From: Fictibacillus solisalsi
Lineage (GTDB): Bacteria; Bacillota; Bacilli; Bacillales; Fictibacillaceae
Assembly (NCBI RefSeq): GCF_900103485.1
Contig: NZ_FNHW01000001.1
Location: forward strand, 717,418 to 781,417
DNA length: 64,000 bases
Reading direction: 5' to 3'
The position numbers and the translations under genes are program-made. Every line of letters begins with the position of its first letter. Positions within the stretch are counted from its first letter, which is position 1. A model generated the notes under the pieces. That model ran no database searches. It was not told where the DNA came from and saw nothing but the letters and a program-made list of their open reading frames with translations. This document shows, piece by piece, positions 1-64,000 of this stretch.

Positions 1-110
1 TTATCGATAACCTAATGAAGGGTGCAGCGGGTCAGGCTGTGCATAATTTCAACTTAATGAACGGGTTCCCGGAAAATGCAGGATTACAAGCAAGTCCGTT
101 GTTCCCATAA
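1..110 (+). CDS. argC: ArgC C-terminus (partial)
   Basis: Only the last 35 codons are present, in the frame ending at the TAA at 108-110. The visible residues include [17 protein letters not shown], the conserved C-terminal end of N-acetyl-gamma-glutamyl-phosphate reductase, which reduces acetylglutamyl phosphate with NADPH in the third step of arginine synthesis. It lies directly before argJ, as in the Bacillus argCJBD-carAB-argF operon. The rest of the gene, its promoter and any upstream operator lie outside the window. Confidence 0.9.
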
Positions 111-127
111 ATGAGAGGAGAGTTGAT

Positions 128-1354
128 GTGGCTTCAATCGTATCAACCTTAAAAAAAGTGACAGGATCAAATATTACCTTGCCGAAAGGATTCTCTGCCG
201 CGGGAATCAACTGCGGCATTAAATACAAGAAAAAAGATTTAGGCATCATTCTGAGTGAAAAACCGGCCGCTGCAGCGGCAGTTTATACGACCAATAAAAT
301 CAAAGCAGCACCGCTTGCAGTAACAAAAGAAAGTATCGAAACCGAAGGAATCCTGCGGGCTGTGATCGTCAACTCAGGCAATGCCAATGCGTTTACCGGC
401 ACTCAGGGAATCCTAGATGCCTATGCCATGCGAAGCCAGGTTAGCGAAGTGTTTGGCTTGAGCGAGTATCATGTAGGCGTGGCTTCAACAGGAATCATCG
501 GTGAAACAATGCCTATTGATACAATTCTTGCGGGGATTAGAAAGCTTCATCCCCAATCCAGACTAGAGAACGCCCTTGAGTTTAGCCAGGCGATTTTAAC
601 AACAGATACAAAAACAAAAAATGCATGCTATTCCTTCCAGGTTGGAGAAAAAGAAGTGGTGCTGGCCGGAACAGCGAAAGGCTCAGGCATGATTCACCCT
701 AACATGGCAACTATGCTTTCGTTTATGACCACAGATGCCAACATCTCATCCGAGAACCTTCACTATGCCCTAAGAAAAGTAACGGATCAAAGCTTTAACT
801 GTATTACGGTGGACGGGGAAACTTCAACAAATGATATGGTCCTCGTCATGGCGAACGGATGTGCCGGAACCGAAGAGCTGACACCTGAGCATCCAGATTG
901 GGGAACGTTTTTGCAGGCATTGACTCTAACTTCGACAGATTTGGCAAAAAGTATAGCCAGAGATGGTGAAGGGGCAACCAAATTGATTGAAGTCACCGTA
1001 GAGGGAGCTGCAAGCGATCAGGAAGCGCGGATTGCGGCAAAATCCATTGTGGGTTCACCGCTTGTAAAAACCGCGATTTTCGGCTGTGATCCTAACTGGG
1101 GAAGGATTGTAGCTGTCCTAGGTTATGCCAATGTTGAAATTGTTCCAGAACAGATTGATTTGTCGATCGGTGGTTTTCCAGTTCTGTTAGCCAGCGAAAT
1201 TTTACCATTTGATGAAGAAGGCATCTCTTCCTACTTGAGCGGCAGTGACATTTCTATCTCCGTGAACCTTCATGCTGGAAATGGAAAAGGCAAGGCGTGG
1301 GGATGTGATTTAACGTATGACTATGTCCAAATCAATTCAAGCTACACAACGTGA
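128..1354 (+). CDS. argJ: Bifunctional ornithine acetyltransferase / N-acetylglutamate synthase ArgJ
   Basis: ArgJ recycles the acetyl group from N-acetylornithine to glutamate and, in bifunctional forms, also acetylates glutamate from acetyl-CoA. The 408-residue product has family-typical length. It contains the self-cleavage site in KGSGMIHPNMATMLSFM, where processing is expected between Ala194 and Thr195, making Thr195 the N-terminal nucleophile of the beta chain. The start is a GTG, 17 bases after argC, preceded by a GAGAGGAG ribosome site. It is the second gene of the arginine operon. Whether it is bifunctional cannot be read from the sequence alone. Confidence 0.95.
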   Translation: MASIVSTLKKVTGSNITLPKGFSAAGINCGIKYKKKDLGIILSEKPAAAAAVYTTNKIKAAPLAVTKESIETEGILRAVIVNSGNANAFTGTQGILDAYAMRSQVSEVFGLSEYHVGVASTGIIGETMPIDTILAGIRKLHPQSRLENALEFSQAILTTDTKTKNACYSFQVGEKEVVLAGTAKGSGMIHPNMATMLSFMTTDANISSENLHYALRKVTDQSFNCITVDGETSTNDMVLVMANGCAGTEELTPEHPDWGTFLQALTLTSTDLAKSIARDGEGATKLIEVTVEGAASDQEARIAAKSIVGSPLVKTAIFGCDPNWGRIVAVLGYANVEIVPEQIDLSIGGFPVLLASEILPFDEEGISSYLSGSDISISVNLHAGNGKGKAWGCDLTYDYVQINSSYTT

Positions 1355-1367
1355 GGGGGAGAAGGTA

Positions 1368-2117
1368 TTGGATCAAATCGTAATCATCAAATGTGGCGGC
1401 AGTGTTCTGAAATCTCTCCAGCCTTCGTTTTTTCAGCGGTTGAAGGAAATGGAGGAAGAAGGCAAGAAAATCATTTTGGTACACGGCGGTGGGCCGGATA
1501 TCACCAAATACATGAATGCCTTATCCATTCCTGTTCAATTTATTGACGGGGTAAGGCGGACCTCTGGGCAAGCGGCCGAAACGGCTGAAATGGTGCTTGC
1601 CGGACAGCTTAATCCTTGGTTTGTGTACCAGTTGAACCAGCTGGGACTGAAGGCGATTGGGCTAAATGGAAACGATGGAGCGTTATTGGAATGTGATTAT
1701 TTAAAGAAAGAACAATGGGGCCATGTGGGCAAGGTGGTATCTGTAAACAAAGGAACGCTGACACAGCTCATGAGTGCAGGCTTCATACCGGTCATCGCTT
1801 CGGTGTCCAGAAATTTAATCGGTGATATTTTGAACCTGAATGCCGATACGGTAGCCTTTGAAGTCGCTTCAGCCATGGAGGCAGAGTCCTTGATTTTCGT
1901 AACGGATGTTGACGGCATTCTTGCAGAAGGCAAGACGGTTGAAAAAGCAACCACGTCTTCCATCCTGAAGCTGATCGAGACCGGCATTATAACAGGTGGA
2001 ATGATACCGAAAGTTGAAGCAGCATTGAATTGCCTACAGTCCAAAATAAAAGAAATTCAAATTGTCGGCAAAGAGCTGAAGGGTACGTTGATTGTCAAAG
2101 AGGAGGTTTTCTTATGA
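1368..2117 (+). CDS. argB: Acetylglutamate kinase ArgB
   Basis: ArgB phosphorylates N-acetylglutamate with ATP (second step of arginine synthesis). It belongs to the amino-acid kinase fold: the N-terminal IIKCGGSVL strand and the LVHGGGPDI loop bind phosphates, and NLNADTVAFEVA plus FVTDVDGIL follow as expected. I place the start at TTG 1368 because a purine-rich GAGGGGGAGAAGG site sits just upstream and the protein then begins as the family does (about 249 residues). An ATG at 1317 in the same frame would add 17 unrelated residues and overlap argJ. Confidence 0.93.
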   Translation: MDQIVIIKCGGSVLKSLQPSFFQRLKEMEEEGKKIILVHGGGPDITKYMNALSIPVQFIDGVRRTSGQAAETAEMVLAGQLNPWFVYQLNQLGLKAIGLNGNDGALLECDYLKKEQWGHVGKVVSVNKGTLTQLMSAGFIPVIASVSRNLIGDILNLNADTVAFEVASAMEAESLIFVTDVDGILAEGKTVEKATTSSILKLIETGIITGGMIPKVEAALNCLQSKIKEIQIVGKELKGTLIVKEEVFL

Positions 2118-3268
2118 GCGCGTTGTTTTCCAACTATGGCAGATGGAACCTGGAAATTGAAAAAGGCAGCGGATGCCAAGTGACGGACACACAAGGAAAA
2201 AAATATCTGGATTTTACAAGTGGAATCGGGGTTTGCAGCTTGGGCCATGTTCATCCAGCAGTAACAGAAGCAGTTACCGAACAGTTGAACAAACTGTGGC
2301 ATACCTCCAATCTGTTTCAATCATCCCTGCAGGAGCAAACGGCAGAACTGCTCACCGCCCCTACTCACCTAAGCAAAGTCCTTTTTTGTAACAGCGGAGC
2401 AGAGGCGAATGAAGGAGCCATTAAATTGGCCAGAAAATATACAGGAAAAACAAAAATCATCACCTGTCTTCAATCGTTTCACGGAAGAACATACGGTTCA
2501 ATGTCAGCCACCGGACAGGAGAAAATCAAGGCGGGCTTTGGACCTATGGTGGAAGGATTTGAACACGTTCCGTTTAATGATTCTAACGCACTGGATCAGG
2601 CAGCAGATGCCGATACGGCAGCAATAATGATCGAGGTTGTCCAGGGAGAAGGCGGGATCAACCCGGGATCGGTGAATTATTTGAAGTATATCGGAGAGCT
2701 ATGCAATAAAAAGGGCATTCTTCTGATCATTGACGAAGTGCAGACGGGAATAGGCAGAACAGGAAAGCCCTTTGCTTTCAGCCATTTCGGTCTTGAACCT
2801 GACATCGTAACAGCAGCAAAGGGGCTCGGAAACGGTTTTCCGGTGGGTGCCGTTATCGCAACAGAAGAAGTAAGCAGCGCATTCGGGCCAGGCAGCCACG
2901 GTACCACTTTTGGCGGGAATCCATTGGCCATGGCAGCAGCCAGTGCAGTGATGAAAGAAGTATTTGAACCATCGTTCTTGGAAGAAGTTCAGAAAAAGGG
3001 TGAATACCTGAAGGAAGAGCTTCAAAATAGACTATCAACCTATGAAGAAGTTCATGAAGTCAAAGGGCTTGGGCTGATGGTCGGGATCCAATGCAAGGGA
3101 AAAGTAACAGATCTGATCACAGAGCTTCAGCAAAATGGAATTCTTGTATTGTCTGCCGGAGAGCATGTTTTACGGCTCCTGCCTCCGTTAACTGTATCCT
3201 ATGAAGAATTAAGGATGGGAATCGAAGAAATCAGCAAAGCAATAAAGAAACAAACAGTGACTGCATAA
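2114..3268 (+). CDS. argD: Acetylornithine aminotransferase ArgD
   Basis: This class-III PLP aminotransferase converts N-acetylglutamate semialdehyde to N-acetylornithine. The 384-residue protein shows NSGAEANEGAIKLAR, the PLP-pyridine-binding Asp207 in IIDEVQTGIGRTG and the Schiff-base lysine Lys236 in TAAKGLGNGFP. The ATG at 2114 overlaps the argB stop (ATGA) and has a perfect AGGAGG at 2101-2106. Translational coupling with argB is likely. An upstream in-frame extension inside argB is not supported. Confidence 0.95.
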   Translation: MSALFSNYGRWNLEIEKGSGCQVTDTQGKKYLDFTSGIGVCSLGHVHPAVTEAVTEQLNKLWHTSNLFQSSLQEQTAELLTAPTHLSKVLFCNSGAEANEGAIKLARKYTGKTKIITCLQSFHGRTYGSMSATGQEKIKAGFGPMVEGFEHVPFNDSNALDQAADADTAAIMIEVVQGEGGINPGSVNYLKYIGELCNKKGILLIIDEVQTGIGRTGKPFAFSHFGLEPDIVTAAKGLGNGFPVGAVIATEEVSSAFGPGSHGTTFGGNPLAMAAASAVMKEVFEPSFLEEVQKKGEYLKEELQNRLSTYEEVHEVKGLGLMVGIQCKGKVTDLITELQQNGILVLSAGEHVLRLLPPLTVSYEELRMGIEEISKAIKKQTVTA

Positions 3269-3275
3269 AGTCTTC

Positions 3276-3307
3276 TTTTTATACACTTTTATGTATAAAA
3301 ATCCAAT
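3276..3307. promoter_or_regulatory. ArgR/AhrC-type operator (ARG box) before carA
   Basis: The 71-base gap between argD and carA carries TATGTATAAAAATCCAAT at 3290-3307, which agrees with the B. subtilis ARG-box consensus CATGAATAAAAATKCAAK at most positions. It overlaps a dyad with 10-base arms TTTTTATACA (3276-3285) and TGTATAAAAA (3292-3301). This suggests arginine-dependent control at or near a secondary start point for carAB-argF. Binding itself is inferred. Confidence 0.65.
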
Positions 3308-3339
3308 GAAATAAATGTATATGCAAAGGAGAAGAAACG

Positions 3340-4419
3340 ATGAAAGGATATTTGCAGCTTTCCAATGGGGAGAGCTTTGAAGGACAATGGCACGGAACCC
3401 CGCAGTGCACGAGCGGAGAAGTGGTGTTTTTTACAGGAATGACTGGCTATCAGGAAGTGTTGAGTGATCCTTCCTATCACGGACAAATCGTAGTGTTTGC
3501 TTATCCACTGATAGGAAACTATGGAATTAATGGAGAGGATTTTGAATCCATTGTTCCTCAGCCGGCAGGTGTGATCACGTGTGCCGCAGATGAAACAGGC
3601 CATCACTATCAGTCACTGGAACCTTTATCGGCATTGCTTAATAAACATGGTATTCCGCTGATCAGTGAGGTGGATACCCGTTCACTAATCAAGCTGATCC
3701 GTGCAGAAGGCGACATGAAGGGTGTACTGTCATCCAGCCTGCAGCATATCGAGCAGTATAAAGAAAAGAAAGGCGTGCAGGGCAAACTGGTAAAAGAGGT
3801 TTCCGTCCAGGAAGCTGAAACTCACGGGAAAGGCAAATACCATATTGTCCTTCTTGATTTTGGTTATAAAAAATCCATTGTTGAGGCACTCGTAGAAAAT
3901 GGATGCAAAGTAACAATTGTCCCATTTGATGAGAAAGAAGAAGTCATTCATAAATTAAAGCCAGATGGCCTGCTGTTCTCCAACGGACCAGGGAATCCGA
4001 AAGAACTGGCTCCCTACATGCCGGTATACCGAAGGCTCGCTGAACTTTATCCTTCATTTGGTATTTGTCTCGGACATCAGCTGTTGGCACTTGCATTCGG
4101 AGGAAATACCCAAAAACTGAAATTCGGCCACAGAGGGGCAAATCATCCGGTTATCAACCTTAAAACAAACAAAGTGGCAATGAGCTCCCAGAACCATGGC
4201 TACGTGGTGGAAGAGGGAAGCCTGATTTCTACGGGATTTCATGTTCTCTATAAAAATATTAATGATGGAAGTGTGGAAGGAATGTATCACGATACCTATC
4301 CCGTTGTGACCACCCAGTTTCATCCCGAAGCGAATCCCGGACCAGAAGACCACGCCCATTTGTTTGCCAGCTTTCTGGAATTAATTCGTGAAAAGAGGAG
4401 CGAGAAGATTTATGCCTAA
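3340..4419 (+). CDS. carA: Carbamoyl-phosphate synthase small subunit (arginine operon copy)
   Basis: This glutaminase subunit releases ammonia from glutamine and channels it to CarB. The 359-residue protein has an N-terminal CPSase small-chain domain (GMTGYQEVLSDPSY) and a class-I amidotransferase domain. Catalytic Cys243 lies in FGICLGHQLL and the His328/Glu330 pair in QFHPEANPGP. AAAGGAGAAG precedes the ATG. Its place between argD and argF marks it as the arginine-specific enzyme rather than the pyrimidine one. Confidence 0.95.
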   Translation: MKGYLQLSNGESFEGQWHGTPQCTSGEVVFFTGMTGYQEVLSDPSYHGQIVVFAYPLIGNYGINGEDFESIVPQPAGVITCAADETGHHYQSLEPLSALLNKHGIPLISEVDTRSLIKLIRAEGDMKGVLSSSLQHIEQYKEKKGVQGKLVKEVSVQEAETHGKGKYHIVLLDFGYKKSIVEALVENGCKVTIVPFDEKEEVIHKLKPDGLLFSNGPGNPKELAPYMPVYRRLAELYPSFGICLGHQLLALAFGGNTQKLKFGHRGANHPVINLKTNKVAMSSQNHGYVVEEGSLISTGFHVLYKNINDGSVEGMYHDTYPVVTTQFHPEANPGPEDHAHLFASFLELIREKRSEKIYA

Positions 4420-7400
4420 GCATCAAGAGATTCATAGTGTCCTGGTCATTGGATCAGGGCCAATCGTCATCGGCCAGGCAGCTGAATTTGACTATGCTGG
4501 CACCCAGGCCTGCGCTGCGCTGAAAGAGGAAGGAATTCACGTCATTCTGGTAAATAATAATCCGGCTACTATTATGACGGATGAAACGTATGCCGATAAA
4601 GTCTATTTTGAACCCATGACTGCCGAATCAGTGGCCAACATTATTAAAAAAGAACGGCCTGACGGTCTTTTGGCATCAGTGGGAGGCCAGACCGGACTAA
4701 ACCTTGCCATGGAACTTCAAAAAAGCGGTGTTCTTGATGAACATAATGTCACACTTCTTGGAACCAATCTGGATTCCATTACAAAAGCAGAAGACCGTGA
4801 ATGCTTCAGAACGCTCATGCACGAACTGAATGAGCCTGTGCCGGACAGCCAAATTGTAACGACACCACAGGAAGCCATTGATTTTGCACTGGAGATTGGG
4901 TATCCGGTAATCGTACGCCCGGCTTATACGTTGGGAGGTTTTGGTGGGGGGACCGCTCAAACGGAGGATGAGTTGACCCTCATTATCAATAAGGGACTTT
5001 CAGCAAGCCCCATTTCCCAGTGCCTGATTGAAAAAAGCATTGCAGGCTACAAAGAGATCGAATATGAAGTAGTCAGGGACGCCAATGATACATGCATAAC
5101 GATCTGCAACATGGAAAACATTGATCCGGTTGGCATACACACCGGGGATTCGCTCGTAGTGGCGCCAAGCCAGACGATGACAGACCAGGAATACCATATG
5201 CTGCGGTCTTCAGCGATAAAAATTATCCGTGCACTAGGAATTATTGGCGGATGCAATATCCAGTTTGCCCTGGATACTGAAAGCAAACAATACTATTTGA
5301 TTGAGGTTAACCCGCGCCTCAGCCGATCTTCTGCTCTTGCCTCAAAAGCAACGGGTTACCCAATCGCCAAGATTGCTGCCAAATTGAGCGTGGGATATCA
5401 CCTTCATGAACTGAAAAATCCGGTAACCGGTACAACTTATGCAAGCTTTGAACCGGCTCTTGATTACATTACAGTGAAAATGCCGCGATGGCCTTTCGAT
5501 AAGTTTCCGGAAGCAGAAAGAAAGCTCGGAACACAAATGAAAGCAACAGGAGAAGTCATGGCGATCGAGAGAAATCTTGAAGGAGCCCTCCAAAAGGCCG
5601 TCCGCTCCCTGGAGCTGGATACAGAAGGCTTTTTTCTAAAAGAATTGACGGCTTTGGGTACTTCGGAGCTGAAAAACCTTCTCGTTTCTGCCGATGACCG
5701 CAGATTTTTTGCGATTCTGGAGCTGCTCAACCGGGGAGTGTCAGTGGAAGAAGTACATCAGCTCACGCAAATTAATACATTTTTTCTTTATGCATTTAAA
5801 AAACTGGTGGATCTGTATCAGGAAATCCAGTCAAGCTCTTTCGCTGCTGCTGAAAAAGAACAGATATCCGCTTGGAAAAAAGCCGGATTCACTGATCAAG
5901 CTCTCGCCCAGGCGTGGAGTGTACCTGAGGAGAAAGTCAGAGAAAAAAGGAAAACGGCAGGAATTGTTCCCACTTATAAAATGGTGGATACCTGTGCAGC
6001 GGAGTTCATGGCCAACACTTCTTATTACTATTCCAGTTGGAGCGGAAAAAACGACAAGGCTCCGAGCGCCAAGGAGAAGATCGCCGTTATCGGTTCAGGT
6101 CCCATCCGTATCGGCCAAGGGGTAGAATTCGATTACTGCTGTGTACATGGCGTACTTGCCCTGCAGGAAGCAGGATTTGAAACCATACTGATTAACAATA
6201 ATCCTGAAACAGTGAGTACGGATTTTGAAGTGGCGGATGCGCTGTACTTTGAACCGCTCTCTTTCGAAGATATTATGAACGTTCTTGAATTTGAAGGAGC
6301 ACAAAAAGTGATTCTTCAGTTTGGAGGACAAACCGCGATCAACGTGGCAAAAGAGCTCGAGGAAGCCGGTATTGAAGTACTGGGATCCAAAGCGGACCTG
6401 ATTGATGAAATGGAAAACCGTGAACGTTTTTATGGCTTCCTGAAAAACGTGAATATACCGCATGTTCCTGGAGAAACAGCTTTTGACTTCCAGGAGGTTC
6501 TGAATTGCGCGATGAACATTGGGTATCCTGTGCTGCTTAGACCTTCATATGTAATTGGAGGGAAAGGGATGGTCATTGTAAAGAACGAGGAAGAACTGAA
6601 AACGTACCTCGCACATCATACCATCGAGTATCCGGTACTGGTGGACCGTTACATTTCCGGCAAAGAAGCAGAGGTGGATGTTCTTTCGGATGGAATCCAT
6701 GCATTCATCCCGGGAATCTTTGAGCATATTGAACCCGCAGGTGTTCATTCAGGCGACAGTACAGCCATTACTCCACCGGTAAGCATAGAACCCGGCATCA
6801 TTGATCTTATCGTTTCTTATTCAAAGAAAATTGCAGCTTCTATGGAATTCAAAGGAATATTCAACATTCAATTTGTCATTAATGGACCGGACGTTTTTGT
6901 ACTGGAGATCAATCCACGGGCTTCCCGTACAGCACCGATCTTTAATAAAATCTCAGGTGTGAATATCATTCAGGCCGCGGTTCATGCCATGCTGGATAAA
7001 ACCCTTGTGGAACAGGGAATCCATGCAGGTCTGCATAACAGCCATTTTACAGCGGTAAAAGCGCCAGTTTATTCCAACATAAAACTTCCAGGGCTGTCAC
7101 CAAAGGGAGCACCGATTATGCGTTCAACAGGGGAGGTTCTTGGAATGGGGAAAAGCGTTGAGGAAGCTGTGCAAAAAGTGCTTGCAGGCACCAATCCTAC
7201 AGCAAGAACCGGTGAGGGAGGCCACCCTGTAAGTCTTTATGCGGATATGAACAAGGATACACTGACACTTAACGAGACAAATATCCTTCAGAGATGGAAG
7301 GACCAAGGGGTTACCGTTATCCATCCGGAGGAGCGCTCATTTGAAGAATGGGTGTCATCCCGGGACAACGGCATTTATTTTTCGGAAGGCAAAGATAAAG

Positions 7401-7555
7401 AGGCCCTGGTGAGATTGAAAAAAGCCAGTCTTTCAGGAAAATACGTATTTACTCAATGGGAAACATGCGCCTTTTATCAATATGGGCTTGTACCAGCGAC
7501 GGATCAGGTTTTTCATATCAAAGAAATTCAGGAAGGAAAGGAAGTTCGACTATGA
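4412..7555 (+). CDS. carB: Carbamoyl-phosphate synthase large subunit (arginine operon copy)
   Basis: CarB makes carbamoyl phosphate from bicarbonate, ammonia and two ATP. The 1047-residue protein is an internal duplication of two ATP-grasp halves. [17 protein letters not shown] near the N-terminus is echoed by [16 protein letters not shown] near residue 560, and the paired [13 protein letters not shown] and [13 protein letters not shown] motifs mark each ATP-grasp site. The start ATG 4412 overlaps the carA stop by 8 bases and follows AAAGAGGAG. The C-terminal allosteric domain is short, as in arginine-specific Bacillus CarB. Confidence 0.95.
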
Positions 7556-8496
7556 ATCCAGCAATTACTCATAAAGAAACCAGTCTGAAAGGAAAGCATC
7601 TCCTTACCCTGGCAGATTGGAGTTCAGAAGAAATTCAGCAGATCCTGAACTATGCGATTCAGTTGAAAAAGGAAAAGCAGCCAAAACAGGTGCTGGCAGG
7701 CAAAACACTGGGCATGATTTTCGAAAAATCATCAACGAGAACAAGAGTTTCATTTGAGGTGGGAATGCTGCAGCTCGGAGGTCATGCTCTTCATCTCAGC
7801 TCGCGAGATATTCAGATGGGAAGAGGAGAATCAATTGCGGATACTGCAAAAGTACTTTCCCGTTACCTGGACGGCATCATGATCCGAACATTTCAGCATG
7901 AAATCGTGGAAGAGCTTGCAGCGCACGCAGATATACCTGTGATCAATGGCCTCACTGACGACTATCACCCATGCCAGGTACTTGCAGATTTAATGACCAT
8001 TCTGGAATACAAAAAAACATTTGCGAATCAAAAGCTCGCGTATGTGGGAGACGGAAACAACATGGCGCACTCACTCATGATAGGTTCTGCAAAAGTAGGG
8101 CTCAACTGCACGATTATTACGCCGGAGAACTATGAACCGAAACAAGAGATTGTACAGAAAGCCAAAGAAATTGCCCAAAAAACTGGTGCGGAAATTGTCG
8201 TTACTCACGATTTGAAAGAGGGTATCCGTGATGCAGATGCAGTTTATACCGATGTTTGGGCAAGCATGGGCTGGGAAGCCGAAGCCGATGAACGTGTATC
8301 CGCTTTTCAGGATTACCAGGTAAACCAGGAGGTTCTTGCGCTGGCCAAACCGGATTATATCTTTATGCATTGCTTGCCTGCACACCGCGGTGAAGAAGTG
8401 ACAGCTGAAGTGATTGACGGGCCAAATTCGGTCGTTTTTGATGAAGCGGAAAACCGACTCCATGTTCAAAAAGCGCTAATGGCATCTGTCATGTAA
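7552..8496 (+). CDS. argF: Ornithine carbamoyltransferase ArgF
   Basis: ArgF joins carbamoyl phosphate and ornithine to give citrulline. Family signatures are present in order: carbamoyl-phosphate loop STRTR (61-65), HPCQ (139-142), ornithine/SMG region [12 protein letters not shown], and HCLPAHRG (from 273). Length is 314 residues, normal for the family. The ATG overlaps the carB stop as ATGA, so it is translationally coupled and is the last gene of the operon. No strong hairpin follows it before the next gene at 8552. Confidence 0.96.
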
Positions 8497-8551
8497 GGGG
8501 ATGAACACATTGGGGCTGGGTGAATAACATGAATTAGTAAGGAGGTGCCCC

Positions 8552-8947
8552 ATGTTTAACAACCAAAACCCTTATTATACTCAGCAGCAAGTCCACCAGC
8601 AGCAAACAGGCTATCAGCAGCAAGGCTTTCAGCAGCAAGCTTACCCCAACCCTCAAATGATGAAAAAAATGCAGAAGCTGTGCCGGAAAAGTATTCAGCA
8701 CTATGTCACCGTCACCTTGCTGGACGGTAGCATGTATGAAGGATTTATTGAATTTATGGACGGTCAGAATATTTATTTTGCTTCTCCCATCGTGGACGAG
8801 GGGCAGAACAGTGAAAGAGAAAACAGTGATACGGAACTGGATTACCCTTATTATGGTTTTGTACAGCCGGTAAGAAGCTATGAGATCGAACGGTTTATCA
8901 TTCCTTTATCCAATCTGGCGAACGTGATGCCGGTTACGTATTACTAA
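8552..8947 (+). CDS. Gln-rich small protein with Sm/SH3-like core (unknown)
   Basis: This 131-residue protein has no function I recognise. Residues 1-35 are low complexity and rich in Gln, Tyr and Asn (repeats like QQQ and QGFQQQ), resembling spore-coat or surface tails. Residues 48-80 read as an Sm/SH3-like barrel (VTVTLLDGSMYEGFIEF). The C-terminus is Tyr/Pro-rich. GGAGGTG precedes the ATG and a terminator hairpin follows at once, so it ends its transcript. A spore coat role is only a guess from composition. Confidence 0.7.
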   Translation: MFNNQNPYYTQQQVHQQQTGYQQQGFQQQAYPNPQMMKKMQKLCRKSIQHYVTVTLLDGSMYEGFIEFMDGQNIYFASPIVDEGQNSERENSDTELDYPYYGFVQPVRSYEIERFIIPLSNLANVMPVTYY

Positions 8948-8963
8948 AACAAAAAGACTTTTG

Positions 8964-8987
8964 CCAGCCGTAATGGCTGGTTTTTTT
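8964..8987 (+). terminator. Rho-independent terminator
   Basis: CCAGCC (8964-8969) pairs with GGCTGG (8975-8980), followed by seven T. It ends the transcript of the preceding Gln-rich gene. Confidence 0.85.
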
Positions 8988-9036
8988 ATGCTTAATTGGG
9001 CATAGTAAAATACAAAAATATAAAAGGGGTGATCAT

Positions 9037-9216
9037 ATGGGGCAATCTCATCAATTCAAGCATGGACAAAAAGCGCCGAACAATGGCGTTTATGTCGAAA
9101 TCGGTGAAACGGGCAGCATGGTAAACGATCCAAAGGAAGTTAAACTCAGCGCAGGTGATTCCTTTCCTGAGAATTCAAACCATAACCGCGTATGGACCTA
9201 TAAACGCAAACCATAA
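9037..9216 (+). CDS. yjzC: YjzC family small protein
   Basis: A 59-codon gene that is easy to miss because of its length. It starts MGQSHQFKHGQKAPNNG and contains YVEIGETGSM, the pattern of the conserved 59-residue YjzC protein, which lies next to argF in B. subtilis as well. AAAGGGGTGAT precedes the ATG at 9037, and a bidirectional hairpin follows the TAA. It has no transmembrane segment. Function is unknown. Confidence 0.85.
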   Translation: MGQSHQFKHGQKAPNNGVYVEIGETGSMVNDPKEVKLSAGDSFPENSNHNRVWTYKRKP

Positions 9217-9223
9217 GGCGAAG

Positions 9224-9253
9224 AAAAAAAGGGACTGTCTCAGGCCCTTTTTT
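9224..9253. terminator. Bidirectional terminator
   Basis: A-rich AAAAAAAGGG (9224-9233) pairs with CCCTTTTTT (9245-9253). It lies between convergent yjzC and the M20 amidohydrolase and can serve both strands. Confidence 0.7.
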
Positions 9254-10412
9254 CTCTGTTTTGAAATTCTTCTTTTACATTCTGAAGGAGATGGGGATCT
9301 GTTAACAAATCGTATCCGGTCAGTGCCAGCGTTTTAGCGCCGATTAGCATCGCGTTATAGCCCTGCTCCGAATTGGCTGCATCACAAAACTCGGTTGTAT
9401 GCAGATTATGAGAACCATCGGTTATTTTGATGTAAGGATGAACAGCAGGAACGACTTGGCTTACATTTCCCAAATCAAGAGATCCGTGGTCATTTCCGGT
9501 TTCAATTTCCTCTACGGGAATGCCTAGTGATGCAAGATTTGTTGTGAATGTATCTGACATCACTTCATTCGTAAGCAAGTTTGCGTAGCCGAGCTCATAA
9601 TGAGATGATTCCCATTTACAACCTGTACTAAGTGCTGCCCCTGCAGCACAGTCCTTTACTCGGCGGACGAGATCAGGAAGCTGTTCAATTGTAGCCGCAC
9701 GTATATAAAATCGTGCCTGGGATTTATCAGGAATAACATTGGGAACAGTTCCTCCGGCTGTAATAACACCGTGGATTCGTACATCGGGAGTCACTTGCTG
9801 CCGGAGTGCATTGACACTGTTGAACAATGCAATTACAGCGTCGAGAGCATTGATCCCTTCGTGGGGAGAAGCCGCGGCATGTGCTGATTTCCCTTTAAAA
9901 TCAAATTGCAATGCTTCCATGGCCATGCTAGAGCCGCTTCGTTCAAAAGCCTTATACGGATGGCACATCAGGGCTGCATCTACACGGTCAAAGTAGCCTT
10001 TTTCCGCCAAGTGAACTTTCGCACCACCTGTTTCTTCTGCAGGTGTACCGTAAACAATAACTTTACCACCGGTTTCCTTGATCACTGTGCTTACTGCAAT
10101 TCCTGCAGAGGTACTCATGGTACCAATCAAATTATGCCCGCATGCATGGTTAATATCGGGCAAGGCATCATATTCAGCAAGGTAGCTGATCACCGGGCCG
10201 GGTTTTCCGCTGTCATAAGTCGCAATAAACGCTGTTTCCATTCCCTCAATGTTACGCTCTACTTCAAATCCAAAGTGTTCCAGGGTTTCAATTAGTTTAG
10301 CGGAGGACTTTATTTCTTCATAGCCCAGCTCGGGATGATTCCAGATGTATTGTGCAACTTCTTTAAAAAGTGGATACTGTTCATCGAGAAATGCTGTTAG
10401 AACCTCTTTCAT
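9240..10412 (-). CDS. M20-family amidohydrolase (AbgB/HipO-like)
   Basis: A 390-residue zinc-dependent amidohydrolase of the M20 clan. Visible motifs are HPELGYEE, the metal-binding AEYDALPDINHACGHNL segment, and TPAEETGGAK with the catalytic and metal-binding glutamates, followed by the dimerisation domain (KGKSAHAAASPHEGINA). Family members hydrolyse N-acyl amino acids or p-aminobenzoyl-glutamate type amides; the substrate here is not determined. The start ATG at 10412 has AGGAGG nine bases upstream. There is no signal peptide, so it is cytoplasmic. It interrupts the B. subtilis-like order between yjzC and yjzD. Confidence 0.85.
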   Translation of the reverse strand: MKEVLTAFLDEQYPLFKEVAQYIWNHPELGYEEIKSSAKLIETLEHFGFEVERNIEGMETAFIATYDSGKPGPVISYLAEYDALPDINHACGHNLIGTMSTSAGIAVSTVIKETGGKVIVYGTPAEETGGAKVHLAEKGYFDRVDAALMCHPYKAFERSGSSMAMEALQFDFKGKSAHAAASPHEGINALDAVIALFNSVNALRQQVTPDVRIHGVITAGGTVPNVIPDKSQARFYIRAATIEQLPDLVRRVKDCAAGAALSTGCKWESSHYELGYANLLTNEVMSDTFTTNLASLGIPVEEIETGNDHGSLDLGNVSQVVPAVHPYIKITDGSHNLHTTEFCDAANSEQGYNAMLIGAKTLALTGYDLLTDPHLLQNVKEEFQNREKRA

Positions 10413-10435
10413 GCTAGATAACCTCCTATATGATG

Positions 10436-10465
10436 AAAAAAAGCCCTTCACAGATTGTGAGGGGC
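10436..10465 (-). terminator. Terminator of yjzD
   Basis: On the minus strand a stem formed by 10456-10465 and 10443-10452 is followed by a run of T (plus-strand A at 10436-10442). It lies just downstream of the yjzD-like gene and ahead of the amidohydrolase gene. Confidence 0.8.
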
Positions 10466-10474
10466 TGCTTTTTA

Positions 10475-10666
10475 TTACTCTGCCGTTTCTGCTTCAGCGG
10501 GAAGTACGGCACCAATGATGATGACAAATACGGCAAATACAACACCGAAAACAGATGCAGTCGAAAATGTTGCAGAGTCATATTTTCCGCCCTGCATCGA
10601 TTCCAGTACGTAAAAAGCCATATTGCTAAGTAGTAAAGACCAGATGATTGTCCAGATATAACGCAT
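10475..10666 (-). CDS. yjzD: YjzD-like small membrane protein (DUF2929)
   Basis: A 63-residue protein with two predicted membrane helices (about residues 4-20 and 38-55), an MRYIWTIIWSLLLS start and an acidic C-terminus. This fits the DUF2929/YjzD family, which sits here in B. subtilis too. I prefer the ATG at 10666 because GAGGTG lies about six bases upstream. The in-frame GTG at 10675 would use up that ribosome site. Function is unknown. Confidence 0.75.
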   Translation of the reverse strand: MRYIWTIIWSLLLSNMAFYVLESMQGGKYDSATFSTASVFGVVFAVFVIIIGAVLPAEAETAE

Positions 10667-10837
10667 TTTGTTCACCTCAACTTTATGTAAACGACTTCTT
10701 CTTCTGATATAGTAACAAAAAATAAAGATTTTGTCTTTAAATCTTTAAGGAAATCATTTGAGAATAGGCATATCCCTTCTCCAGTTTCACAAAACGGACA
10801 TAGTATAAGTAAGAAAATTTTGGATGAGGGGAGAAAA

Positions 10838-11578
10838 GTGAGCATCGAAGAGAGGAATTTCCGCTTAGATGGACAATGGAATACGATACATCTTCCTGAA
10901 CAGCCAAACGGTTTTGCTGTCATGATATTTGGCGATTGCAATCATTTCGTAGATCAACAGACAAGTTTGTGGAAACAAAACAAGGATCGGTTTGAACTTA
11001 TTCAAACGCTCAAGCAACAAGGCTATACCGTATTTTATTCCAATCTATATGGAAGAAATTGGGGTAACCAGGAAGCGGTAACTTTAGCAAGAAGAGTTTA
11101 CCGTTATGTCATAAAATATGAAATTCTTAATTCATCTATTCATATTTTGGCGGAGGGTATGGGTGCGCTCGCAGCAATTGATTTTATAAATGACATGGAA
11201 GGGTCCATACGTTCTGCGGTTTTTCTTAATCCGTGCCTGAATCTTAAAAGCCATTTCCAGCAGGAGAAAAAGAACAAATTATTTTTAAAAAGAATCCGTA
11301 AAGAAATTAGCCAGGCCTACGGGGTTAATGAGCAAAAAATGGACGAATTTTTGGAAAGAACAGTAGCGCGTTTTACATTAAAACATGAAGTGCCGGTTAA
11401 AATTTTTCATGATGCAACGGGCACGGTTTATCCCTTTAAAGATCACAGCCGACCATTTGAAGCATCCTGCCTTGAAAAAGGATATGCTATTTCCCTGACT
11501 ATACAAATGAGCAGTAAAAGTCAGGAAAAATTTCTGGCCGTGCCTCGGTTTTTCAGATTATATGAATCCATCCTGTAG
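10838..11578 (+). CDS. YjaU-like alpha/beta-hydrolase-fold protein, probably non-catalytic
   Basis: A 246-residue protein at the yjaU position of B. subtilis. It has the pattern of an alpha/beta hydrolase: an early FAVMIFGDC strand, then HILAEGMGALAAIDF, the place where the nucleophile elbow G-x-S-x-G would lie. Here that site reads AEGMG, with Gly in place of the serine, so ordinary hydrolase chemistry is unlikely. The GTG at 10838 with GAGGGGAG just upstream is my start; a TTG/ATG further upstream lacks a site. A matching aspartate/histidine pair is not obvious. Function is unknown. Confidence 0.6.
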   Translation: MSIEERNFRLDGQWNTIHLPEQPNGFAVMIFGDCNHFVDQQTSLWKQNKDRFELIQTLKQQGYTVFYSNLYGRNWGNQEAVTLARRVYRYVIKYEILNSSIHILAEGMGALAAIDFINDMEGSIRSAVFLNPCLNLKSHFQQEKKNKLFLKRIRKEISQAYGVNEQKMDEFLERTVARFTLKHEVPVKIFHDATGTVYPFKDHSRPFEASCLEKGYAISLTIQMSSKSQEKFLAVPRFFRLYESIL

Positions 11579-11677
11579 CAATTTGCTGCAGGATTTTTTG
11601 TGAAAATCGATTGAGATGCATACTCAGCGGGATGAAAAATACGATATAGAGAGAGAAAAAGAACGGAGGAGCATTTG

Positions 11678-12574
11678 ATGAAACGTGCTGTCGTTACAGG
11701 AGCCGCGGGATTTATTGGCTCACATTTGTGCACAAAGCTGCTGGAAGATGAGATCGAAGTAATTGGAATTGATTCGGCGCGGTCAACAGAGAAGTTGGAT
11801 TATATTGGCCGTCATGCAAGTTTTGAACTGATCAACGAGCCCGTGGAACAAGTGGATTTAAAGAAAATCATTAAAAAAGCTGATACCGTCTTTCATCTGG
11901 CATGCGGTATCCATCCAAATGAAGAATGGAATGACATAGAAGATAAGGTGAAGCAGCATATTCAATCCACCAGGAGCCTGATCCAGGCGATACCTTCGAA
12001 AACAGTCAAGCTCATCTATGCATCATCCTATGATGTGTATGGAAAAAAAACAGGAAAAGTGACAGAAACCTCTTCAACCAATCCAGAAACCTTATTTGGC
12101 CTCATTAAGCTGACAGAAGAAAATTATATTCGTATGGCAGCAGCAAACCACCCGGTTTCTTACATTATTCTTCGCTTTCCCACGATATATGGTCCCTGGC
12201 AGCCATCGGAAATGACTTTCCAACAAATCATCAATGTTAACGAGCAGGACCGGGACACCATGAACATCCGAAAAGATTCTATAACCGAGGATGCCATTTA
12301 TGTGGACGATGCCGTACGTGCATTATGCCTGGCAGCTGAAAAAGGAGAAAAACGGACCATTTATAATATAGGAAGCGGCACAAACGGTGAGTGGCGGAAG
12401 GGGTTAAAACTGCTCTCCATAAAAGAAGAGGACTTTCCAAAGGAAAAAAGGAACATGGTGGTTGTCGGTGAAAAAGCTCAACAGGAATTAGGATTTCATT
12501 CAGACATTCACATTGAAGAGGGGATAAAAAGACAAATACAGCATACTAGACAATGGAGAAAGAATGAAGGATGA
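11678..12574 (+). CDS. NAD(P)-binding extended SDR with altered active site
   Basis: A 298-residue member of the NAD-dependent epimerase/dehydratase family. It has the TGAAGFIGSH dinucleotide loop (7-16), FHLACG, the SSYDVYG strand, and the C-terminal YVDDAVRAL and YNIGSG segments. The active-site Tyr-x3-Lys reads Phe140-Gly-Leu-Ile-Lys144, so the proton-relay tyrosine is missing. GGAGGA precedes ATG 11678 by seven bases; a TTG one codon earlier is also possible. It lies between the yjaU-like gene and med. Substrate is unknown, and a binding or regulatory role is possible. Confidence 0.75.
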   Translation: MKRAVVTGAAGFIGSHLCTKLLEDEIEVIGIDSARSTEKLDYIGRHASFELINEPVEQVDLKKIIKKADTVFHLACGIHPNEEWNDIEDKVKQHIQSTRSLIQAIPSKTVKLIYASSYDVYGKKTGKVTETSSTNPETLFGLIKLTEENYIRMAAANHPVSYIILRFPTIYGPWQPSEMTFQQIINVNEQDRDTMNIRKDSITEDAIYVDDAVRALCLAAEKGEKRTIYNIGSGTNGEWRKGLKLLSIKEEDFPKEKRNMVVVGEKAQQELGFHSDIHIEEGIKRQIQHTRQWRKNEG

Positions 12575-12603
12575 AAAAGGGGAATTTTGTTTCCCTTTTT
12601 TTT
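12574..12603 (+). terminator. Terminator after the SDR gene
   Basis: AAAAAGGGGAA (12574-12584) pairs with TTTCCCTTTTT, then continues in T to 12603. It overlaps the final base of the preceding stop codon and separates it from med. Confidence 0.7.
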
Positions 12604-12637
12604 ATTCCTTCCATTATACTAGTTTAGGGGGATGACC

Positions 12638-12751
12638 GTGACGATAGAATGGGATGTGTTCGTGAACCATGAAGATCTTACAAGGGCTATTGGTGGCATG
12701 TTTGCTGGCCGCACTGACTGGATGTCAGGAAAAAAGGGAAGGAAAACTTAA
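12638..12751 (+). CDS. Candidate 37-codon leader gene overlapping the start of med
   Basis: A GTG at 12638 is preceded by AGGGGG at good spacing and opens a 37-codon frame (begins MTIEWDVFVNHEDLTR, ends GKKGRKT) that runs across the med start codon at 12669 in another frame. The med ATG itself has no convincing ribosome site. The arrangement resembles a translational-coupling or attenuation leader. I see no recognisable domain, and it may not encode a stable protein. Confidence 0.35.
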   Translation: MTIEWDVFVNHEDLTRAIGGMFAGRTDWMSGKKGRKT

Positions 12752-13634
12752 AAATGCAGGGCTGTTCGTACAGGATACCATTAATGATCAAGGCTGGGCT
12801 GACCAGGGATACAAAGGCCTGATCAAGATCCAGGATACATACGGAAATGAAGTTGTATATAAAGAAAAAATGCAAATGAAAGGAAAAGTTAAGAAGGCAG
12901 TCAAAGAATTTCAAAAGGATGACGTCAATCTTGTTTTTGGACACGGGAAAATTTATGCTGATTTATTCAGTCAGATCAGCAAAGATTATCCGAAGATGCA
13001 CTTTGTGAGCTTTAACGGCGAGGTGACAGGTAAAAATACGACAAGCATTCATTTTAAATCGTATGCGATGGGGTTTTTTGCCGGAATGGTTGCTGCAAAA
13101 ATGAGCCACTCCAACCACCTGGGTGTGATCGCCGCTCAGGAATGGCAGCCTGAAATCAAAGGATTTGCCGAAGGGGCCCATTTTCAAAAAAAAGATATCA
13201 CTGTCGATACCCAAGTGATGCACAGCTGGAGCGATAAGGATCGAGCGATTGCTTCATTCAAGCGAATGGCCGCTCAGGGTGCAGATGTTTTTTATCCGAC
13301 TGGTGACGATTATACTGTACCGGTAATTGATGAAGTGAAAAAGAAGGCATTATATGCCATCGGATATGTAACGGATCAATCAGATTTGGGTCGTGGTACG
13401 GTATTGACAAGTACGGTGCAAAACGTAGAATATGTATATAAATCTGTTGCTGGACAGCATGATGCTGGAAAGCTTGAGACCGGTAATCTTCAATATGGCT
13501 TCAAGGAAAAAGCCATTACAATGGGGCGTTTCAGTCCCCGGGTGCCTTCTGCATTTCAAAAAGAGATCAGGAAGGGCATTGAAGAGTATAAAAAAACCGG
13601 AAAACTCCCCAACGGAAAATTCAGTCGAGATTGA
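12669..13634 (+). CDS. med: Med: BMP-family lipoprotein, competence regulator
   Basis: Med is a positive regulator of comK expression in B. subtilis and belongs to the basic membrane protein (BMP/PnrA) substrate-binding family. The 321-residue protein has a lipoprotein signal with lipobox LTGC (Cys19), then DTINDQGWADQGYKGL, and GVIAAQEWQPEIKGF and AIGYVTDQSDLG typical of Med. It is expected on the outer face of the membrane. comZ follows 17 bases later, as in B. subtilis. The ATG at 12669 lacks a clear Shine-Dalgarno site and sits inside an overlapping small frame, which may couple its translation. Confidence 0.9.
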   Translation: MKILQGLLVACLLAALTGCQEKREGKLKNAGLFVQDTINDQGWADQGYKGLIKIQDTYGNEVVYKEKMQMKGKVKKAVKEFQKDDVNLVFGHGKIYADLFSQISKDYPKMHFVSFNGEVTGKNTTSIHFKSYAMGFFAGMVAAKMSHSNHLGVIAAQEWQPEIKGFAEGAHFQKKDITVDTQVMHSWSDKDRAIASFKRMAAQGADVFYPTGDDYTVPVIDEVKKKALYAIGYVTDQSDLGRGTVLTSTVQNVEYVYKSVAGQHDAGKLETGNLQYGFKEKAITMGRFSPRVPSAFQKEIRKGIEEYKKTGKLPNGKFSRD

Positions 13635-13651
13635 GCGCAGGAGGAAGTCCA

Positions 13652-13831
13652 ATGAATCAGGAATTGAATATGCAGTTTATGCAAATTGCCATGAAGCATT
13701 TGCCAGAAGGAAAAGAGCTTTTGGAGAAAAAAGGAGTAGAATTGTCCATGGAGGATATCCAGCCTATGCTGAATCTTCTTCTGAAAGTCATGAACGATGC
13801 ATATGAACTCGGAAAACAAAATCAAGAATAA
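13652..13831 (+). CDS. comZ: ComZ competence regulator
   Basis: A 59-residue protein with FMQIAMKHLPEGKELLEK and GVELSMEDIQPMLNL, the ComZ pattern. In B. subtilis ComZ represses the comG operon and is co-transcribed with med, as here. Start ATG 13652 follows AGGAGG (13639-13644) by seven bases. The gene ends in a strong hairpin. Confidence 0.88.
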   Translation: MNQELNMQFMQIAMKHLPEGKELLEKKGVELSMEDIQPMLNLLLKVMNDAYELGKQNQE

Positions 13832-13847
13832 CGTTTGTCAGTAAAGT

Positions 13848-13878
13848 AAAAGAGCCAACTTCACTTGTTGGCTCTTTT
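13848..13878. terminator. Bidirectional terminator comZ / yppG-like
   Basis: AAAGAGCCAAC (13849-13859) pairs with GTTGGCTCTTT (from 13867), flanked by A and T runs. It serves comZ on plus and the convergent yppG-like gene on minus. Confidence 0.9.
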
Positions 13879-14170
13879 ACTTTTTCCTGAAAGCCGTAAA
13901 CAGAGGTGAAACCTGCTGTGCAACTTTCACGGTCTGATCGATGACAGCCATCAGCTTGTTGTAATCAAAATTCCCGTCGTTTGTCCGGAAGGCACTGATT
14001 AAAGGATTCGGCCTTGGGAAAGGCTGGCGGTAGGCCATTGGGATAAAAGGCGGCTCGCTGGGTGGAGGCGGCTGTTCCCTTGTTTGCCGGGGGGGTGGAA
14101 ATGGGTGTCTGGCTTGCATGGCCGATCTTTGCCGCATCGGGGAGGGCAGCCCATTGCGAGGAAAATTCAC
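13877..14170 (-). CDS. YppG-like protein
   Basis: A 97-residue protein with a Pro/Arg-rich N-terminal half (FPPPRQTREQPPPPSEPP) and a conserved C-terminal part FRTNDGNFDYNKLMAVIDQ that resembles the YppG family of Bacillus. It starts at GTG 14170, with AGGAGT about eight bases upstream. A longer upstream frame to 14266 has no ribosome site. B. subtilis has the small gene yjzB at this position, which may correspond. Function is unknown; the low-complexity composition suggests a coat or surface-associated protein. Confidence 0.65.
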   Translation of the reverse strand: MNFPRNGLPSPMRQRSAMQARHPFPPPRQTREQPPPPSEPPFIPMAYRQPFPRPNPLISAFRTNDGNFDYNKLMAVIDQTVKVAQQVSPLFTAFRKK

Positions 14171-14259
14171 ATGTACCACTCCTGTATTCAGACTGATAAG
14201 CTCTATATATAATATGTCTGGATGAATAGATGGTGTGTTGTCCCATGTAATCAGCATAC

Positions 14260-14288
14260 TGGACAAAAAATGAAAAATAAATTAAAAT
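14260..14288 (+). promoter_or_regulatory. SigA-type promoter of fabH-fabF
   Basis: TGGACA (14260-14265), a 17-base spacer, and TAAAAT (14283-14288). The FapR-type dyad begins at the last base of the -10 box, an arrangement suited to repression. Confidence 0.6.
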
Positions 14289-14304
14289 TAGTACCAGGTC
14301 TTAA
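14288..14304. promoter_or_regulatory. FapR-type operator of fabH-fabF
   Basis: The 17-base dyad TTAGTACCAGGTCTTAA matches the known FapR operator pattern of Bacillus fatty-acid genes. A close relative lies ahead of fabI at 46009-46025. FapR represses these promoters and is released by malonyl-CoA or malonyl-ACP. Confidence 0.8.
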
Positions 14305-14367
14305 AAATTGATACTAAACCAAATGCAGAAAGAAACAACATAAAAATATGGATAAAGGGGTAATAAC

Positions 14368-15300
14368 ATGAATGCTGGAATAATAGGTTTAGGTGCTTAT
14401 GTCCCTGAAAAAGTGTTAACCAATTTTGATCTTGAAAAAATGGTGGACACCAGCGATGAATGGATTCGCACCCGTACTGGAATTGAAGAGCGAAGAATTG
14501 CGGCAGATGATGTTAATACATCACATATGTCAGAACAGGCAGCAAGGGAAGCTTTGGAAAATGCCGGGCTGAATGCAGAAGAGCTTGATCTAATCATCGT
14601 TGCCACCGTAACGCCTGATTCCCCATTTCCTTCTGTGGCTTGCTTGATCCAGGAAAGATTGGGAGCAGTTCATGCTGTAGCGATGGATATTAGTGCGGCA
14701 TGTTCAGGATTTATGTACGGCATGGTGATGGCGAAACAATTTATTGAATCTGACACCTATAAAAATGTATTAGTGGTGGGAGCTGAAAAGCTGTCCAAGA
14801 TAACCGATTGGAATGACAGAAATACAGCTGTATTATTTGGTGATGGAGCGGGAGCTGCAGTTATGTCCAAAGTATCTGAAGGAAGAGGAATTCTGTCCTT
14901 TGAACTGGGATCTGACGGCAGAGGCGCTAAACACCTGTACCAGGATGAGTACCTTCATATGAATGGGCGCGAGGTATTTAAATTTGCGGTACGCCAAATG
15001 GGTGAGTCCTCCATGAATGTGGTTGAAAAGGCAGGACTGACAAAAGATGATGTTGATTACCTTATCCCACATCAGGCCAACATCCGTATCATGGAAGCAT
15101 CTCGTGAGCGGCTGGAGCTGCCAAAAGAAAAAATGGCAGTAACGGTTAATAAATATGGAAACACATCATCTGCTTCCATTCCTATGGCTATTTCTGATGC
15201 CTTAAAAAATGGTAAGATAAAAGATGATGACTTGCTTGTCCTCGTTGGATTTGGCGGCGGCCTGACATGGGGTGCCGTTGCGCTCCGATGGGGAAGATAG
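14368..15300 (+). CDS. fabH: Beta-ketoacyl-ACP synthase III FabH
   Basis: FabH condenses branched or straight acyl-CoA primers with malonyl-ACP to start fatty-acid synthesis. The 310-residue protein has the complete catalytic triad: Cys112 in DISAACSGF, His235 in IPHQAN and Asn265 in KYGNTSS, plus the C-terminal [17 protein letters not shown] precedes the ATG. It corresponds to fabHA of B. subtilis, with fabF 43 bases downstream. Confidence 0.96.
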
Positions 15301-15343
15301 AAGATAAAAGCTGACTATTCTTCAAAGGAGAGTTGTATTAACA

Positions 15344-16582
15344 ATGAAAAGACGCGTAGTAATCACAGGAATGGGAGCCATTTCTCCCCTTGGAAATAGT
15401 GTAGAAGAAACCTGGAACCGAATCATTGCCGGTGAATCCGGTGTAGGTCCATTAACTCGCCGGGACGCGGAAAAATTCCCGGTAAAAGTTGCTGCCGAAG
15501 CAACAGAATTTGATCCACATGAATATATGGACCGTAAGGAAGCAAGGAAAATGGACCGCTTTACTCAATTTGCCATCGCTGCGTCAAAAATGGCGGTAGC
15601 CGATGCCGGCCTTGATATCACAGACGAAATCGCACCTCGTGTCGGAGTGTGGATCGGTTCCGGTATTGGCGGCATGGACACACATGAAGAGCAGTTCCGC
15701 ATCTTTGAGAAAAAGGGATACCGCAGGGTCAGTCCGTTTTTCGTACCGATGATGATCCCGGATATGGCAGCAGGCCAGGTTTCCATCATGCTTGGTGCTA
15801 AAGGAATGAATTCTTGTACTGTAACGGCTTGTGCTTCAGGGGCCAACTCTATTGGCGATGCATTTAAAGTCATTCAGCGTGGAGATGCAGATGCCATGAT
15901 TTGCGGAGGAACGGAAGCACCAATTACAGATATGGCGCTTGCCGGCTTCTGTCAGGCTGGCGCATTGTCCTATAATGAAGATCCTGCCACTGCAAGTCGT
16001 CCGTTTGATGCAAACCGCAGCGGGTTTGTCATTGGTGAGGGTGCAGGAATTCTGGTTCTTGAAGACCTTGAATTTGCAAAAAAACGCGGAGCCAAGATTT
16101 ATGCTGAAATCGTAGGATATGCCGGAACAGGAGATGCATACCACATTACGGCACCAGCTCCTGGCGGGGAAGGCGGCGTCCGTGCAATGACTCAGGCTGT
16201 ACAGGACAGCGGACTGGCACCTGAAGAAATCGACTATATCAACGCGCACGGAACGAGCACTGATTATAATGATAAGTTTGAGACCATGGCCATCAAGGAA
16301 GTCTTTGGTGAGCATGCACACAAACTGGCTGTGAGCTCCACTAAGTCCATGACAGGACACCTGTTGGGAGCAGCAGGTGGAATCGAAGCGATTTTCTCAG
16401 TAAAATCCATTCAGGATGGAATTATCCCGCCTACGATTAATTATGAAACACCAGATCCGGAATGTGATTTGGATTATGTACCAAACGAAGCCAGAAAAGC
16501 GGAAGTGAATACCGTTTTAAGTAATTCTTTGGGCTTTGGCGGGCATAATGCTACCCTGATCTTTAAAAAATACAGCGAATAA
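15344..16582 (+). CDS. fabF: Beta-ketoacyl-ACP synthase II FabF
   Basis: FabF elongates acyl-ACP by condensation with malonyl-ACP. The 412-residue enzyme has the Cys-His-His triad: Cys163 in TVTACASGA, His301 in NAHGTST and His338 in [21 protein letters not shown] lies upstream of the ATG. Second gene of the fabH-fabF operon, ended by a strong hairpin. It should share FapR control with fabH. Confidence 0.96.
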
Positions 16583-16590
16583 GAGTAAAA

Positions 16591-16621
16591 GATGGTTGAC
16601 CGCAATCAACCATCTTTTTTT
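16591..16621 (+). terminator. Terminator of fabH-fabF
   Basis: GATGGTTGA (16591-16599) pairs with TCAACCATC (16606-16614), followed by seven T. Confidence 0.92.
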
Positions 16622-16713
16622 ATTTGCTCTAGATAATTCTTCTTACAAAAGAATAATTTGGACAACCTCTGACTATACTGTTTTTAACAAAATCGGTAAG
16701 TGAGGGGTAGCAA

Positions 16714-17460
16714 ATGTTATATTTACGAGATGTTTGGGTGAATTGGTTTGAAGGTGAAGAAAATGGCTATAACGTTTGTGAGTTTCATGAGTGGAGGAAG
16801 GACGATTTCATCGAGCTTTTGGATCAGGTGCCAATTGTTAAAATAGAGTCTTCACTGTTTCACTACATCGAAAACGAACTCAGCGATCTTCCAGACTCCC
16901 TTTTAGATGAAGTACACCAGAAAGCATACGTGAGGAAAAACAACCAGAGAGTTCAACTGGACCATTGCTTTATCATCACTGATGAAATGAAAACCATGGT
17001 GATAGATACAATGGGCTACCGTATTCCCATCCGAAAAAGCAGGCTGATTCCAAGGCAGGAACAGCTCGTGTATGAAATGGCAGAGCAAATGGAGACCGTT
17101 TCTTACACGTTTACTCCGGATATAAAAGAAAAAGAGCATCATATTCTTTCGCCTGAGCCGGTTATGATGAGAGGACTTACAAGAAAAGAGCGTCAGCTGA
17201 AACAGCTTTTGTTCATGTTGCTTGACCAGCTGCATACGACCCAGAATGTCGCAGAGGTGAGATACTGGTATACCGAGTGGATGCCTGAAGAGTATATGAA
17301 AATCCAATCGATGGAATTTGAAGAAGCATGGGCGGCGTTGTATGCGGAAATCAAGGACGGCTGGAGCAATCAGCATTACGCCATTTGCGAACGGCTTGTA
17401 AAAGGGCAGCCCTACTTTGAAAAGATTTGGGAACTCGAAAATGGAACTCATGTAAACTAA
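16714..17460 (+). CDS. yjbA: YjbA family protein (UPF0736/DUF3603)
   Basis: A 248-residue protein starting [20 protein letters not shown], which matches the YjbA family found next to trpS in B. subtilis. It is soluble and acidic, with no signal peptide or membrane helix, and aromatic-rich ([13 protein letters not shown]). GTGAGGGG lies upstream of the ATG. It is single-gene and convergent with trpS. No biochemical function is known. Confidence 0.88.
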
Positions 17461-17467
17461 AAACAAC

Positions 17468-17494
17468 AAAACCTCCGCTTTATGCGGAGGTTTT
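17468..17494. terminator. Bidirectional terminator yjbA / trpS
   Basis: AAAACCTCCGC (17468-17478) pairs with GCGGAGGTTTT (17484-17494) between the convergent genes. Confidence 0.9.
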
Positions 17495-17500
17495 CTTCTG

Positions 17501-18801
<1,301 letters not shown>

Positions 18802-18807
18802 AAAAAT

Positions 18808-18836
18808 AGTATATAAAAATTACAATAGAATTGCAA
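18808..18836 (-). promoter_or_regulatory. SigA-type promoter of trpS
   Basis: Read on the minus strand: TTGCAA (18836-18831), a spacer of 17, then TATACT (18813-18808). Transcription would begin near 18801, just ahead of the T-box stem I. It overlaps the last codons of the upstream membrane-protein gene. Confidence 0.7.
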
Positions 18837-19188
18837 CCAGACTAGAAAAAACAAACAATACAGCTCCGGAACAAAGCAGAGGAAAGATAAAATTGCCAGA
18901 TACCCGTTCGGACAGGCTGAAGTTTGAGGCTTCTTCCTGGCTCTCTGCGTACTCGGCTGACTTCGAGAATGATTTCACCACTTTTTTGACCGTCTTTGAA
19001 AAAAGGTCGAAGAATCCGCCTTTAACAACAAATAACACTAAGCCGATCAGGACCAGAGCAAGTCCCGCCATAAAAAGGTTGTCCACCACATGAATGAGAT
19101 GAAGCTTTTTATCAGATAAAAATTCAATGATAAGTGATAGTACAACAGACCCTGCGGTTAATAGTGCTGAAGCCAAAAAACGTGACAT
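18820..19188 (-). CDS. DUF3899-like membrane protein
   Basis: A 122-residue protein with predicted helices at about 5-25, 38-60 and 100-120, and a charged segment between the last two (KTVKKVVKSFSKSAEYAESQEEAS). This resembles the small DUF3899 family of Bacillaceae. GGAGTAAATCG precedes the ATG. It lies upstream of trpS on the same strand, but trpS has its own promoter and leader. Function is unknown. Confidence 0.65.
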   Translation of the reverse strand: MSRFLASALLTAGSVVLSLIIEFLSDKKLHLIHVVDNLFMAGLALVLIGLVLFVVKGGFFDLFSKTVKKVVKSFSKSAEYAESQEEASNFSLSERVSGNFIFPLLCSGAVLFVFSSLVAILL

Positions 19189-19608
19189 CGATTTACTCCC
19201 ATCATTTTCAGATTCATAGCTGTATTATCTATTTTACCATGAACACAAGACCGGAGCACACTACTTTATACCTATAAATTTTCCGGCCGTTTATTGAAAG
19301 AGAGTGCATATAGGTTCAGAGTTATTAGAAAATATAAAAAACGACGGGTAAGAAAGGAGGATATTTTACAGATTTTGTTGGAATTTATTGGATAGGGGAA
19401 GGGAGGAAAACGCTGGACGTGTATAGGAATTTAGTCCTATTTTTTGTTAAAGAAACGTAAATAAATTGGGCTTTTTGTAAAAGTCGTAAAAAAAAGTATA
19501 TGCATAATAGTATGAAAACTTGTATAATACGAATGTGGGCAAAATGTCTGATAATTCACGAAGCTTTGGCTCACTAATTAGGTAAACAGAAAAAGGGGAG
19601 GTCAATCA
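19189..19608. other. 420-base intergenic region ahead of the opp operon
   Basis: No gene of convincing size. A TATAAT lies at 19523-19528, a plausible -10 for oppA, but I find no good -35 at 16-18 bases. Two GGAGG-like sites near 19357 and 19403 precede only very short frames (6-14 codons). I see no recognisable riboswitch. Confidence 0.5.
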
Positions 19609-21288
19609 ATGAAGAAGTCAAAATGGTCGTTATTACTAACGATTGTGCTCGTTTTGAGCGTTTTCCTTTCTGCGTGTAGCGGTAAGAAAGAGGAAAAGGC
19701 AAACGGGAACACTTCAAGCAACGGAGGGGGTTCTAAAGAAAAGGTCCTAAACCTTATGGAAACTTCCGAAATTCCGTATCTTGACAACATCATGGCAGAC
19801 GATCAAGTTTCTCTAAACTTGGCAAACAACGTATACGAAGGTCTTTATACTTTGAACGAGAAGGATGAGCCAGTTCTATCCGGTGCTGCTGAAGAACCAG
19901 AAGAGAAAGATGGCGGCAAGACTTGGGTATTTAAACTTCGCGATGACGCTGTTTGGAGCAATGGTGATCCAGTAACAGCAAATGATTATGTATTTGCTTG
20001 GAGAAAAGCTGTTAGCAAAGATACAGCTACTCAATACTCTTTCATCTATCAAGTTGCAGGCATTCTGAATGCTGACAAAATTCTAAACCCTGAAGATCCA
20101 ATGTATAACAAAACGGATAAGCTTGGTATCAAAGCTATTGACGAACATACAATTGAAGTGAAGTTCGCTGGTCCAACCAGTGCGAAACCTTACTTAAAAG
20201 CAGTTCTTTCATTCCCGACTTTCTATCCACAACCTGAAAAGTTTGTTAAAGAACAAGGGAAGCAATTCGCTTTAGAAGCTGACAAAGCTCTTTACAACGG
20301 TCCTTTTGCTCTTACAAAATGGGAGCATGAAAAAGGATGGGTATTGGAAAAGAACGATAAGTACTGGGACAAGAAGAACGTAAAAGTAGATAAAATTAAC
20401 GTAAACATCCTTAAGGATGAAGCAACTCGTATCAACTTGTTTGAAACTGGTAAACTAGACCGCACCTCAATTTCTGCGGAATACGTTGACCAATACAAAG
20501 ACAAGAAGGACATTTTCAGCACTGTGCCTGAATCTTCTGTGTTCTTCCTTCGTATGAACCAAAAGAACAAAGCACTTGCAAACAAAAATATCCGCCATGC
20601 GCTTGACATGGGCTGGGATAAGAAGCAATTAACCGATGTACTTTTGAATAACGGATCTGTTCCTGCATACTTCTTGGTACCTTCCAAGTTTGTTAACGGT
20701 CCGGACGGAGCTGACTTCCGTGAGAAGAATGGCGACCTTAACAAAGGTGATGCTAAACAGGCAAAAGATTACTGGGAAAAAGGCTTGAAAGAGCTTGGAG
20801 TTAAGAAATTAGACCTTACTCTTCTTAACTATGACACTGATACGGCTCAAAAAGATGCACAGTTCATCAAAAACCAATTGGAGAAAAACCTTCCTGGTCT
20901 ATCTCTGAAAATCAAAGCTCAACCATTCAAACAAAAGCTGAAGCTTGAAGAAAACATGGATTATGACATTTCTTATGCTGGCTGGGGACCTGACTATCCA
21001 GATCCAATGACATTCGTCGACATGTTTGTTACTGGTGGTTCTCACAACGAAATGAACTACTCCAACAAAAAGTATGATGAGCTAGTTAAAAAAGCTTCAT
21101 CTGAAACAGATCTTAAGAAACGTTGGGAAATGATGCAGCAAGCTGAAAAAATCCTTATCGAGGAAGATGCGGCAATCAGCCCAATGTACCAACGTGGATA
21201 TGCCTTTATCACAAAATCTAATATTAAAAACATCCACAACCACTCATTTGGTGGGGATTATAGCTACAAAGATTGGGACGTTGAGTAA
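19609..21288 (+). CDS. oppA: Oligopeptide-binding lipoprotein OppA
   Basis: This is the extracellular peptide receptor of an Opp ABC importer (SBP family 5). The 559-residue precursor has a lipoprotein signal with lipobox LSAC (Cys23), a Ser/Gly-rich linker (GNTSSNGGG), and family motifs ETSEIPYLDNIM, VWSNGDPVTANDYVFAWRK and DISYAGWGPDYPDP. AAAGGGGAGG precedes the ATG. Codon choice looks biased toward favoured codons compared with neighbours, consistent with high expression. A hairpin separates it from oppB, so oppA may be made in excess. Confidence 0.94.
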   Translation: MKKSKWSLLLTIVLVLSVFLSACSGKKEEKANGNTSSNGGGSKEKVLNLMETSEIPYLDNIMADDQVSLNLANNVYEGLYTLNEKDEPVLSGAAEEPEEKDGGKTWVFKLRDDAVWSNGDPVTANDYVFAWRKAVSKDTATQYSFIYQVAGILNADKILNPEDPMYNKTDKLGIKAIDEHTIEVKFAGPTSAKPYLKAVLSFPTFYPQPEKFVKEQGKQFALEADKALYNGPFALTKWEHEKGWVLEKNDKYWDKKNVKVDKINVNILKDEATRINLFETGKLDRTSISAEYVDQYKDKKDIFSTVPESSVFFLRMNQKNKALANKNIRHALDMGWDKKQLTDVLLNNGSVPAYFLVPSKFVNGPDGADFREKNGDLNKGDAKQAKDYWEKGLKELGVKKLDLTLLNYDTDTAQKDAQFIKNQLEKNLPGLSLKIKAQPFKQKLKLEENMDYDISYAGWGPDYPDPMTFVDMFVTGGSHNEMNYSNKKYDELVKKASSETDLKKRWEMMQQAEKILIEEDAAISPMYQRGYAFITKSNIKNIHNHSFGGDYSYKDWDVE

Positions 21289-21315
21289 AAAACAGATTGT
21301 TTTATAGCGGTACCA

Positions 21316-21352
21316 GGAGAGTATATGTCAGTAAGTCATATACTCTCCTTTT
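21316..21352 (+). terminator. Intercistronic hairpin after oppA
   Basis: A 12-base stem, GGAGAGTATATG (21316-21327) with CATATACTCTCC (21337-21348), followed by TTTT. It can act as a partial terminator and 3' protector, raising oppA over oppBCDF. Confidence 0.8.
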
Positions 21353-21402
21353 AACTGCAAATGACTTATTAGTAAAAATTTGTCGAAAATTCCAACGAGT
21401 TA

Positions 21403-21431
21403 TTGTAGGATATTGTTTTGTCACTTAATAT
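21403..21431 (+). promoter_or_regulatory. Candidate SigA promoter ahead of oppB
   Basis: TTGTAG (21403-21408), a 17-base spacer and TAATAT (21426-21431). It lies in the unusually long oppA-oppB gap, downstream of the hairpin, and could give independent oppBCDF transcription. Confidence 0.45.
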
Positions 21432-21479
21432 AGAGATATAGGTATTAAGCAGGGGTTTATTTTTTTAGGAGGTGCAATA

Positions 21480-22409
21480 GTGGTTCGTTTCGTACTAAAA
21501 CGATTGCTTTACATGCTAATCACACTATTTATTATTACTTCATTTACGTTTTTCCTAATGAAGCTGTTGCCAGGTTCTCCGTTTAACAATGAAGAGAAAT
21601 TAACAGATCAACAAAAATTTATTCTTAATGAAAAGTATGGATTGAATGATCCTGTTCCCGTTCAGTATTTAAACTACATGAGTAATCTGGTTAAAGGGGA
21701 TTTGGGTGTGTCTTTCCAATATGATAACCGTCCTGTTTCCACTATGATTACAGAGAGAATCGGGCCTTCCGCTGTTCTTGGTGTTGAAGCGACGATTATA
21801 GGAACGATCATTGGCTTAATTTTAGGAATTGCTGCAGCATTAAAGCACAATACATCAATTGATTATTTGTCATCACTGTTTGCGGTTTTGGGAATATCCA
21901 TTCCATCCTTTGTTTTTGCAGGGGTTTTACAGTATTACGTAGGGGTTAAGTTAGGATGGCTGCCCGTTGCCCTTTGGGACGGTCCGAAATATCATGTTCT
22001 GCCAGCACTTTCGTTATCTGTTTTTGTAATAGCAACTGTGGCCAGGTTCATGAGAACGGAAATGCTTGAAGTGTTGGGACAAGATTATATTACAACTGCT
22101 AAATCCAAAGGACTTTCTAACTTGGTCGTAATTTGGAAACATACCATCCGGAACGCAATGATTCCTGTTGTTACGATTTTGGGGCCGTTGGCGATCAACC
22201 TTATTACAGGAACACTCATCATCGAAAAAATCTTTGCCGTACCGGGTCTCGGTTTTCAATTTGTTTCATCCATCCAACTGAATGACTATCCAGTCATTAT
22301 GGCAACGACAATTTTTTACAGTGTGTGCTTTATCATTGTCATACTGATTGTAGATATTTTATACGGAGTAATTGATCCTAGAATCAGGGTTGCAGGAGGC
22401 AAGGGATAA
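21480..22409 (+). CDS. oppB: Oligopeptide permease OppB
   Basis: Membrane permease of the Opp importer. The 309-residue protein begins with a helix (LLYMLITLFIITSFTFFLM), has six predicted membrane segments, and carries the EAA loop DYITTAKSKGLSNLVVIWKH that contacts the ATPases. The start is GTG 21480 with a near-perfect AGGAGGTG upstream. The next gene, oppC, overlaps its last base. Confidence 0.93.
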   Translation: MVRFVLKRLLYMLITLFIITSFTFFLMKLLPGSPFNNEEKLTDQQKFILNEKYGLNDPVPVQYLNYMSNLVKGDLGVSFQYDNRPVSTMITERIGPSAVLGVEATIIGTIIGLILGIAAALKHNTSIDYLSSLFAVLGISIPSFVFAGVLQYYVGVKLGWLPVALWDGPKYHVLPALSLSVFVIATVARFMRTEMLEVLGQDYITTAKSKGLSNLVVIWKHTIRNAMIPVVTILGPLAINLITGTLIIEKIFAVPGLGFQFVSSIQLNDYPVIMATTIFYSVCFIIVILIVDILYGVIDPRIRVAGGKG

Positions 22410-23428
22410 TGAGCATGCATGAAAAACAACTAAACAACGACTTATTCCAACCTGCGGTCAGGTCTTCGGACGATGCCGAAAAAATCACAAAGGAAAGTAC
22501 TTCCTTCTGGCAGGACGCCAGACGAAGATTGTTTGAAAACAAAGGGGCAGTTGCAGGGTTGATCATCATTGTGGCGATCTTGCTCCTTGCATTTCTTGGA
22601 CCGCTATTCAGCCATAACGGCTTTGATGACCAGGATACAAGCCGTACCAACCTTCCACCGAGAATTCCTGTTCTTGAAAACGTAGGCTTTCTTGGTCTCG
22701 ACGGAGTAGACATCCGTGGCGTAGATCAGTACAAAATGAAAAACCAAAAAGACAATTATTATTGGTTTGGTACAGATGCACTGGGAAGAGACCAGTTCGT
22801 GAGGGTATGGAAAGGAACACAGATCTCGTTATATATCGCCTTTTTGGCTGCGGCCATTGATATGATCATTGGTGTGGCTTACGGTGCGATTTCAGGATAC
22901 TATGGCGGAAAAACGGATAATATCATGCAAAGAATAATAGAGATTCTTATTGGGATTCCTAACTTGATTGTTGTTATCCTGCTGATCCTGATTCTCGATC
23001 CGGGTATCATCTCGATTACATTCGCCATGGTTATTACCGGTTGGACCACGATGGCACGTATTGTCCGCGGTCAGATTTTAAAGTTAAAAAACCAGGAATT
23101 TGTTTTAGCCTCCCTGACTTTGGGAGCCAAGAGTTCAAGAATTGTAACAAAGCACATGTTTCCAAATATATTGGGATCCATCATTATTACATCTATGTTT
23201 ACCATTCCGAGTGCAATCTTTACAGAGGCGTTTCTAAGCTTCATTGGTCTCGGGATATCACCGCCGACTGCATCTCTTGGATCATTGGTAAACGAAGGGT
23301 TTAAATCATTGCAAATTTATCCGCACCTTGTATTGTACCCGGCTGTAATTATTTCTTTAATCATGATCAGCTTTAACCTTCTCGGTGACGGCTTACGTGA
23401 TGCACTAGATCCTAAGATGCGTAAATAG
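22409..23428 (+). CDS. oppC: Oligopeptide permease OppC
   Basis: Second permease subunit, 339 residues. It has a cytoplasmic N-terminal tail, a first helix near residues 50-70 (GAVAGLIIIVAILLLAFLGP), then a large external loop containing YYWFGTDALGRDQF, the OppC_N/DppC signature. The EAA loop reads EFVLASLTLGAKSSRIVTKH, and the C-terminus GDGLRDALDPKMR is typical. It overlaps oppB by one base. Confidence 0.93.
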   Translation: MSMHEKQLNNDLFQPAVRSSDDAEKITKESTSFWQDARRRLFENKGAVAGLIIIVAILLLAFLGPLFSHNGFDDQDTSRTNLPPRIPVLENVGFLGLDGVDIRGVDQYKMKNQKDNYYWFGTDALGRDQFVRVWKGTQISLYIAFLAAAIDMIIGVAYGAISGYYGGKTDNIMQRIIEILIGIPNLIVVILLILILDPGIISITFAMVITGWTTMARIVRGQILKLKNQEFVLASLTLGAKSSRIVTKHMFPNILGSIIITSMFTIPSAIFTEAFLSFIGLGISPPTASLGSLVNEGFKSLQIYPHLVLYPAVIISLIMISFNLLGDGLRDALDPKMRK

Positions 23429-23437
23429 GGGGAGAAA

Positions 23438-24460
23438 ATGATGAAAAAAATACTAGAATTAAATAATGTCAATGTCTCCTTTCATACGTTTGCAGGCGAA
23501 GTAAAAGCTGTCCGGGGGGTCAATCTTCATCTTGAAAAAGGGGAATCTCTTGCAATCGTAGGAGAATCAGGTTCCGGAAAATCCGTTACTTCAAAATCTA
23601 TCATGAGATTGCTGCCTGAAAAAACGAGTGAAATTAAAGAAGGAGAAATCCTTTTTGAAGGAAGAGATCTTACCAAGCTTTCCAATCGTGAGATGGAAAA
23701 AATCCGGGGTTCAGAAATTTCAATGATTTTTCAGGATCCGATGACTTCTCTCAACCCTACGATGACAGTCGGAAAACAAATCATGGAAGGTCTTCGAAAA
23801 CATCAGAATTTATCCAAAAATGAAGCGAAGGAACGTGCGATCAATTTATTGAAATTGGTTGGCATCCCAAATCCTGAGCTCCGTATTAATGAATATCCAC
23901 ACCAATTTTCAGGGGGGATGAGACAGCGTGTGGTGATTGCCATTGCGCTGGCATGTAACCCTAAGGTATTGATTGCCGATGAGCCAACGACAGCTCTTGA
24001 TGTAACGATTCAGGCACAAATCCTCGACTTAATGAGAGATTTGCAGCAAAAGACAGGAACAGCCATTATCTTGATCACGCATGACCTTGGAGTAGTGGCG
24101 AATCTGTCTCAGCGGGTAGCCGTTATGTATGGCGGTACCATTGTTGAAACAGGAACAACCGATGAAGTTTTTTATAATCCAAAGCATCCGTATACATGGG
24201 GTTTATTGTCTTCCATGCCGAAGTTGAATTCTGCGGAAAAAGAATTAATGGCGATTCCAGGTACACCACCGAACTTGCTTAATCCGCCAAAAGGCTGCCC
24301 TTTTGCAGCCCGTTGCCCTTATGCAATGCAGGTTTGTGTAGATCACATGCCAGATGTGACCGATGTTACTTCCACGCATAAAACGGCATGCTGGCTTCTG
24401 GATGAGCGTGCGCCTCAGGTCGAACCGCCTGAAGCTGCATTAGTAGGAGGTGCCCGTTAA
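23438..24460 (+). CDS. oppD: Oligopeptide transport ATPase OppD
   Basis: ABC ATPase of the Opp importer, 340 residues. Walker A GESGSGKS is at 42-49, the Q-loop lies in [12 protein letters not shown], the signature is [12 protein letters not shown] and Walker B is [12 protein letters not shown]. The C-terminal OppD/F extension has the iron-sulfur-type cysteine pattern [15 protein letters not shown]. Two tandem ATGs (23438 and 23441) follow GGGGGAG; either could start. It overlaps oppF by one base. Confidence 0.94.
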
Positions 24461-25464
24461 TGGCAGTCGTTGAACGAGAAAAATTATTAGAAGTAAAAAA
24501 TCTCAAGAAGCATTTCAATGTTGGAAAAAATGCTGTCTTAAAAGCGGTTGATAATGTCAGCTTTGATATATATAAAGGGGAGACTCTCGGACTGGTAGGA
24601 GAATCCGGATGTGGAAAATCGACGACCGGACGGACCATCATCCGCCTTTATGAAGCAACTGGCGGTAATGTAACCTTTGAAGGTGAAGATGTTCATGGCA
24701 AAAAGTCCAGAAAAGAATTAAAGTCGTTTAATCGCCGCATGCAAATGATTTTCCAGGATCCTTACGCTTCTTTAAACCCAAGGATGACAATCAAGGATAT
24801 TATTGCCGAGGGAATAGACATCCACGGCCTGGCAAAAAACGATAAAGAACGTATGGAAAGGGTCTATGAGCTTCTTGAGACAGTAGGATTGAATCGTGCA
24901 CATGCGAGCCGTTACCCGCACGAGTTTTCCGGCGGACAGCGTCAGCGTATAGGTATTGCCCGTGCGCTTGCTGTAGATCCGGATTTCATAATTGCGGATG
25001 AACCCATTTCAGCGCTGGATGTTTCTATTCAGGCTCAAGTTGTCAATTTGATGATGAAACTTCAGAAAGAGCGCGGTCTGACGTATTTGTTTATTGCCCA
25101 TGACCTTTCCATGGTTAAGCATATTTCTGACCGTGTAGGTGTGATGTATCTTGGAAACATTGTAGAACTGGCAGCAAGTGATGAGCTTTACGAAGAACCG
25201 TTGCATCCATACACTCAGGCTCTTCTTTCCGCTATTCCTGTTCCTGATCCGGAAATGGAGCGCAGCAGGGAACGCATCATTCTTGAAGGCGATCTCCCTA
25301 GCCCAATCAGCCCTCCAAGCGGCTGCCGGTTCCGTACCCGGTGCCCGCACGCGATGGATGTGTGTGCCAGCAAAGATCCGAAATGGATGGAAGCACGGGA
25401 AGGCCACTGGGTAGCTTGCCATCTTTATGACAATGAGTTGAACACTGAGAATAAACAGCAGTAA
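24460..25464 (+). CDS. oppF: Oligopeptide transport ATPase OppF
   Basis: Second ABC ATPase of the importer, 334 residues. Walker [10 protein letters not shown] is at 47-55, with [27 protein letters not shown], and the C-terminal cysteine cluster [18 protein letters not shown] 24460 shares its first base with the oppD stop, and AGGAGG lies just upstream. It closes the oppABCDF set and is followed by a terminator. Confidence 0.94.
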
Positions 25465-25470
25465 ATACAG

Positions 25471-25499
25471 CGATCTCCTGTATGTCGGGAGATCGTTTT
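25471..25499 (+). terminator. Terminator of the opp operon
   Basis: CGATCTCC (25471-25478) pairs with GGAGATCG (25488-25495), followed by four T. Confidence 0.8.
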
Positions 25500-25545
25500 A
25501 TGTTATGTTAAGTAAGCAAGGAATCTTTTCTAGTGAGGTCATTGA

Positions 25546-26397
25546 ATGAATATTACGTTTGTACTGGATAGTGCCAGCGATTATTGTGCAGAGCATCATG
25601 CATTATCCGTTCCTTTAGCCATTGTTCCTCTTAATATTACGTTTGGCAGCGACCATTTTTTAGATGGTGAAACAATCAGTACCGATACGTTTTACGAGAG
25701 AATGGCAAAAGAAGAACACCTTCCAAAAACCAGCCAGCCATCCCCACAAGCCTTTTTAAATGTATTTCAAAAAGAGATTGAAAAAGGGAATGAGCTTATA
25801 TATGTAGGGCTTTCATCGAATTTGAGCGGAACTGTGCAAAGCGCATCCATTGCTAAGGGGATGCTTGATGAAAATGTCCAGAACAACGTCCATATTATCG
25901 ATTCAGGTACTGCATCTGCAGGTGTTCAAGTGTTGCTGAAGCTGGCAGATTTTTTGGTCCGAGAAGGCAAAAACGCAAAGCAGGTTGTTGAGGAACTTGA
26001 ACGACAAAAGGAAGCCATTATTGCCTACGTGCTTCTGGAGACATTGGAGAATGTTAAAAAAGGCGGGCGTATTTCAGCAGTTCAAGGTGCTATTGCGGAA
26101 TTTTTAAATATTAAACCGCTTCTATCGGTACAAAATGGAATTGTTGAAACAGTGGGGAAGTTTAGGGGGAAGAAAAAGGGACTTTGCAAGCTTAAAGAGA
26201 TCCTGCAGGTTTGGCACCATCAGAATCCCGAGAAAGAACTCTTTATCATTCACAGTCTTCCGTCAAAGCAGGAAGTAATCAAAGAGTTTGGCGAATTTTT
26301 CTCGTTTTCAAAATTTAAATCGGTTACATTTACACGCTTTGGAAGTACCATTGGAACTTATGCCAGTGAAAACGCGATAGGATTTATCCTTCATTAA
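25546..26397 (+). CDS. DegV/FakB-family fatty-acid-binding protein
   Basis: DegV-fold proteins bind a fatty acid and, as FakB, present it to the kinase FakA for phosphorylation. The 283-residue protein shows the N-terminal FVLDSASDY, a TSQPSP motif and LIYVGLSSNLSGTVQSA, all typical of the family, with a closing GSTIGTYASENAIG. It is cytoplasmic and monocistronic, with hairpins on both sides. The bound lipid is not known. Confidence 0.87.
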   Translation: MNITFVLDSASDYCAEHHALSVPLAIVPLNITFGSDHFLDGETISTDTFYERMAKEEHLPKTSQPSPQAFLNVFQKEIEKGNELIYVGLSSNLSGTVQSASIAKGMLDENVQNNVHIIDSGTASAGVQVLLKLADFLVREGKNAKQVVEELERQKEAIIAYVLLETLENVKKGGRISAVQGAIAEFLNIKPLLSVQNGIVETVGKFRGKKKGLCKLKEILQVWHHQNPEKELFIIHSLPSKQEVIKEFGEFFSFSKFKSVTFTRFGSTIGTYASENAIGFILH

Positions 26398-26403
26398 ATA
26401 TTA

Positions 26404-26440
26404 AAAACACTCCGTATGTTTTGTTTATACGGAGTGTTTT
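26404..26440. terminator. Bidirectional terminator degV-like / HD gene
   Basis: AAAACACTCCGTAT pairs with ATACGGAGTGTTTT around an eight-base loop. It serves both convergent genes and overlaps the last codons of the HD-domain gene. Confidence 0.85.
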
Positions 26441-26961
26441 AGATTTTCAGTCTCATATTGAGCATCCACCAATCGGTCCAATTTTTTAATGCGAGAAAGT
26501 GCGGTCTTTATATCCAGACTTCGATAATGATGCATACCGCCTGGCTCTTCGTCTGCTTCATCCGCCAAGGCCACGACACGTTGAAGAGGCAGCAGGTCCA
26601 ACTGTCCTTTTGGAAGATAAGAATCAGTGTGAAGTAATATGGCTAAAGCAATTTCCTTGGCTTTGCGGGGATCCTCGCCAAGCTGGATCAACAGCTTATG
26701 TGCTCGTTCCGCGCCTTTTATGGCATGGATGTCATTCTCTTTGTAAAGGGAGTAATCCCATTGGCCATTTGTATACCATGTATAGTGTCCGATATCGTGC
26801 AACAGTGCGGCTTTAGTGGCAAGGTCAGGGTCGACTCCAAAGTCTTTTGCCAGCGAAAAGGCATGGTAGGCGGTAGCAATCGCATGAACTAGACCAGACC
26901 TGTTCAGGTACTTTTGTGCAGATGGGTGCTGAAAAATATCCGTTAGAGTTACATTTCTCAT
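26425..26961 (-). CDS. HD-domain phosphohydrolase
   Basis: A 178-residue HD-superfamily protein. Metal ligands are visible as His33 (AYHAFSLA), His55-Asp56 in LLHDIGHY, a further His in LLHTDSYLP, and an acidic ADEADEE near residue 140. Such proteins hydrolyse nucleotides or other phosphoesters; the substrate here cannot be told. AAAGGAGAAATCGCG precedes the ATG. The next gene on this strand is far upstream, so it is probably monocistronic. Confidence 0.8.
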   Translation of the reverse strand: MRNVTLTDIFQHPSAQKYLNRSGLVHAIATAYHAFSLAKDFGVDPDLATKAALLHDIGHYTWYTNGQWDYSLYKENDIHAIKGAERAHKLLIQLGEDPRKAKEIALAILLHTDSYLPKGQLDLLPLQRVVALADEADEEPGGMHHYRSLDIKTALSRIKKLDRLVDAQYETENLKHSV

Positions 26962-27124
26962 CGCGATTTCTCCTTTCGTTTTTCTTTAAAAAACCCCCCA
27001 CCTTATTGAGAGGGCTTGTTTCTCCAGAAATGTATATTGTTATATACTATACCACCAATATCAGGGTGTATCAACACATAAAATTGTAAAATAATTGGCA
27101 GCGTTATCATCCAAACGAAAAATT

Positions 27125-27147
27125 AAAGAAGGGATCTCTCCCTTCTT
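27125..27147 (-). terminator. Terminator of the ubiD-like gene
   Basis: On the minus strand GAAGGGA (27145-27139) pairs with TCCCTTC (27134-27128), followed by a T-rich stretch. It begins just past the stop codon. Confidence 0.7.
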
Positions 27148-27150
27148 TTA

Positions 27151-28905
27151 TTAAAAATATTCGTTCCAGCGCTTGGTTACCAGTTCATTAATGTCTGGCC
27201 GTGTTTCAACCGTTTCAGGGTAAAAAGGTTTCATGCGTGCATCAATAATGATAGGTCCGCTGTATTTTAATTTATTCCGAGCCACCTCATGTTTCGCATA
27301 CAAATCAAAAGCAGGGTCAAACCGGGTAAAGGTGGTCCATAAAAATTGTGACTGAGTAGCTGCAATGGAGGCATCATCCACCAGGAAAACAAGCTGCCAG
27401 TCGCTGAGCTGCTGAGTTGCCGTCTCCAGGAGTTTTTCAGCAAAATCAGGACCGTCTTCATAAGATGGACCTGAAAGGCATATACAACCTCCACAGTACG
27501 GCTGGACATCATGAATCCCCGGAATGGTTCCACCCTCATAGGACCTCTGCAATTCTCTGACAGGCTCACCAAGGCCCGTCATAACTGCTTTGCTGCCGGT
27601 GTTGAATTTTCGTCCCGTATAGTCCAACGTATCCATCGAAGTATCATTAAGGATCAGTAGATCACGTTCAGGCAAAAAGCGCTCAAGCACAGCTTCGAGC
27701 AACTGGGAAAAATCTTGCAAATCCACATCTTTATTCGTCACCATCAAGAACTTTGTTAACGTCAGCTGGCCTTCGCCCATAATACGCAGCGCATGGGCAA
27801 GTCCTTCTTTATAATAAGATTCACGGACAACTGCACCAGCAAGGGCATGGAAGCCTGTTTCCGCATAAGTCCACAATTGTTTAACCCCGTTCATTACAAC
27901 TGGGAAGAGGGGGCTCATAAGGCGTTGAAGGTATTCTCCGATAAAGTAATCTTCCTGTCTTGGCTTTCCCACGACTGTAGCAGGGTAGATGGCATCCTTA
28001 CGCTTCCACATCCGGCCAACTTCAAAAACAGGGAAATCGTGTGCCCATGAATAATAGCCATAATGGTCTCCAAACGGTCCTTCTGGTTCTCTAACATGCG
28101 GAGGCACATAACCGCCAAACGCGAATTCTGCTTCTGCGATCAATGGATGTGGATACCCAGGTGCGTAAGTAAGATTAAGCTTGTCACCCATGAGCATGGA
28201 AGTAAACATGAGCTCAGGGACAGCTTCAGGAAGCGGGGCAATGGCACTGATGGTAAGCGCCGGTGGACCTCCAAGGAATAAGGTCACAGGCAGCTTTTGA
28301 TTCATCTGTTCTGCTTCATAATGGTGAAAGCCGCCGCCCTTATGAATCTGCCAGTGAATGCCCGTTTTCTTTTCTTCCCTAATTTCAATTCGGTACATAC
28401 CGAGGTTGTGCTCATGTTTTTTGGGATGCTCCGTATACACAAGAGGAAGAGTAATGAAAGGATTGCTGTCCAGATGCCATCCAGTCAAGGCAGGCAGCTT
28501 CTTCATATTAATGTCCGTTGTATAGTGCTCCGTAACAGGAGCTTTAGAAGGTTTAACTGTTCTTGTTCCTATTTTCAAAACATCTTTTATCATACCTCTT
28601 TTTCCCCATAATTTTGTAGGGGAAGGCGGGAGGAGGTCATCGATTGAGTCTACGAGCTGCTGCACGAGGGCTTCGGGTTTTGGGCCGAATGCCAGCTCCA
28701 CGCGCCGGATCGTGCCGAATAAATTGGTTACCACTGGGATGTCAGAGCCTTTCACATTGGTAAACAGCAAAGCAGGACCTTGCTCGTCAATCACCCTCCG
28801 ATGAATTTCGGGGATTTCCAGATAAGGGTCAACCGGTGCATTTATTTCAATAAGTTCATTTTCTTGTCGAAGTTGTTGTATAAAGGTACGTATGTTAATA
28901 TGCAT
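27151..28905 (-). CDS. UbiD-family (prenyl-FMN-dependent) decarboxylase
   Basis: A 584-residue UbiD-family protein. It carries the NLFGTIRRVE, GIHWQIHKGGGFHH and EPEGPFGDHYGYYS segments and KPRQEDYFIGEYLQRL near the active site. UbiD enzymes use prenylated FMN for reversible decarboxylation of aromatic or unsaturated acids. The length exceeds the classical phenolic-acid form (about 470-490 residues) and resembles the longer menaquinone-type group. No UbiX-like partner is in view. Start ATG 28905 has GAGGTGG upstream. Confidence 0.85.
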   Translation of the reverse strand: MHINIRTFIQQLRQENELIEINAPVDPYLEIPEIHRRVIDEQGPALLFTNVKGSDIPVVTNLFGTIRRVELAFGPKPEALVQQLVDSIDDLLPPSPTKLWGKRGMIKDVLKIGTRTVKPSKAPVTEHYTTDINMKKLPALTGWHLDSNPFITLPLVYTEHPKKHEHNLGMYRIEIREEKKTGIHWQIHKGGGFHHYEAEQMNQKLPVTLFLGGPPALTISAIAPLPEAVPELMFTSMLMGDKLNLTYAPGYPHPLIAEAEFAFGGYVPPHVREPEGPFGDHYGYYSWAHDFPVFEVGRMWKRKDAIYPATVVGKPRQEDYFIGEYLQRLMSPLFPVVMNGVKQLWTYAETGFHALAGAVVRESYYKEGLAHALRIMGEGQLTLTKFLMVTNKDVDLQDFSQLLEAVLERFLPERDLLILNDTSMDTLDYTGRKFNTGSKAVMTGLGEPVRELQRSYEGGTIPGIHDVQPYCGGCICLSGPSYEDGPDFAEKLLETATQQLSDWQLVFLVDDASIAATQSQFLWTTFTRFDPAFDLYAKHEVARNKLKYSGPIIIDARMKPFYPETVETRPDINELVTKRWNEYF

Positions 28906-28943
28906 GTATCCACCTCTAGTATGTAGTAATATCTTTATCTTCA

Positions 28944-28977
28944 CAAAAAAACAACTTCCCGTAAAGTAGAAGCTGTT
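28944..28977 (-). terminator. Terminator of the 61-residue membrane protein gene
   Basis: AACAGCTTC (28977-28969) pairs with GAAGTTGTT (28958-28950) on the minus strand, followed by T (plus A at 28944-28949). It abuts the stop codon and separates this gene from the ubiD-like gene. Confidence 0.8.
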
Positions 28978-29162
28978 CAAAGGTCTCTTCTTTTTACATT
29001 TCTCCAGCTGGATTGAAACGATTTGGTACGGTCCACGAATTTTAAAACCGACCTCCCGCCAAACAACTTAAGTGAAAACCAATGTGAAATAATTCCCATG
29101 AAAGCGGTTAAACCGATGACAAAGACGGCGAGCAGAAGCAAATCCCGGAAAAACAAGGCCAT
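28977..29162 (-). CDS. Small membrane protein of unknown function
   Basis: A 61-residue protein with one long hydrophobic stretch (about 8-27) and a basic C-terminal tail (WRNVKRRDL). The ATG at 29162 follows GGAGGGG at good spacing; a longer frame reaching 29201 lacks one. I do not recognise a family. It has its own terminator, so it is a separate unit from the downstream decarboxylase. Confidence 0.6.
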   Translation of the reverse strand: MALFFRDLLLLAVFVIGLTAFMGIISHWFSLKLFGGRSVLKFVDRTKSFQSSWRNVKRRDL

Positions 29163-29301
29163 CCAATCCCCTCCAGTGAAAAGGCATTCATTCTTCTTCA
29201 TTGTATAAGATGTTTATCCCTTTGGAAAGAGGGAAAGCTAATTGGTGCTGAATTTACTAACTCTATAACTAAATAACTGCGTTAGGAGCTGGCTAATTAT
29301 T

Positions 29302-29865
29302 ATGAACTGGTATGACAAATTGAATCAATACTTTCCGATCGAGGAAATGAAATCAAAAGAACACATGGAACTCCTATTGAAGGATAAAGGAGACATCTAC
29401 CATAAAGATGAAGGTCCTCATCATGTATTAATGTATGTTGAACTGGACGAATTTATCTTTATTGACTATTTATTTGTAGGAAAAGAGTCAAGAGGCCAGG
29501 GGCTTGGAAAAAAACTGCTGCAGCAACTGAAAGAAAAGCGAAAGCCAATTATTCTTGAAGTTGAGCCCATTGATTATGAAGACACAGATACCGAAAAAAG
29601 GCAGCGTTTCTACCGGCGGGAAGATTTTACCCATGCTTCAAAAATCGGTTACAGACGAAGATCCCTTGCAACCGACAAAGTGAATGAAATGGAGATTCTA
29701 TACTGGGCTCCCGAGGGAGAAAGTGAAGAAAGTGTTTATGAAAACATGAAAAAGACGTATAATGAAATACACACGTACAAAGATAAAGAATTGTACGGTA
29801 AAGCATATGAGGATGTAACCGACGTATTAACCTTTCAGCACGATAAAGACGCCATAACCGAGTAA
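29302..29865 (+). CDS. yjbC: YjbC-like GNAT acetyltransferase
   Basis: A 187-residue GNAT-fold protein. The acetyl-CoA-binding loop is visible as VGKESRGQGLGKKLLQQL (about 58-75), preceded by the FIFIDYLFV strand. The position just before spx matches yjbC of B. subtilis, which is co-transcribed with spx there. The C-terminal 60 residues are acidic and lie outside the GNAT core. TAGGAG is about 14 bases upstream of the ATG, rather far. Substrate unknown. Confidence 0.82.
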   Translation: MNWYDKLNQYFPIEEMKSKEHMELLLKDKGDIYHKDEGPHHVLMYVELDEFIFIDYLFVGKESRGQGLGKKLLQQLKEKRKPIILEVEPIDYEDTDTEKRQRFYRREDFTHASKIGYRRRSLATDKVNEMEILYWAPEGESEESVYENMKKTYNEIHTYKDKELYGKAYEDVTDVLTFQHDKDAITE

Positions 29866-29889
29866 TTTCTATGGCAAGGAGGTATCTGC

Positions 29890-30018
29890 ATGAAAGCCAA
29901 GGAAAAGAAAAAACAGACCAAACGGGAGATGCTTAAAGAGATGCTGAAAAAGAATCTCAAAGGCTTATCAACTGTTCCCAAAAAAGGTCCCGCATCTCAA
30001 GCCAAATCAATTGCATAA
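29890..30018 (+). CDS. 42-residue highly basic small protein (unknown)
   Basis: ATG 29890 is preceded by AAGGAGGT, a strong ribosome site, and opens a 42-codon frame 24 bases after yjbC. Nearly half of residues 2-23 are Lys or Arg (MKAKEKKKQTKREMLKEMLK, then KNLKGL), predicting an amphipathic basic helix followed by a Pro/Gly/Ser tail. A terminator follows. It might bind RNA, DNA or membrane; no family is recognised. The good signals at both ends argue that it is a real gene. Confidence 0.6.
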   Translation: MKAKEKKKQTKREMLKEMLKKNLKGLSTVPKKGPASQAKSIA

Positions 30019-30026
30019 TCAAGGAT

Positions 30027-30064
30027 ATAGGATGAAAACTTCTTCATCCTATTTCTTTTTTTTA
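30027..30064 (+). terminator. Terminator after yjbC and the basic small gene
   Basis: ATAGGATGAA (30027-30036) pairs with TTCATCCTAT (30043-30052), followed by a T-rich tract to 30064. It implies that spx depends mainly on promoters downstream of here. Confidence 0.85.
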
Positions 30065-30071
30065 TGTTTTG

Positions 30072-30099
30072 TGAAACTTTTTACCGGGTAATACGTCTA
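30072..30099 (+). promoter_or_regulatory. ECF-sigma (SigM/SigW/SigX-type) promoter of spx
   Basis: TGAAAC (30072-30077), a spacer of exactly 16 bases, and CGTCTA (30094-30099), a full match to the overlapping B. subtilis ECF sigma consensus. spx of B. subtilis is also under ECF control. A TATAAT at 30185-30190 may mark a separate SigA start. Confidence 0.8.
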
Positions 30100-30260
30100 T
30101 ATAATAGAAATACATAATTTCGATTATGGTGTATAAGTTTTATTACATTTTTGTGAAGACCTTTCTTGTTTAAAGAAAATGTAGTATAATAAAAAATATG
30201 ATTTAATAACTATTTTAAAGTAGATACTAAATCAGGAGTATGGGGAAGGAGAAGATCCAT

Positions 30261-30656
30261 ATGGTTACTCTATTTACTTCGCCGAGTTGTACATCTTGTC
30301 GTAAGGCAAAAGCGTGGTTAAAAGAAAATGAAATTCCATACCAAGAAAGAAATATTTTTTCAGAGCCTTTAAGCATAGAGGAAGTAAAACAGATTCTTCG
30401 AATGACGGAGGACGGAACGGATGAAATCATTTCCACCCGTTCAAAGACGTTTCAAGAATTAAACTTGAACGTTGAAACCATGCCTCTGCAGGATTTATAT
30501 CAGTTAATTGCTGACAATCCAGGGCTATTAAGACGGCCAATTATCATGGATGAAAAACGACTCCAGGTAGGCTATAATGAAGATGAAATCAGAAGGTTCT
30601 TACCTAGAAAAGTCCGTACGTACCAGCTTCTTGAAGCACAGCGTATGGTTAACTAA
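30261..30656 (+). CDS. spx: Spx, global thiol/cell-wall stress regulator
   Basis: Spx binds the alpha C-terminal domain of RNA polymerase and redirects transcription under disulfide and envelope stress. The 131-residue protein has the CxxC redox switch Cys10-Thr-Ser-Cys13 and the ArsC-fold [17 protein letters not shown] region. Start ATG 30261 follows GGAAGGAGA; a start seven codons earlier would add non-family residues. The gene for its adaptor SpxH is also in the window (35797-36693). Confidence 0.96.
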
Positions 30657-30660
30657 AAAA

Positions 30661-30695
30661 ACTTCTACAGACTAAGTTCTGTAGAAGTTTTTTTT
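30661..30695. terminator. Bidirectional terminator spx / yjbE
   Basis: ACTTCTACAGA (30661-30671) pairs with TCTGTAGAAGT (30678-30688), flanked by A and T runs, between convergent genes. Confidence 0.92.
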
Positions 30696-31356
30696 ATTTG
30701 GATTTTTTTACTTTTTTAACGAATGCACCTGCAAGCATGACACCGGCGACGATAAAGATGATCACGCCGTATTCCAACGCAGGATTTGTTCGGAAGAAGG
30801 GCTGCAGTTCCTTTTCGGATATAATCATGCCAGCCGCTGTATAAGCAAGAATGGCCGAACCGATATAAATTAAAAATGGAAATCGTTCCATTAAGTGTAG
30901 AATGGCTTTACTTCCCCAAATAATGATTGGCACAGAAACAAGCAGTCCAATAATAACCAGCGGAATGGAGCCGTGTGACGCTCCGGCAACTGCCAGTACA
31001 TTATCCAGACCCATTGCAACATCGGCAACAACAATCGTGCGAATAGCTCCAATGAGGGACATTCCAGGTTTGATATCGTTTTCCTCATCATCGTCAGCAA
31101 GCAGCTGAAAAGCAATATAAATAAGAAGTAATCCGCCAATGAGATAAAGAAAAGGTACCTTCAGCAAATAAACAACGAGTACGGTTAAGATTACCCTTAC
31201 AACGATAGCAAGGCCTGTCCCAATTAAGATCGCTTTATTACGCTGCTTCTCGGGAAGATTTCTGCTGGCTAGGGCAATAACAATGGCATTATCTCCTCCA
31301 AGAAGAATATCAATCGCTATAATTTGCAACAGTGCGATCAAAAAATCGGCTTCCAC
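30694..31356 (-). CDS. yjbE: TerC-family membrane protein YjbE
   Basis: A 220-residue TerC-family integral membrane protein with seven or so helices. It has the two acidic intramembrane motifs typical of the family, LLGGDNAIVIALASR (from about 19) and ADVAMGLDNVLAVAG. TerC proteins of Bacillus are linked to manganese export and metallation of secreted enzymes; a specific role for this copy is inferred. Start is GTG 31356 with AAAGGGG about ten bases upstream. Confidence 0.9.
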   Translation of the reverse strand: MEADFLIALLQIIAIDILLGGDNAIVIALASRNLPEKQRNKAILIGTGLAIVVRVILTVLVVYLLKVPFLYLIGGLLLIYIAFQLLADDDEENDIKPGMSLIGAIRTIVVADVAMGLDNVLAVAGASHGSIPLVIIGLLVSVPIIIWGSKAILHLMERFPFLIYIGSAILAYTAAGMIISEKELQPFFRTNPALEYGVIIFIVAGVMLAGAFVKKVKKSK

Positions 31357-31668
31357 GAATCAAAAACCCCTTTCAGGTGATAAACCCCGGCATGTGTGTT
31401 AAAATATACGAAATGTTTTAATAAAGACCTTTGAATTATATGACAGCTGCAATAGGGCGTCAAGAAAAGCCATTTTTGATAAAAAAAGGGCAGAAAAATG
31501 GGTCAGCATTTTTATTTCCAACTTTGAACTTTTGTCATAGAATAAGAGTACAAGAATGAAGCAACTTTGGATTGAATTTTCTTATTTTAGGGAAAAGTGA
31601 CTATACATCATACCCAGGGGAAAATATCCCTTCATAGGATACAATACGGATAGAAGGGAGAGAACGAA
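31357..31668. other. 312-base divergent intergenic region yjbE / mecA
   Basis: Holds a clear minus-strand promoter for yjbE (31435-31463) and the mecA leader. For mecA I find only weak promoter-like elements (for example TACAAT near 31640). No small gene or riboswitch is evident. Confidence 0.5.
31435..31463 (-). promoter_or_regulatory. SigA-type promoter of yjbE
   Basis: On the minus strand TTGACG (31463-31458), a 17-base spacer and a perfect TATAAT (31440-31435). The transcript would have a leader of about 70 bases before the GTG. Confidence 0.75.
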
Positions 31669-32343
31669 ATGGAAATCGAAAGAGTAAATGAATTTACCAT
31701 AAAGTTTTTCATTACGTATAGAGATATTGAAGACCGGGGTTTTGACCGGGAAGAAATCTGGTCTGATCGCGAACGGGGGGAAGAGCTGTTCTGGGAAATG
31801 ATGGACGAAGCTCATCAACAGGAACAATTTCCGCTTGAGGGGCCGTTATGGATTCAGGTCCAAGCATTAGATAAAGGGCTTGAAATCATTGTAACAAGGG
31901 CCCAAATGTCCAAAGATGGCACGAAATTGGAGCTGCCGCTAGGTGATGAAAAAATTGATCTCCCTGTGGATAAAAATATCGAAAAAATACTGGATCAGCA
32001 GTTTGCCACAGATGATTCAGATATAGCAGACGATATTGAACTCGCAGATGAAGATTATCTCTCATTTCTGCTGGTGTTTAAGGATTTCGAGGACATGATC
32101 ATGCTCTCTCATAATATTGACAGCACTCTGTTTGCCAACTCCCTGTACCACTTTGAAAATAAGTATTATTTGTATGTGACTTTCAATCCAGAAACGACAG
32201 ATCGGGAACAAGATGACCTATTGTCTCAATTGCTTGAATATGGTGCTGATTCAGATGCCTCCATCCACCGGATTCAAGAATACGGAAAGCAAATTATTGC
32301 AGAGCACGCGCTTGAAGATGTCTCAACTCATTTTAATCTATAA
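31669..32343 (+). CDS. mecA: MecA, ClpC adaptor protein
   Basis: MecA targets ComK and other proteins to ClpCP and activates ClpC assembly. The 224-residue protein starts MEIERVNEFTIKFFITYRDI, has the N-terminal substrate-binding domain, an acidic linker (DDSDIADDIELADED) and the C-terminal ClpC-binding domain (EDMIMLSHNIDSTLFANSLY). AGAAGGGAGAG precedes the ATG. It is ended by its own terminator. Together with med, comZ and coiA it makes this a competence-rich region. Confidence 0.95.
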   Translation: MEIERVNEFTIKFFITYRDIEDRGFDREEIWSDRERGEELFWEMMDEAHQQEQFPLEGPLWIQVQALDKGLEIIVTRAQMSKDGTKLELPLGDEKIDLPVDKNIEKILDQQFATDDSDIADDIELADEDYLSFLLVFKDFEDMIMLSHNIDSTLFANSLYHFENKYYLYVTFNPETTDREQDDLLSQLLEYGADSDASIHRIQEYGKQIIAEHALEDVSTHFNL

Positions 32344-32347
32344 GCAA

Positions 32348-32381
32348 ACACCGATTTCATAACTGGAATCGGTGTTTTTTT
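32348..32381 (+). terminator. Terminator of mecA
   Basis: ACACCGATT (32348-32356) pairs with AATCGGTGT (32367-32375), followed by six further T. Confidence 0.9.
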
Positions 32382-32433
32382 AATTGAAAATTGCTTGGAG
32401 GTAACCTAAACTAAAAGAAAAAGGAGTGATGTC

Positions 32434-33648
32434 ATGCTCGTTGCTTATTTGGACAACGGGACCCGAGTCAGTCTGTTAACCGGCTATACAAAAGAAGAGC
32501 TAAGAGAAATGCAGCGCAAAAACGGTTTTTACTGTCCGGAGTGCGGCAGCAGGATGCAGATTAAAGCAGGAACCATGAAAATATGGCATTTTTCCCACCA
32601 TCCCGGTGTAAGTGACTGTTCCCTGTTTAAAGGGGAGTCCATGTATCACCTTCTTGGCAAAAAACTTCTATATGAACAGGCCAGCAGGAAATACTCCGAT
32701 GTGCTTTTGGAACCGTTCTTTTCAGACATCTCCCAGCGGCCGGATTTTTTTATCCCCACTAACTCTCCTATTGAATTTCAATGCTCAACCATTTCCCCGT
32801 CTCTTTTTATAGAAAGATCGAAAGGCTATATCAGCAAGGGAATGGTACCAAAATGGATTTTAGGCAAAAAAAGACTGAAGATTTTGAGCCCGTTTATGTT
32901 TCAGCTTTCCTCATTTGATTGGCTTACTGCGAAGTTATCATCGCCACACCTCCCATCCCTGACTTATTTTTGCCCTGAAGAATCAAAAGTGCTTCATTTA
33001 GTTTCGATCATTCCAATCACCTCGACTCGTGTTTACGGAACCCTTTTTCAAATTCCACTAGAACAGTATTCTTTCGAAGAATTACAAGCCCCGCAAGCAG
33101 AAAAAAACAGCAATCCTCTTTTTCCTGTCAGCTCCTGGCTTCACATGAAAAAACAGTGGAGACTCTACGCCTTTAAACAAAACCACCCAACCTTTTACCA
33201 TTTAAAAAAGCTATTTCTTCAAAATGGATCCGCCATAGCCTATTTCCCTTCAGAAGCAGGCATGCCCGTATTGGGATCTTACACATTGACCGAGCCTTCT
33301 TATGTCTGGCAATCCTACCTTCTGCTTTTAAGCATTATCCCTTTAAAAATGGGGGAGCACATCAGTCTTGGACGAGCCTATAAATCCATTCAATGGCTGA
33401 TTGAGAAAAAACTGCTGACAATAAGGCAGCTGCCCCTTATTGAAATCCACTATTCGCATGCCGTTTTGAACTACCTCAATCTTTTATGTGCTTACGGTAT
33501 ATTAAAGCCGTCAGGCAAAAATGAATTTATAAAAATTCGTCAGCCTGTATTCCCGGGGACAATGGATAAGGCGTTAAAAAATGATTTTCATATCATGCAG
33601 TTCAGTGTAAAACATGGTTTGAATCCACTGTTTTCTGGTAAAATGTAG
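32434..33648 (+). CDS. coiA: Competence protein CoiA (YjbF)
   Basis: CoiA acts in DNA transformation after uptake. The 404-residue protein has an N-terminal zinc-finger-like segment FYCPECGSRMQIKAG with a following IWHFSHHPG. A nuclease-type core shows RPDFFIPTNSPIEFQC, where the Asp and the Glu-x-Gln pair suggest a PD-(D/E)xK fold. The C-terminal half is poorly conserved. AAAAAGGAGTGAT precedes the ATG. Gene order mecA-coiA-pepF matches B. subtilis. Confidence 0.88.
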   Translation: MLVAYLDNGTRVSLLTGYTKEELREMQRKNGFYCPECGSRMQIKAGTMKIWHFSHHPGVSDCSLFKGESMYHLLGKKLLYEQASRKYSDVLLEPFFSDISQRPDFFIPTNSPIEFQCSTISPSLFIERSKGYISKGMVPKWILGKKRLKILSPFMFQLSSFDWLTAKLSSPHLPSLTYFCPEESKVLHLVSIIPITSTRVYGTLFQIPLEQYSFEELQAPQAEKNSNPLFPVSSWLHMKKQWRLYAFKQNHPTFYHLKKLFLQNGSAIAYFPSEAGMPVLGSYTLTEPSYVWQSYLLLLSIIPLKMGEHISLGRAYKSIQWLIEKKLLTIRQLPLIEIHYSHAVLNYLNLLCAYGILKPSGKNEFIKIRQPVFPGTMDKALKNDFHIMQFSVKHGLNPLFSGKM

Positions 33649-33682
33649 TTATGCACAATATTACAGTTGGAGGTGCAGCCAT

Positions 33683-35500
33683 ATGGCTCAAACAAAATCC
33701 AAGTCTCTTCCAAAAAGAGAAGAGCTGCCATTGCAGGATACATGGGATCTCGAAGCGATTTATGCAACCAATGACAAATGGGAAGAGGAATTTAGCGAAG
33801 TTAAACGCCTATTGCCTGAAGTGAAGCAATTCCAAGGAAAACTGGGTGAATCAGCAGATACGCTGTTTCAGTTTTTTCAAAAACAGGATGAGCTGACAAA
33901 AAAGCTTGGGAAGCTGTATACATACGCCCATATGAGATATGATCAGGATACAACCAACTCATTTTATCAGGGATTGAACGACCGGGCATCCAACCTTGCC
34001 ACACAGGTGGGAAGTTCATTATCATTTGCCGTGCCGGAAATATTGTCCCTCCCGGAAGAAACGATTGACTCCTATATCAAGGAGAACAAGGATCTAGGGT
34101 TGTACAAACATGCTCTTGATGAAATCAACCGCCAAAGACCGCATGTTCTTTCACAAGAGGAGGAAGCACTTCTCGCTGATGTCAGCGAAGTAACGGCAAG
34201 CCCGAGTACAACCTTTGGCATGCTGAACAATGCAGATTTAAAGTTTCCAGTGATTAAAGATGAAAATGGCGAAGAAGTTGAAGTAACCCACGGAAGATAT
34301 ATTCGCTTTCTTGAAAGCGGTGACCGCCGTGTAAGGGAAGACGCTTTTAGAGCAGTGTATGGCACGTATGACAAGTTTAAAAACACCTTCGCAAGCACCT
34401 TGGCAGGTACTGTGAAAAAAGATAACTTTTTTGCCAGAACAAGAAAGTTTGATTCAGCCAGACAAGCGGCATTGAATGATAACAACATTCCGGAAGAAGT
34501 TTATGAGAATTTGGTCCAAACGGTAAATGATCATCTTCATTTGCTTCACCGGTATGTGGATATACGGAAGCGTGCCCTTAATCTGGATGAACTGCATATG
34601 TATGACCTGTATACACCGCTTGTCCAGGATGTGAAAATGGATGTAACCTATGAAGAAGCCAAGAAGCTCGTTCTGGAGAGTTTGGAGCCGATGGGTGAAG
34701 AATATAAGAACATCGTAAAAGAAGGGTTTGAAAAGCGATGGATTGATGTTCATGAAAACGCTGGTAAGAGGAGCGGTGCCTATTCTTCCGGAGCATATGG
34801 AACCATGCCGTACATTCTTCTTAACTGGCAGGACAATGTTAATAATCTTTTTACATTGACTCATGAAATCGGACATTCTGTTCACAGCTATTATACAAGA
34901 GAATCACAGCCTTATCCGTACGCTGATTATTCCATCTTTGTAGCGGAAGTGGCATCTACGTGCAATGAAGCCTTACTAAATCACTATATGCTGAACAAAA
35001 CAAAGGATAAGCAGGAGAAATTGTATTTATTGAATCACCATCTTGAAGGTTTCCGGGGGACCGTCTTCAGGCAAACCATGTTTGCAGAGTTCGAACAGGC
35101 GATCCACGTACGCGCTGCGAATGGGGAACCTTTAACACCAGAACTTCTGACTCAGATCTATTATGATTTGAATGTAAAGTACTTTGGAGAGAATGTGGTG
35201 ATCGACAAGGAGATTGGACTGGAATGGTCCAGAATTCCGCATTTTTATTACAATTTCTATGTGTATCAGTATTCCACAGGATTTAGTGCCGCAGCCTCAC
35301 TTTCCAAGCAAATCCTGGAAGAAGGCGAAAGCGCGGTTTCCAGGTACATTGACTTCCTGAAAGCAGGATCCTCAAATTATCCAATTGAGGTACTGAAAAA
35401 AGCAGGAGTGGATATGACAACTTCCAAACCGGTGGAAGATGCTTTGAAAGTTTTTGAAGAAATTTTGGATGAGATGGAAAGCTTGCTGTTTGAACAATAA
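33683..35500 (+). CDS. pepF: Oligoendopeptidase F
   Basis: A zinc metallopeptidase of family M3B that cleaves short peptides in the cytoplasm. The 605-residue protein has the active-site HExxH as His394-Glu395-Ile-Gly-His398 in LTHEIGHSVHS, with a likely third ligand Glu422 in FVAEVASTCNE, and the C-terminal FYVYQYSTGFSAA. GGAGGTG lies ahead of the ATG. The opp operon in this window imports peptides that this enzyme could degrade. Confidence 0.94.
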   Translation: MAQTKSKSLPKREELPLQDTWDLEAIYATNDKWEEEFSEVKRLLPEVKQFQGKLGESADTLFQFFQKQDELTKKLGKLYTYAHMRYDQDTTNSFYQGLNDRASNLATQVGSSLSFAVPEILSLPEETIDSYIKENKDLGLYKHALDEINRQRPHVLSQEEEALLADVSEVTASPSTTFGMLNNADLKFPVIKDENGEEVEVTHGRYIRFLESGDRRVREDAFRAVYGTYDKFKNTFASTLAGTVKKDNFFARTRKFDSARQAALNDNNIPEEVYENLVQTVNDHLHLLHRYVDIRKRALNLDELHMYDLYTPLVQDVKMDVTYEEAKKLVLESLEPMGEEYKNIVKEGFEKRWIDVHENAGKRSGAYSSGAYGTMPYILLNWQDNVNNLFTLTHEIGHSVHSYYTRESQPYPYADYSIFVAEVASTCNEALLNHYMLNKTKDKQEKLYLLNHHLEGFRGTVFRQTMFAEFEQAIHVRAANGEPLTPELLTQIYYDLNVKYFGENVVIDKEIGLEWSRIPHFYYNFYVYQYSTGFSAAASLSKQILEEGESAVSRYIDFLKAGSSNYPIEVLKKAGVDMTTSKPVEDALKVFEEILDEMESLLFEQ

Positions 35501-35541
35501 AAAGAAAGCTCCTTGCCGGTTACCGGCCTGGAGCTTTCTTT
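35501..35541. terminator. Bidirectional terminator pepF / small membrane gene
   Basis: AAAGAAAGCTCC (35501-35512) pairs with GGAGCTTTCTTT (35530-35541). An inner GCCGG/CCGGC stem extends the hairpin. Confidence 0.9.
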
Positions 35542-35723
35542 CATTGGTGAAAGAGCTTATTTAATTTATAACGGTAGTTAAGGCATAACATAAACAACAG
35601 AATGGTCACAAACAGAATAGGAACCGAAAGAGCAAACGGTATCATTTTCAACAACGACAAAAGAAAGAAATAAAAACCGCCGGCAAGCATGAATGCAGAT
35701 AAGAGGAATAAAATGAGAAACAC
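35541..35723 (-). CDS. Small two-helix membrane protein (unknown)
   Basis: A 60-residue, very hydrophobic protein with two helices (about 2-22 and 28-48) and a basic C-terminus (YRYKLNKLFHQ). The start is taken as GTG 35723, nine bases after a perfect AGGAGG. A longer frame to 35792 begins without such a site. It lies 73 bases past the spxH stop on the same strand. I do not recognise it. Confidence 0.5.
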   Translation of the reverse strand: MFLILFLLSAFMLAGGFYFFLLSLLKMIPFALSVPILFVTILLFMLCLNYRYKLNKLFHQ

Positions 35724-35796
35724 GATGAACAACCTCCTTGGAATTATTCTATTTGCATAAAGCAAAAAAAAGACGAACCATATAGGATTCATCTTT

Positions 35797-36693
35797 TTAA
35801 GAAAGGGTATATTTCCAAAAGGTGCCGTGTTTAACGGGCACCTTTTTCACTAGTTGCTGCAAAACCAGTTTCTTCATTGTTGTTTCAACTTCGCTTTCCG
35901 ACATATTGTAGACGACTGCAAGTTCTTTGGTTGCCACAAAGCGATAAGTTTTCATAAATTCTTCGATCGGTGGAGGTGCACTGGGCTCCGGACGAAAACC
36001 CAGCATTTCTTCAATGATGGTCACATAAATGGAATATTGATAGCTTCCTGCTATTTTTAAGCCTTCATCTTCAGCTTTATCGTTAAACATGATCAGTGTG
36101 GGTATTTGGTCAATTTCCATCTCGTTGGCAAACTTCCAGTCACAATGCAATGCTTTAATAGCAGATTGTGAATGAATATCCTTCATAAACTCGCAAGCAT
36201 CCAATCCAACCATTTCAGCAATGGAATAAAGAACGTCTTCTTTTGAGATATTTTGCTTTTGTAAAAATAAATGTTCTCTCAGTGTTCGCAAGAATTTGTT
36301 TCCTGACTGTTTGCCTTGAAGCTCCGCTGCCTTGATGGCAAGAAAAACCAGATAAGGTGCGAGAATTGGATCTTCCCGCCATAGATCGCCGTCACAGCTC
36401 ATGCCTGTTCTGTTGCCAGTTTTATCCCACCTCTCTGCAATACGTTTTGCAGATGCATATCCTTTTTTTCTAAAAGAGTTCAGGGAATCCAACCGGCCGC
36501 CGATGATATGCCTTAATGTGAAATATTGGCCGTATTCAACTTGCAGCTTTTTTAATATAGGTTCAAGTGCCCAGCATTCGGGACACAAAGGATCAATAAC
36601 AGAATAGAGTTCTAATGGTTTATGACAGTTGGAAGCAGCGATATTCCCCTTCTGCTTCGCTTCAAAAGGATACCCGGCTTCAGAAAATGTCAA
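35797..36693 (-). CDS. spxH: ClpXP adaptor SpxH (YjbH)
   Basis: SpxH delivers Spx to ClpXP for degradation in unstressed cells. The 298-residue protein belongs to the DsbA-like thioredoxin group. DPLCPECWALEPIL carries the active-site pair Cys37 and Cys40, and the family motif IPTLIMFN lies near residue 210. The start is an unusual TTG overlapping the yjbI stop as TTGA, with AAAGGAG upstream, so translation is probably coupled. yjbI-spxH form an operon as in B. subtilis. Confidence 0.92.
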   Translation of the reverse strand: MTFSEAGYPFEAKQKGNIAASNCHKPLELYSVIDPLCPECWALEPILKKLQVEYGQYFTLRHIIGGRLDSLNSFRKKGYASAKRIAERWDKTGNRTGMSCDGDLWREDPILAPYLVFLAIKAAELQGKQSGNKFLRTLREHLFLQKQNISKEDVLYSIAEMVGLDACEFMKDIHSQSAIKALHCDWKFANEMEIDQIPTLIMFNDKAEDEGLKIAGSYQYSIYVTIIEEMLGFRPEPSAPPPIEEFMKTYRFVATKELAVVYNMSESEVETTMKKLVLQQLVKKVPVKHGTFWKYTLS

Positions 36694-37100
36694 TAGTTAT
36701 TCTCCTTTCCATGGCTATCATCGGACGTATTTACCATATGATAAGCAGTCATGGTTAGACGGCTGATAATAAAATCCCTTAAAGGGCCTTGCAGGGATAC
36801 AGAGTCCATCGCTTTTTCCATACAGCCGAGCCAGGCTTTGGCATGGCGATTTGTAATTGGAAAAGGCATATGTCTTGCTCTAAGCATAGGATGCCCATGC
36901 TCCATTGTGTATAAAGAGGGACCTCCAAGAAACTGAGTTAAAAATTGTGTTTGTTTACGTGCTGTTTCAGTCAGATCATCTGGAAAAAGCGGAGCCAAAA
37001 CCTCGTCTTGCTTCACAAAACCATAAAAGTTTGTAACCATTTCCTTTAAAACGGCTTCTCCACCCAAATGTTCATAAGGGGTCATATCCATATCATTCAT
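36690..37100 (-). CDS. yjbI: Group II truncated haemoglobin (YjbI)
   Basis: A 136-residue truncated globin. It has the B-helix FYGFV with Tyr26, the GGPSLYTMEHGHPMLRARHMPF signature in two parts (residues 59-68 and 69-80), and His77 as likely proximal haem ligand. Related proteins bind oxygen or nitric oxide and protect against oxidative damage. AAGGAG is eight bases ahead of ATG 37100. It is translationally coupled to spxH, a pairing that links it to thiol stress. Confidence 0.93.
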   Translation of the reverse strand: MNDMDMTPYEHLGGEAVLKEMVTNFYGFVKQDEVLAPLFPDDLTETARKQTQFLTQFLGGPSLYTMEHGHPMLRARHMPFPITNRHAKAWLGCMEKAMDSVSLQGPLRDFIISRLTMTAYHMVNTSDDSHGKENNY

Positions 37101-37281
37101 GGTGAATACTCCTTCAAGCTTATATCAATATAAGAAAAATAACAGGGATGTTTCTGTTCAGATACCATTCATCCTGGAAAATCCGGAAGAAGAGTATTCC
37201 CGTTTTTCATTTGTGTAAACTTATTGTAGCAAGGGTATGGCATTCTTAGCAAACAATAGGTCTGAGGACTGTAGTTCACAT

Positions 37282-37310
37282 AAAAAAAACACCCTTTTTA
37301 AGGGCGTTTT
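37282..37310 (-). terminator. Terminator of the transglycosylase gene
   Basis: On the minus strand CGCCCTT pairs with AAGGGTG (one wobble), followed by eight T. It begins at the stop codon. Confidence 0.7.
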
Positions 37311-37941
37311 ATACGTTAAGGGCTTGATAAGTATGTAATACTTTGGCCACATAATTTTGAGTTTCTTTAAAGGGAGGTATGCCTCCGTATTTGGCTACGT
37401 TTCCCGGGCCGGCATTGTATGCGGCCAGAGCCAATTTTTCATCACCGCGGTACTTGTCGAGCAACTGTTTGATATATTTAATACCGCCTTCAAGGTTGTC
37501 TTCAGCATGATATGGATTTCTGACCCCCAGGCCTCTGGCGGTTTCAGGCATAAGCTGCATAAGCCCCATTGCCCCTGCAGGGCTTTTGCTCATGGGGTTA
37601 AACCCTGATTCATGCTGTACAATCGATGTAATGAGTGCAGGATTCATATTGTGTTTGGAACTGATTTGATCAATAAGCTGGTGTACATCCTGATGCTGTT
37701 TGGAAGCAGGGGGTCGTGTAGCTGGCTTTTCAGGCAACTGCGCCTGCTGTAAAACAGTGGATACATTCATTCTCTCCTGGGATCCCGCCGTTGTCTGCTC
37801 GGGCATTATGCCCGCTGCCTCAAAAAGCTGTTCAAGAATCATGGCAAACGGTGAAGATGCAAAAGGGGACTGGATGCCGGCGGCACTTTCTTGCTTAAGG
37901 GATTGAAGCTGCAACATCATTCTTATCGCATTAATTTCCAT
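37309..37941 (-). CDS. yjbJ: Lytic transglycosylase YjbJ/CwlQ-like
   Basis: A 210-residue SLT-domain enzyme that cleaves peptidoglycan glycan strands. The catalytic Glu111 lies in IVQHESGFNPMS, followed by SPAGAMGLMQLMPETA and ALAAYNAGPGNV, all family motifs. Residues 1-80 are a Gln/Pro-rich extension with no cleavable signal peptide, so export is not obvious. It starts MEINAIRMML with GAGGAGAGA upstream. Position between yjbI and yjbK matches B. subtilis yjbJ. Confidence 0.88.
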   Translation of the reverse strand: MEINAIRMMLQLQSLKQESAAGIQSPFASSPFAMILEQLFEAAGIMPEQTTAGSQERMNVSTVLQQAQLPEKPATRPPASKQHQDVHQLIDQISSKHNMNPALITSIVQHESGFNPMSKSPAGAMGLMQLMPETARGLGVRNPYHAEDNLEGGIKYIKQLLDKYRGDEKLALAAYNAGPGNVAKYGGIPPFKETQNYVAKVLHTYQALNV

Positions 37942-38003
37942 TGATTTCTCTCCTCATCTATAGAACTAATATACCAAATGAGGAAGATATAAACAATTGG
38001 CTC

Positions 38004-38579
38004 TTAATTGTTTTTTGCTTCAAAAAAGCGCTGGATTTTGTTTAATGTGGTACGTTCAGGAATTCTGTAGCTTTTCAAAAGCTCCTTAAAATTCATCTCA
38101 CCCTGCTTTCTTTCTTTTACCTCGTATTCCAGTTCAAAATCTGTGATGGAAAGGTACTGGTTTTCATCCAGAACCAGGATTCCGTCTTGATAAGGCAATT
38201 CTGCACGCTTGGTGGTTAGTGTGCCGAGATAAACAATGTCTTTAGGCTGAATTTCCAACTCCATCAGAATAGAGGGGATATCGCCATTAACCATAGAGTT
38301 TTCCTTCATGATTTGATGAAATTCTGACTCTGTCAGGGATTGATGGGTCTCAAGAAGACCGTCAGGATGGGGTTGCTTCAGGGTAAGTATGCGGCTGCCG
38401 TTCTTTTCGCGGATACGAAGTGCACATTTATGTTGCTTTAATGAGAAAGTGGGGGTATCGAAATAGTGGTTGATCTGAGTAATGAAAGATTCTTCCTTTA
38501 GGGACAGATCGTTCGAAATGCGAAAAAATTCATCAGGAGTCAGTAAATTCTTAAATTCAATTTCAACTTCTTGCTCCAT
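38004..38579 (-). CDS. yjbK: CYTH-domain protein YjbK
   Basis: CYTH proteins form a beta-tunnel that binds triphosphates with metal. The 191-residue product carries the ExExK-type motif EVEIEFKNLL at residues 4-13, Arg/Lys-rich tunnel strands (CALRIREKNGSRILTLKQP) and a second acidic strand. ATG 38579 follows AAGGAG; a GTG three codons earlier overlaps the ribosome site. Substrate (inorganic triphosphate or a nucleotide) is not established here. Confidence 0.88.
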   Translation of the reverse strand: MEQEVEIEFKNLLTPDEFFRISNDLSLKEESFITQINHYFDTPTFSLKQHKCALRIREKNGSRILTLKQPHPDGLLETHQSLTESEFHQIMKENSMVNGDIPSILMELEIQPKDIVYLGTLTTKRAELPYQDGILVLDENQYLSITDFELEYEVKERKQGEMNFKELLKSYRIPERTTLNKIQRFFEAKNN

Positions 38580-38711
38580 GGCCAGCACTCCTTTTTAGTT
38601 GTTTTGCACGAATCTCATTATGACACAGGTCATTTTGATTCTCAAATGACAAAATGTCCACATACTTATGTTAAACTAGATGTAGAATATTTGTTTTTTT
38701 AGGAGGTACAC

Positions 38712-39092
38712 ATGGCAATCAGACATGACATACAACACGCAGGAACAGGTGAACAGCTTATTCTTCAGATTGATCAGAACGGTGTTTCCCAATGGAAGGA
38801 TGGGGAAAGGATGCTGGTGGATTCCGATCAGCTGTCCTTTATCTATGTTCTGGAAACGAAGGATGACCTGGTTTATATCGGGCTGCCAGAGCCATTCTGG
38901 GGCAAGTTAAGCGAAGCCTTAACAGCCGGACTTCCTGTAGTACTGAAGGAAGCTGGAGGTGAGGAAGCCTTACCACTTGGTGCTCTTCATTCTGAACTGT
39001 CTTATCTGATAGAGAACATTAAAGATAACAGTAATTATGGAGAAGAGATGCTGGAAGCAGTAGAAAAAGCGTTTTCGGCTCATATTAAGTAA
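38712..39092 (+). CDS. yjbL: YjbL family protein (UPF0738)
   Basis: A 126-residue acidic protein of the YjbL type, divergent from yjbK and 22 bases before the alarmone synthetase gene, as in B. subtilis. It has no signal peptide or membrane helix. AGGAGGT precedes the ATG at ideal spacing. Function unknown; co-transcription with the next three genes is likely from the spacing. Confidence 0.82.
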   Translation: MAIRHDIQHAGTGEQLILQIDQNGVSQWKDGERMLVDSDQLSFIYVLETKDDLVYIGLPEPFWGKLSEALTAGLPVVLKEAGGEEALPLGALHSELSYLIENIKDNSNYGEEMLEAVEKAFSAHIK

Positions 39093-39114
39093 AGACAGGA
39101 AGGTGAATGAGAGT

Positions 39115-39756
39115 ATGGACTGGGAAACCCTTCTCGCACCCTATAAACAAGCTGTTGATGAATTAAAGGTGAAGTTCAGGGGCATTCGCGAACAATATCA
39201 AAAAACGATCAAGCAATCTCCGATTGAATTTGTGACTGGAAGGGTAAAGCCTATTAATTCGATCCTCAATAAAGCCTGGCAAAAGAATATTCCGCTGGAT
39301 AAAATTGAGGAAGAAGTTCAGGACCTGGCGGGATTGCGCATCATGTGCCAGTTTACGGATGATATTAAAAAGGTAATCGACATGCTCAGGAATCGGAAGG
39401 ATTTTGAGATTGTTGAGGAGCGCGATTACATTACCAATAAAAAACCAAGCGGTTACCGGTCTTATCACCTGGTGATCCGCTACCCTGTACAAACCCTGGA
39501 TGGAGAAAAGCCTCTTCTTGTAGAAGTGCAAATCCGGACCCTCGCTATGAATTTTTGGGCTACAATTGAACATTCATTAAACTATAAATACCAGGGCCAG
39601 ATTCCAAAGGATATTCAGCTTCGTCTTCAGCGCGCCGCTGAGGCAGCAGGCCGGCTGGATGAGGAAATGGCTGAAATTAGAGGGGAAGTTCAGGAGGCCC
39701 AAATCGTATTTTCAGAACGGACGGACGACGGGCCTGGATCAGCTCCAACTACATAA
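39115..39756 (+). CDS. sasB: Small alarmone synthetase SasB/RelQ (YjbM)
   Basis: Transfers pyrophosphate from ATP to GDP or GTP to make (p)ppGpp. The 213-residue single-domain synthetase has [41 protein letters not shown] and [20 protein letters not shown], the complete synthetase signature; there is no hydrolase domain. The ATG at 39115 fits the family N-terminus; the GTG at 39103 overlaps the AAGGTG site. The gene precedes NAD kinase in a tight cluster. Confidence 0.94.
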
Positions 39757-39782
39757 CTTCTTTGAAAGCAGGTGACTCATAC

Positions 39783-40577
39783 GTGAAGTTTGCCATTATT
39801 TCAAAAGGCGACCAAAAATCGAATACACTGAAGCAAAAGATCAAAACCTATCTTCAGGAATTTGAATTGCAATACAATGAGATAGAACCAGATATTGTTA
39901 TAACGGTAGGAGGCGACGGAACCCTTCTCCATGCCTTTCATCATTATGTGCATCGGATTAATGATACAGCATTCGTGGGTATCCATACCGGACACTTGGG
40001 TTTTTTCGCGGACTGGGTGCCGGATGAAGTTGAAAAACTGGTGATTCACATTGCCAAAACGCCTTATCAAATCGTGGAGTACCCGCTATTGGAGGTAACT
40101 GTTCGATATTTGGACGATGTGGACGAAAAAAGCTATCTCGCATTGAATGAATGTACCGTGAAAAGCGGGGAAGGTTCACTGGTGATGGATGTTGAGATTA
40201 AAGGAGATCTGTTTGAAACGTTCAGGGGAGATGGTCTTTGCATTTCCACACCATCTGGCAGTACCGCCTACAATAAGGCTCTTGGCGGGGCGATCATTCA
40301 TCCATCACTGCCATCCATCCAGCTTTCAGAGATGGCGTCCATCAACAATCGTGTGTTCCGTACCATCGGTTCGCCACTTGTGCTTCCACAGCACCACACC
40401 TGCATGCTTAAACCGGTGAATGATGTTGATTTTCATATTACGATTGACCACCTGTTTTTGCTGCAAAAGAAGGTTAAATCCATACAATGCCGGGTGGCCG
40501 AGGAAAAAATCCGTTTTGCCCGGTTTCGCCCATTCCCATTCTGGAAACGGGTTAAAGAAGCATTTGTTACCGACTGA
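39783..40577 (+). CDS. nadK: NAD kinase (PpnK/NadK, YjbN)
   Basis: Phosphorylates NAD to NADP using ATP or polyphosphate. The 264-residue protein has the GGDGTLL loop, the GHLGFFADW motif, ALNECTVKS, and [21 protein letters not shown], diagnostic of the family. The start is GTG 39783, which begins [10 protein letters not shown] and has AGGTGA eight bases upstream; an earlier ATG gives a non-family extension. It lies in the yjbL-sasB-nadK-rluD-like cluster. Confidence 0.95.
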
Positions 40578-40587
40578 CAGGAGAACT

Positions 40588-41514
40588 ATGACAACATTTG
40601 TAATCAAATGGACGGTGAAGGAACACGAAGCCGGCTTGCTTCGTGAGTTTTTACGGGTCCATAAAAAAATTTCCAAGAGTGCGTTGGCTGATATCAAATT
40701 TTCCGGCGGTGAACTTCTTGTGAATGGGAAGCTGTCGACGGTAAGAAAAGCCGTTGCAACAGGAGACGAAATCTCGGTCCGTTTTCCTCCGGAAGAAATC
40801 AGTTCCTCGATGGCTCCGCTGCCGATCAACCTTGATATTCTTTTTGAAGATGATCACCTTTTGATCGTGAACAAGTCACCAGGCCTTCCAACGATACCGT
40901 CACGTTATCAAACGTATGGATCACTTGCACAGGCCGTTCTTCATTATTATGAAGAAAAAGGAATACAAAGCACGTTTCATGCCATCAACCGCCTTGATAA
41001 AGACACCTCGGGGCTGGTGATGATTGCTAAACACAGGTTTGCTCATTCATTATTCTCCATGCAGCAGAGAAACAAAGAAATCAAGCGGACCTATCTTGCC
41101 GGTGTTAGAGGAACATTTAACGAAAAAAAGGGTATCATATCTGCTAATATCGCAAGAAATCCGGAAAGCCTCATTGAACGGATGGTCAGTGAGCACGGAC
41201 AAGTGGCAGTCACCCACTTTCGACTATTGAAGGAATTAGGGCAGAACAGCCTGGTAGCCCTTCAACTGGAAACAGGGAGGACCCATCAAATCCGTGTGCA
41301 TATGTCACATATTGGTCACCCTTTACTGGGAGATGACTTATACGGAGGGCCGGTGGATGTAATCGGCAGACAGGCGCTTCACAGCTGGAGGGTATCCTTT
41401 TATCATCCATTTGAGGAAAAAAAGATGGCTTTAACTGCTCCGTTACCCAATGACTTAAATCGCTTATTTGGTCATGTTGAAGCAGAGGATTGGGGAATAA
41501 ACGAATATAATTAG
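40588..41514 (+). CDS. yjbO: RluA-family pseudouridine synthase (YjbO)
   Basis: Isomerises uridine to pseudouridine in rRNA or tRNA. The 308-residue protein has an N-terminal S4-like segment (residues about 15-70, SALADIKFSGGELLVNGKL), then the catalytic Asp in INRLDKDTSGLVMIAK and the family motif LETGRTHQIRVHMSHIGHPL. ATG 40588 follows ACAGGAGA and is 11 bases after nadK. Target nucleotide not known. Confidence 0.92.
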   Translation: MTTFVIKWTVKEHEAGLLREFLRVHKKISKSALADIKFSGGELLVNGKLSTVRKAVATGDEISVRFPPEEISSSMAPLPINLDILFEDDHLLIVNKSPGLPTIPSRYQTYGSLAQAVLHYYEEKGIQSTFHAINRLDKDTSGLVMIAKHRFAHSLFSMQQRNKEIKRTYLAGVRGTFNEKKGIISANIARNPESLIERMVSEHGQVAVTHFRLLKELGQNSLVALQLETGRTHQIRVHMSHIGHPLLGDDLYGGPVDVIGRQALHSWRVSFYHPFEEKKMALTAPLPNDLNRLFGHVEAEDWGINEYN

Positions 41515-41521
41515 TAAAAAA

Positions 41522-41547
41522 AACAGCCATCTGGCTGTTTTTTTTTC
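41522..41547 (+). terminator. Terminator of the yjbL-yjbO cluster
   Basis: AACAGCCA (41522-41529) pairs with TGGCTGTT (41532-41539) with a tiny loop, followed by T to 41546. Confidence 0.85.
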
Positions 41548-41639
41548 TGTATTTTTACGAAAAAGGGATTTTGTGACGCCTGGGGAGAATATCAACTAAA
41601 TATGACTTACGAGGAAAATACAAGCTAAAATCAAAATGT

Positions 41640-41669
41640 TACTGGCCAGAATTTCATATATACTGGCCA
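41640..41669. repeat. Pair of direct 9-base repeats
   Basis: TACTGGCCA occurs at 41640-41648 and 41661-41669, exactly 21 bases apart (two helical turns), in the convergent gap between yjbO and prpE. It could be a protein site or chance; no function is assigned. Confidence 0.4.
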
Positions 41670-41697
41670 ACATAATGATCTTACTGCCCGTGCCGCC

Positions 41698-42435
41698 TTA
41701 TCCCGGGAAACTGCGGAACTTTTCCTCAACGTAAGGCATGGAAGAGGAGACCGAGACGAGTTCCTTTTCGGGATATCTAAATGCGGTAAGGCAGTTGCCG
41801 AACACGCAGCCTGTATCTATATTAATGGTGTTATTCAACTCCCTGGGTTCTTGGACGGGCGTATGTCCATAAACAATATAGGCTTTTCCAGAATATTTAG
41901 AGGCCCAGTCCCGGCGTACCGGTGTGCCGTCTGGATTCATTTTTCCGGTAATATCACCGTAAAGGACAAAGGTTTTCACCTGCTTGCCTTGTTTACCGAT
42001 CAGGTCCTCTCGAATCCCGGCATGTGCGACCACAAGTTTGCCGCCATCAAGAACGAGATACAGCGGGGCATTTTCATAAAGGGAAATAAAATGCTCTTTG
42101 ACCTTTTTGTATTGAGGGCGGCTGAGATCCTGGATCTCAGCTACCGTCGTTTCCAGTCCGTAATTAATCGTCACGTTACGGCCAATCAGGTAACGATACA
42201 GTTTGTTGCAATGGTTACCCGGTGTATACAATGCTTTATCAGCCGACACCAGTTCATAAACGTGTTCCATCATTTTCACCGACTCTGGGCCGCGGTCTGT
42301 TAAATCTCCAAGGAAGACAAGCTTACGGCCAGAATGAACCGGAAGATCTTCTTTCCACTCATATCCAAGTCTTTCTGTCAGCTGCACATACTCATCCCAG
42401 CAGCCATGTATATCACCTATAATGTCATATTTCAT
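41698..42435 (-). CDS. prpE: Bis(5'-nucleosyl)-tetraphosphatase PrpE (YjbP)
   Basis: A calcineurin-type metallophosphoesterase that cleaves diadenosine tetraphosphate. The 245-residue protein has the metal-binding motifs [36 protein letters not shown] and YGHTPVQEP in family order. I prefer ATG 42435; the in-frame GTG three codons earlier is too close to the AAGGA site. Order after yjbO matches B. subtilis. Confidence 0.94.
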
Positions 42436-42480
42436 TTCATTCACCGTCCTTGATGGTTATTACTATAACCCCAAATCACT

Positions 42481-42506
42481 AAAAAAAACACCTGCATAGC
42501 AGGTGT
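42481..42506 (-). terminator. Terminator of the RodA-family gene
   Basis: ACACCTGC pairs with GCAGGTGT around a three-base loop, with eight T on the minus strand (plus A at 42481-42488). Confidence 0.92.
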
Positions 42507-43664
42507 TTATTCGAACATGTATTTTCTTGTTCTTGACCTTACATTAAGGACAAGACCAAAGGCAATCATCTGGGCGAGAACCGAGCTTCCTCCATAACTG
42601 ATGAAGGGGAGAGGAATCCCTGTAATCGGCATTACCTGGATGTTCATTCCGATGTTCTGGAATACCTGGAAGGTGATCATTCCGATGACACCCGCACAGA
42701 GGTAGCTGCCGAATGCTTCATTGCTTTCCAATGCCGTGTTGATCATGCGGTACACGAATAAAAAGAACAAAGAGATCAGGACGCTTGTACCGATAAAGCC
42801 CCATTCTTCGCCAATCATGGAAAAGATAAAGTCGGTATGCGCTTCTGGAAAATACACGGAACCATTAGTAAAACCTTTACCAAAAAGCTGGCCTGATCCG
42901 ACAGCCATAAGCGCATTACGTATTTGGTATCCTGTGTCCTTATGACCGTATGGATCCAGCCATGCGTAAAATCGCTGAAGCTGGTACTCATCCAAAATAT
43001 AATCAAGAAAGAACTGAGGAAATGTAAAGTAAAGCCATACCAGCAGGCTGATAAAAAGAATCCCGATCAGGGCAATGATCGATAATAGCCTCCATCTGAT
43101 ACCTGAAACCAGCATCAAGCTGAGCGTGATCGCGACGAGCACCAAACCTGTACCTAAATCCGGCTGCATCAAAATCAGCAGCATGGGGGGCATGACAATC
43201 AATGCGATTTTTCCTATCAGGAGTAAATCCTCACGAAGGGTGCGCACAATATACTTTTCATTGTGTGTTGCGATGCAATTACTGATCGAAATGATCAACG
43301 CTACTTTCATCAATTCTGAAGGCTGAAGGGCAAAAGGGCCAAAGCGGAACCATGCCCGTGCACCATTAATGTTTGGAACAATGGATTCAGGTGCAACGAT
43401 TATACCAATTAAGAGCACGATACCAAGTCCATATAAATACCATGAAAGTTTTCTAAACTGATCAAAATCAAGAATCATGACGCCAACGACAGCGAAACCG
43501 CCGATGGCATACCACATAATTTGTTTGATCACAAAGTTCGAATCATATTGAGCAACCTGTTGAGCACTGTAAATACCCAAGCAGCTCACACACATCAATA
43601 AAAACAACAAAAATATTAAATTATAATCAAGCTGCTGCAGCGGGGACTGCCTGTTAGTTTCCAT
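42507..43664 (-). CDS. rodA: SEDS-family peptidoglycan polymerase (RodA/FtsW/SpoVE group)
   Basis: SEDS proteins polymerise lipid II into glycan strands at the membrane, with a partner class-B PBP. The 385-residue protein has about ten predicted helices. Family motifs are GARAWFRFGPFALQPSELMK, the catalytic Asp region in FPEAHTDFIFSMIGEEWG, and the C-terminal GIPLPFISYGGSS. AAGGAG is ten bases before ATG 43664. It is not normally at this site in B. subtilis, so it is an insertion or paralogue. RodA is the closest label; a sporulation paralogue is possible. Confidence 0.88.
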   Translation of the reverse strand: METNRQSPLQQLDYNLIFLLFLLMCVSCLGIYSAQQVAQYDSNFVIKQIMWYAIGGFAVVGVMILDFDQFRKLSWYLYGLGIVLLIGIIVAPESIVPNINGARAWFRFGPFALQPSELMKVALIISISNCIATHNEKYIVRTLREDLLLIGKIALIVMPPMLLILMQPDLGTGLVLVAITLSLMLVSGIRWRLLSIIALIGILFISLLVWLYFTFPQFFLDYILDEYQLQRFYAWLDPYGHKDTGYQIRNALMAVGSGQLFGKGFTNGSVYFPEAHTDFIFSMIGEEWGFIGTSVLISLFFLFVYRMINTALESNEAFGSYLCAGVIGMITFQVFQNIGMNIQVMPITGIPLPFISYGGSSVLAQMIAFGLVLNVRSRTRKYMFE

Positions 43665-43747
43665 TGCATTCATACTCCTTATTTCGATAACATGTTCTAT
43701 CTTACCGAAATTTTTCAGGTTTGCATACTAATAAGAAGAGATTTAAT

Positions 43748-43777
43748 TTGACAATTCCTTTACTTCTTCATTATAGT
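43748..43777 (+). promoter_or_regulatory. SigA-type promoter of the antiporter gene
   Basis: Consensus TTGACA at 43748-43753, then TTATAG at 17 bases or TATAGT (43772-43777) at 18. The expected leader is about 85 bases. Confidence 0.65.
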
Positions 43778-43868
43778 GGACAAAATCAAATGGTGCATAC
43801 TAAAGTAAGAATGGTTTTCATAAATTTCATCTTGGGTAATAAGAGTTAATGGAAAAAAGGAGGTAGCT

Positions 43869-45710
43869 ATGGGAGGCCATGCTTCAATCACATCACTCGT
43901 AATTGTTATTTTAACTGCATTTTTCATACCAATCATTCTCAGCAAACTGAAGATCAAGTTTTTACCGGTTGTGGTAGCGGAGATTATTGCCGGAATCATC
44001 ATTGGAAAAAGCGGATTTGACATCGTTCATGCTGGAACATGGCTCGATATTCTTTCTGTGCTCGGCTTCATCTTTTTGATGTTCTTAAGCGGACTTGAAA
44101 TTGATTTCTCTGTATTTGCGCCAAGCTCAGAAAAGAAAAAGCTGCCAAACGGTAAACGTGAACCGAACCGGCTCACAATTTCTACCCTTATATTTGCTTT
44201 GATTTTTATCGTTTCCTTCGGATTGTCCTTAATTTTTGTCTGGACAGGGTTTACGGACGATGCCTTTTTCATGACGCTGATCATTTCAACCATTTCACTG
44301 GGGGTGGTTGTGCCGACACTAAAGGAAGAGGAATTGTCACGCACCGGCATCGGTCAAATCATTCTCCTGATCGCGGTTATTGCCGACTTGGTGACGATGA
44401 TTCTGCTTGCAGTCTTTGTATCCCTTCAATCAGGAGACAGCGCACAGATGTGGCTGCTGCTTATTCTTTTTGGGGCAGGAATTGTTCTATATTTTGTCGG
44501 AAAATACATGCGTCATCACACGTTCCTTGAGACGATGTCCAAAGGAACGGTGCAAATTGACACTAGGGCTGTTTTTACACTCATTATTGTACTCGTAGGG
44601 GTATCCGAATCCGTAGGTGCAGAGAATATATTAGGTGCCTTTTTAGCAGGAGTACTTGTTTCCTTGCTTTCACCGAACCAACATATGGTTCACAAACTGG
44701 ACTCATTTGGCTATGGGTTTTTGATACCGATCTTTTTTGTCATGGTCGGTGTGGACTTGGATTTAAACTCGATTATCAAAGATCCTAAGGCACTGATTCT
44801 TATTCCACTGCTGCTGATTGGCTTATTGATCTCAAAATTCATTCCAATTCTGCTGTTGAGGAAATGGTACGACTGGAAGACGGTGCTTGCTTCTGGTTTC
44901 CTTTTGACCTCGACTCTCTCATTGGTCATTGCTGCTGCTAAGATCGGGGAACGGATCAAGGTTATTGATACAAGAACTTCATCAGCCCTCATCCTGACGG
45001 CGGTCATCAGCTGTATCATTACACCGGTGTTTTTTAAAAAACTGCTTCCACGGAAGAACAACGAAACGCCGAAAGAAGTTCTTGCCATTATCGGAGCGAA
45101 CCAATTTACGCTTCCTGTGACCAAAGAACTGGACAGCAGCCGTTATGAAAAAAAGATTTATCATACCAAGCAGGTAGAGAAGGATCCTAAACAGCTTGAG
45201 ACCTTTGATATCATTGAACTGGAGAATTATTCGATAGAAACATTAAAAGGATGCGGTGTGTTTGAGTCCGATATTCTCGTTGTCGCAACCGGGGAAGATG
45301 GCGTAAACGAAGCGATCGCCCAGGAAGCGAGTGACCATGGAATCAGGAGGGTGATTACCCGAATAGAAGATCCGGTCAAAAGGGAAGAGCTGTCCAATAA
45401 AAACATCGAAGTATATTCCGCCTTCTTCAGTTCGCAGGTTTTATTGAAAATGATGATAGAAAATCCTTCGGTTGCGAGTTTCCTTTCACGCAATGATAAT
45501 TCCCTTTATGATATTCCGGTTAAAAATATGGATTATCATAAAACAGCCCTTCGTAATTTCCCGCATTTCGGTGATGCTATTATTGTGCGCATCTTCCGGG
45601 GCAAGGACTCTATCGTGCCGCACGGTGACACAGAGATCCTTTTCGGCGATAAATTGATAGTGACTGGAAGTCGGGATCATATCAAGCAATTAAAAAGGGT
45701 ATTGCGATAA
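43869..45710 (+). CDS. yjbQ: CPA2-type monovalent cation/proton antiporter with RCK domains (YjbQ)
   Basis: A 613-residue protein with an N-terminal Na/H exchanger module of about twelve helices (residues 1-385). A cytoplasmic TrkA-N domain follows (from about 397, VLAIIGANQFTLPVTKEL), then a TrkA-C domain ending GDKLIVTGSRDHIKQLKRVL. The build fits a potassium or sodium efflux antiporter gated by nucleotide binding. AAAGGAGGTAG precedes the ATG. Its own promoter and terminator make it a single-gene unit. Confidence 0.9.
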   Translation: MGGHASITSLVIVILTAFFIPIILSKLKIKFLPVVVAEIIAGIIIGKSGFDIVHAGTWLDILSVLGFIFLMFLSGLEIDFSVFAPSSEKKKLPNGKREPNRLTISTLIFALIFIVSFGLSLIFVWTGFTDDAFFMTLIISTISLGVVVPTLKEEELSRTGIGQIILLIAVIADLVTMILLAVFVSLQSGDSAQMWLLLILFGAGIVLYFVGKYMRHHTFLETMSKGTVQIDTRAVFTLIIVLVGVSESVGAENILGAFLAGVLVSLLSPNQHMVHKLDSFGYGFLIPIFFVMVGVDLDLNSIIKDPKALILIPLLLIGLLISKFIPILLLRKWYDWKTVLASGFLLTSTLSLVIAAAKIGERIKVIDTRTSSALILTAVISCIITPVFFKKLLPRKNNETPKEVLAIIGANQFTLPVTKELDSSRYEKKIYHTKQVEKDPKQLETFDIIELENYSIETLKGCGVFESDILVVATGEDGVNEAIAQEASDHGIRRVITRIEDPVKREELSNKNIEVYSAFFSSQVLLKMMIENPSVASFLSRNDNSLYDIPVKNMDYHKTALRNFPHFGDAIIVRIFRGKDSIVPHGDTEILFGDKLIVTGSRDHIKQLKRVLR

Positions 45711-45713
45711 AAC

Positions 45714-45764
45714 AAAACGCAGTAAAAGCTTACGAATTGACTTAAGCTTTTTTCTGCGTTTTTT
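45714..45764 (+). terminator. Terminator of the antiporter gene
   Basis: AAAACGCAG (45714-45722) pairs with CTGCGTTTT (45754-45762); an inner AAAAGCTT/AAGCTTTT stem extends the hairpin. Confidence 0.85.
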
Positions 45765-45806
45765 CTATTGAAATCTGTTCATACTATTGAAAAAGGAGTG
45801 ATATAC

Positions 45807-45953
45807 ATGACCATGCCTACTGTTCGCTGTCCCCGTTGCCACAGAGAGGCAGAAATCGACACCGTTCTGACAGCTCAGTCCAATCAAAATGTGATTTTTC
45901 ATTGTTCAGGATGCGGGTATGAAGCAAGAAACATAGAAACCAGCAAAGGCTAA
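45807..45953 (+). CDS. 48-residue zinc-ribbon protein
   Basis: ATG 45807 follows AAAGGAGTG at six bases. The protein has two Cys pairs, CPRC (8-11) and CSGC (46 bases further on, residues 34-37), a classic zinc-ribbon spacing, in a soluble small chain. Such proteins often bind nucleic acid or act as small partners of larger complexes. It sits between the antiporter terminator and fabI. An earlier in-frame start at 45768 would include promoter-like DNA and lacks a ribosome site. Confidence 0.7.
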   Translation: MTMPTVRCPRCHREAEIDTVLTAQSNQNVIFHCSGCGYEARNIETSKG

Positions 45954-46008
45954 AGCGTAATGAAAGAGGATCGGTATTTCCTTTCTTTTAAAATCTGTTA
46001 TACTAATA

Positions 46009-46025
46009 TTAGGACTAGGTACTAA
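46009..46025. promoter_or_regulatory. FapR-type operator of fabI
   Basis: The 17-base dyad TTAGGACTAGGTACTAA starts five bases after a TATACT -10 element (45999-46004). It closely resembles the reverse complement of the fabH operator at 14288-14304. The matched placement in both promoters supports FapR repression. Confidence 0.82.
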
Positions 46026-46064
46026 TAACAAATGCTAAATAAAGGTCTAAGGAGGAAATACAAA

Positions 46065-46841
46065 ATGAACCTTTCACTTGAAAATCGTACATATGTGGTC
46101 ATGGGTGTGGCCAATAAACGCAGCATCGCCTGGGGGATCGCCCAAGCTCTATCCAATGCAGGTGCACGCCTGATCTTCACTTATGCTGGAGAACGCCTGG
46201 AGAAGAATGTAAGAGATCTTGCCGAAAGCTTGGAACGCAAAGATTCCATCGTCCTGCCATGTGACATTACAAATGATGAGGAAATTAAATCTACTTTTGA
46301 ACAAATCAAAAGTGAAGTAGGCGTCATCCATGGACTGGCCCACTGTATTGCTTTCGCGAATACCGATGAATTAAAAGGGGAGTATTTGAATACCACACGA
46401 GAAGGATTCCTTCTTGCACACAACATTTCATCTTATTCATTGACGGCTGTTGCCAAAGAAGCACGCGGACTGATGACAGAAGGAGGAAGCATCGTAACGC
46501 TTACGTATCTTGGAGGAGAGCGTGTTCTCCAAAATTACAACGTTATGGGTGTAGCCAAAGCTTCCCTTGATGCGAGCGTGAAATATCTTGCTAATGACCT
46601 GGGCAAAGATAATATTCGCGTAAATGCCATATCCGCGGGACCAATCCGTACACTCGCGGCAAAAGGAATTGGCGACTTCAACAGCATTTTGAAACAAATT
46701 GAAGAAAAAGCGCCACTCCGCCGCAACACAACACCAGAAGAAGTCGGCGATACCGCACTCTTCCTAATGAGTCATCTTTCAAGAGGCATCACAGGGGAAA
46801 CGATTCATGTGGACAGTGGGTACAGCATTTTAGGAAACTAA
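46065..46841 (+). CDS. fabI: Enoyl-ACP reductase FabI
   Basis: Reduces enoyl-ACP in the last step of fatty-acid elongation and is the triclosan target. The 258-residue SDR has the active-site Tyr148-x9-Tyr158-x6-Lys165 arrangement in LTYLGGERVLQNYNVMGVAK, the family pattern MGVANKRSIAWGIA at the N-terminus, and SAGPIRTLAAKGI. ATG 46065 follows AAGGAGG; the longer frame from 46032 starts without a site and overlaps the leader. Confidence 0.96.
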   Translation: MNLSLENRTYVVMGVANKRSIAWGIAQALSNAGARLIFTYAGERLEKNVRDLAESLERKDSIVLPCDITNDEEIKSTFEQIKSEVGVIHGLAHCIAFANTDELKGEYLNTTREGFLLAHNISSYSLTAVAKEARGLMTEGGSIVTLTYLGGERVLQNYNVMGVAKASLDASVKYLANDLGKDNIRVNAISAGPIRTLAAKGIGDFNSILKQIEEKAPLRRNTTPEEVGDTALFLMSHLSRGITGETIHVDSGYSILGN

Positions 46842-47222
46842 TCCTTGTCATATCTGAATATTTTATTTTTCTGAGTGACAGCCTAGATAAGCGTTTTAAA
46901 AAATCGGTACAGATGCAGAAATATCTTTCACATTTGTGATAATAATTAATCCGCCAGCCAGTATATTGGCTGGTATTTTTTATGATGAATCCTGCAAAAG
47001 AAAGGATAGTTCATAGAAGATCTATCGTAGCCGATCATCAAATGGCAAATTCACTGAAATTTACAGAGCCGATGGATTTTCTTGGCTCCATTTCCTTTGA
47101 TAACAGGACCGGGGTTATGATCGGTTCCTTCCTCCTCCACCAATGGCATCCAATAAACAGGCAAGAATCCGACAGGTATAATAAAGCTTTGGTTTTGATT
47201 TGTTTTTCTCTGTACTATTAAA
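46842..47222. other. 380-base region after fabI without a convincing gene
   Basis: Contains a terminator at 46954-46980 and an open frame from 46982 to 47221 that lacks a ribosome site and resembles nothing I recognise. Nothing else is evident. Confidence 0.5.
46954..46980 (+). terminator. Probable terminator of fabI
   Basis: CCAGCCA (46954-46960) pairs with TGGCTGG (46967-46973), followed by TATTTTTT. It is 110 bases past the stop. Confidence 0.7.
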
Positions 47223-47254
47223 AGAAACTGATTTGACTAGTCAAATCAGTTTCT
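47223..47254 (-). terminator. Perfect 32-base palindrome, terminator-like
   Basis: Positions 47223-47254 read the same on both strands, with centre ACTAGT and arms from AGAAACTGATTTGAC. It directly follows the stop of the minus-strand gene at 47262 and leads into TTTT on that strand. Confidence 0.75.
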
Positions 47255-47261
47255 GGTTGTA

Positions 47262-47483
47262 TTAAGCTACTACCACTCGGAAGCCTTCGATTTTTCGGCA
47301 GTCCAAAATTAATGGATTGTTTCCGTCAGCAAATTCTACACAACAATTTTCTGAGTCACCACAACCGCCTATAAAAATTAAATTAGCAAATTCCAAGCCA
47401 CTTAATATTACATCAACTGTTGTACCACTTGCTAGTTTTCGAAGCCGCTTGCATATGCAACTGTCACAATGATTCTTTCCCAT
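47262..47483 (-). CDS. Cys-rich small protein, spore-surface candidate
   Basis: A 73-residue protein with seven Cys residues, clustered as CDSCIC near the N-terminus and CGDSENCC in the middle. The rest reads as a small beta barrel (TTVDVILSGLEFANLIFIGG, PLILDCRKIEGFRVVV), like an SH3/Sm-type fold. AAGGAGAG precedes the ATG. Cys clusters are common in cross-linked coat/crust proteins, and the locus after fabI carries the Cys-rich CotY/CotZ genes in B. subtilis, but I cannot show homology. Function unknown. Confidence 0.6.
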   Translation of the reverse strand: MGKNHCDSCICKRLRKLASGTTVDVILSGLEFANLIFIGGCGDSENCCVEFADGNNPLILDCRKIEGFRVVVA

Positions 47484-47638
47484 ATTTACTCGCTCTCCTT
47501 AAATATAAATTCCCCTGAAAAAAATCAGGTTTCTATACTATATTGATGTGGACAAACTTTTGCATATGTTATCTCCTATTTTTTACAAAATGGGGCTGTA
47601 ACTCATAGTTTTTCCTGGAGTATTAATGGTTCGTCCAA

Positions 47639-47665
47639 ACCAATTCCTATTTTTTTCATATATAA
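47639..47665 (+). promoter_or_regulatory. Candidate SigK-type promoter
   Basis: AAC-C at 47638-47641 supplies a -35-like AC (47639-47640), then 16 bases and CATATATAA (47657-47665), one base off CATANNNTA. The leader to the next gene would be about 45 bases. Confidence 0.4.
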
Positions 47666-47715
47666 ATAAAAGAGAGATTTAAAGGCTCTCACTATCAAGG
47701 AAAAGAGGTAGGGAA

Positions 47716-47919
47716 ATGGCAGCAAGCACACGAATGGCACGTTTTAGACAGTTAAAAGGAGTTCTCCTAACTGAGCTTATTTGTACGTCTGGCGTTTCGT
47801 TTTTAAATGTGGTCGTTACTGAAGTCGGAAGACAATACATTGTTGTCACGCAGGAAGGTTCCGGTGGCGCTGGTACCTTTGTTGTTAACATTGATAATGT
47901 TGTTGCGGCAAATATGTGA
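47716..47919 (+). CDS. Small beta-rich protein, spore-surface candidate
   Basis: A 67-residue protein. After a short basic start (MAASTRMARFRQLKG) it is nearly all predicted beta strand (VLLTELICTSGVSFLNVVV, GRQYIVVTQ, GTFVVNIDNVVAANM) with a Gly-rich turn. This suggests a small SH3-like barrel related in style to the divergent neighbour at 47262. AAAAGAGGTAGG precedes the ATG. A clear terminator follows. No family is recognised. Confidence 0.6.
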   Translation: MAASTRMARFRQLKGVLLTELICTSGVSFLNVVVTEVGRQYIVVTQEGSGGAGTFVVNIDNVVAANM

Positions 47920-47925
47920 CCAAAT

Positions 47926-47950
47926 GACTCCAACTCTGTTGGAGTCTTTC
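47926..47950 (+). terminator. Terminator before the cgeB-like gene
   Basis: GACTCCAAC (47926-47934) pairs with GTTGGAGTC (47938-47946), followed by TTTC. It may be partial, since no promoter is evident before the next gene. Confidence 0.8.
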
Positions 47951-47991
47951 TACGGATTAAAGAATGAGGAGGAATTAAAACGCTAAAGGTA

Positions 47992-48906
47992 TTGTTTATT
48001 ACAAAGAATCATGAACATTATATTGAAAAAAGCAGTTTCTATTTACAAGAAGAACTGGCCAGGAAGTGCCATCTGGCTGTCTGGGAATTTGATGGCAAAT
48101 TATCAGACATTCTCCTTCAGCTTCCGTTTCAGCCTGATTTTATTCTTGTCAATGATCTAAAGCCGGATTATAGTCCGCTCATATGGGGATTAAAAGAATC
48201 TCCTGTACCGTATGGAATCATCTTCCACGATTTGCAATACAAGATCTACCGCAGAAAACAATTTATTGAAAAGGAAAACATTCGAACCATTTTTTCAGTA
48301 TACCGTGATCCGTTCAAAAAATGGTATCCGGAATACACGGATCGAATGATTTGGCTCCCGCATCATGTAAATATAAACATTTATAAAGATTATCAACTGC
48401 CTAAAGAAATTTCCTGGCTTATGGCAGGATCTTTAAATCCTCATTTATATCCTTTTCGCACCCTGATGCATCATTTCTTAAAGAATGAGAAAGCGTTTGT
48501 CAGTTATGCCCATCCTGGATACCGTAATGTTATTGATGAGAATGGCTGGCTGCTTGGTGAACGTTACGCGAAGGAAATTAACCGTTCAAAGATGCTGCTT
48601 ACCTGTGATTCTGTTTATCGATTTCCAGTTTTAAAGTACTTTGAGGCAGCGGCATGCAAAACGTTGGTTCTTGGTCCTTCCTCAAAAGAACTTGAAGCTC
48701 TTGGTTTTATTGACGGACAGACGTTCATTTCAGTATCAGAACATGATTTTAAAGAAAAGTCCATGTATTATCTTAACGATAAGGAAGCGAGAGAAAGCAT
48801 TGCCGAGAAAGGATACAACATGGTAAGAGAAAGGCACTCGACAGAAGTTCGTGTCCACCAGTTATTAACATATATTGAGGAAATTGTGAGGCGATCCAAT
48901 GGTTAA
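47992..48906 (+). CDS. CgeB-like glycosyltransferase, copy 1
   Basis: A 304-residue protein resembling the CgeB / spore-maturation group of GT-B glycosyltransferases. It has a HDLQYKIYRRKQFI segment, WLPHHVNINIYKDY, and the C-terminal YAKEINRSKMLLTC and LKYFEAAACKTLVLGP. Copy 2 at 49848 is clearly paralogous. CgeB is linked to the B. subtilis spore crust. The start is uncertain: TTG 47992 is 18 bases from GAGGAGG, whereas ACG 47980 would give a normal distance and restore a LKVLFITKN first strand. The gene ends inside the next one. Confidence 0.75.
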   Translation: MFITKNHEHYIEKSSFYLQEELARKCHLAVWEFDGKLSDILLQLPFQPDFILVNDLKPDYSPLIWGLKESPVPYGIIFHDLQYKIYRRKQFIEKENIRTIFSVYRDPFKKWYPEYTDRMIWLPHHVNINIYKDYQLPKEISWLMAGSLNPHLYPFRTLMHHFLKNEKAFVSYAHPGYRNVIDENGWLLGERYAKEINRSKMLLTCDSVYRFPVLKYFEAAACKTLVLGPSSKELEALGFIDGQTFISVSEHDFKEKSMYYLNDKEARESIAEKGYNMVRERHSTEVRVHQLLTYIEEIVRRSNG

Positions 48907-49663
48907 AAAGGTTTCAATTATTATCCCTTTTTATAACTGTCCATACGTTGGCCAGGCTATAGAAAGTGCAATAAACCAAACACACCAGTCGGTAGAAGTG
49001 ATCGTGGTGAATGATGGTTCAACAAAATATACAGAAGGGATTTCACCTTATCTAGATCGGATTATTTATATCGAAAAACCAAACGGAGGTACAGCAAGCG
49101 CTTTAAACAAAGGGATTCAAAACATGACCGGTGACTATTTCTGCTGGTTGAGCTCAGATGATGTTTTTTATACCGAAAAAGCAGAAGTTCAATTAAAGAA
49201 AATGAATGAGATGAACTCACCTGTAAGCTATACCAATTACTATCCAATAGACGAAAATGGGGAAATATTCGCTCCTCTTCAAGGGGTTTATGTTGAAGGA
49301 CGTATTCCATTTCTTCAAAGGATGCAAATTGGAAATATCATTAACGGCTGTTCCGTCATGATTGACCGAAATATTTTTAAAGAAATTGGTATGTTTGATG
49401 AGAGTCTTCCATTTACTCACGATTATGATCTCTGGCTGCGCATCTTGCATAAATATGAATTCCTTTATATACCAGAGCCATTATTAAATTATCGGGTACA
49501 TCAGGAGATGGGTACTAAAAAGCATGCACATGAGATTAGTGCAGAAATAAGAAAAGTACAGCAGCGGCATTCCGCATCGATGAAACTCTTATTTTCTCTG
49601 GAAGAAAGATATTCAGGAGCGATTAAAATACGTCCACAGCCGATTAATAGGCGGATTTATTAA
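48899..49663 (+). CDS. Family-2 glycosyltransferase
   Basis: A 254-residue GT-A enzyme. It has VSIIIPFYNCPYVGQAIES at the N-terminus, VIVVNDGS, an Asp-Asp metal/nucleotide site in WLSSDDVFY, and the acceptor-side DYDLWLRILHKYEF. It has no membrane segment. ATG 48899 overlaps the preceding gene by eight bases, so the two are translationally linked. The donor and acceptor sugars are unknown; the context suggests a spore-surface glycan. Confidence 0.88.
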   Translation: MVKKVSIIIPFYNCPYVGQAIESAINQTHQSVEVIVVNDGSTKYTEGISPYLDRIIYIEKPNGGTASALNKGIQNMTGDYFCWLSSDDVFYTEKAEVQLKKMNEMNSPVSYTNYYPIDENGEIFAPLQGVYVEGRIPFLQRMQIGNIINGCSVMIDRNIFKEIGMFDESLPFTHDYDLWLRILHKYEFLYIPEPLLNYRVHQEMGTKKHAHEISAEIRKVQQRHSASMKLLFSLEERYSGAIKIRPQPINRRIY

Positions 49664-49683
49664 CACGAAGGAGCGTGTCCATA

Positions 49684-49851
49684 ATGAAAAAGAAAAATAT
49701 AGTCTTTCATGAAACATTGATCACAAAAAAAAGACCGTCGCATGTTTCATGGACACCACTCAGTGATATTATGGATGACGGAGCTTTCAGGATCAGGGAA
49801 ATCCACCATTGCCCATACTATGGAAAAAAGAGAGCTGTTCACCCTTGTTGA
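49684..49851 (+). CDS. 55-residue small protein between glycosyltransferases
   Basis: A small gene with AAGGAG before ATG 49684, 20 bases after the GT2. The protein is basic (MKKKNIVFHETLITKKRPS) and ends in HHCPYYGKKRAVHPC, with Cys and His near the end. Its stop (TGA) overlaps an in-frame TTG of the next gene as TTGA, which would couple translation. No family recognised. It could be a coupling leader or a real small protein. Confidence 0.5.
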   Translation: MKKKNIVFHETLITKKRPSHVSWTPLSDIMDDGAFRIREIHHCPYYGKKRAVHPC

Positions 49852-50819
49852 TTAGACGTCATCAATATCAAAAAACTCCCGGCGATTGTAAATTAACTAT
49901 TTTATGCATTACCCGGGATCGTTCACAGCAGATGGAAAAAAGCAGCTATTATCTTATGGAAGAGTTAAAAAAACATTGTAACCTTGTTATGTGGACAGAA
50001 AACGGCCATATTCAAAGGATTTTATCACACCTTTCAATTACCCCTGATTTTATATTGATGAATGACTTTCTCGATCCCCGATTGTGTCCTTCTATACACG
50101 GTTTAAACAGTGTAGATATCCCTAAAGGCATGATTTACCATGATATTTCATATGAGTTGGAAATCCGGAAACGATACGCAATAACAGAAAGAATTGACTG
50201 CGTTTTTACTCATTACCGTGACGCCTTTCTCAAATGGTATCCTGAGTTATCCGAACGAATGATTTGGCTTCCTCATCATGCCAACCCGGATGTGTACAAA
50301 GATTATCATCTGCCAAAAACGATTAACTGGCTGATTATGGGAGCGTTATTGCCCCACATCTATCCTCTAAGAGTCATAATGTTAAATACGATGAAAAACT
50401 ATCCCGGTTTTGTCCATCATGGCCATCCTGGTTATACCACAGTACAAAATATAGCTAATGGAACATTAATTGGAGAAGAGTATGCGAAGGAAATCAACCG
50501 TTCGAAAATCTTTTTAACTTGTAATTCAGTTTACGAGTATACCTTAATGAAATATTTTGAAGTCATGGCGTGCAAATCATTGCTGCTAGCACCTGAGAGC
50601 AAGGAAACGGCCGATCTTGGAATGATTAATGGTGTTCATTTTGTAGCCGTCGACCGCTATGATTTTTTGGAAAAAGCTCAATATTATTTAGCCAACGATG
50701 AAGAACGTGAACACATTATAAATAACGGTTATCAATTGGTTATGGCCGCCCACACAACTCAAATGCGGGCTTTGGAGCTTATTTCACACATAGAAAAAAT
50801 GATTAAAAAAAATGTTTAG
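49848..50819 (+). CDS. CgeB-like glycosyltransferase, copy 2
   Basis: Paralogue of the gene at 47992: EKSSYYLMEELKKHC, MIWLPHHANPDVYKDYHLPK and EYAKEINRSKIFLTCNSVY align closely with copy 1. The first strand is KLTILCITRDR, and this supports a longer N-terminus in copy 1. No ATG or GTG is available at the front; TTG 49848 overlaps the upstream small gene's stop and is my choice, while TTG 49809 is an alternative. Probable sugar transfer onto a spore-surface glycan or glycoprotein. Confidence 0.75.
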   Translation: MIRRHQYQKTPGDCKLTILCITRDRSQQMEKSSYYLMEELKKHCNLVMWTENGHIQRILSHLSITPDFILMNDFLDPRLCPSIHGLNSVDIPKGMIYHDISYELEIRKRYAITERIDCVFTHYRDAFLKWYPELSERMIWLPHHANPDVYKDYHLPKTINWLIMGALLPHIYPLRVIMLNTMKNYPGFVHHGHPGYTTVQNIANGTLIGEEYAKEINRSKIFLTCNSVYEYTLMKYFEVMACKSLLLAPESKETADLGMINGVHFVAVDRYDFLEKAQYYLANDEEREHIINNGYQLVMAAHTTQMRALELISHIEKMIKKNV

Positions 50820-50916
50820 CAGATTTTTAGACTTCCATGAGACTTGTCTATTCATTTTCATTTGATTTTCATAGAGTATTAGAGCAAATTTAATTTGCGA
50901 ATGAAAGGAGAAGTCT

Positions 50917-51999
50917 ATGAAGATTCTTACTATTCTTGGAACACGGCCAGAAATTATAAGATTAAGCCTTATTATTAGAAAACTTGATCTTTTGGCAGGC
51001 AAGCATATCATTGTTCATACAGGACAGAACTTTACGTATTCATTAAGTGATGTTTTTTTCAAAGAACTTGGCATAAGAAATCCAGATTATGTGATCAGTG
51101 AAAAAAAACAAACGGTCGGCGAGCAGCTCTCTGTAATGTTCAGGGAGATTGAAAAAGTATTAATAAAAGAAAAGCCTGATAAGGTTTTGGTGCTGGGTGA
51201 TACCAACAGTGCACTTGGAGCAGTGATCGCTGAAAGACTGGATATACCGGTTTATCACATGGAGGCAGGCAACCGATGCTTCGATTGGAGAGTGCCTGAA
51301 GAAAAGAACAGGAAGATCATTGACGCAGTTTCCAGTTTTAATCTACCTTATACTCCAAAGAGCAGGGAGAACCTGATGAGGGAAGGCGTTCCTGTTCAGC
51401 GGATATTTGTTTCCGGTAACCCAATTTATGAGGTTCTTTCTTTTTACAAAGAGGCCATTGATAACAGCAACATTCTGAACGAATGTTCTCTGGAAAAAAA
51501 TAATTATTTTTTAGCCACGATTCACAGGGCGGAAAATGTGGATGATCCTTATCATTTAAAAGAAATATTCGAAGGGCTAAACCAGGTCGCGGATACATTT
51601 GGCAAGAGAATGATCGTCAGTATTCATCCGCGAACCAAGTCCAAACTTGAAAATAGAACAGATATTCGGATGAGTTCAAAGCTGGAGTTTTATGAGCCAT
51701 TTGGCTTTTTTGACTTTGTCAGCCTGGAGAAGAACGCCTTCTGTGTGCTGACAGACAGCGGAACCGTTCAAGAGGAATGTTGTATTTTTCATGTTCCAAC
51801 CGTAACGGTCCGGAAAACAACTGAAAGGCCGGAAACAGTTGAATGCGGAAGTAATATAGTGTCAGGGCTTCAATCCGAACCCATTTTACGTGCAGTAAAA
51901 GTAATGGCCGGACAGCCTGCATCCTGGGTAATTCCTGAAGGCTATGATGATCCGCTCGTATCAGATAAAGTTGTGAAATACCTATTAGGAGGAAGGTAA
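50917..51999 (+). CDS. UDP-sugar 2-epimerase, FnlC/CapG/WbvD type
   Basis: A 360-residue non-hydrolysing UDP-N-acetyl-sugar 2-epimerase. ILGTRPEIIRLS, VLGDTNSALGA and HMEAGNRCFDWRVPEEKNRK are visible. The last motif marks the FnlC/CapG/WbvD branch, which acts on 6-deoxy L-sugars, and differs from the HVEAGLRTGD form of MnaA/WecB. AAAGGAGAAG precedes the ATG. It heads a tightly packed cassette of four nucleotide-sugar genes (to 54677). Confidence 0.85.
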   Translation: MKILTILGTRPEIIRLSLIIRKLDLLAGKHIIVHTGQNFTYSLSDVFFKELGIRNPDYVISEKKQTVGEQLSVMFREIEKVLIKEKPDKVLVLGDTNSALGAVIAERLDIPVYHMEAGNRCFDWRVPEEKNRKIIDAVSSFNLPYTPKSRENLMREGVPVQRIFVSGNPIYEVLSFYKEAIDNSNILNECSLEKNNYFLATIHRAENVDDPYHLKEIFEGLNQVADTFGKRMIVSIHPRTKSKLENRTDIRMSSKLEFYEPFGFFDFVSLEKNAFCVLTDSGTVQEECCIFHVPTVTVRKTTERPETVECGSNIVSGLQSEPILRAVKVMAGQPASWVIPEGYDDPLVSDKVVKYLLGGR

Positions 52000-52001
52000 A
52001 A

Positions 52002-52988
52002 TTGTTTAACAAGAGGATTTTAATTACTGGAGGTACAGGTTCATGGGGTTATGAACTCGTAAAACAATTGTTGCAGAAGCAGCCAAAAGAAATACGGATA
52101 TTGTCGCGAAATGAAGCCAGCCAAGTTGCCATGCAGCGGCAATTTGACCATGATCCAAGGCTTGTGTTCATGATTGGTGACATCAGGGACCGTCAGGCCA
52201 TTGACAACGCAAGCGCAAATGTAGATTATGTATATCATCTTGCAGCATTAAAACATGTTCCCATATGTGAACACCAGCCATATGAAGCGTTAAAGACCAA
52301 TGTATATGGAACCCAGAATGTGATCGAGGCCGCAATTGCCAATAAAGTAAAAAAAGTAATCTATATTTCCACTGATAAATCGGCAAATCCTGCCAATTTT
52401 TATGGAATGACGAAGGCGATCGGTGAAAAGCTCATCATTCATGCTAATCTATTGAGCGAACATACAAAGTTCGTTTGTGTCAGAGGCGGGAATGTGCTGG
52501 GAACGAATGGAAGTGTCATTCATGTGTTCAAGGACCATATTGAAAAAAAAGGTATGATTGGGATAACTGACCGAGGAATGACCCGTTTCTTTTTAACCCT
52601 GCAAGATGCTATTAAGCTTCTGTTTAAGGCAACGTATGAAAGCCAGGGTGGGGAAATTTTCGTGATGAAAATGCCTACCTGCAAAATCCTTGATCTTGCT
52701 AAAGTACTCATCTCCCATTCAGGAAAAAAAGCCGTGGGAATTCATGAACTCGGAATCCGTCCAGGCGAGAAGATGCATGAAATCCTTCTTTCCGAATATG
52801 AAAGCATTACGACTGTTTATTTTGATGAAGAGTATTTTGTTATTTTGCCAACCATCGAAATTAAAGGGTTAAATGAATATTATGCAGACTACAAAAAAGT
52901 AGAGTTGGAGAGCTACAGCTCCAGCGAAGATTTGATGTCCCAAGAAGAGATTCGTGAAATGCTGAAAAAGGGTGGCTTCATTGAATGA
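52002..52988 (+). CDS. UDP-GlcNAc 4,6-dehydratase (5-epimerising), CapE/FnlA/PseB-like SDR
   Basis: A 328-residue extended SDR with the TGGTGSWGYELVKQL loop, STDKSANPANFYGMTK (active-site Tyr-x3-Lys present) and the C-terminal IRPGEKMHEILLSEYE and YFVILP. These enzymes convert UDP-GlcNAc to a UDP-4-keto-6-deoxy sugar, often inverting C5. CapE/FnlA forms usually have Met in place of the Tyr, so this one keeps a PseB-like active site. The TTG start follows AGGAGG, two bases after the epimerase stop. Confidence 0.82.
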   Translation: MFNKRILITGGTGSWGYELVKQLLQKQPKEIRILSRNEASQVAMQRQFDHDPRLVFMIGDIRDRQAIDNASANVDYVYHLAALKHVPICEHQPYEALKTNVYGTQNVIEAAIANKVKKVIYISTDKSANPANFYGMTKAIGEKLIIHANLLSEHTKFVCVRGGNVLGTNGSVIHVFKDHIEKKGMIGITDRGMTRFFLTLQDAIKLLFKATYESQGGEIFVMKMPTCKILDLAKVLISHSGKKAVGIHELGIRPGEKMHEILLSEYESITTVYFDEEYFVILPTIEIKGLNEYYADYKKVELESYSSSEDLMSQEEIREMLKKGGFIE

Positions 52989-53812
52989 AACTCTTAGTCT
53001 TGGGAGGCGCTGGGATGGCAGGCCATGTAATGTATCACTATTTCAAACAGAAAAAACAATACAAGGTGTTTTCTACAACAAGAAGGGGAACTGACGACTC
53101 TCTTTTTTTCGATGCTAAAAATGAATCGCAGCTCGAACAAATCCTTTTCTCCATTAAGCCTGATATTGTTATTAATTGCATTGGGATATTGAACGATCAA
53201 GCTGCAAAGCATCCCTTAGAAGCTATACAGGTAAATAGTTTGCTCCCTCACAAAATTGTGTCTATATTAGAAAAAACAGGTGGCAAATTAATTCATATCA
53301 GTACAGACTGTGTTTTTTCGGGTGAGAAGGGCGACTACAGTGAAAAGGATATTCCCGATGGCACCTCTATTTATGCGCGAACAAAAATACTTGGTGAGAT
53401 CAACTCTCCGAATCATCTTACAATACGAACCTCAATTATAGGCCCTGAACTCAAAGAAGGTATTGGCCTTTTCCAATGGTTTATGGCTCAAAAAGGAAAA
53501 GTAAATGGTTACAAAAAGGTATATTGGAATGGGGTCACTACCCTTGAACTGGCAAAAGCCGTTGAAACTGCTATTGAACAAAAGATTTCAGGATTATACC
53601 ATCTGACAGCTCCTTCTAAAATCTCCAAGTACGAACTCCTTCACCTCTTTCAGAATGTCTTTTCTAAATATGATACAGAAATATTGCCTTGCGACGAATT
53701 TGAGATTGACCGGACATTAACATGTACTCGAAAAGATTTTACCTATAACGTGCCTTCCTATATTGAGATGCTTGAAGAATTAAAAGGCTGGATTTCTTAT
53801 CGTGCAAACTAA
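52985..53812 (+). CDS. RmlD/WbvR-type 4-keto-sugar reductase
   Basis: A 275-residue SDR of the RmlD (dTDP-4-dehydrorhamnose reductase) type. LVLGGAGMAGHVMYHYF binds the nucleotide cofactor; ISTDCVFSGEKGDYSE and SIYARTKILGE (Tyr-x3-Lys) follow. It lacks the cupin domain of the CapF/FnlB type, which suggests a WbvR-like enzyme that makes UDP-L-RhaNAc from the 4-keto intermediate. ATG overlaps the preceding stop as ATGA. Confidence 0.82.
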   Translation: MKLLVLGGAGMAGHVMYHYFKQKKQYKVFSTTRRGTDDSLFFDAKNESQLEQILFSIKPDIVINCIGILNDQAAKHPLEAIQVNSLLPHKIVSILEKTGGKLIHISTDCVFSGEKGDYSEKDIPDGTSIYARTKILGEINSPNHLTIRTSIIGPELKEGIGLFQWFMAQKGKVNGYKKVYWNGVTTLELAKAVETAIEQKISGLYHLTAPSKISKYELLHLFQNVFSKYDTEILPCDEFEIDRTLTCTRKDFTYNVPSYIEMLEELKGWISYRAN

Positions 53813-54677
53813 AAAGAAATTGCTGATTACCGGAGCAGGTGGATATACAGGATTGCACGCAAGCCGTTACTTTTCAGACAAAGGATGGGATATTTTGTGT
53901 GTATCACGTTCCGCGGGGGTGTCATGCGATATAACTGATGCCGGAAAACTGGAAACGCTAGTTTCTGATTACTGCCCTGATTACTGCCTTCATTTGGCAG
54001 CCGTCAATTCAGTTCCTGTATCCTGGACATCTCCTCAAACCTCAATAGCCGTAAATGTGATGGGGACTCTTCATTTATTTGAAGCCATAAGAAAATTTGC
54101 CCCTGGTTGCAGAATTGTCGTTACTGGCTCCATTCTCGAAAAAAACCTTCAATCAGAAGAGCTCCCGCCTCATCCATATAGCCTGAGCAAATCATTTCAG
54201 ACCCTGTTATCAAGATCATGGACATCTTTTTATGGTATGGATATCATCGTGGCGAAGCCATGTAATTTGATTGGACCGGGATCCTCCACGGGAATTTGTT
54301 CCCTGTTAGTAAAGAAAATTATAGACATCGAGCAAAATAAAGCTGAAAATCAAATCCTCCTAAATAATCCGAACAGCACTCGTGAATTTCTCGATGTTAG
54401 AGATGCTGTTTCTGCCTATGAGGTTTTGTTCGAAAAGGGTCAAAAAGGGAGCAGTTATGAAATTGGATCAGGGATCAGACGTTCATTAGGCGAGGTTCTA
54501 GACGAGCTCGAAAACCATACTGCCATCAAGTTAAATATCATTTCTCACCCCCTTTCAGCTGTAGATCACTTTTTTACACAGGATCTTAAACCCATAAAAG
54601 ACTTAGGATGGGAACCTGCCCTTTCATTTTCTAAGTCTATATCCGATGTATTTCACTATTATAGAACGGAACATTAA
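53802..54677 (+). CDS. NAD-dependent sugar epimerase/dehydratase
   Basis: A 291-residue extended SDR with ITGAGGYTGLHASRYF, a catalytic HPYSLSKSFQ (Tyr-x3-Lys present) and NSTREFLDVRDAVSAYEVL typical of GDP-4-keto-6-deoxymannose reductase or epimerase relatives. Start GTG 53802 overlaps the upstream stop; its ribosome site is weak. As the last gene of the cassette it may act on the sugar made by the preceding three genes or on another nucleotide sugar; the substrate is unknown. Confidence 0.75.
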   Translation: MQTKKKLLITGAGGYTGLHASRYFSDKGWDILCVSRSAGVSCDITDAGKLETLVSDYCPDYCLHLAAVNSVPVSWTSPQTSIAVNVMGTLHLFEAIRKFAPGCRIVVTGSILEKNLQSEELPPHPYSLSKSFQTLLSRSWTSFYGMDIIVAKPCNLIGPGSSTGICSLLVKKIIDIEQNKAENQILLNNPNSTREFLDVRDAVSAYEVLFEKGQKGSSYEIGSGIRRSLGEVLDELENHTAIKLNIISHPLSAVDHFFTQDLKPIKDLGWEPALSFSKSISDVFHYYRTEH

Positions 54678-54760
54678 AGAGAAGTTACTTCAAGCTAACG
54701 TAATCGTTAGTTAGAGTGTAATATATGTGTTTAAATATTCTTTTGTTGTGGGACAGAAGA

Positions 54761-55857
54761 AGAGGCTGTCCAAAAGTCTCTAAAATGAAAGCAGGAAGGA
54801 AAAAAACGACTCGTTTTTCCTTCCTGCTTTTCTTCGTTGTTCATTTTTGTTGAAAGCAGCCAGGAGGATGACTGCTACTTTCAGTAGATTGTGGCAATCT
54901 GTACAATCTTCGCATTCATCAATCTTGAAGCTTTGTGCCAGACCGGATCGGTTCTTTTCGTTAGCTAGTTCTTAATGGTATGCCATTTGGACAGATAAAA
55001 TAATCATCGAGTTTCTCATACACACATTCTTTGCGTTCCTTACATCATTTTTATATGTCGGATTTTCCTTCAAATAGCTTCCATAAGGAATAAGAAAATC
55101 AAATAGCGGTTCCTTTTCTTCTCCTCCTGCAAACAAATAGTGTTCTTTACTGCCATAACCGGCATCCGCAATCACGGTTTTCGGCTCGGTAAAGAAGGCC
55201 CCGCCAGTTTCTCCAAGTGAGGGATGAAACACTGCGTGTGGCCGGCTTTGGTGAATCAATAAAACGAAACGTTCTCTGCCGCCATCTGTATGTTGTATCC
55301 TGGTTTCAGCTTGCCGTTCTTCATATGGTCTTCCTTTCATTCGCATAGAAGTCCCGTAGGTGTATGTTTTTGCGTAATTGTTCCGATCTCTGAACTGTTC
55401 GTTCTGATTCTTATATTTTGCTAAACAAGGCAAGACAAGAAATCTTGACGAATCAACTTCAGGGGTTCCTTGTAGGTACTGCACTTCTGTTACGTTTCTC
55501 GGTATCCGTTTCCTTCCCAACGCTTCTCAATGAGTGAAGCTGTTGATGTGGTACAGCGTTTCTTGAATTTTTCTTTCAAATTCGCTTCATGTTTAAGGGC
55601 GATTTTTTCCAAACGAAAGAATACTTGTTGGCATACGTTTCGATCTTTGTGTCATCCGAAAAGTAGTGATCCATCGCAATTTACACGTCTTGAAGAGTTT
55701 CCTGCTGTTTCAAACAACTCATCCATCAATGCTTTCATCGGTTGGCTGAGAAAATTATTCCAAGTTCGGAAGAATCATTTTTTTATATTTTTTAATACTA
55801 TTAAAAAAAGGGCTGCCAGAAAGTCAGTATACACTGACTTTCTGGACAGCCCCTTTT
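54761..55857 (-). mobile_element. Decayed IS1182-type insertion sequence
   Basis: Terminal inverted repeats share GGCTGTCCA and an AAAGTC core (left end 54761-54780, right end 55834-55853). A 14-base-stem hairpin sits just inside the left end (54791-54804 with 54814-54827), and the right end folds on itself (55810-55853). About 1.1 kb long, shorter than a full IS1182 (about 1.6 kb), so it is internally deleted. Transposase remains are on the minus strand with frameshifts. It lies between the nucleotide-sugar cassette and the minus-strand spore genes. Confidence 0.8.
54960..55770 (-). pseudogene. IS1182-family transposase remnant
   Basis: Pieces of an IS1182 transposase appear in different minus-strand frames: YFSDDTKIETYANKYSFVWK near 55680, MKNGKLKPGYNIQMAAENV near 55300, and KTVIADAGYGSKEHYLFAGG near 55170. 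They are interrupted by frameshifts and stops, and the N-terminal third is missing. It cannot make an active transposase. Confidence 0.82.
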
Positions 55858-55858
55858 T
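55806..55858. terminator. Long A/T-flanked hairpin at the IS right end
   Basis: An A-run leads into GGGCTG...CAGT (from 55810), which pairs across a short loop with ACTG...CAGCCC (ending 55852), followed by seven T. It can stop transcription from either side and would isolate the flanking operons. Confidence 0.7.
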
Positions 55859-55887
55859 TATTTAAAAGCCTCTATTCAGAAAAAGTA

Positions 55888-56301
55888 TTAGAACCTGGTA
55901 GTCGCAATGCCAGAAAAGGTGATGGGACCTGTAATTAAGGCATTATTCAGCAGATTAGAGTTTACAAGCTCTGCGGTTATTGAATAGGCATAGTTGCTTC
56001 CGACCGGAACATTTAGATCAATCGCCTGGAAAGTCACGGTTGCATTTTGGGCGACAGAGAGCTGAAGTTCAGTTACCGTGGAAAAGATGATACCTGTATC
56101 TCGGTATATTTTAAATAGCACAGTAGGATTTCCTAACGAAGCACTGATACCTACCGTTGCATTCAAGATTACTCTGTTGTCGGGAGCAGGAATACTTAAA
56201 CCGAATGCTGCCAGTTTAATAGGAGTGGAAGGAACGTTAATATTTAAAGAACCACTGGAATCAGTGGGTACGCTTGAACCAGACCCTAGATAGGTTGGCA
56301 T
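55888..56301 (-). CDS. ExsC-like beta-rich spore surface protein
   Basis: A 137-residue protein, almost all predicted beta strand, rich in Asn, Ser, Thr and Val with no Cys. RVILNATVGISASLGNPTVL and KIYRDTGIIFSTVTEL resemble exosporium protein C-type proteins (recognised from memory, not aligned). AAGGAGG is eight bases before ATG 56301, and a SigK-like -10 lies close upstream. A structural protein of the spore outer layer is the best reading; a phage-tail-like jelly roll is an alternative. Confidence 0.55.
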   Translation of the reverse strand: MPTYLGSGSSVPTDSSGSLNINVPSTPIKLAAFGLSIPAPDNRVILNATVGISASLGNPTVLFKIYRDTGIIFSTVTELQLSVAQNATVTFQAIDLNVPVGSNYAYSITAELVNSNLLNNALITGPITFSGIATTRF

Positions 56302-56331
56302 AACAATCACCTCCTTTCTATTAGTTTATGT

Positions 56332-56340
56332 AATAGATTA
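56332..56340 (-). promoter_or_regulatory. SigK-like -10 element ahead of the ExsC-like gene
   Basis: CATAAACTA on the minus strand matches CATANNNTA. No AC occurs at the expected 16-17 bases upstream, so this is only a partial match. Confidence 0.3.
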
Positions 56341-56379
56341 AGAGGTGATTGTGTGTTTAACTCTATAAAAATATATTTT

Positions 56380-57450
56380 TTAATAGATTCCAAGAGAACG
56401 CAGCATCGCAGTAAAGCGCATGGCGTATTGCGACGGTAAAAAATTCTGCTGTACATGTGCATATGCGTTTCTTTTTATACGTTGGCTGATCACAGGATTT
56501 TCGAGAAGTTCCAATGCTTCCTTAATTCCTGCATGAAGATCATGAACAGGGAAATGTTTGCCTGTACGGTCATGGATAATAAAACTTTTTGTCCCGTCTG
56601 AATCTGTACATAATACCGGACATCGGCAGCACATTGCCTCTAGAACAGCATAACCAAATCCTTCTACTTTCGATGTTGACAGCAAAAAACCTCCAGAGTC
56701 CCCGATTTGTGAATAATAATCAGGCATTTTCCCATGGGGAATATTATCAAAAAAGGTGATGGAATCCTGAAGTCCCATATTGTGAATGCACGTAGTAAAG
56801 TTTTCTTGTTCTTCCTTTTTTACTACAGAAAGGTCTAAAAACATCCATAATTGGAGATGCGTATAGGTTTTTTTAAGATCATGGACGATAGCAAGGCAAT
56901 CTTTCCAATTTTTGTTATCCTCAATCCTGCCGACCCAGCCGATGACCGGATAGGAAATCTTCGGCATTTTATGGTGGCGGAAGGTCTGAGTATCAATGCA
57001 ATTATGAAAGCAGTAATGAGGTATATCTGGATAATATTTATTAGATAGCTCGATAATATGGGGAGTTCTGGGGATGAGAATTGCGTCTGCATGATTTACT
57101 ACATAAGGGAGACTTCCCAGGAACCATTGTTCAGCAGCGGCAAGACCTCCAAGCCCCTGAACTTCATAAATAACCTTGCCTTTATACCCCCATTGTTTCA
57201 GCTTTGAGACAAGAGGAAAGTGCGAACAGATTAAAACGGCATCATATTCATTTTCAAAAATAATCCGCTGAATCTCGTCTTCTTCTTCAGTGAGAAAAGT
57301 TGTTTCATCTTTAATATTTTGCAGTCCGGGACCTTCCCAAAAGTAAAGGAAATGAAAGGATATTCCATATCGCTGTAAGGCTTTGCTCCGCTGTCTGGCA
57401 AGCGTTTCCACTCCACCACTCGGGTAATAATAAATAAATAATATTTTCAT
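56380..57450 (-). CDS. Family-4 glycosyltransferase
   Basis: A 356-residue GT-B enzyme that begins MKILFIYYYPSGGVET and has VIGWVGRIEDNKNWKD, a central glycosyltransferase-1 motif. The KVEGFGYAVLEAMCCRCPVL segment follows, in which the Glu-x7-Glu nucleotide-sugar site is typical of retaining GT4 enzymes. ATG 57450 follows AGAAGGGAG. It is third in the subtilase, sulfotransferase, GT4 operon (22-base gap). Substrates unknown. Confidence 0.85.
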   Translation of the reverse strand: MKILFIYYYPSGGVETLARQRSKALQRYGISFHFLYFWEGPGLQNIKDETTFLTEEEDEIQRIIFENEYDAVLICSHFPLVSKLKQWGYKGKVIYEVQGLGGLAAAEQWFLGSLPYVVNHADAILIPRTPHIIELSNKYYPDIPHYCFHNCIDTQTFRHHKMPKISYPVIGWVGRIEDNKNWKDCLAIVHDLKKTYTHLQLWMFLDLSVVKKEEQENFTTCIHNMGLQDSITFFDNIPHGKMPDYYSQIGDSGGFLLSTSKVEGFGYAVLEAMCCRCPVLCTDSDGTKSFIIHDRTGKHFPVHDLHAGIKEALELLENPVISQRIKRNAYAHVQQNFLPSQYAMRFTAMLRSLGIY

Positions 57451-57472
57451 TATGGACTCCCTTCTGAATAAA

Positions 57473-58258
57473 TTACCAGCTGTAATCATGTTCATAGCCG
57501 GAACGAATAAGTAAATCACCTGCTTTTTCTTTGAAGATTTGTTTAATCAATCCATCAAATTCATTATTCCACGAGCCGATTTTTCCTGAACGGAAGGTTG
57601 CCGAAGATTGGGGATTAATATTTCCAATCATATACTCTAGCATTTCTTCCTTAGAAACTAGTGAAACTATATCCCCGTATAAATAGTTAACAATTCTCGA
57701 TAGAGTTTCTTTTCGATCCTCTTCGTTTCTGATTAAATCCTCAAAGCGTACATGTAAGGTGTCTTCATCTTCAAGCCATCGATAGAACCGTGACATATAC
57801 GTTTGAAAATCCGGCCAACGTGGAGTTCCATATAATAAAGTAATCAATTTCAGTTTTACAGTCATTTCAGGGGAGTTAAAAAGGGTATGCAAAGGATGTT
57901 CAGACCAGTTCTTCCCAATGAAATATGCAAGTGAGACCAGGACATCTCTTGGATCCCTATATAGGAAGATGTGTTTCATTTGTAAAGATTGAAGAATATC
58001 AGCATATTCCTTTGTATAAAACACATGTCCAAGCCCAAATTCATTTGCTTTAAGCTCGGTTAAGCGGAAATGGTGGTCTCTATACAATTCCAGAAAAAAT
58101 TCAGGCTTCTGGGTGATGGTATCAAAAAAAAATTTCTTTTTTCCGTTTTGGATATCCATGGAGATCCCTGGAATTCCATTTAAAATTTGATGAAGCATAT
58201 GAGTCCCGCTTTTCGGAACTGAGGTCATTAGAAACGGAGGCAAAGACGTATTGGTCAT
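57473..58258 (-). CDS. PAPS-dependent sulfotransferase
   Basis: A 261-residue cytoplasmic sulfotransferase. The 5'-phosphosulfate loop PKSGTH (15-20), the 3'-phosphate motif YRDPRDVLVSLAYF (from Tyr100, with Arg101 and Ser109), and the C-terminal RSGKIGSWNNEF match the cytosolic sulfotransferase family. It would transfer sulfate from PAPS to a hydroxyl or amine, here most likely on a glycan or glycolipid. It lies 9 bases from the subtilase and 22 from the GT4. Sulfotransferases are uncommon in Bacillus, which makes this locus notable. Confidence 0.87.
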   Translation of the reverse strand: MTNTSLPPFLMTSVPKSGTHMLHQILNGIPGISMDIQNGKKKFFFDTITQKPEFFLELYRDHHFRLTELKANEFGLGHVFYTKEYADILQSLQMKHIFLYRDPRDVLVSLAYFIGKNWSEHPLHTLFNSPEMTVKLKLITLLYGTPRWPDFQTYMSRFYRWLEDEDTLHVRFEDLIRNEEDRKETLSRIVNYLYGDIVSLVSKEEMLEYMIGNINPQSSATFRSGKIGSWNNEFDGLIKQIFKEKAGDLLIRSGYEHDYSW

Positions 58259-58267
58259 AAATGTATA

Positions 58268-59491
58268 TTACTCCTTAACTTTTATTGAAAATAAATGTTT
58301 CAGGTTAAAGCAATCTCCTTTGTTCGCTCCAACCATTGCCAAACGCATATATTTTTGAACAGCCTCGGGTTTTAACGGGGGATACGCCTGTAATAATAGG
58401 GCAGCGGTTCCGGAACAGAATCCGGCAGCGATGGAAGAACCGGAGAGTGAAATATAATCTGAGTTTAGTACAAAGGGTTCAAGCTGTTTTGCAAGGATGG
58501 AATTGGGCGATAGAGGCCCAGCAATGCTAAGACCCGGGAATAGGAAATCCGGTTTATCAAACCCTGAAATATTGGAGAGGACACTTGTGAAAATACTGCT
58601 AACCACTGGGCTTGTTTCAGATGTTTCTCTGTCATTTACTGCACCAGCGGCAATGACAAAAGGATGATGAGCGGGGGAAATGATAGTTCCGCCAGACGAA
58701 ACATTATCCACTGCAGTAGAAACTACTATACCTGATTCAACGGCAAGAGCTGCTGAAACACTTAAAGGGTCATAGTGGCGAGCTTCCTGCTGGATGGCCA
58801 GCCCTAATGAAAGATTTATAATTCTGATATTATGCTTTTGTTGATGCTGAATGCAATAATCGATTCCTGCCATAACAGATGACATAAAACCAACTCCGTT
58901 TTTATCCAATACTTTGATGCCCAAGAGATTAGCTTTAGGAGCAAGTCCCGCATAATTCCCCTTTGAAGCAAAACCATTCCCGGCTATACACCCGGAAATG
59001 TGCGTCCCATGCCCGTTATCATCATACGGCTGAGAAATGCCATTGACAAAGTCTTTAAATTCTTTTATACGGTTTACAGGATTTGTGAAATCTGGATGGG
59101 GGAAAATTCCTGTGTCCAGAACAGCAATGGTAACTCCTTCACCTGTCAAACCATGTTCTTTATAGATATAATCTGCGTTCATTGTTATTTTGGCTTTGTT
59201 ACAGAAGGCATATAAAAGACGATCTAGATAGAGACCTTCGACTTCAGAAAGGGATGAAATAATACGTATTGTTTCTAAAGATAGTTGACCGCTAATAAAA
59301 GGTAAGTTGGCGTATTGGTATTTTATAACGTCATGGGCAGGAGATAGAAGGCGATGCAATTGATCTGGTGATTGGGGGTTTTTCATCTTTATAATGACTG
59401 GAACTGATTCATCATTTGAATCTGTCAATGTCAACAGGTGCTCAATGAGGGATTGATCCATTTTATGATTGAATTGTGTATGGCCGTCCAT
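58268..59491 (-). CDS. Subtilase-family serine protease, first gene of a SigK-type operon
   Basis: A 407-residue S8 peptidase. The triad is Asp126 (AVLDTGIF), His161 (DNGHGTHISG) and Ser353 (LSGSSIAAGF), with Asn263 in the oxyanion position. Residues about 30-95 look like an I9-type propeptide. No signal peptide is present, so it acts in the cytoplasm or in the mother cell. ATG 59491 follows GGAAGG. An AprX-like comparison is possible, but the spore promoter suggests maturation of coat or exosporium proteins. Confidence 0.88.
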   Translation of the reverse strand: MDGHTQFNHKMDQSLIEHLLTLTDSNDESVPVIIKMKNPQSPDQLHRLLSPAHDVIKYQYANLPFISGQLSLETIRIISSLSEVEGLYLDRLLYAFCNKAKITMNADYIYKEHGLTGEGVTIAVLDTGIFPHPDFTNPVNRIKEFKDFVNGISQPYDDNGHGTHISGCIAGNGFASKGNYAGLAPKANLLGIKVLDKNGVGFMSSVMAGIDYCIQHQQKHNIRIINLSLGLAIQQEARHYDPLSVSAALAVESGIVVSTAVDNVSSGGTIISPAHHPFVIAAGAVNDRETSETSPVVSSIFTSVLSNISGFDKPDFLFPGLSIAGPLSPNSILAKQLEPFVLNSDYISLSGSSIAAGFCSGTAALLLQAYPPLKPEAVQKYMRLAMVGANKGDCFNLKHLFSIKVKE

Positions 59492-59537
59492 TAAACCTTC
59501 CTTCCTCAAAGATTTTTTTCCTGCGTTTTGCATACTA

Positions 59538-59566
59538 TATCATATGAAACTGTAAGAAGAATTGTA
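59538..59566 (-). promoter_or_regulatory. SigK-type promoter of the subtilase-sulfotransferase-GT4 operon
   Basis: On the minus strand AC (59565-59564, in TACA), exactly 17 bases, and CATATGATA (59546-59538) match the SigK consensus AC-N17-CATANNNTA fully. The predicted start lies about 40 bases before the subtilase ATG. Confidence 0.7.
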
Positions 59567-59620
59567 TAGGGACTTGTTTATAAATAGGGCTTTCGCGGCA
59601 GAAAAATAGCCGAACAAATA

Positions 59621-59648
59621 ACCGAAGACAAGCGAATAGCATAAAGTG
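59621..59648 (+). promoter_or_regulatory. Candidate SigK-type promoter of the GT2-galE unit
   Basis: AACC supplies AC (59621-59622 region), followed by 17 bases and GCATAAAGTG (59639-59648), one base away from CATANNNTA. It lies divergent from the subtilase promoter. Confidence 0.45.
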
Positions 59649-59704
59649 ATTGTAATGTATCTGGAAAGAGGGATGGTTTTGTTGAAGAGAATGAGAGGGG
59701 TATT

Positions 59705-60694
59705 ATGCTAGTATCTGTTGTAATGCCTGTTTATAATGGTGAAGTTTATTTAAGGGAATCTGTTGATAGTGTCCTAAATCAAACCTATAAACATTTCGAA
59801 TTAATCGTTGTAAACGATGGATCCACAGACCGTACGAAAGATATTTTGAATTCATTAAATGATGATCGAATAAAGGTTATTCATCTTGAACACAACGGTG
59901 GAGCCGCAAATGCATTAAATATTGGCATTAAAGAAGCGAAAGGGGAGTGGATCGCTATTCAAGATGCTGATGACATCTGTTTACCCAACAAGTTAGAGGA
60001 ACAGATACGTTATATCCGTGAACATAAGGATGTAACGGCTGTAGGTTCTCTTATAGAATGTATTTCTGGTCATGCTGAAGTTTCTAGGAGAAATCTGCAA
60101 ATAGAAGCCACTAGAAATCATCTATCTTCTAAAGAGCATATAAACGCATATCGTTTCTATTTAAACCCTTTTTGCCATGGATCTGTTTTATTTTCTAAAT
60201 CAATCTTTGATCAAGTAGGCGGCTATGACCTTCAATATAAAATATGTTATGACTATGATTTATGGTTAAGGATGCTTGAGAGAACCTCTATTCATAAAAT
60301 ACCCATTGTGTTGTATCAGTATCGTGTCCATTCTGATTCGATCAGCCGAAACAATCAGGAAATAATAAATGAAGATTGGTTAGTAGCATCTAAGCATATC
60401 AAAAAAAGATTAAAGGACAGGTATAAAAGAGAGCCGAGTTTTATAGTATTTGGCAAAGAAGAGGCATGCAAGGATTTTAAACAAGTCAGTTTAATTAATA
60501 GGATAGTTGTATCAGAATATTTTTTTAAAGATTTTGACGATGATGATATGCTACAGCTTTATAAAGAGAGGTGCATCGATGGGATTATTTTTTTAGAAGA
60601 TATTAGCCTGATAAGCGTGTTTTATAAACTGCAGGAAAAAGGGCTAGAGCTGAATAAAAATTTGTATAAAATTTGGGCAGGATATTATAAATAA
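59705..60694 (+). CDS. Family-2 glycosyltransferase
   Basis: A 329-residue GT-A enzyme with SVVMPVYNGEVYLRESVDSV, VVNDGSTDRT and an IQDADDICLPNK metal/nucleotide site, plus DYDLWLRMLERT near residue 185. The C-terminal 100 residues are an extra domain of unknown role. ATG 59705 follows GAGAGGGG. It is followed by galE after 55 bases and probably uses a sugar made by the cluster. Confidence 0.88.
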   Translation: MLVSVVMPVYNGEVYLRESVDSVLNQTYKHFELIVVNDGSTDRTKDILNSLNDDRIKVIHLEHNGGAANALNIGIKEAKGEWIAIQDADDICLPNKLEEQIRYIREHKDVTAVGSLIECISGHAEVSRRNLQIEATRNHLSSKEHINAYRFYLNPFCHGSVLFSKSIFDQVGGYDLQYKICYDYDLWLRMLERTSIHKIPIVLYQYRVHSDSISRNNQEIINEDWLVASKHIKKRLKDRYKREPSFIVFGKEEACKDFKQVSLINRIVVSEYFFKDFDDDDMLQLYKERCIDGIIFLEDISLISVFYKLQEKGLELNKNLYKIWAGYYK

Positions 60695-60749
60695 CACTGT
60701 TGCATGGATGAGAATGTGTAATAATCGTCTTGGAAATGGAGGCAGCAGC

Positions 60750-61787
60750 ATGTCCATTTTAGTTACTGGAGGCGCAGGTTATATTGGCACACATACGTGT
60801 GTTGAACTTTTAAAGAAAGGCTATGACATTGTCGTGTTAGATACTTTGTCTAACAGTAAAAGAGAATCAGTGAACCGGGTAATGGAGATCGCCTGCAGAA
60901 ATTTTAAATTTGAACACGTGGATCTTGTAGAGAAAAAGGAACTTGAAAGGGTCTTTACTGAGAATAAAATTGATGGTGTCGTTCACTTTGCCGGATTAAA
61001 AGCAGTTGGAGAGTCGGTTGAAAAGCCTCTTGATTATTATCGAAATAATGTAATAGGCACGATTGTGCTTTGTGAGGTCATGCAGCAGTTTGGTGTAAAA
61101 AACATGGTGGTTAGTTCTTCTGCTGCGGTCTATGGTACAACCCAAAAAATGCCAATAGCAGAGGATGCACCGCTTGGTCCCGCCAACCCGTATGGCAGGA
61201 CGAAGTTTATGATGGAAGAAATACTTCGAGATCTGTATGTTGCAGATAAAGAATGGAGCATTGCTATCCTGCGATATTTCAATCCCGTTGGAGCACATGA
61301 AAGCGGCCGGATCGGGGAGGACCTGAGCGGAATCCCAAACAACTTAACACCGTATATTACACAGGTTGCTATCGGGAGATTAAAGGAAGTTAATATCTTT
61401 GGAAATGATTTTCATACTAAAGATGGTACAGGAGTCAGGGATTATATCCATATCACAGACCTGGCAAAGGGACACTTAAAAGCCTTAGAAAAAGTGTTGG
61501 CTGGAAATGGTGTGGAAGCTTATAATCTTGGGACTGGAATAGGATACAGTGTGATGGAAATGATCGCCGCGTTTGAAAGAGTAACTGGACAAAAGATACC
61601 TTATAAAGTCGTGAACCGCCGTCCTGGTGACGTTGCTGTTAGTTATGCAGATCCTGCTAAAGCCAGGAGAGTACTCGGCTGGGAAGCGCAAAAGGGTCTT
61701 GATGAAATGTGTGCTGATGCTTGGAAATGGCAGAAGAACAATTTTTATGGCTTCAATAATAAAAAACAACCAGTTAAAGAAGAATGA
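60750..61787 (+). CDS. galE: UDP-glucose 4-epimerase GalE
   Basis: Interconverts UDP-glucose and UDP-galactose (and in some enzymes the N-acetyl forms). The 345-residue SDR has TGGAGYIGTHTCVELL, SSSAAVYGTTQKMPI, the active-site NPYGRTKFMME (Tyr-x3-Lys), LRYFNPVGAHESG and GTGVRDYIHITDLAKGH, all GalE motifs. ATG 60750 follows GGAGG at seven bases; an upstream frame from 60708 is not supported. It supplies a precursor for the surrounding glycosyltransferases. Confidence 0.94.
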   Translation: MSILVTGGAGYIGTHTCVELLKKGYDIVVLDTLSNSKRESVNRVMEIACRNFKFEHVDLVEKKELERVFTENKIDGVVHFAGLKAVGESVEKPLDYYRNNVIGTIVLCEVMQQFGVKNMVVSSSAAVYGTTQKMPIAEDAPLGPANPYGRTKFMMEEILRDLYVADKEWSIAILRYFNPVGAHESGRIGEDLSGIPNNLTPYITQVAIGRLKEVNIFGNDFHTKDGTGVRDYIHITDLAKGHLKALEKVLAGNGVEAYNLGTGIGYSVMEMIAAFERVTGQKIPYKVVNRRPGDVAVSYADPAKARRVLGWEAQKGLDEMCADAWKWQKNNFYGFNNKKQPVKEE

Positions 61788-62160
61788 ATGCTAGTTTCAA
61801 TTATAATGGCAGTTTACAATGCTGAAAGCTATGTTGAAAAGGCTATAAAACGTATTTTACTGATCGATCCTATGACATTCATGTGTCAATAAAAGATTAT
61901 GCATTTAGATAAAAAATCAAAGGGCAGCTTATTGCTTAAATTTAGGGACTAACCAGGCTAATGGTAGTTTGATTGCGATTGCTCCTTAAGAGGGATGCAG
62001 TAATTTTTCTTAACTGTTATAAATTATTAGGAGTTTATGAGGAGTTAAAACAACAGGGGTTGATTTTTAACGATAATTTGTTCAGGGTCATGGTTTGATC
62101 TCTACTTACTAAAATGCAATTTGTAATGGATAATCGTGGTTTTTGCCTATACATCCCCGT
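61788..62160 (+). pseudogene. Broken family-2 glycosyltransferase remnant
   Basis: ATG 61788, one base after the galE stop, opens MLVSIIMAVYNAESYVEKA, a typical GT2 N-terminus, but a stop comes at 61890-61892. A later piece in another frame reads NLGTNQANGSLIAIAP, the usual acceptor-loop and DxD approach of GT2. The next frames are short. It is a truncated and frameshifted gene, not functional as a whole. Confidence 0.7.
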
Positions 62161-62213
62161 GGTTGGTGAATAGATTAAACTAATACGACGTATTTAGGTT
62201 TCGGGGGTGTGCG

Positions 62214-62897
62214 ATGCTTAACGCTGGGAATGAACGGATATTAATCATAGCGCCTCACTCTGATGATGAGGTATTGGGCTGTGGAGGATTGATTGAAAGA
62301 GCATGCGGGTTAGGAAATCAAGTGAAAGTTGTCATTGCAGCATTAGGAGACACAACATTCATTCATTCTGGAATGAAAGTGACGGCTGATATTAGAAAAA
62401 AGGAATTGTCCGATGCCTTATCATTACTAGGTTGTGGGGATTATGAAGTAATGTTTGAAGACAAAGAAGGGATTTTGGACACCATTCCGCAAAAACAATT
62501 AGTATCAAAAATTGATGACATCTTGATCAGGTTTAAACCCTCAATGGTTTTCATCCCCTATCCAAGTTTTCATCAGGATCATAAGGCGCTTTTTCATGCC
62601 TGCATGGCCAGCTTAAGGCCGCAGCCGAATCAAAATTATAAGTTAATTGCTATGTATGAATACCCTTTAATCGTCTGGCAGTATCCTCGAATTAACAATG
62701 CCGGTGAACTTTACTTGGATCTTAGGGAAAAAATAGAAATGAAGGTAGAAGCAATGAAGTTGCATGTTTCCCAAATCCGTGAGTCCCAACATCTTATTTC
62801 ACCAGAAAGCATAAAGAAATGGGCAGAAAAAAGAGGGATGGAGATCGGGTGCCAATATGCTGAGAAGTATTATATTTTACGTGCACAGCTTTTCTAG
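62214..62897 (+). CDS. PIG-L/LmbE-family N-deacetylase
   Basis: A 227-residue zinc-dependent deacetylase. The metal site is IIAPHSDDEVLGCGG (His15, Asp17-Asp18), with a second histidine motif SFHQDHKALFHA. PIG-L enzymes remove N-acetyl groups from GlcNAc-containing molecules such as GlcNAc-malate, GlcNAc-PI or nucleotide sugars. In this locus a free amine on the glycan could then be methylated or left positive. GGGGGTG precedes ATG 62214. Confidence 0.88.
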   Translation: MLNAGNERILIIAPHSDDEVLGCGGLIERACGLGNQVKVVIAALGDTTFIHSGMKVTADIRKKELSDALSLLGCGDYEVMFEDKEGILDTIPQKQLVSKIDDILIRFKPSMVFIPYPSFHQDHKALFHACMASLRPQPNQNYKLIAMYEYPLIVWQYPRINNAGELYLDLREKIEMKVEAMKLHVSQIRESQHLISPESIKKWAEKRGMEIGCQYAEKYYILRAQLF

Positions 62898-62936
62898 CAT
62901 CATGCAAGGATTAAAAGAGTCATTAAGGAGGGGCTT

Positions 62937-63557
62937 TTGCTGAATAACTATTCAATAAGACCCAAAAGCAGAAATTTTGGTTTCGACAGGGGAAAACCTA
63001 TTGATCGATTTTACATCGAGAGATTTTTAGAAAATAACCGTAGAGAGATACAAGGACATGTTCTTGAAATAGGAGATAACTTTTATACAAGGACCTATGG
63101 AGATAATGTTACAAAAAGCGATGTGCTGAACCTCATCTCTTCACCTGAAGCAACGATTGTTGGTGACTTGGCAACAGGAGAAAATATTCCCCAAGGTGTT
63201 TTTGATTGTATTATTCTTACCCAGGTCATACATGTCATTTATGATATTAAAATGGCATTAAAGCATACATTCAACGCGTTAAAACCAGGGGGAACATTGC
63301 TGTTAACGACTTCTGGTTTAAGCGCTAGCTGCCGAACAGATTTTCATGGAGACTATTGGAGACTTACTGATACTTCATTAAGAATGCTGTTGAATGAACT
63401 TGTTGATGAAGAAAGGATAGAAATTGATGTATTTGGCAATGTAGCTGTAGCAAAAGCATTTCTTGACGGTTTGGCAATTCATGAAATCCCTGAAGCCATT
63501 TTAGGCATTAAGGATGACCATTATCAGGTGATTCTAACCGCAAAAGTTAAAAAATAA
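62937..63557 (+). CDS. SAM-dependent methyltransferase (class I)
   Basis: A 206-residue protein with a Rossmann-type methyltransferase core. VLEIGDNFYTRTY is an altered motif I, FDCIILTQVIHVIYD is the post-II strand, and ALKPGGTLLLTTSG is motif III/IV. It starts at TTG 62937 with AAGGAGGGG upstream. It is 39 bases after the deacetylase on the same strand and probably co-transcribed. Acceptor (sugar, small molecule or protein) unknown; a sugar O- or N-methyltransferase fits the context. Confidence 0.78.
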   Translation: MLNNYSIRPKSRNFGFDRGKPIDRFYIERFLENNRREIQGHVLEIGDNFYTRTYGDNVTKSDVLNLISSPEATIVGDLATGENIPQGVFDCIILTQVIHVIYDIKMALKHTFNALKPGGTLLLTTSGLSASCRTDFHGDYWRLTDTSLRMLLNELVDEERIEIDVFGNVAVAKAFLDGLAIHEIPEAILGIKDDHYQVILTAKVKK

Positions 63558-63564
63558 CGATGAT

Positions 63565-63593
63565 AAGAGCAGATAAGAATTGCTCTTTTTTTT
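63565..63593 (+). terminator. Terminator after the methyltransferase
   Basis: AAGAGCA (63565-63571) pairs with TGCTCTT (63581-63587), followed by T to 63593. Confidence 0.8.
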
Positions 63594-63699
63594 ATTGATA
63601 CAAACATCAGTACAATCAGGAAGGGATAAAGTGCATATAAAATAACAAGGAATATTTTCATTTACAGGATATTATAAATTTTAGGAGGTGTTTAAGTAG

Positions 63700-64000
63700 T
63701 TGGATAAAGAAGTGACCGTTTTAATACCTTCATTTAATTCAGGAATCTATTTAAGAGAAGCGTTGGAAAGTGTATTTAATCAAACGTACCCCTTTTGGAA
63801 AATTATTGTAGTGGATGACGCATCAACAGATGAAAGTTTGTCCCATGCTGCGGATCTATTGGAAGATCAAAGAATTACACTTATCCGGAATAAAAAAAAC
63901 GCAGGCCAATCGGTGTCACAAAACAGGGGGCTTGCAAAAATAAATACAGAATTCTTTTTGCAATTAGACGCTGATGACTGGCTTCCGGAAAACACATTGG
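63700..64000 (+). CDS. Family-2 glycosyltransferase (partial, runs off the window)
   Basis: TTG 63700 with AGGAGGTG nine bases upstream opens a frame that continues to the window end (100 codons visible). It reads VTVLIPSFNSGIYLREALES, VVDDASTDESL and LQLDADDWLPENTL, the GT2 core up to and past the Asp-x-Asp site. It is the fourth GT2-type gene or remnant in the region. The C-terminal part is outside the window. Confidence 0.85.
   Translation, partial: MDKEVTVLIPSFNSGIYLREALESVFNQTYPFWKIIVVDDASTDESLSHAADLLEDQRITLIRNKKNAGQSVSQNRGLAKINTEFFLQLDADDWLPENTL

Follow-up and report, generated by a model that had tools for sequence, protein, structure and literature searches.

Within a 64,000-nucleotide stretch of the Fictibacillus solisalsi genome (the window), genes for a subtilase, a PAPS-type sulfotransferase and a GT4 glycosyltransferase lie on the minus strand. 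They are separated by gaps of 9 nt (58259-58267, subtilase/sulfotransferase) and 22 nt (57451-57472, sulfotransferase/GT4). A sequence-only reading of the window had described this tight packing and an exact AC-N17-CATATGATA promoter match ahead of it, and the coordinates bear out both. The subtilase start adopted here is RBS-supported; the longest open reading frame opens at 59533. A fourth same-strand gene that was absent from the earlier account, P0004, lies 78 nt downstream of the GT4 gene. The operon forms the right end of an accessory island downstream of fabI, with the following features.

46032-46841, plus strand: fabI, left anchor of the locus (NF006369, 473.9 bits)
47155-59544, no strand: accessory island, about 12.4 kb (blastn against L167 of genome G004, L169 of G002 and L170 of G006)
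47992-48906, plus strand: glycosyltransferase (Pfam Glyco_trans_1_2)
48899-49663, plus strand: GT2 glycosyltransferase (Pfam), with a sulfotransferase-fused relative in F. gelatini
49809-50819, plus strand: glycosyltransferase (Pfam Glyco_trans_1_2)
50870-50878, plus strand: -10 box CATAGAGTA, lying 38 nt ahead of the sugar-nucleotide operon and lacking AC at -35 spacing
50917-51999, plus strand: UDP-GlcNAc 2-epimerase-like enzyme, FnlC-labelled (TIGR00236, 287.5 bits, above cut-off)
52002-52988, plus strand: UDP-sugar 4,6-dehydratase-like enzyme, FnlA-labelled (PseB 322 and FnlA 252 bits, both below cut-off)
52985-53812, plus strand: RmlD-like reductase, FnlB-labelled (TIGR01214, 98 bits, below cut-off)
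53802-54677, plus strand: SDR family sugar-nucleotide enzyme (NCBIfam matches below cut-off only)
about 55810-55853, minus strand: hairpin and T-tract after P0004, probable terminator (55791-55890 folds at -45.2 kcal/mol)
55888-56301, minus strand: P0004, 137 aa, predicted TNF/C1q-like jelly-roll, homologues in sulfotransferase loci
56322-56330, minus strand: -10 box CATAAACTA, 20 nt before P0004, no AC at 16-18 nt
56380-57450, minus strand: GT4 glycosyltransferase, 356 aa (Pfam Glycos_transf_1, 5.5e-22)
57473-58258, minus strand: PAPS-type sulfotransferase, 261 aa (Pfam Sulfotransfer_1, 2.9e-15; SULT profile and fold matches)
58268-59491, minus strand: subtilase (S8), 407 aa, AprX-like paralogue (Pfam PF00082 Peptidase_S8, 3.5e-37)
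59538-59565, minus strand: SigK-like promoter AC-N17-CATATGATA, box end 46 nt 5' of the subtilase start

The accessory island and its neighbourhood

The island ends are approximate and vary by sister genome (left 46998-47155, right 59544-59612). Its flanks are contiguous in three of the six same-genus genomes compared, none of which has the sulfotransferase; fabI is present in all seven genomes of the genus, F. solisalsi included. FabI occurs in 6 of 25 loci, not counting a seventh labelled match (L077) at 25% identity. The island falls within a 31-kb stretch bounded by fabI and by the sole spore coat gene of BMQ_0737 type in the genome (NF052457, window-equivalent position 78124, 140 bits against a cut-off of 71). 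Through this gene the locus shows the linkage to a coat or exosporium structural gene that is expected of a spore-surface glycan locus. BMQ_0737 itself has reportedly been found in the exosporium of Priestia megaterium; a gene of its family flanks the window locus. The crust locus of Bacillus subtilis, whose order we take to be fabI-cotO-cotZYXWV, occupies the same neighbourhood 3' of fabI, but in F. solisalsi the glycan genes stand in that place. The CotX and CotZ families (PF07552, PF10612) were each found in 0 of 1 F. solisalsi genome, which does not fit a B. subtilis-type crust. In the same-genus genome G005, the corresponding stretch contains a Coat_X protein.

An assignment of the sugar-nucleotide enzymes to FnlABC (UDP-L-FucNAc pathway) was rejected because two of the three miss their cut-offs, FnlA scoring 252 against 730 bits; only the 2-epimerase (TIGR00236) exceeds its own. 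A Pfam scan of the open reading frame at 54972-55520 gave no match. Small Cys-rich proteins likewise went unmatched, in Pfam for the copies of the window, L063, L068 and L064 and in NCBIfam for those of the window, L063 and L168:17222-17503.

The B. subtilis sps locus, a glycan pathway that yields legionaminic acid and is needed for the outermost spore layer (crust), resembles the window locus in combining sugar-nucleotide enzymes with glycosyltransferases (PMC7439481). Unlike sps, the window locus has a 2-epimerase/dehydratase/reductase trio and a sulfotransferase. The string 'sulf' occurs twice in the main text of the sps paper, both times in reagent names, and is absent from the main text of PMC4674009, which cites the BMQ_0737 paper. 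The earlier remark that a sulfated crust or exosporium glycan is not established agrees with searches of the open-access literature, which listed no such report.

The sulfotransferase, its partners and PAPS supply

Profile, fold and alignment comparisons gave the sulfotransferase SULT-type active-site residues and a SULT-type predicted fold. Both PAPS-binding motifs noticed in the sequence-only reading are indeed kept (VPKSGTH and RDPRDVLVS). The 5'-phosphosulfate loop PKSGT reads PKSGTH, and its K16 is invariant in all 13 alignment rows, as are H78, R101, S109, R223 and G225. H78 corresponds to the catalytic His of SULTs, and R101 and S109 to the 3'-phosphate Arg and Ser. The profile could be aligned to 1aqu across the PKSGT-loop Lys and the His, Arg and Ser positions. 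The third SULT loop (RKGxxGxW) reads FRSGKIGSW, retaining R223 and G225 with the K of RKG changed to S. Fold and PAPS-binding residues are common to the window protein and cytosolic SULTs (1aqu, 5x2b), although identity in the fold alignments is only about 13-21% and many of the latter use small molecules.

An alignment-based scan confirmed at least 246 relatives, 80 of which, many from Chloroflexi MAGs, were retained; a single-protein scan for named relatives yielded 39 stretches, all unconfirmed. The family is not spore-specific, since members at about 28-35% identity occur, among the matches listed, in Chloroflexi MAGs and others. The first tree, drawn without L061 (which is the window itself) or the two pieces of the split L052 gene, puts the window copy in no supported group. 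Across Bacillales, relatives recur in comparable loci adjoining sugar-nucleotide genes, and a related sulfotransferase locus (L079) lies in a P. megaterium-labelled genome. In Fictibacillus and Pseudalkalibacillus the family also has members that sit apart from glycan genes. Decayed copies were also seen, one split by a stop (L052 in G030) and one a remnant with several stops (G018). Glycosyltransferase-sulfotransferase fusions exist in two architectures; in F. gelatini the fused GT2 is 60% identical over 227 aa to the 48899-49663 product.

GT4 relatives (about 39-51% identity) adjoin related sulfotransferases in other loci, and P0004 relatives adjoin in 4 of 4 loci having the closest sulfotransferases and sugar genes. 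The P0004 AlphaFold model (pLDDT 82.5) gave the BC2L-C lectin domain as its top Foldseek match (6.7e-6); a PDB sequence search found no match at E up to 1. By sequence comparison, the recurrent partners are the sulfotransferase, the GT4 enzyme and the TNF-like P0004. The hairpin at 55810-55853 was not among the picks of a simple terminator scan.

The subtilase has the Asp/His/Ser motifs of S8 peptidases (DTGI, NGHGTH, SGSSIA; PF00082 at residues 117-383), aligned with those of 3afg and of a second, AprX-like S8 copy in the same genome that is 38-39% identical. It is putatively cytoplasmic, as judged by eye. The best match among the other 59 genomes (E <=1e-30) had 45% identity over 309 residues and AprX-like length. 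No match (E 1e-8) was found in L063, L064, L180 and L195, the loci with the closest sulfotransferases, GT4 and TNF-like genes. These comparisons make the subtilase an unlikely core partner, and the candidacy was dropped; the functional partnership proposed by the sequence-only reading is not supported. Most likely the protein, which looks like an AprX-type paralogue, joined this transcript locally and lies outside the core module.

The earlier suggestion that PAPS synthesis genes be sought led to a single APS kinase and a single ATP sulfurylase, near each other in the genome at C4:2.59 Mb. A dedicated APS kinase was sought in the island and is absent there, the nearest being 1.8 Mb away. Relatives were surveyed in the 23 genomes with any sulfotransferase match (14 linked, 9 non-linked), linked meaning at least one sugar-trio gene in the same fetched stretch. 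An APS kinase (E <1e-50) lay within 12 kb of the linked sulfotransferase in 11 of 14 genomes against 0.13 expected, assuming 4.2 Mb per genome, and within 12 kb of non-linked copies in 0 of 9. In these counts G013 was included on its dehydratase alone, G030 with its stop-split sulfotransferase and G018 by its intact copy; the G024 copy lies at a contig end. The neighbouring APS kinase is the sole strong match in G007, G012, G014 and G030, and several sulfotransferase loci also hold ATP sulfurylase and transporters of the SLC13 or TauE type.

Putative mother-cell-type promoters

The exact box ahead of the subtilase is ACAATTCTTCTTACAGTTTCATATGATA, read 59565-59538 on the minus strand; it also conforms to the SigK-regulon sequence AC-N16-18-CATANNNTA. 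The pattern is not rare window-wide (three matches against 1.48 expected, with at least three in 19 of 100 shuffles); any one 100-nt leader would contain a match by chance with a probability of about 0.001. Within the window the full SigK box stands at the subtilase promoter only, the sugar operon and P0004 showing the -10 alone. The operon-less sister genomes G002 and G004 also have the -35 half of the subtilase promoter, with CATTAT at the -10. In a -10 comparison of 35 selected loci, 49 rows when the window is counted in, the CATAAACTA 9-mer also precedes the Scopulibacillus P0004 homologue. The SigK gene of F. solisalsi scores over its cut-off.

The CATANNNTA -10 box was found in 43 of 118 island leaders and 28 of 289 others in a first set (shuffle means 8.2 and 17.0), and in 14 of 24 against 7 of 95 in a later set; the leaders and genomes compared are related, and the later set has kin of the first (L180 is close to L064; L182 and L058 are of the same genus). 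The full AC-N16-18 box was enriched in the first set (15/118 versus 6/289, p 4e-5) and not significantly so in the later one (3/24 versus 3/95, p 0.096). An initial SigK test had scored 14 of 116 leaders of cluster genes and 6 of the 274 compared with them; a relaxed box scored 32 of 118 and 30 of 289 in the first set. For the first set, 10 repeat loci had been merged by hand beforehand, leaving 46; the later set used 13 of 19 stretches, the repeats L179, L181, L183, L184, L194 and L196 being left out. Comparison leaders in both sets belonged to ORFs of at least 120 aa lacking a cluster label, which may include non-gene ORFs. Cluster genes of trio-less loci and the leaders of fabI, S8 and coatB genes were excluded from both groups. 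Since the full AC box is enriched in the first set only, SigE and SigK are not separable. The exact box and the -10 enrichment in both sets agree with the description of a SigK-type operon, which is less well supported as to SigK specifically.

Candidate function of the locus

The operon probably represents one end of a locus for a sulfated spore-surface glycan made in the mother cell. Locus position, the coat-gene flank, PAPS genes in relatives, the fusions and the -10 enrichment all favour a role of the sulfotransferase in spore-surface glycan assembly. Weighing against the reading are the full SigK box, which is not significant in the later set and in the window stands at the subtilase promoter only, the distance of the APS kinase from the island, the missing CotX and CotZ families, the serine in the third loop, a sulfotransferase family that is not spore-specific, the kinship among the loci compared and the lack of a supported group for the window copy in the first tree. 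We lean, if slightly, towards a wider reading in which a patchy Bacillales module builds such a glycan during sporulation, with the TNF-like protein as a surface partner. This module would comprise mother-cell sugar-nucleotide genes, glycosyltransferases (some sulfotransferase-fused) and sulfotransferases, to which many genomes would add their own dedicated genes for a sulfate transporter, ATP sulfurylase and APS kinase.

That the sulfotransferase instead acts on a coat protein (for example on tyrosine, or on P0004) or on a mother-cell small molecule seems unlikely. The closest solved relatives are mostly small-molecule SULTs, their substrates taken partly from entry titles, and the family members standing away from glycan genes and the constant P0004 neighbour suit such a target; the fusions and the repeated linkage to sugar-nucleotide genes favour a glycan acceptor. 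We consider it very unlikely that the enzyme is inactive or lacks PAPS in the mother cell: the K-to-S change in the RKG loop, the island's lack of an APS kinase and module decay in G030 and G018 would agree with this, but the active-site Lys, His, Arg and Ser are retained and the genome encodes an APS kinase and an ATP sulfurylase.

It is rather improbable, though compatible with a sulfated spore-surface glycan, that the subtilase forms one functional unit with that glycan by processing a precursor of the coat or exosporium. The 9-nt gap and common promoter speak for such a unit, as do sulfotransferases adjoining S8 genes in Halalkalibacter (L074) and two Fictibacillus-group genomes (L057/L177, L059). 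These S8 neighbours are only 28-33% identical, however, the other 59 genomes gave no match above 45% identity and the loci with the closest sulfotransferases none at all, and the GTSMA(T)P motif is altered to GSSIAAG in the operon subtilase. An ordinary vegetative capsule or exopolysaccharide, with accidental proximity to coat genes, is doubtful indeed. GT2, galE and 4,6-dehydratase genes also serve capsule building and the island is accessory, but the CATANNNTA enrichment in both sets, the BMQ_0737 flank and the Coat_X protein of G005 argue against it.

For a sulfated spore-surface glycan, we propose a pathway based on sequence, motifs, predicted fold, gene linkage, fusions and -10 box enrichment, in which we infer the sulfate acceptor, the timing, the place on the spore and the role of P0004. 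The locus would be transcribed in the mother cell from SigE/SigK-type promoters. The 2-epimerase, dehydratase and reductase would supply an activated amino-deoxy sugar, from which several GT2/GT4 enzymes would assemble the glycan. The sulfotransferase would then move sulfate from PAPS onto a hydroxyl, either of the glycan or of the lipid-linked intermediate. The product would be an acidic polymer, sulfated and located at the spore surface, where P0004 would likely present or bind the glycan.

Since the sulfotransferase lies in a sugar-gene block apparently active in sporulation and many relatives carry sulfate-activating genes within that block, their spores may bear a sulfated sugar coat. Spore-surface glycans govern adhesion, hydrophilicity and spread. 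If the reading holds, sulfate esters would be a developmental modification of the spore surface, adding strong negative charge hardly removed by pH change, and sulfur metabolism would gain a new use in sporulation through a PAPS pathway of the mother cell. These genes provide a marker list for culturable Fictibacillus, Pseudalkalibacillus and Priestia species.

Operon layout and its place in the genus

The sequence-only reading had joined a subtilase, a PAPS sulfotransferase and a GT4 glycosyltransferase in one operon behind an AC-N17 box. Gene coordinates bear this arrangement out, with gaps of 9 nt between subtilase and sulfotransferase and 22 nt between sulfotransferase and GT4.

59538-59565, minus strand, AC-N17-CATATGATA box, ending 46 nt upstream of the subtilase start
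58268-59491, minus strand, subtilase, RBS-supported start
57473-58258, minus strand, PAPS-type sulfotransferase
56380-57450, minus strand, GT4 glycosyltransferase
55888-56301, minus strand, P0004, a fourth gene 78 nt downstream of GT4

The AC-N17-CATATGATA pattern occurs three times in the window against 1.48 expected, and its chance in one given 100-nt leader is about 0.001. P0004 has a CATAAACTA box 20 nt on its 5' side, with AC absent where a -35 would lie. On its 3' side the gene is followed by a strong T-tract hairpin. Between the sugar operon and P0004, an ORF at 54972-55520 (minus strand) looks by eye like a transposase fragment and gave no Pfam match.

In three genomes of the same genus (G002, G004 and G006), a relative of window gene 59705 lies within about 0.7 kb after fabI; relative to these, the window carries about 12.4 kb extra between the two genes, roughly 47155-59544. 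Three others (G001, G003 and G005) have different sugar genes at the corresponding place, and the G005 stretch holds a GT4, a Coat_X protein and the sugar-nucleotide trio (UDP-GlcNAc 2-epimerase-like, dehydratase and RmlD-like reductase genes) without a sulfotransferase. None of the six same-genus genomes gave a sulfotransferase match. G004 and G002 both retain the subtilase promoter's -35 and its spacer, which in G002 contains a short duplication, and both have CATTAT as the -10. These sister promoters can be read in two ways, as the scar of a deletion in G002 and G004 or as marking the edge of an insertion in the window.

The sulfotransferase, its relatives and its partners

A profile built from 13 relatives matched SULT structures across most of their length (1aqu, 6.9e-13). 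Lys16, His78, Arg101, Ser109, Arg223 and Gly225 are invariant in this alignment and line up with the SULT active site. The predicted model (pLDDT 89) matched SULT7A1 and other SULTs at a query TM of 0.53-0.63; the RKG loop has S in place of K.

Relatives were found in 23 of the 60 near genomes and, order-wide, in 31/397 genomes and 10/135 genera (E up to 1e-25). A tree with more rows placed the window copy, ungrouped in the first tree, in a supported nine-member clade (100/98) whose other sequences come from Scopulibacillus, Neobacillus mesonae, Paenibacillus sabuli and G376, with two each from Bacillus sp. NTK071 and G096. Four trio loci in this clade (L063, L064, L180 and L195) have GT4 and P0004 relatives as neighbours and gave no subtilase match. 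Within the same clade, L066 combines a TauE-type transporter gene with those for ATP sulfurylase and APS kinase, none of which was found in L065.

In its predicted model (pLDDT 82.5) P0004 forms a jelly roll of eight strands, nearest to TNF-like lectin and C1q/TNF domains. The C-terminal domains of BclA have the same TNF/C1q-like jelly-roll fold.

The subtilase keeps its triad motifs, but its serine motif is altered to GSSIAAG. Its relatives, present in 31/60 genomes including its own (E up to 1e-30), are AprX-like proteins and others of at most 45% identity; a second, AprX-like S8 copy in the window genome is 38-39% identical. With such distant relatives, and no match in the four trio loci of the clade, the proposal that the subtilase is a functional partner processing a coat or exosporium precursor is weakened. 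S8 genes of other kinds adjoin sulfotransferase genes in Halalkalibacter and two Fictibacillus-group genomes, a weak hint of a subtilase-sulfotransferase association.

Glycosyltransferase and sulfotransferase are fused in two architectures. Fictibacillus gelatini has a single 490-aa frame joining a relative of the window GT2 at 48899-49663 (60% identity) to a sulfotransferase; the second architecture occurs in Aliibacillus thermotolerans (638 aa) and G213 (662 aa), at 54% mutual identity. The coordinates of these fusion frames are as follows.

L031:7295-8767, glycosyltransferase-sulfotransferase fusion
L086:3696-5612, glycosyltransferase-sulfotransferase fusion
L187:9584-11572, glycosyltransferase-sulfotransferase fusion

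In a genome labelled Priestia megaterium, the neighbour of a sulfotransferase is a GT4 relative (L079:8138-9922) whose N-terminal part matches Laminin_G_3.

Sulfate-activation genes

We surveyed 46 merged Bacillales sulfotransferase loci, of which 25 carry at least one trio gene; the presence of the sulfotransferase in them is no evidence, because the loci were found by it. Among these 25 trio-linked loci, GT4 occurs in 15, APS kinase or ATP sulfurylase in 13, P0004 relatives in 6 and fabI (at least 82% identity) in 6. APS kinase lies within 12 kb of the sulfotransferase in 11 of the 14 genomes with linked copies (0.13 expected) vs 0 of the 9 with other copies, and in G007, G012, G014 and G030 it is the sole strong APS kinase match of the genome. 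The linked-copy genomes without one inside 12 kb are G038, G053 and the window genome, where a search for PAPS synthesis genes, as the sequence-only reading had proposed, found one ATP sulfurylase/APS kinase pair 1.8 Mb from the island.

In the Scopulibacillus locus, Pfam matches confirmed all three of ATP sulfurylase, APS kinase and a TauE-family transporter. The best Pfam match of the Aliibacillus transporter is CitMHS, with Na_sulph_symp weaker, so it is a putative sulfate transporter. Among the loci fetched later, L186, L188, L190, L193 and L197 lack the trio but have consecutive genes for ATP sulfurylase, an SLC13-type transporter, APS kinase and the sulfotransferase; they come from five genomes (G207, G255, G298, G337 and G394) that belong to a single genus-level group. 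The same row of four, a compact set of genes for sulfation, is also seen without the trio at L083. In a Fictibacillus barbaricus-matched locus, ATP sulfurylase is split into two short pieces (L035:6864-7538). At G018:C10:2559454-2561703, what remains of a sulfotransferase gene, broken by several stops, lies some 2 kb from an APS kinase, suggesting that the module has been decaying in this species.

Putative mother-cell-type promoters and spore coat genes

CATANNNTA was found in 43/118 island-gene leaders (shuffle mean 8.2) vs 28/289 other leaders (17.0; p 8e-10), and the full SigK box in 15/118 (0.9) vs 6/289 (2.2; p 4e-5). A later set of 13 loci fetched afterwards, five of them trio-linked, repeated the -10 enrichment (14/24 vs 7/95, p 2e-7); this set depends partly on the first, L180 being close kin of L064, and L182 and L058 being of the same genus. 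The full box was not significant there (3/24 vs 3/95, p 0.096). The -10 box is enriched in both sets, the full box significantly so in the first; control by SigK in particular, as the earlier reading had it, is a candidate reading. SigE and SigK have the CATA core in common, and our claim, made from sequence, is therefore limited to mother-cell-type promoters, with SigE and SigK taken together. The window genome has a SigK gene above cut-off (375 vs 298.65 bits); several short SigK-like fragments lie about 4-11 kb from it (G000:C4:1917095-1923418).

The sole BMQ_0737-family spore coat gene of the genome (C4:795541-796203, window-equivalent 78124; 140 bits, cut-off 71) lies about 31 kb from fabI (46032-46841), with many glycan genes in the part read. 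The family model was applied to this genome and the L068 protein; by BLAST with the latter, homologues occur in at least 8 of the 25 trio-linked loci (stretches of 15-20 kb), a count that includes L074 at only 30% identity. Small Cys-rich proteins, some near fabI, are encoded at window 47262-47483 (minus strand), L063:17265-17645, L068:3779-4126 and L168:17222-17761; they gave no family match in the scans made and, judged by eye, are possibly distant CotY/CotZ-type coat proteins.

Searches of the open-access literature, with most papers judged by title and the start of the abstract, yielded no report of sulfation of Bacillales spore-surface glycans. Linkage to PAPS genes, the fusions, the coat-gene flank and the -10 enrichment strengthen, well past the original argument, the idea that this operon may sulfate a spore-surface glycan.
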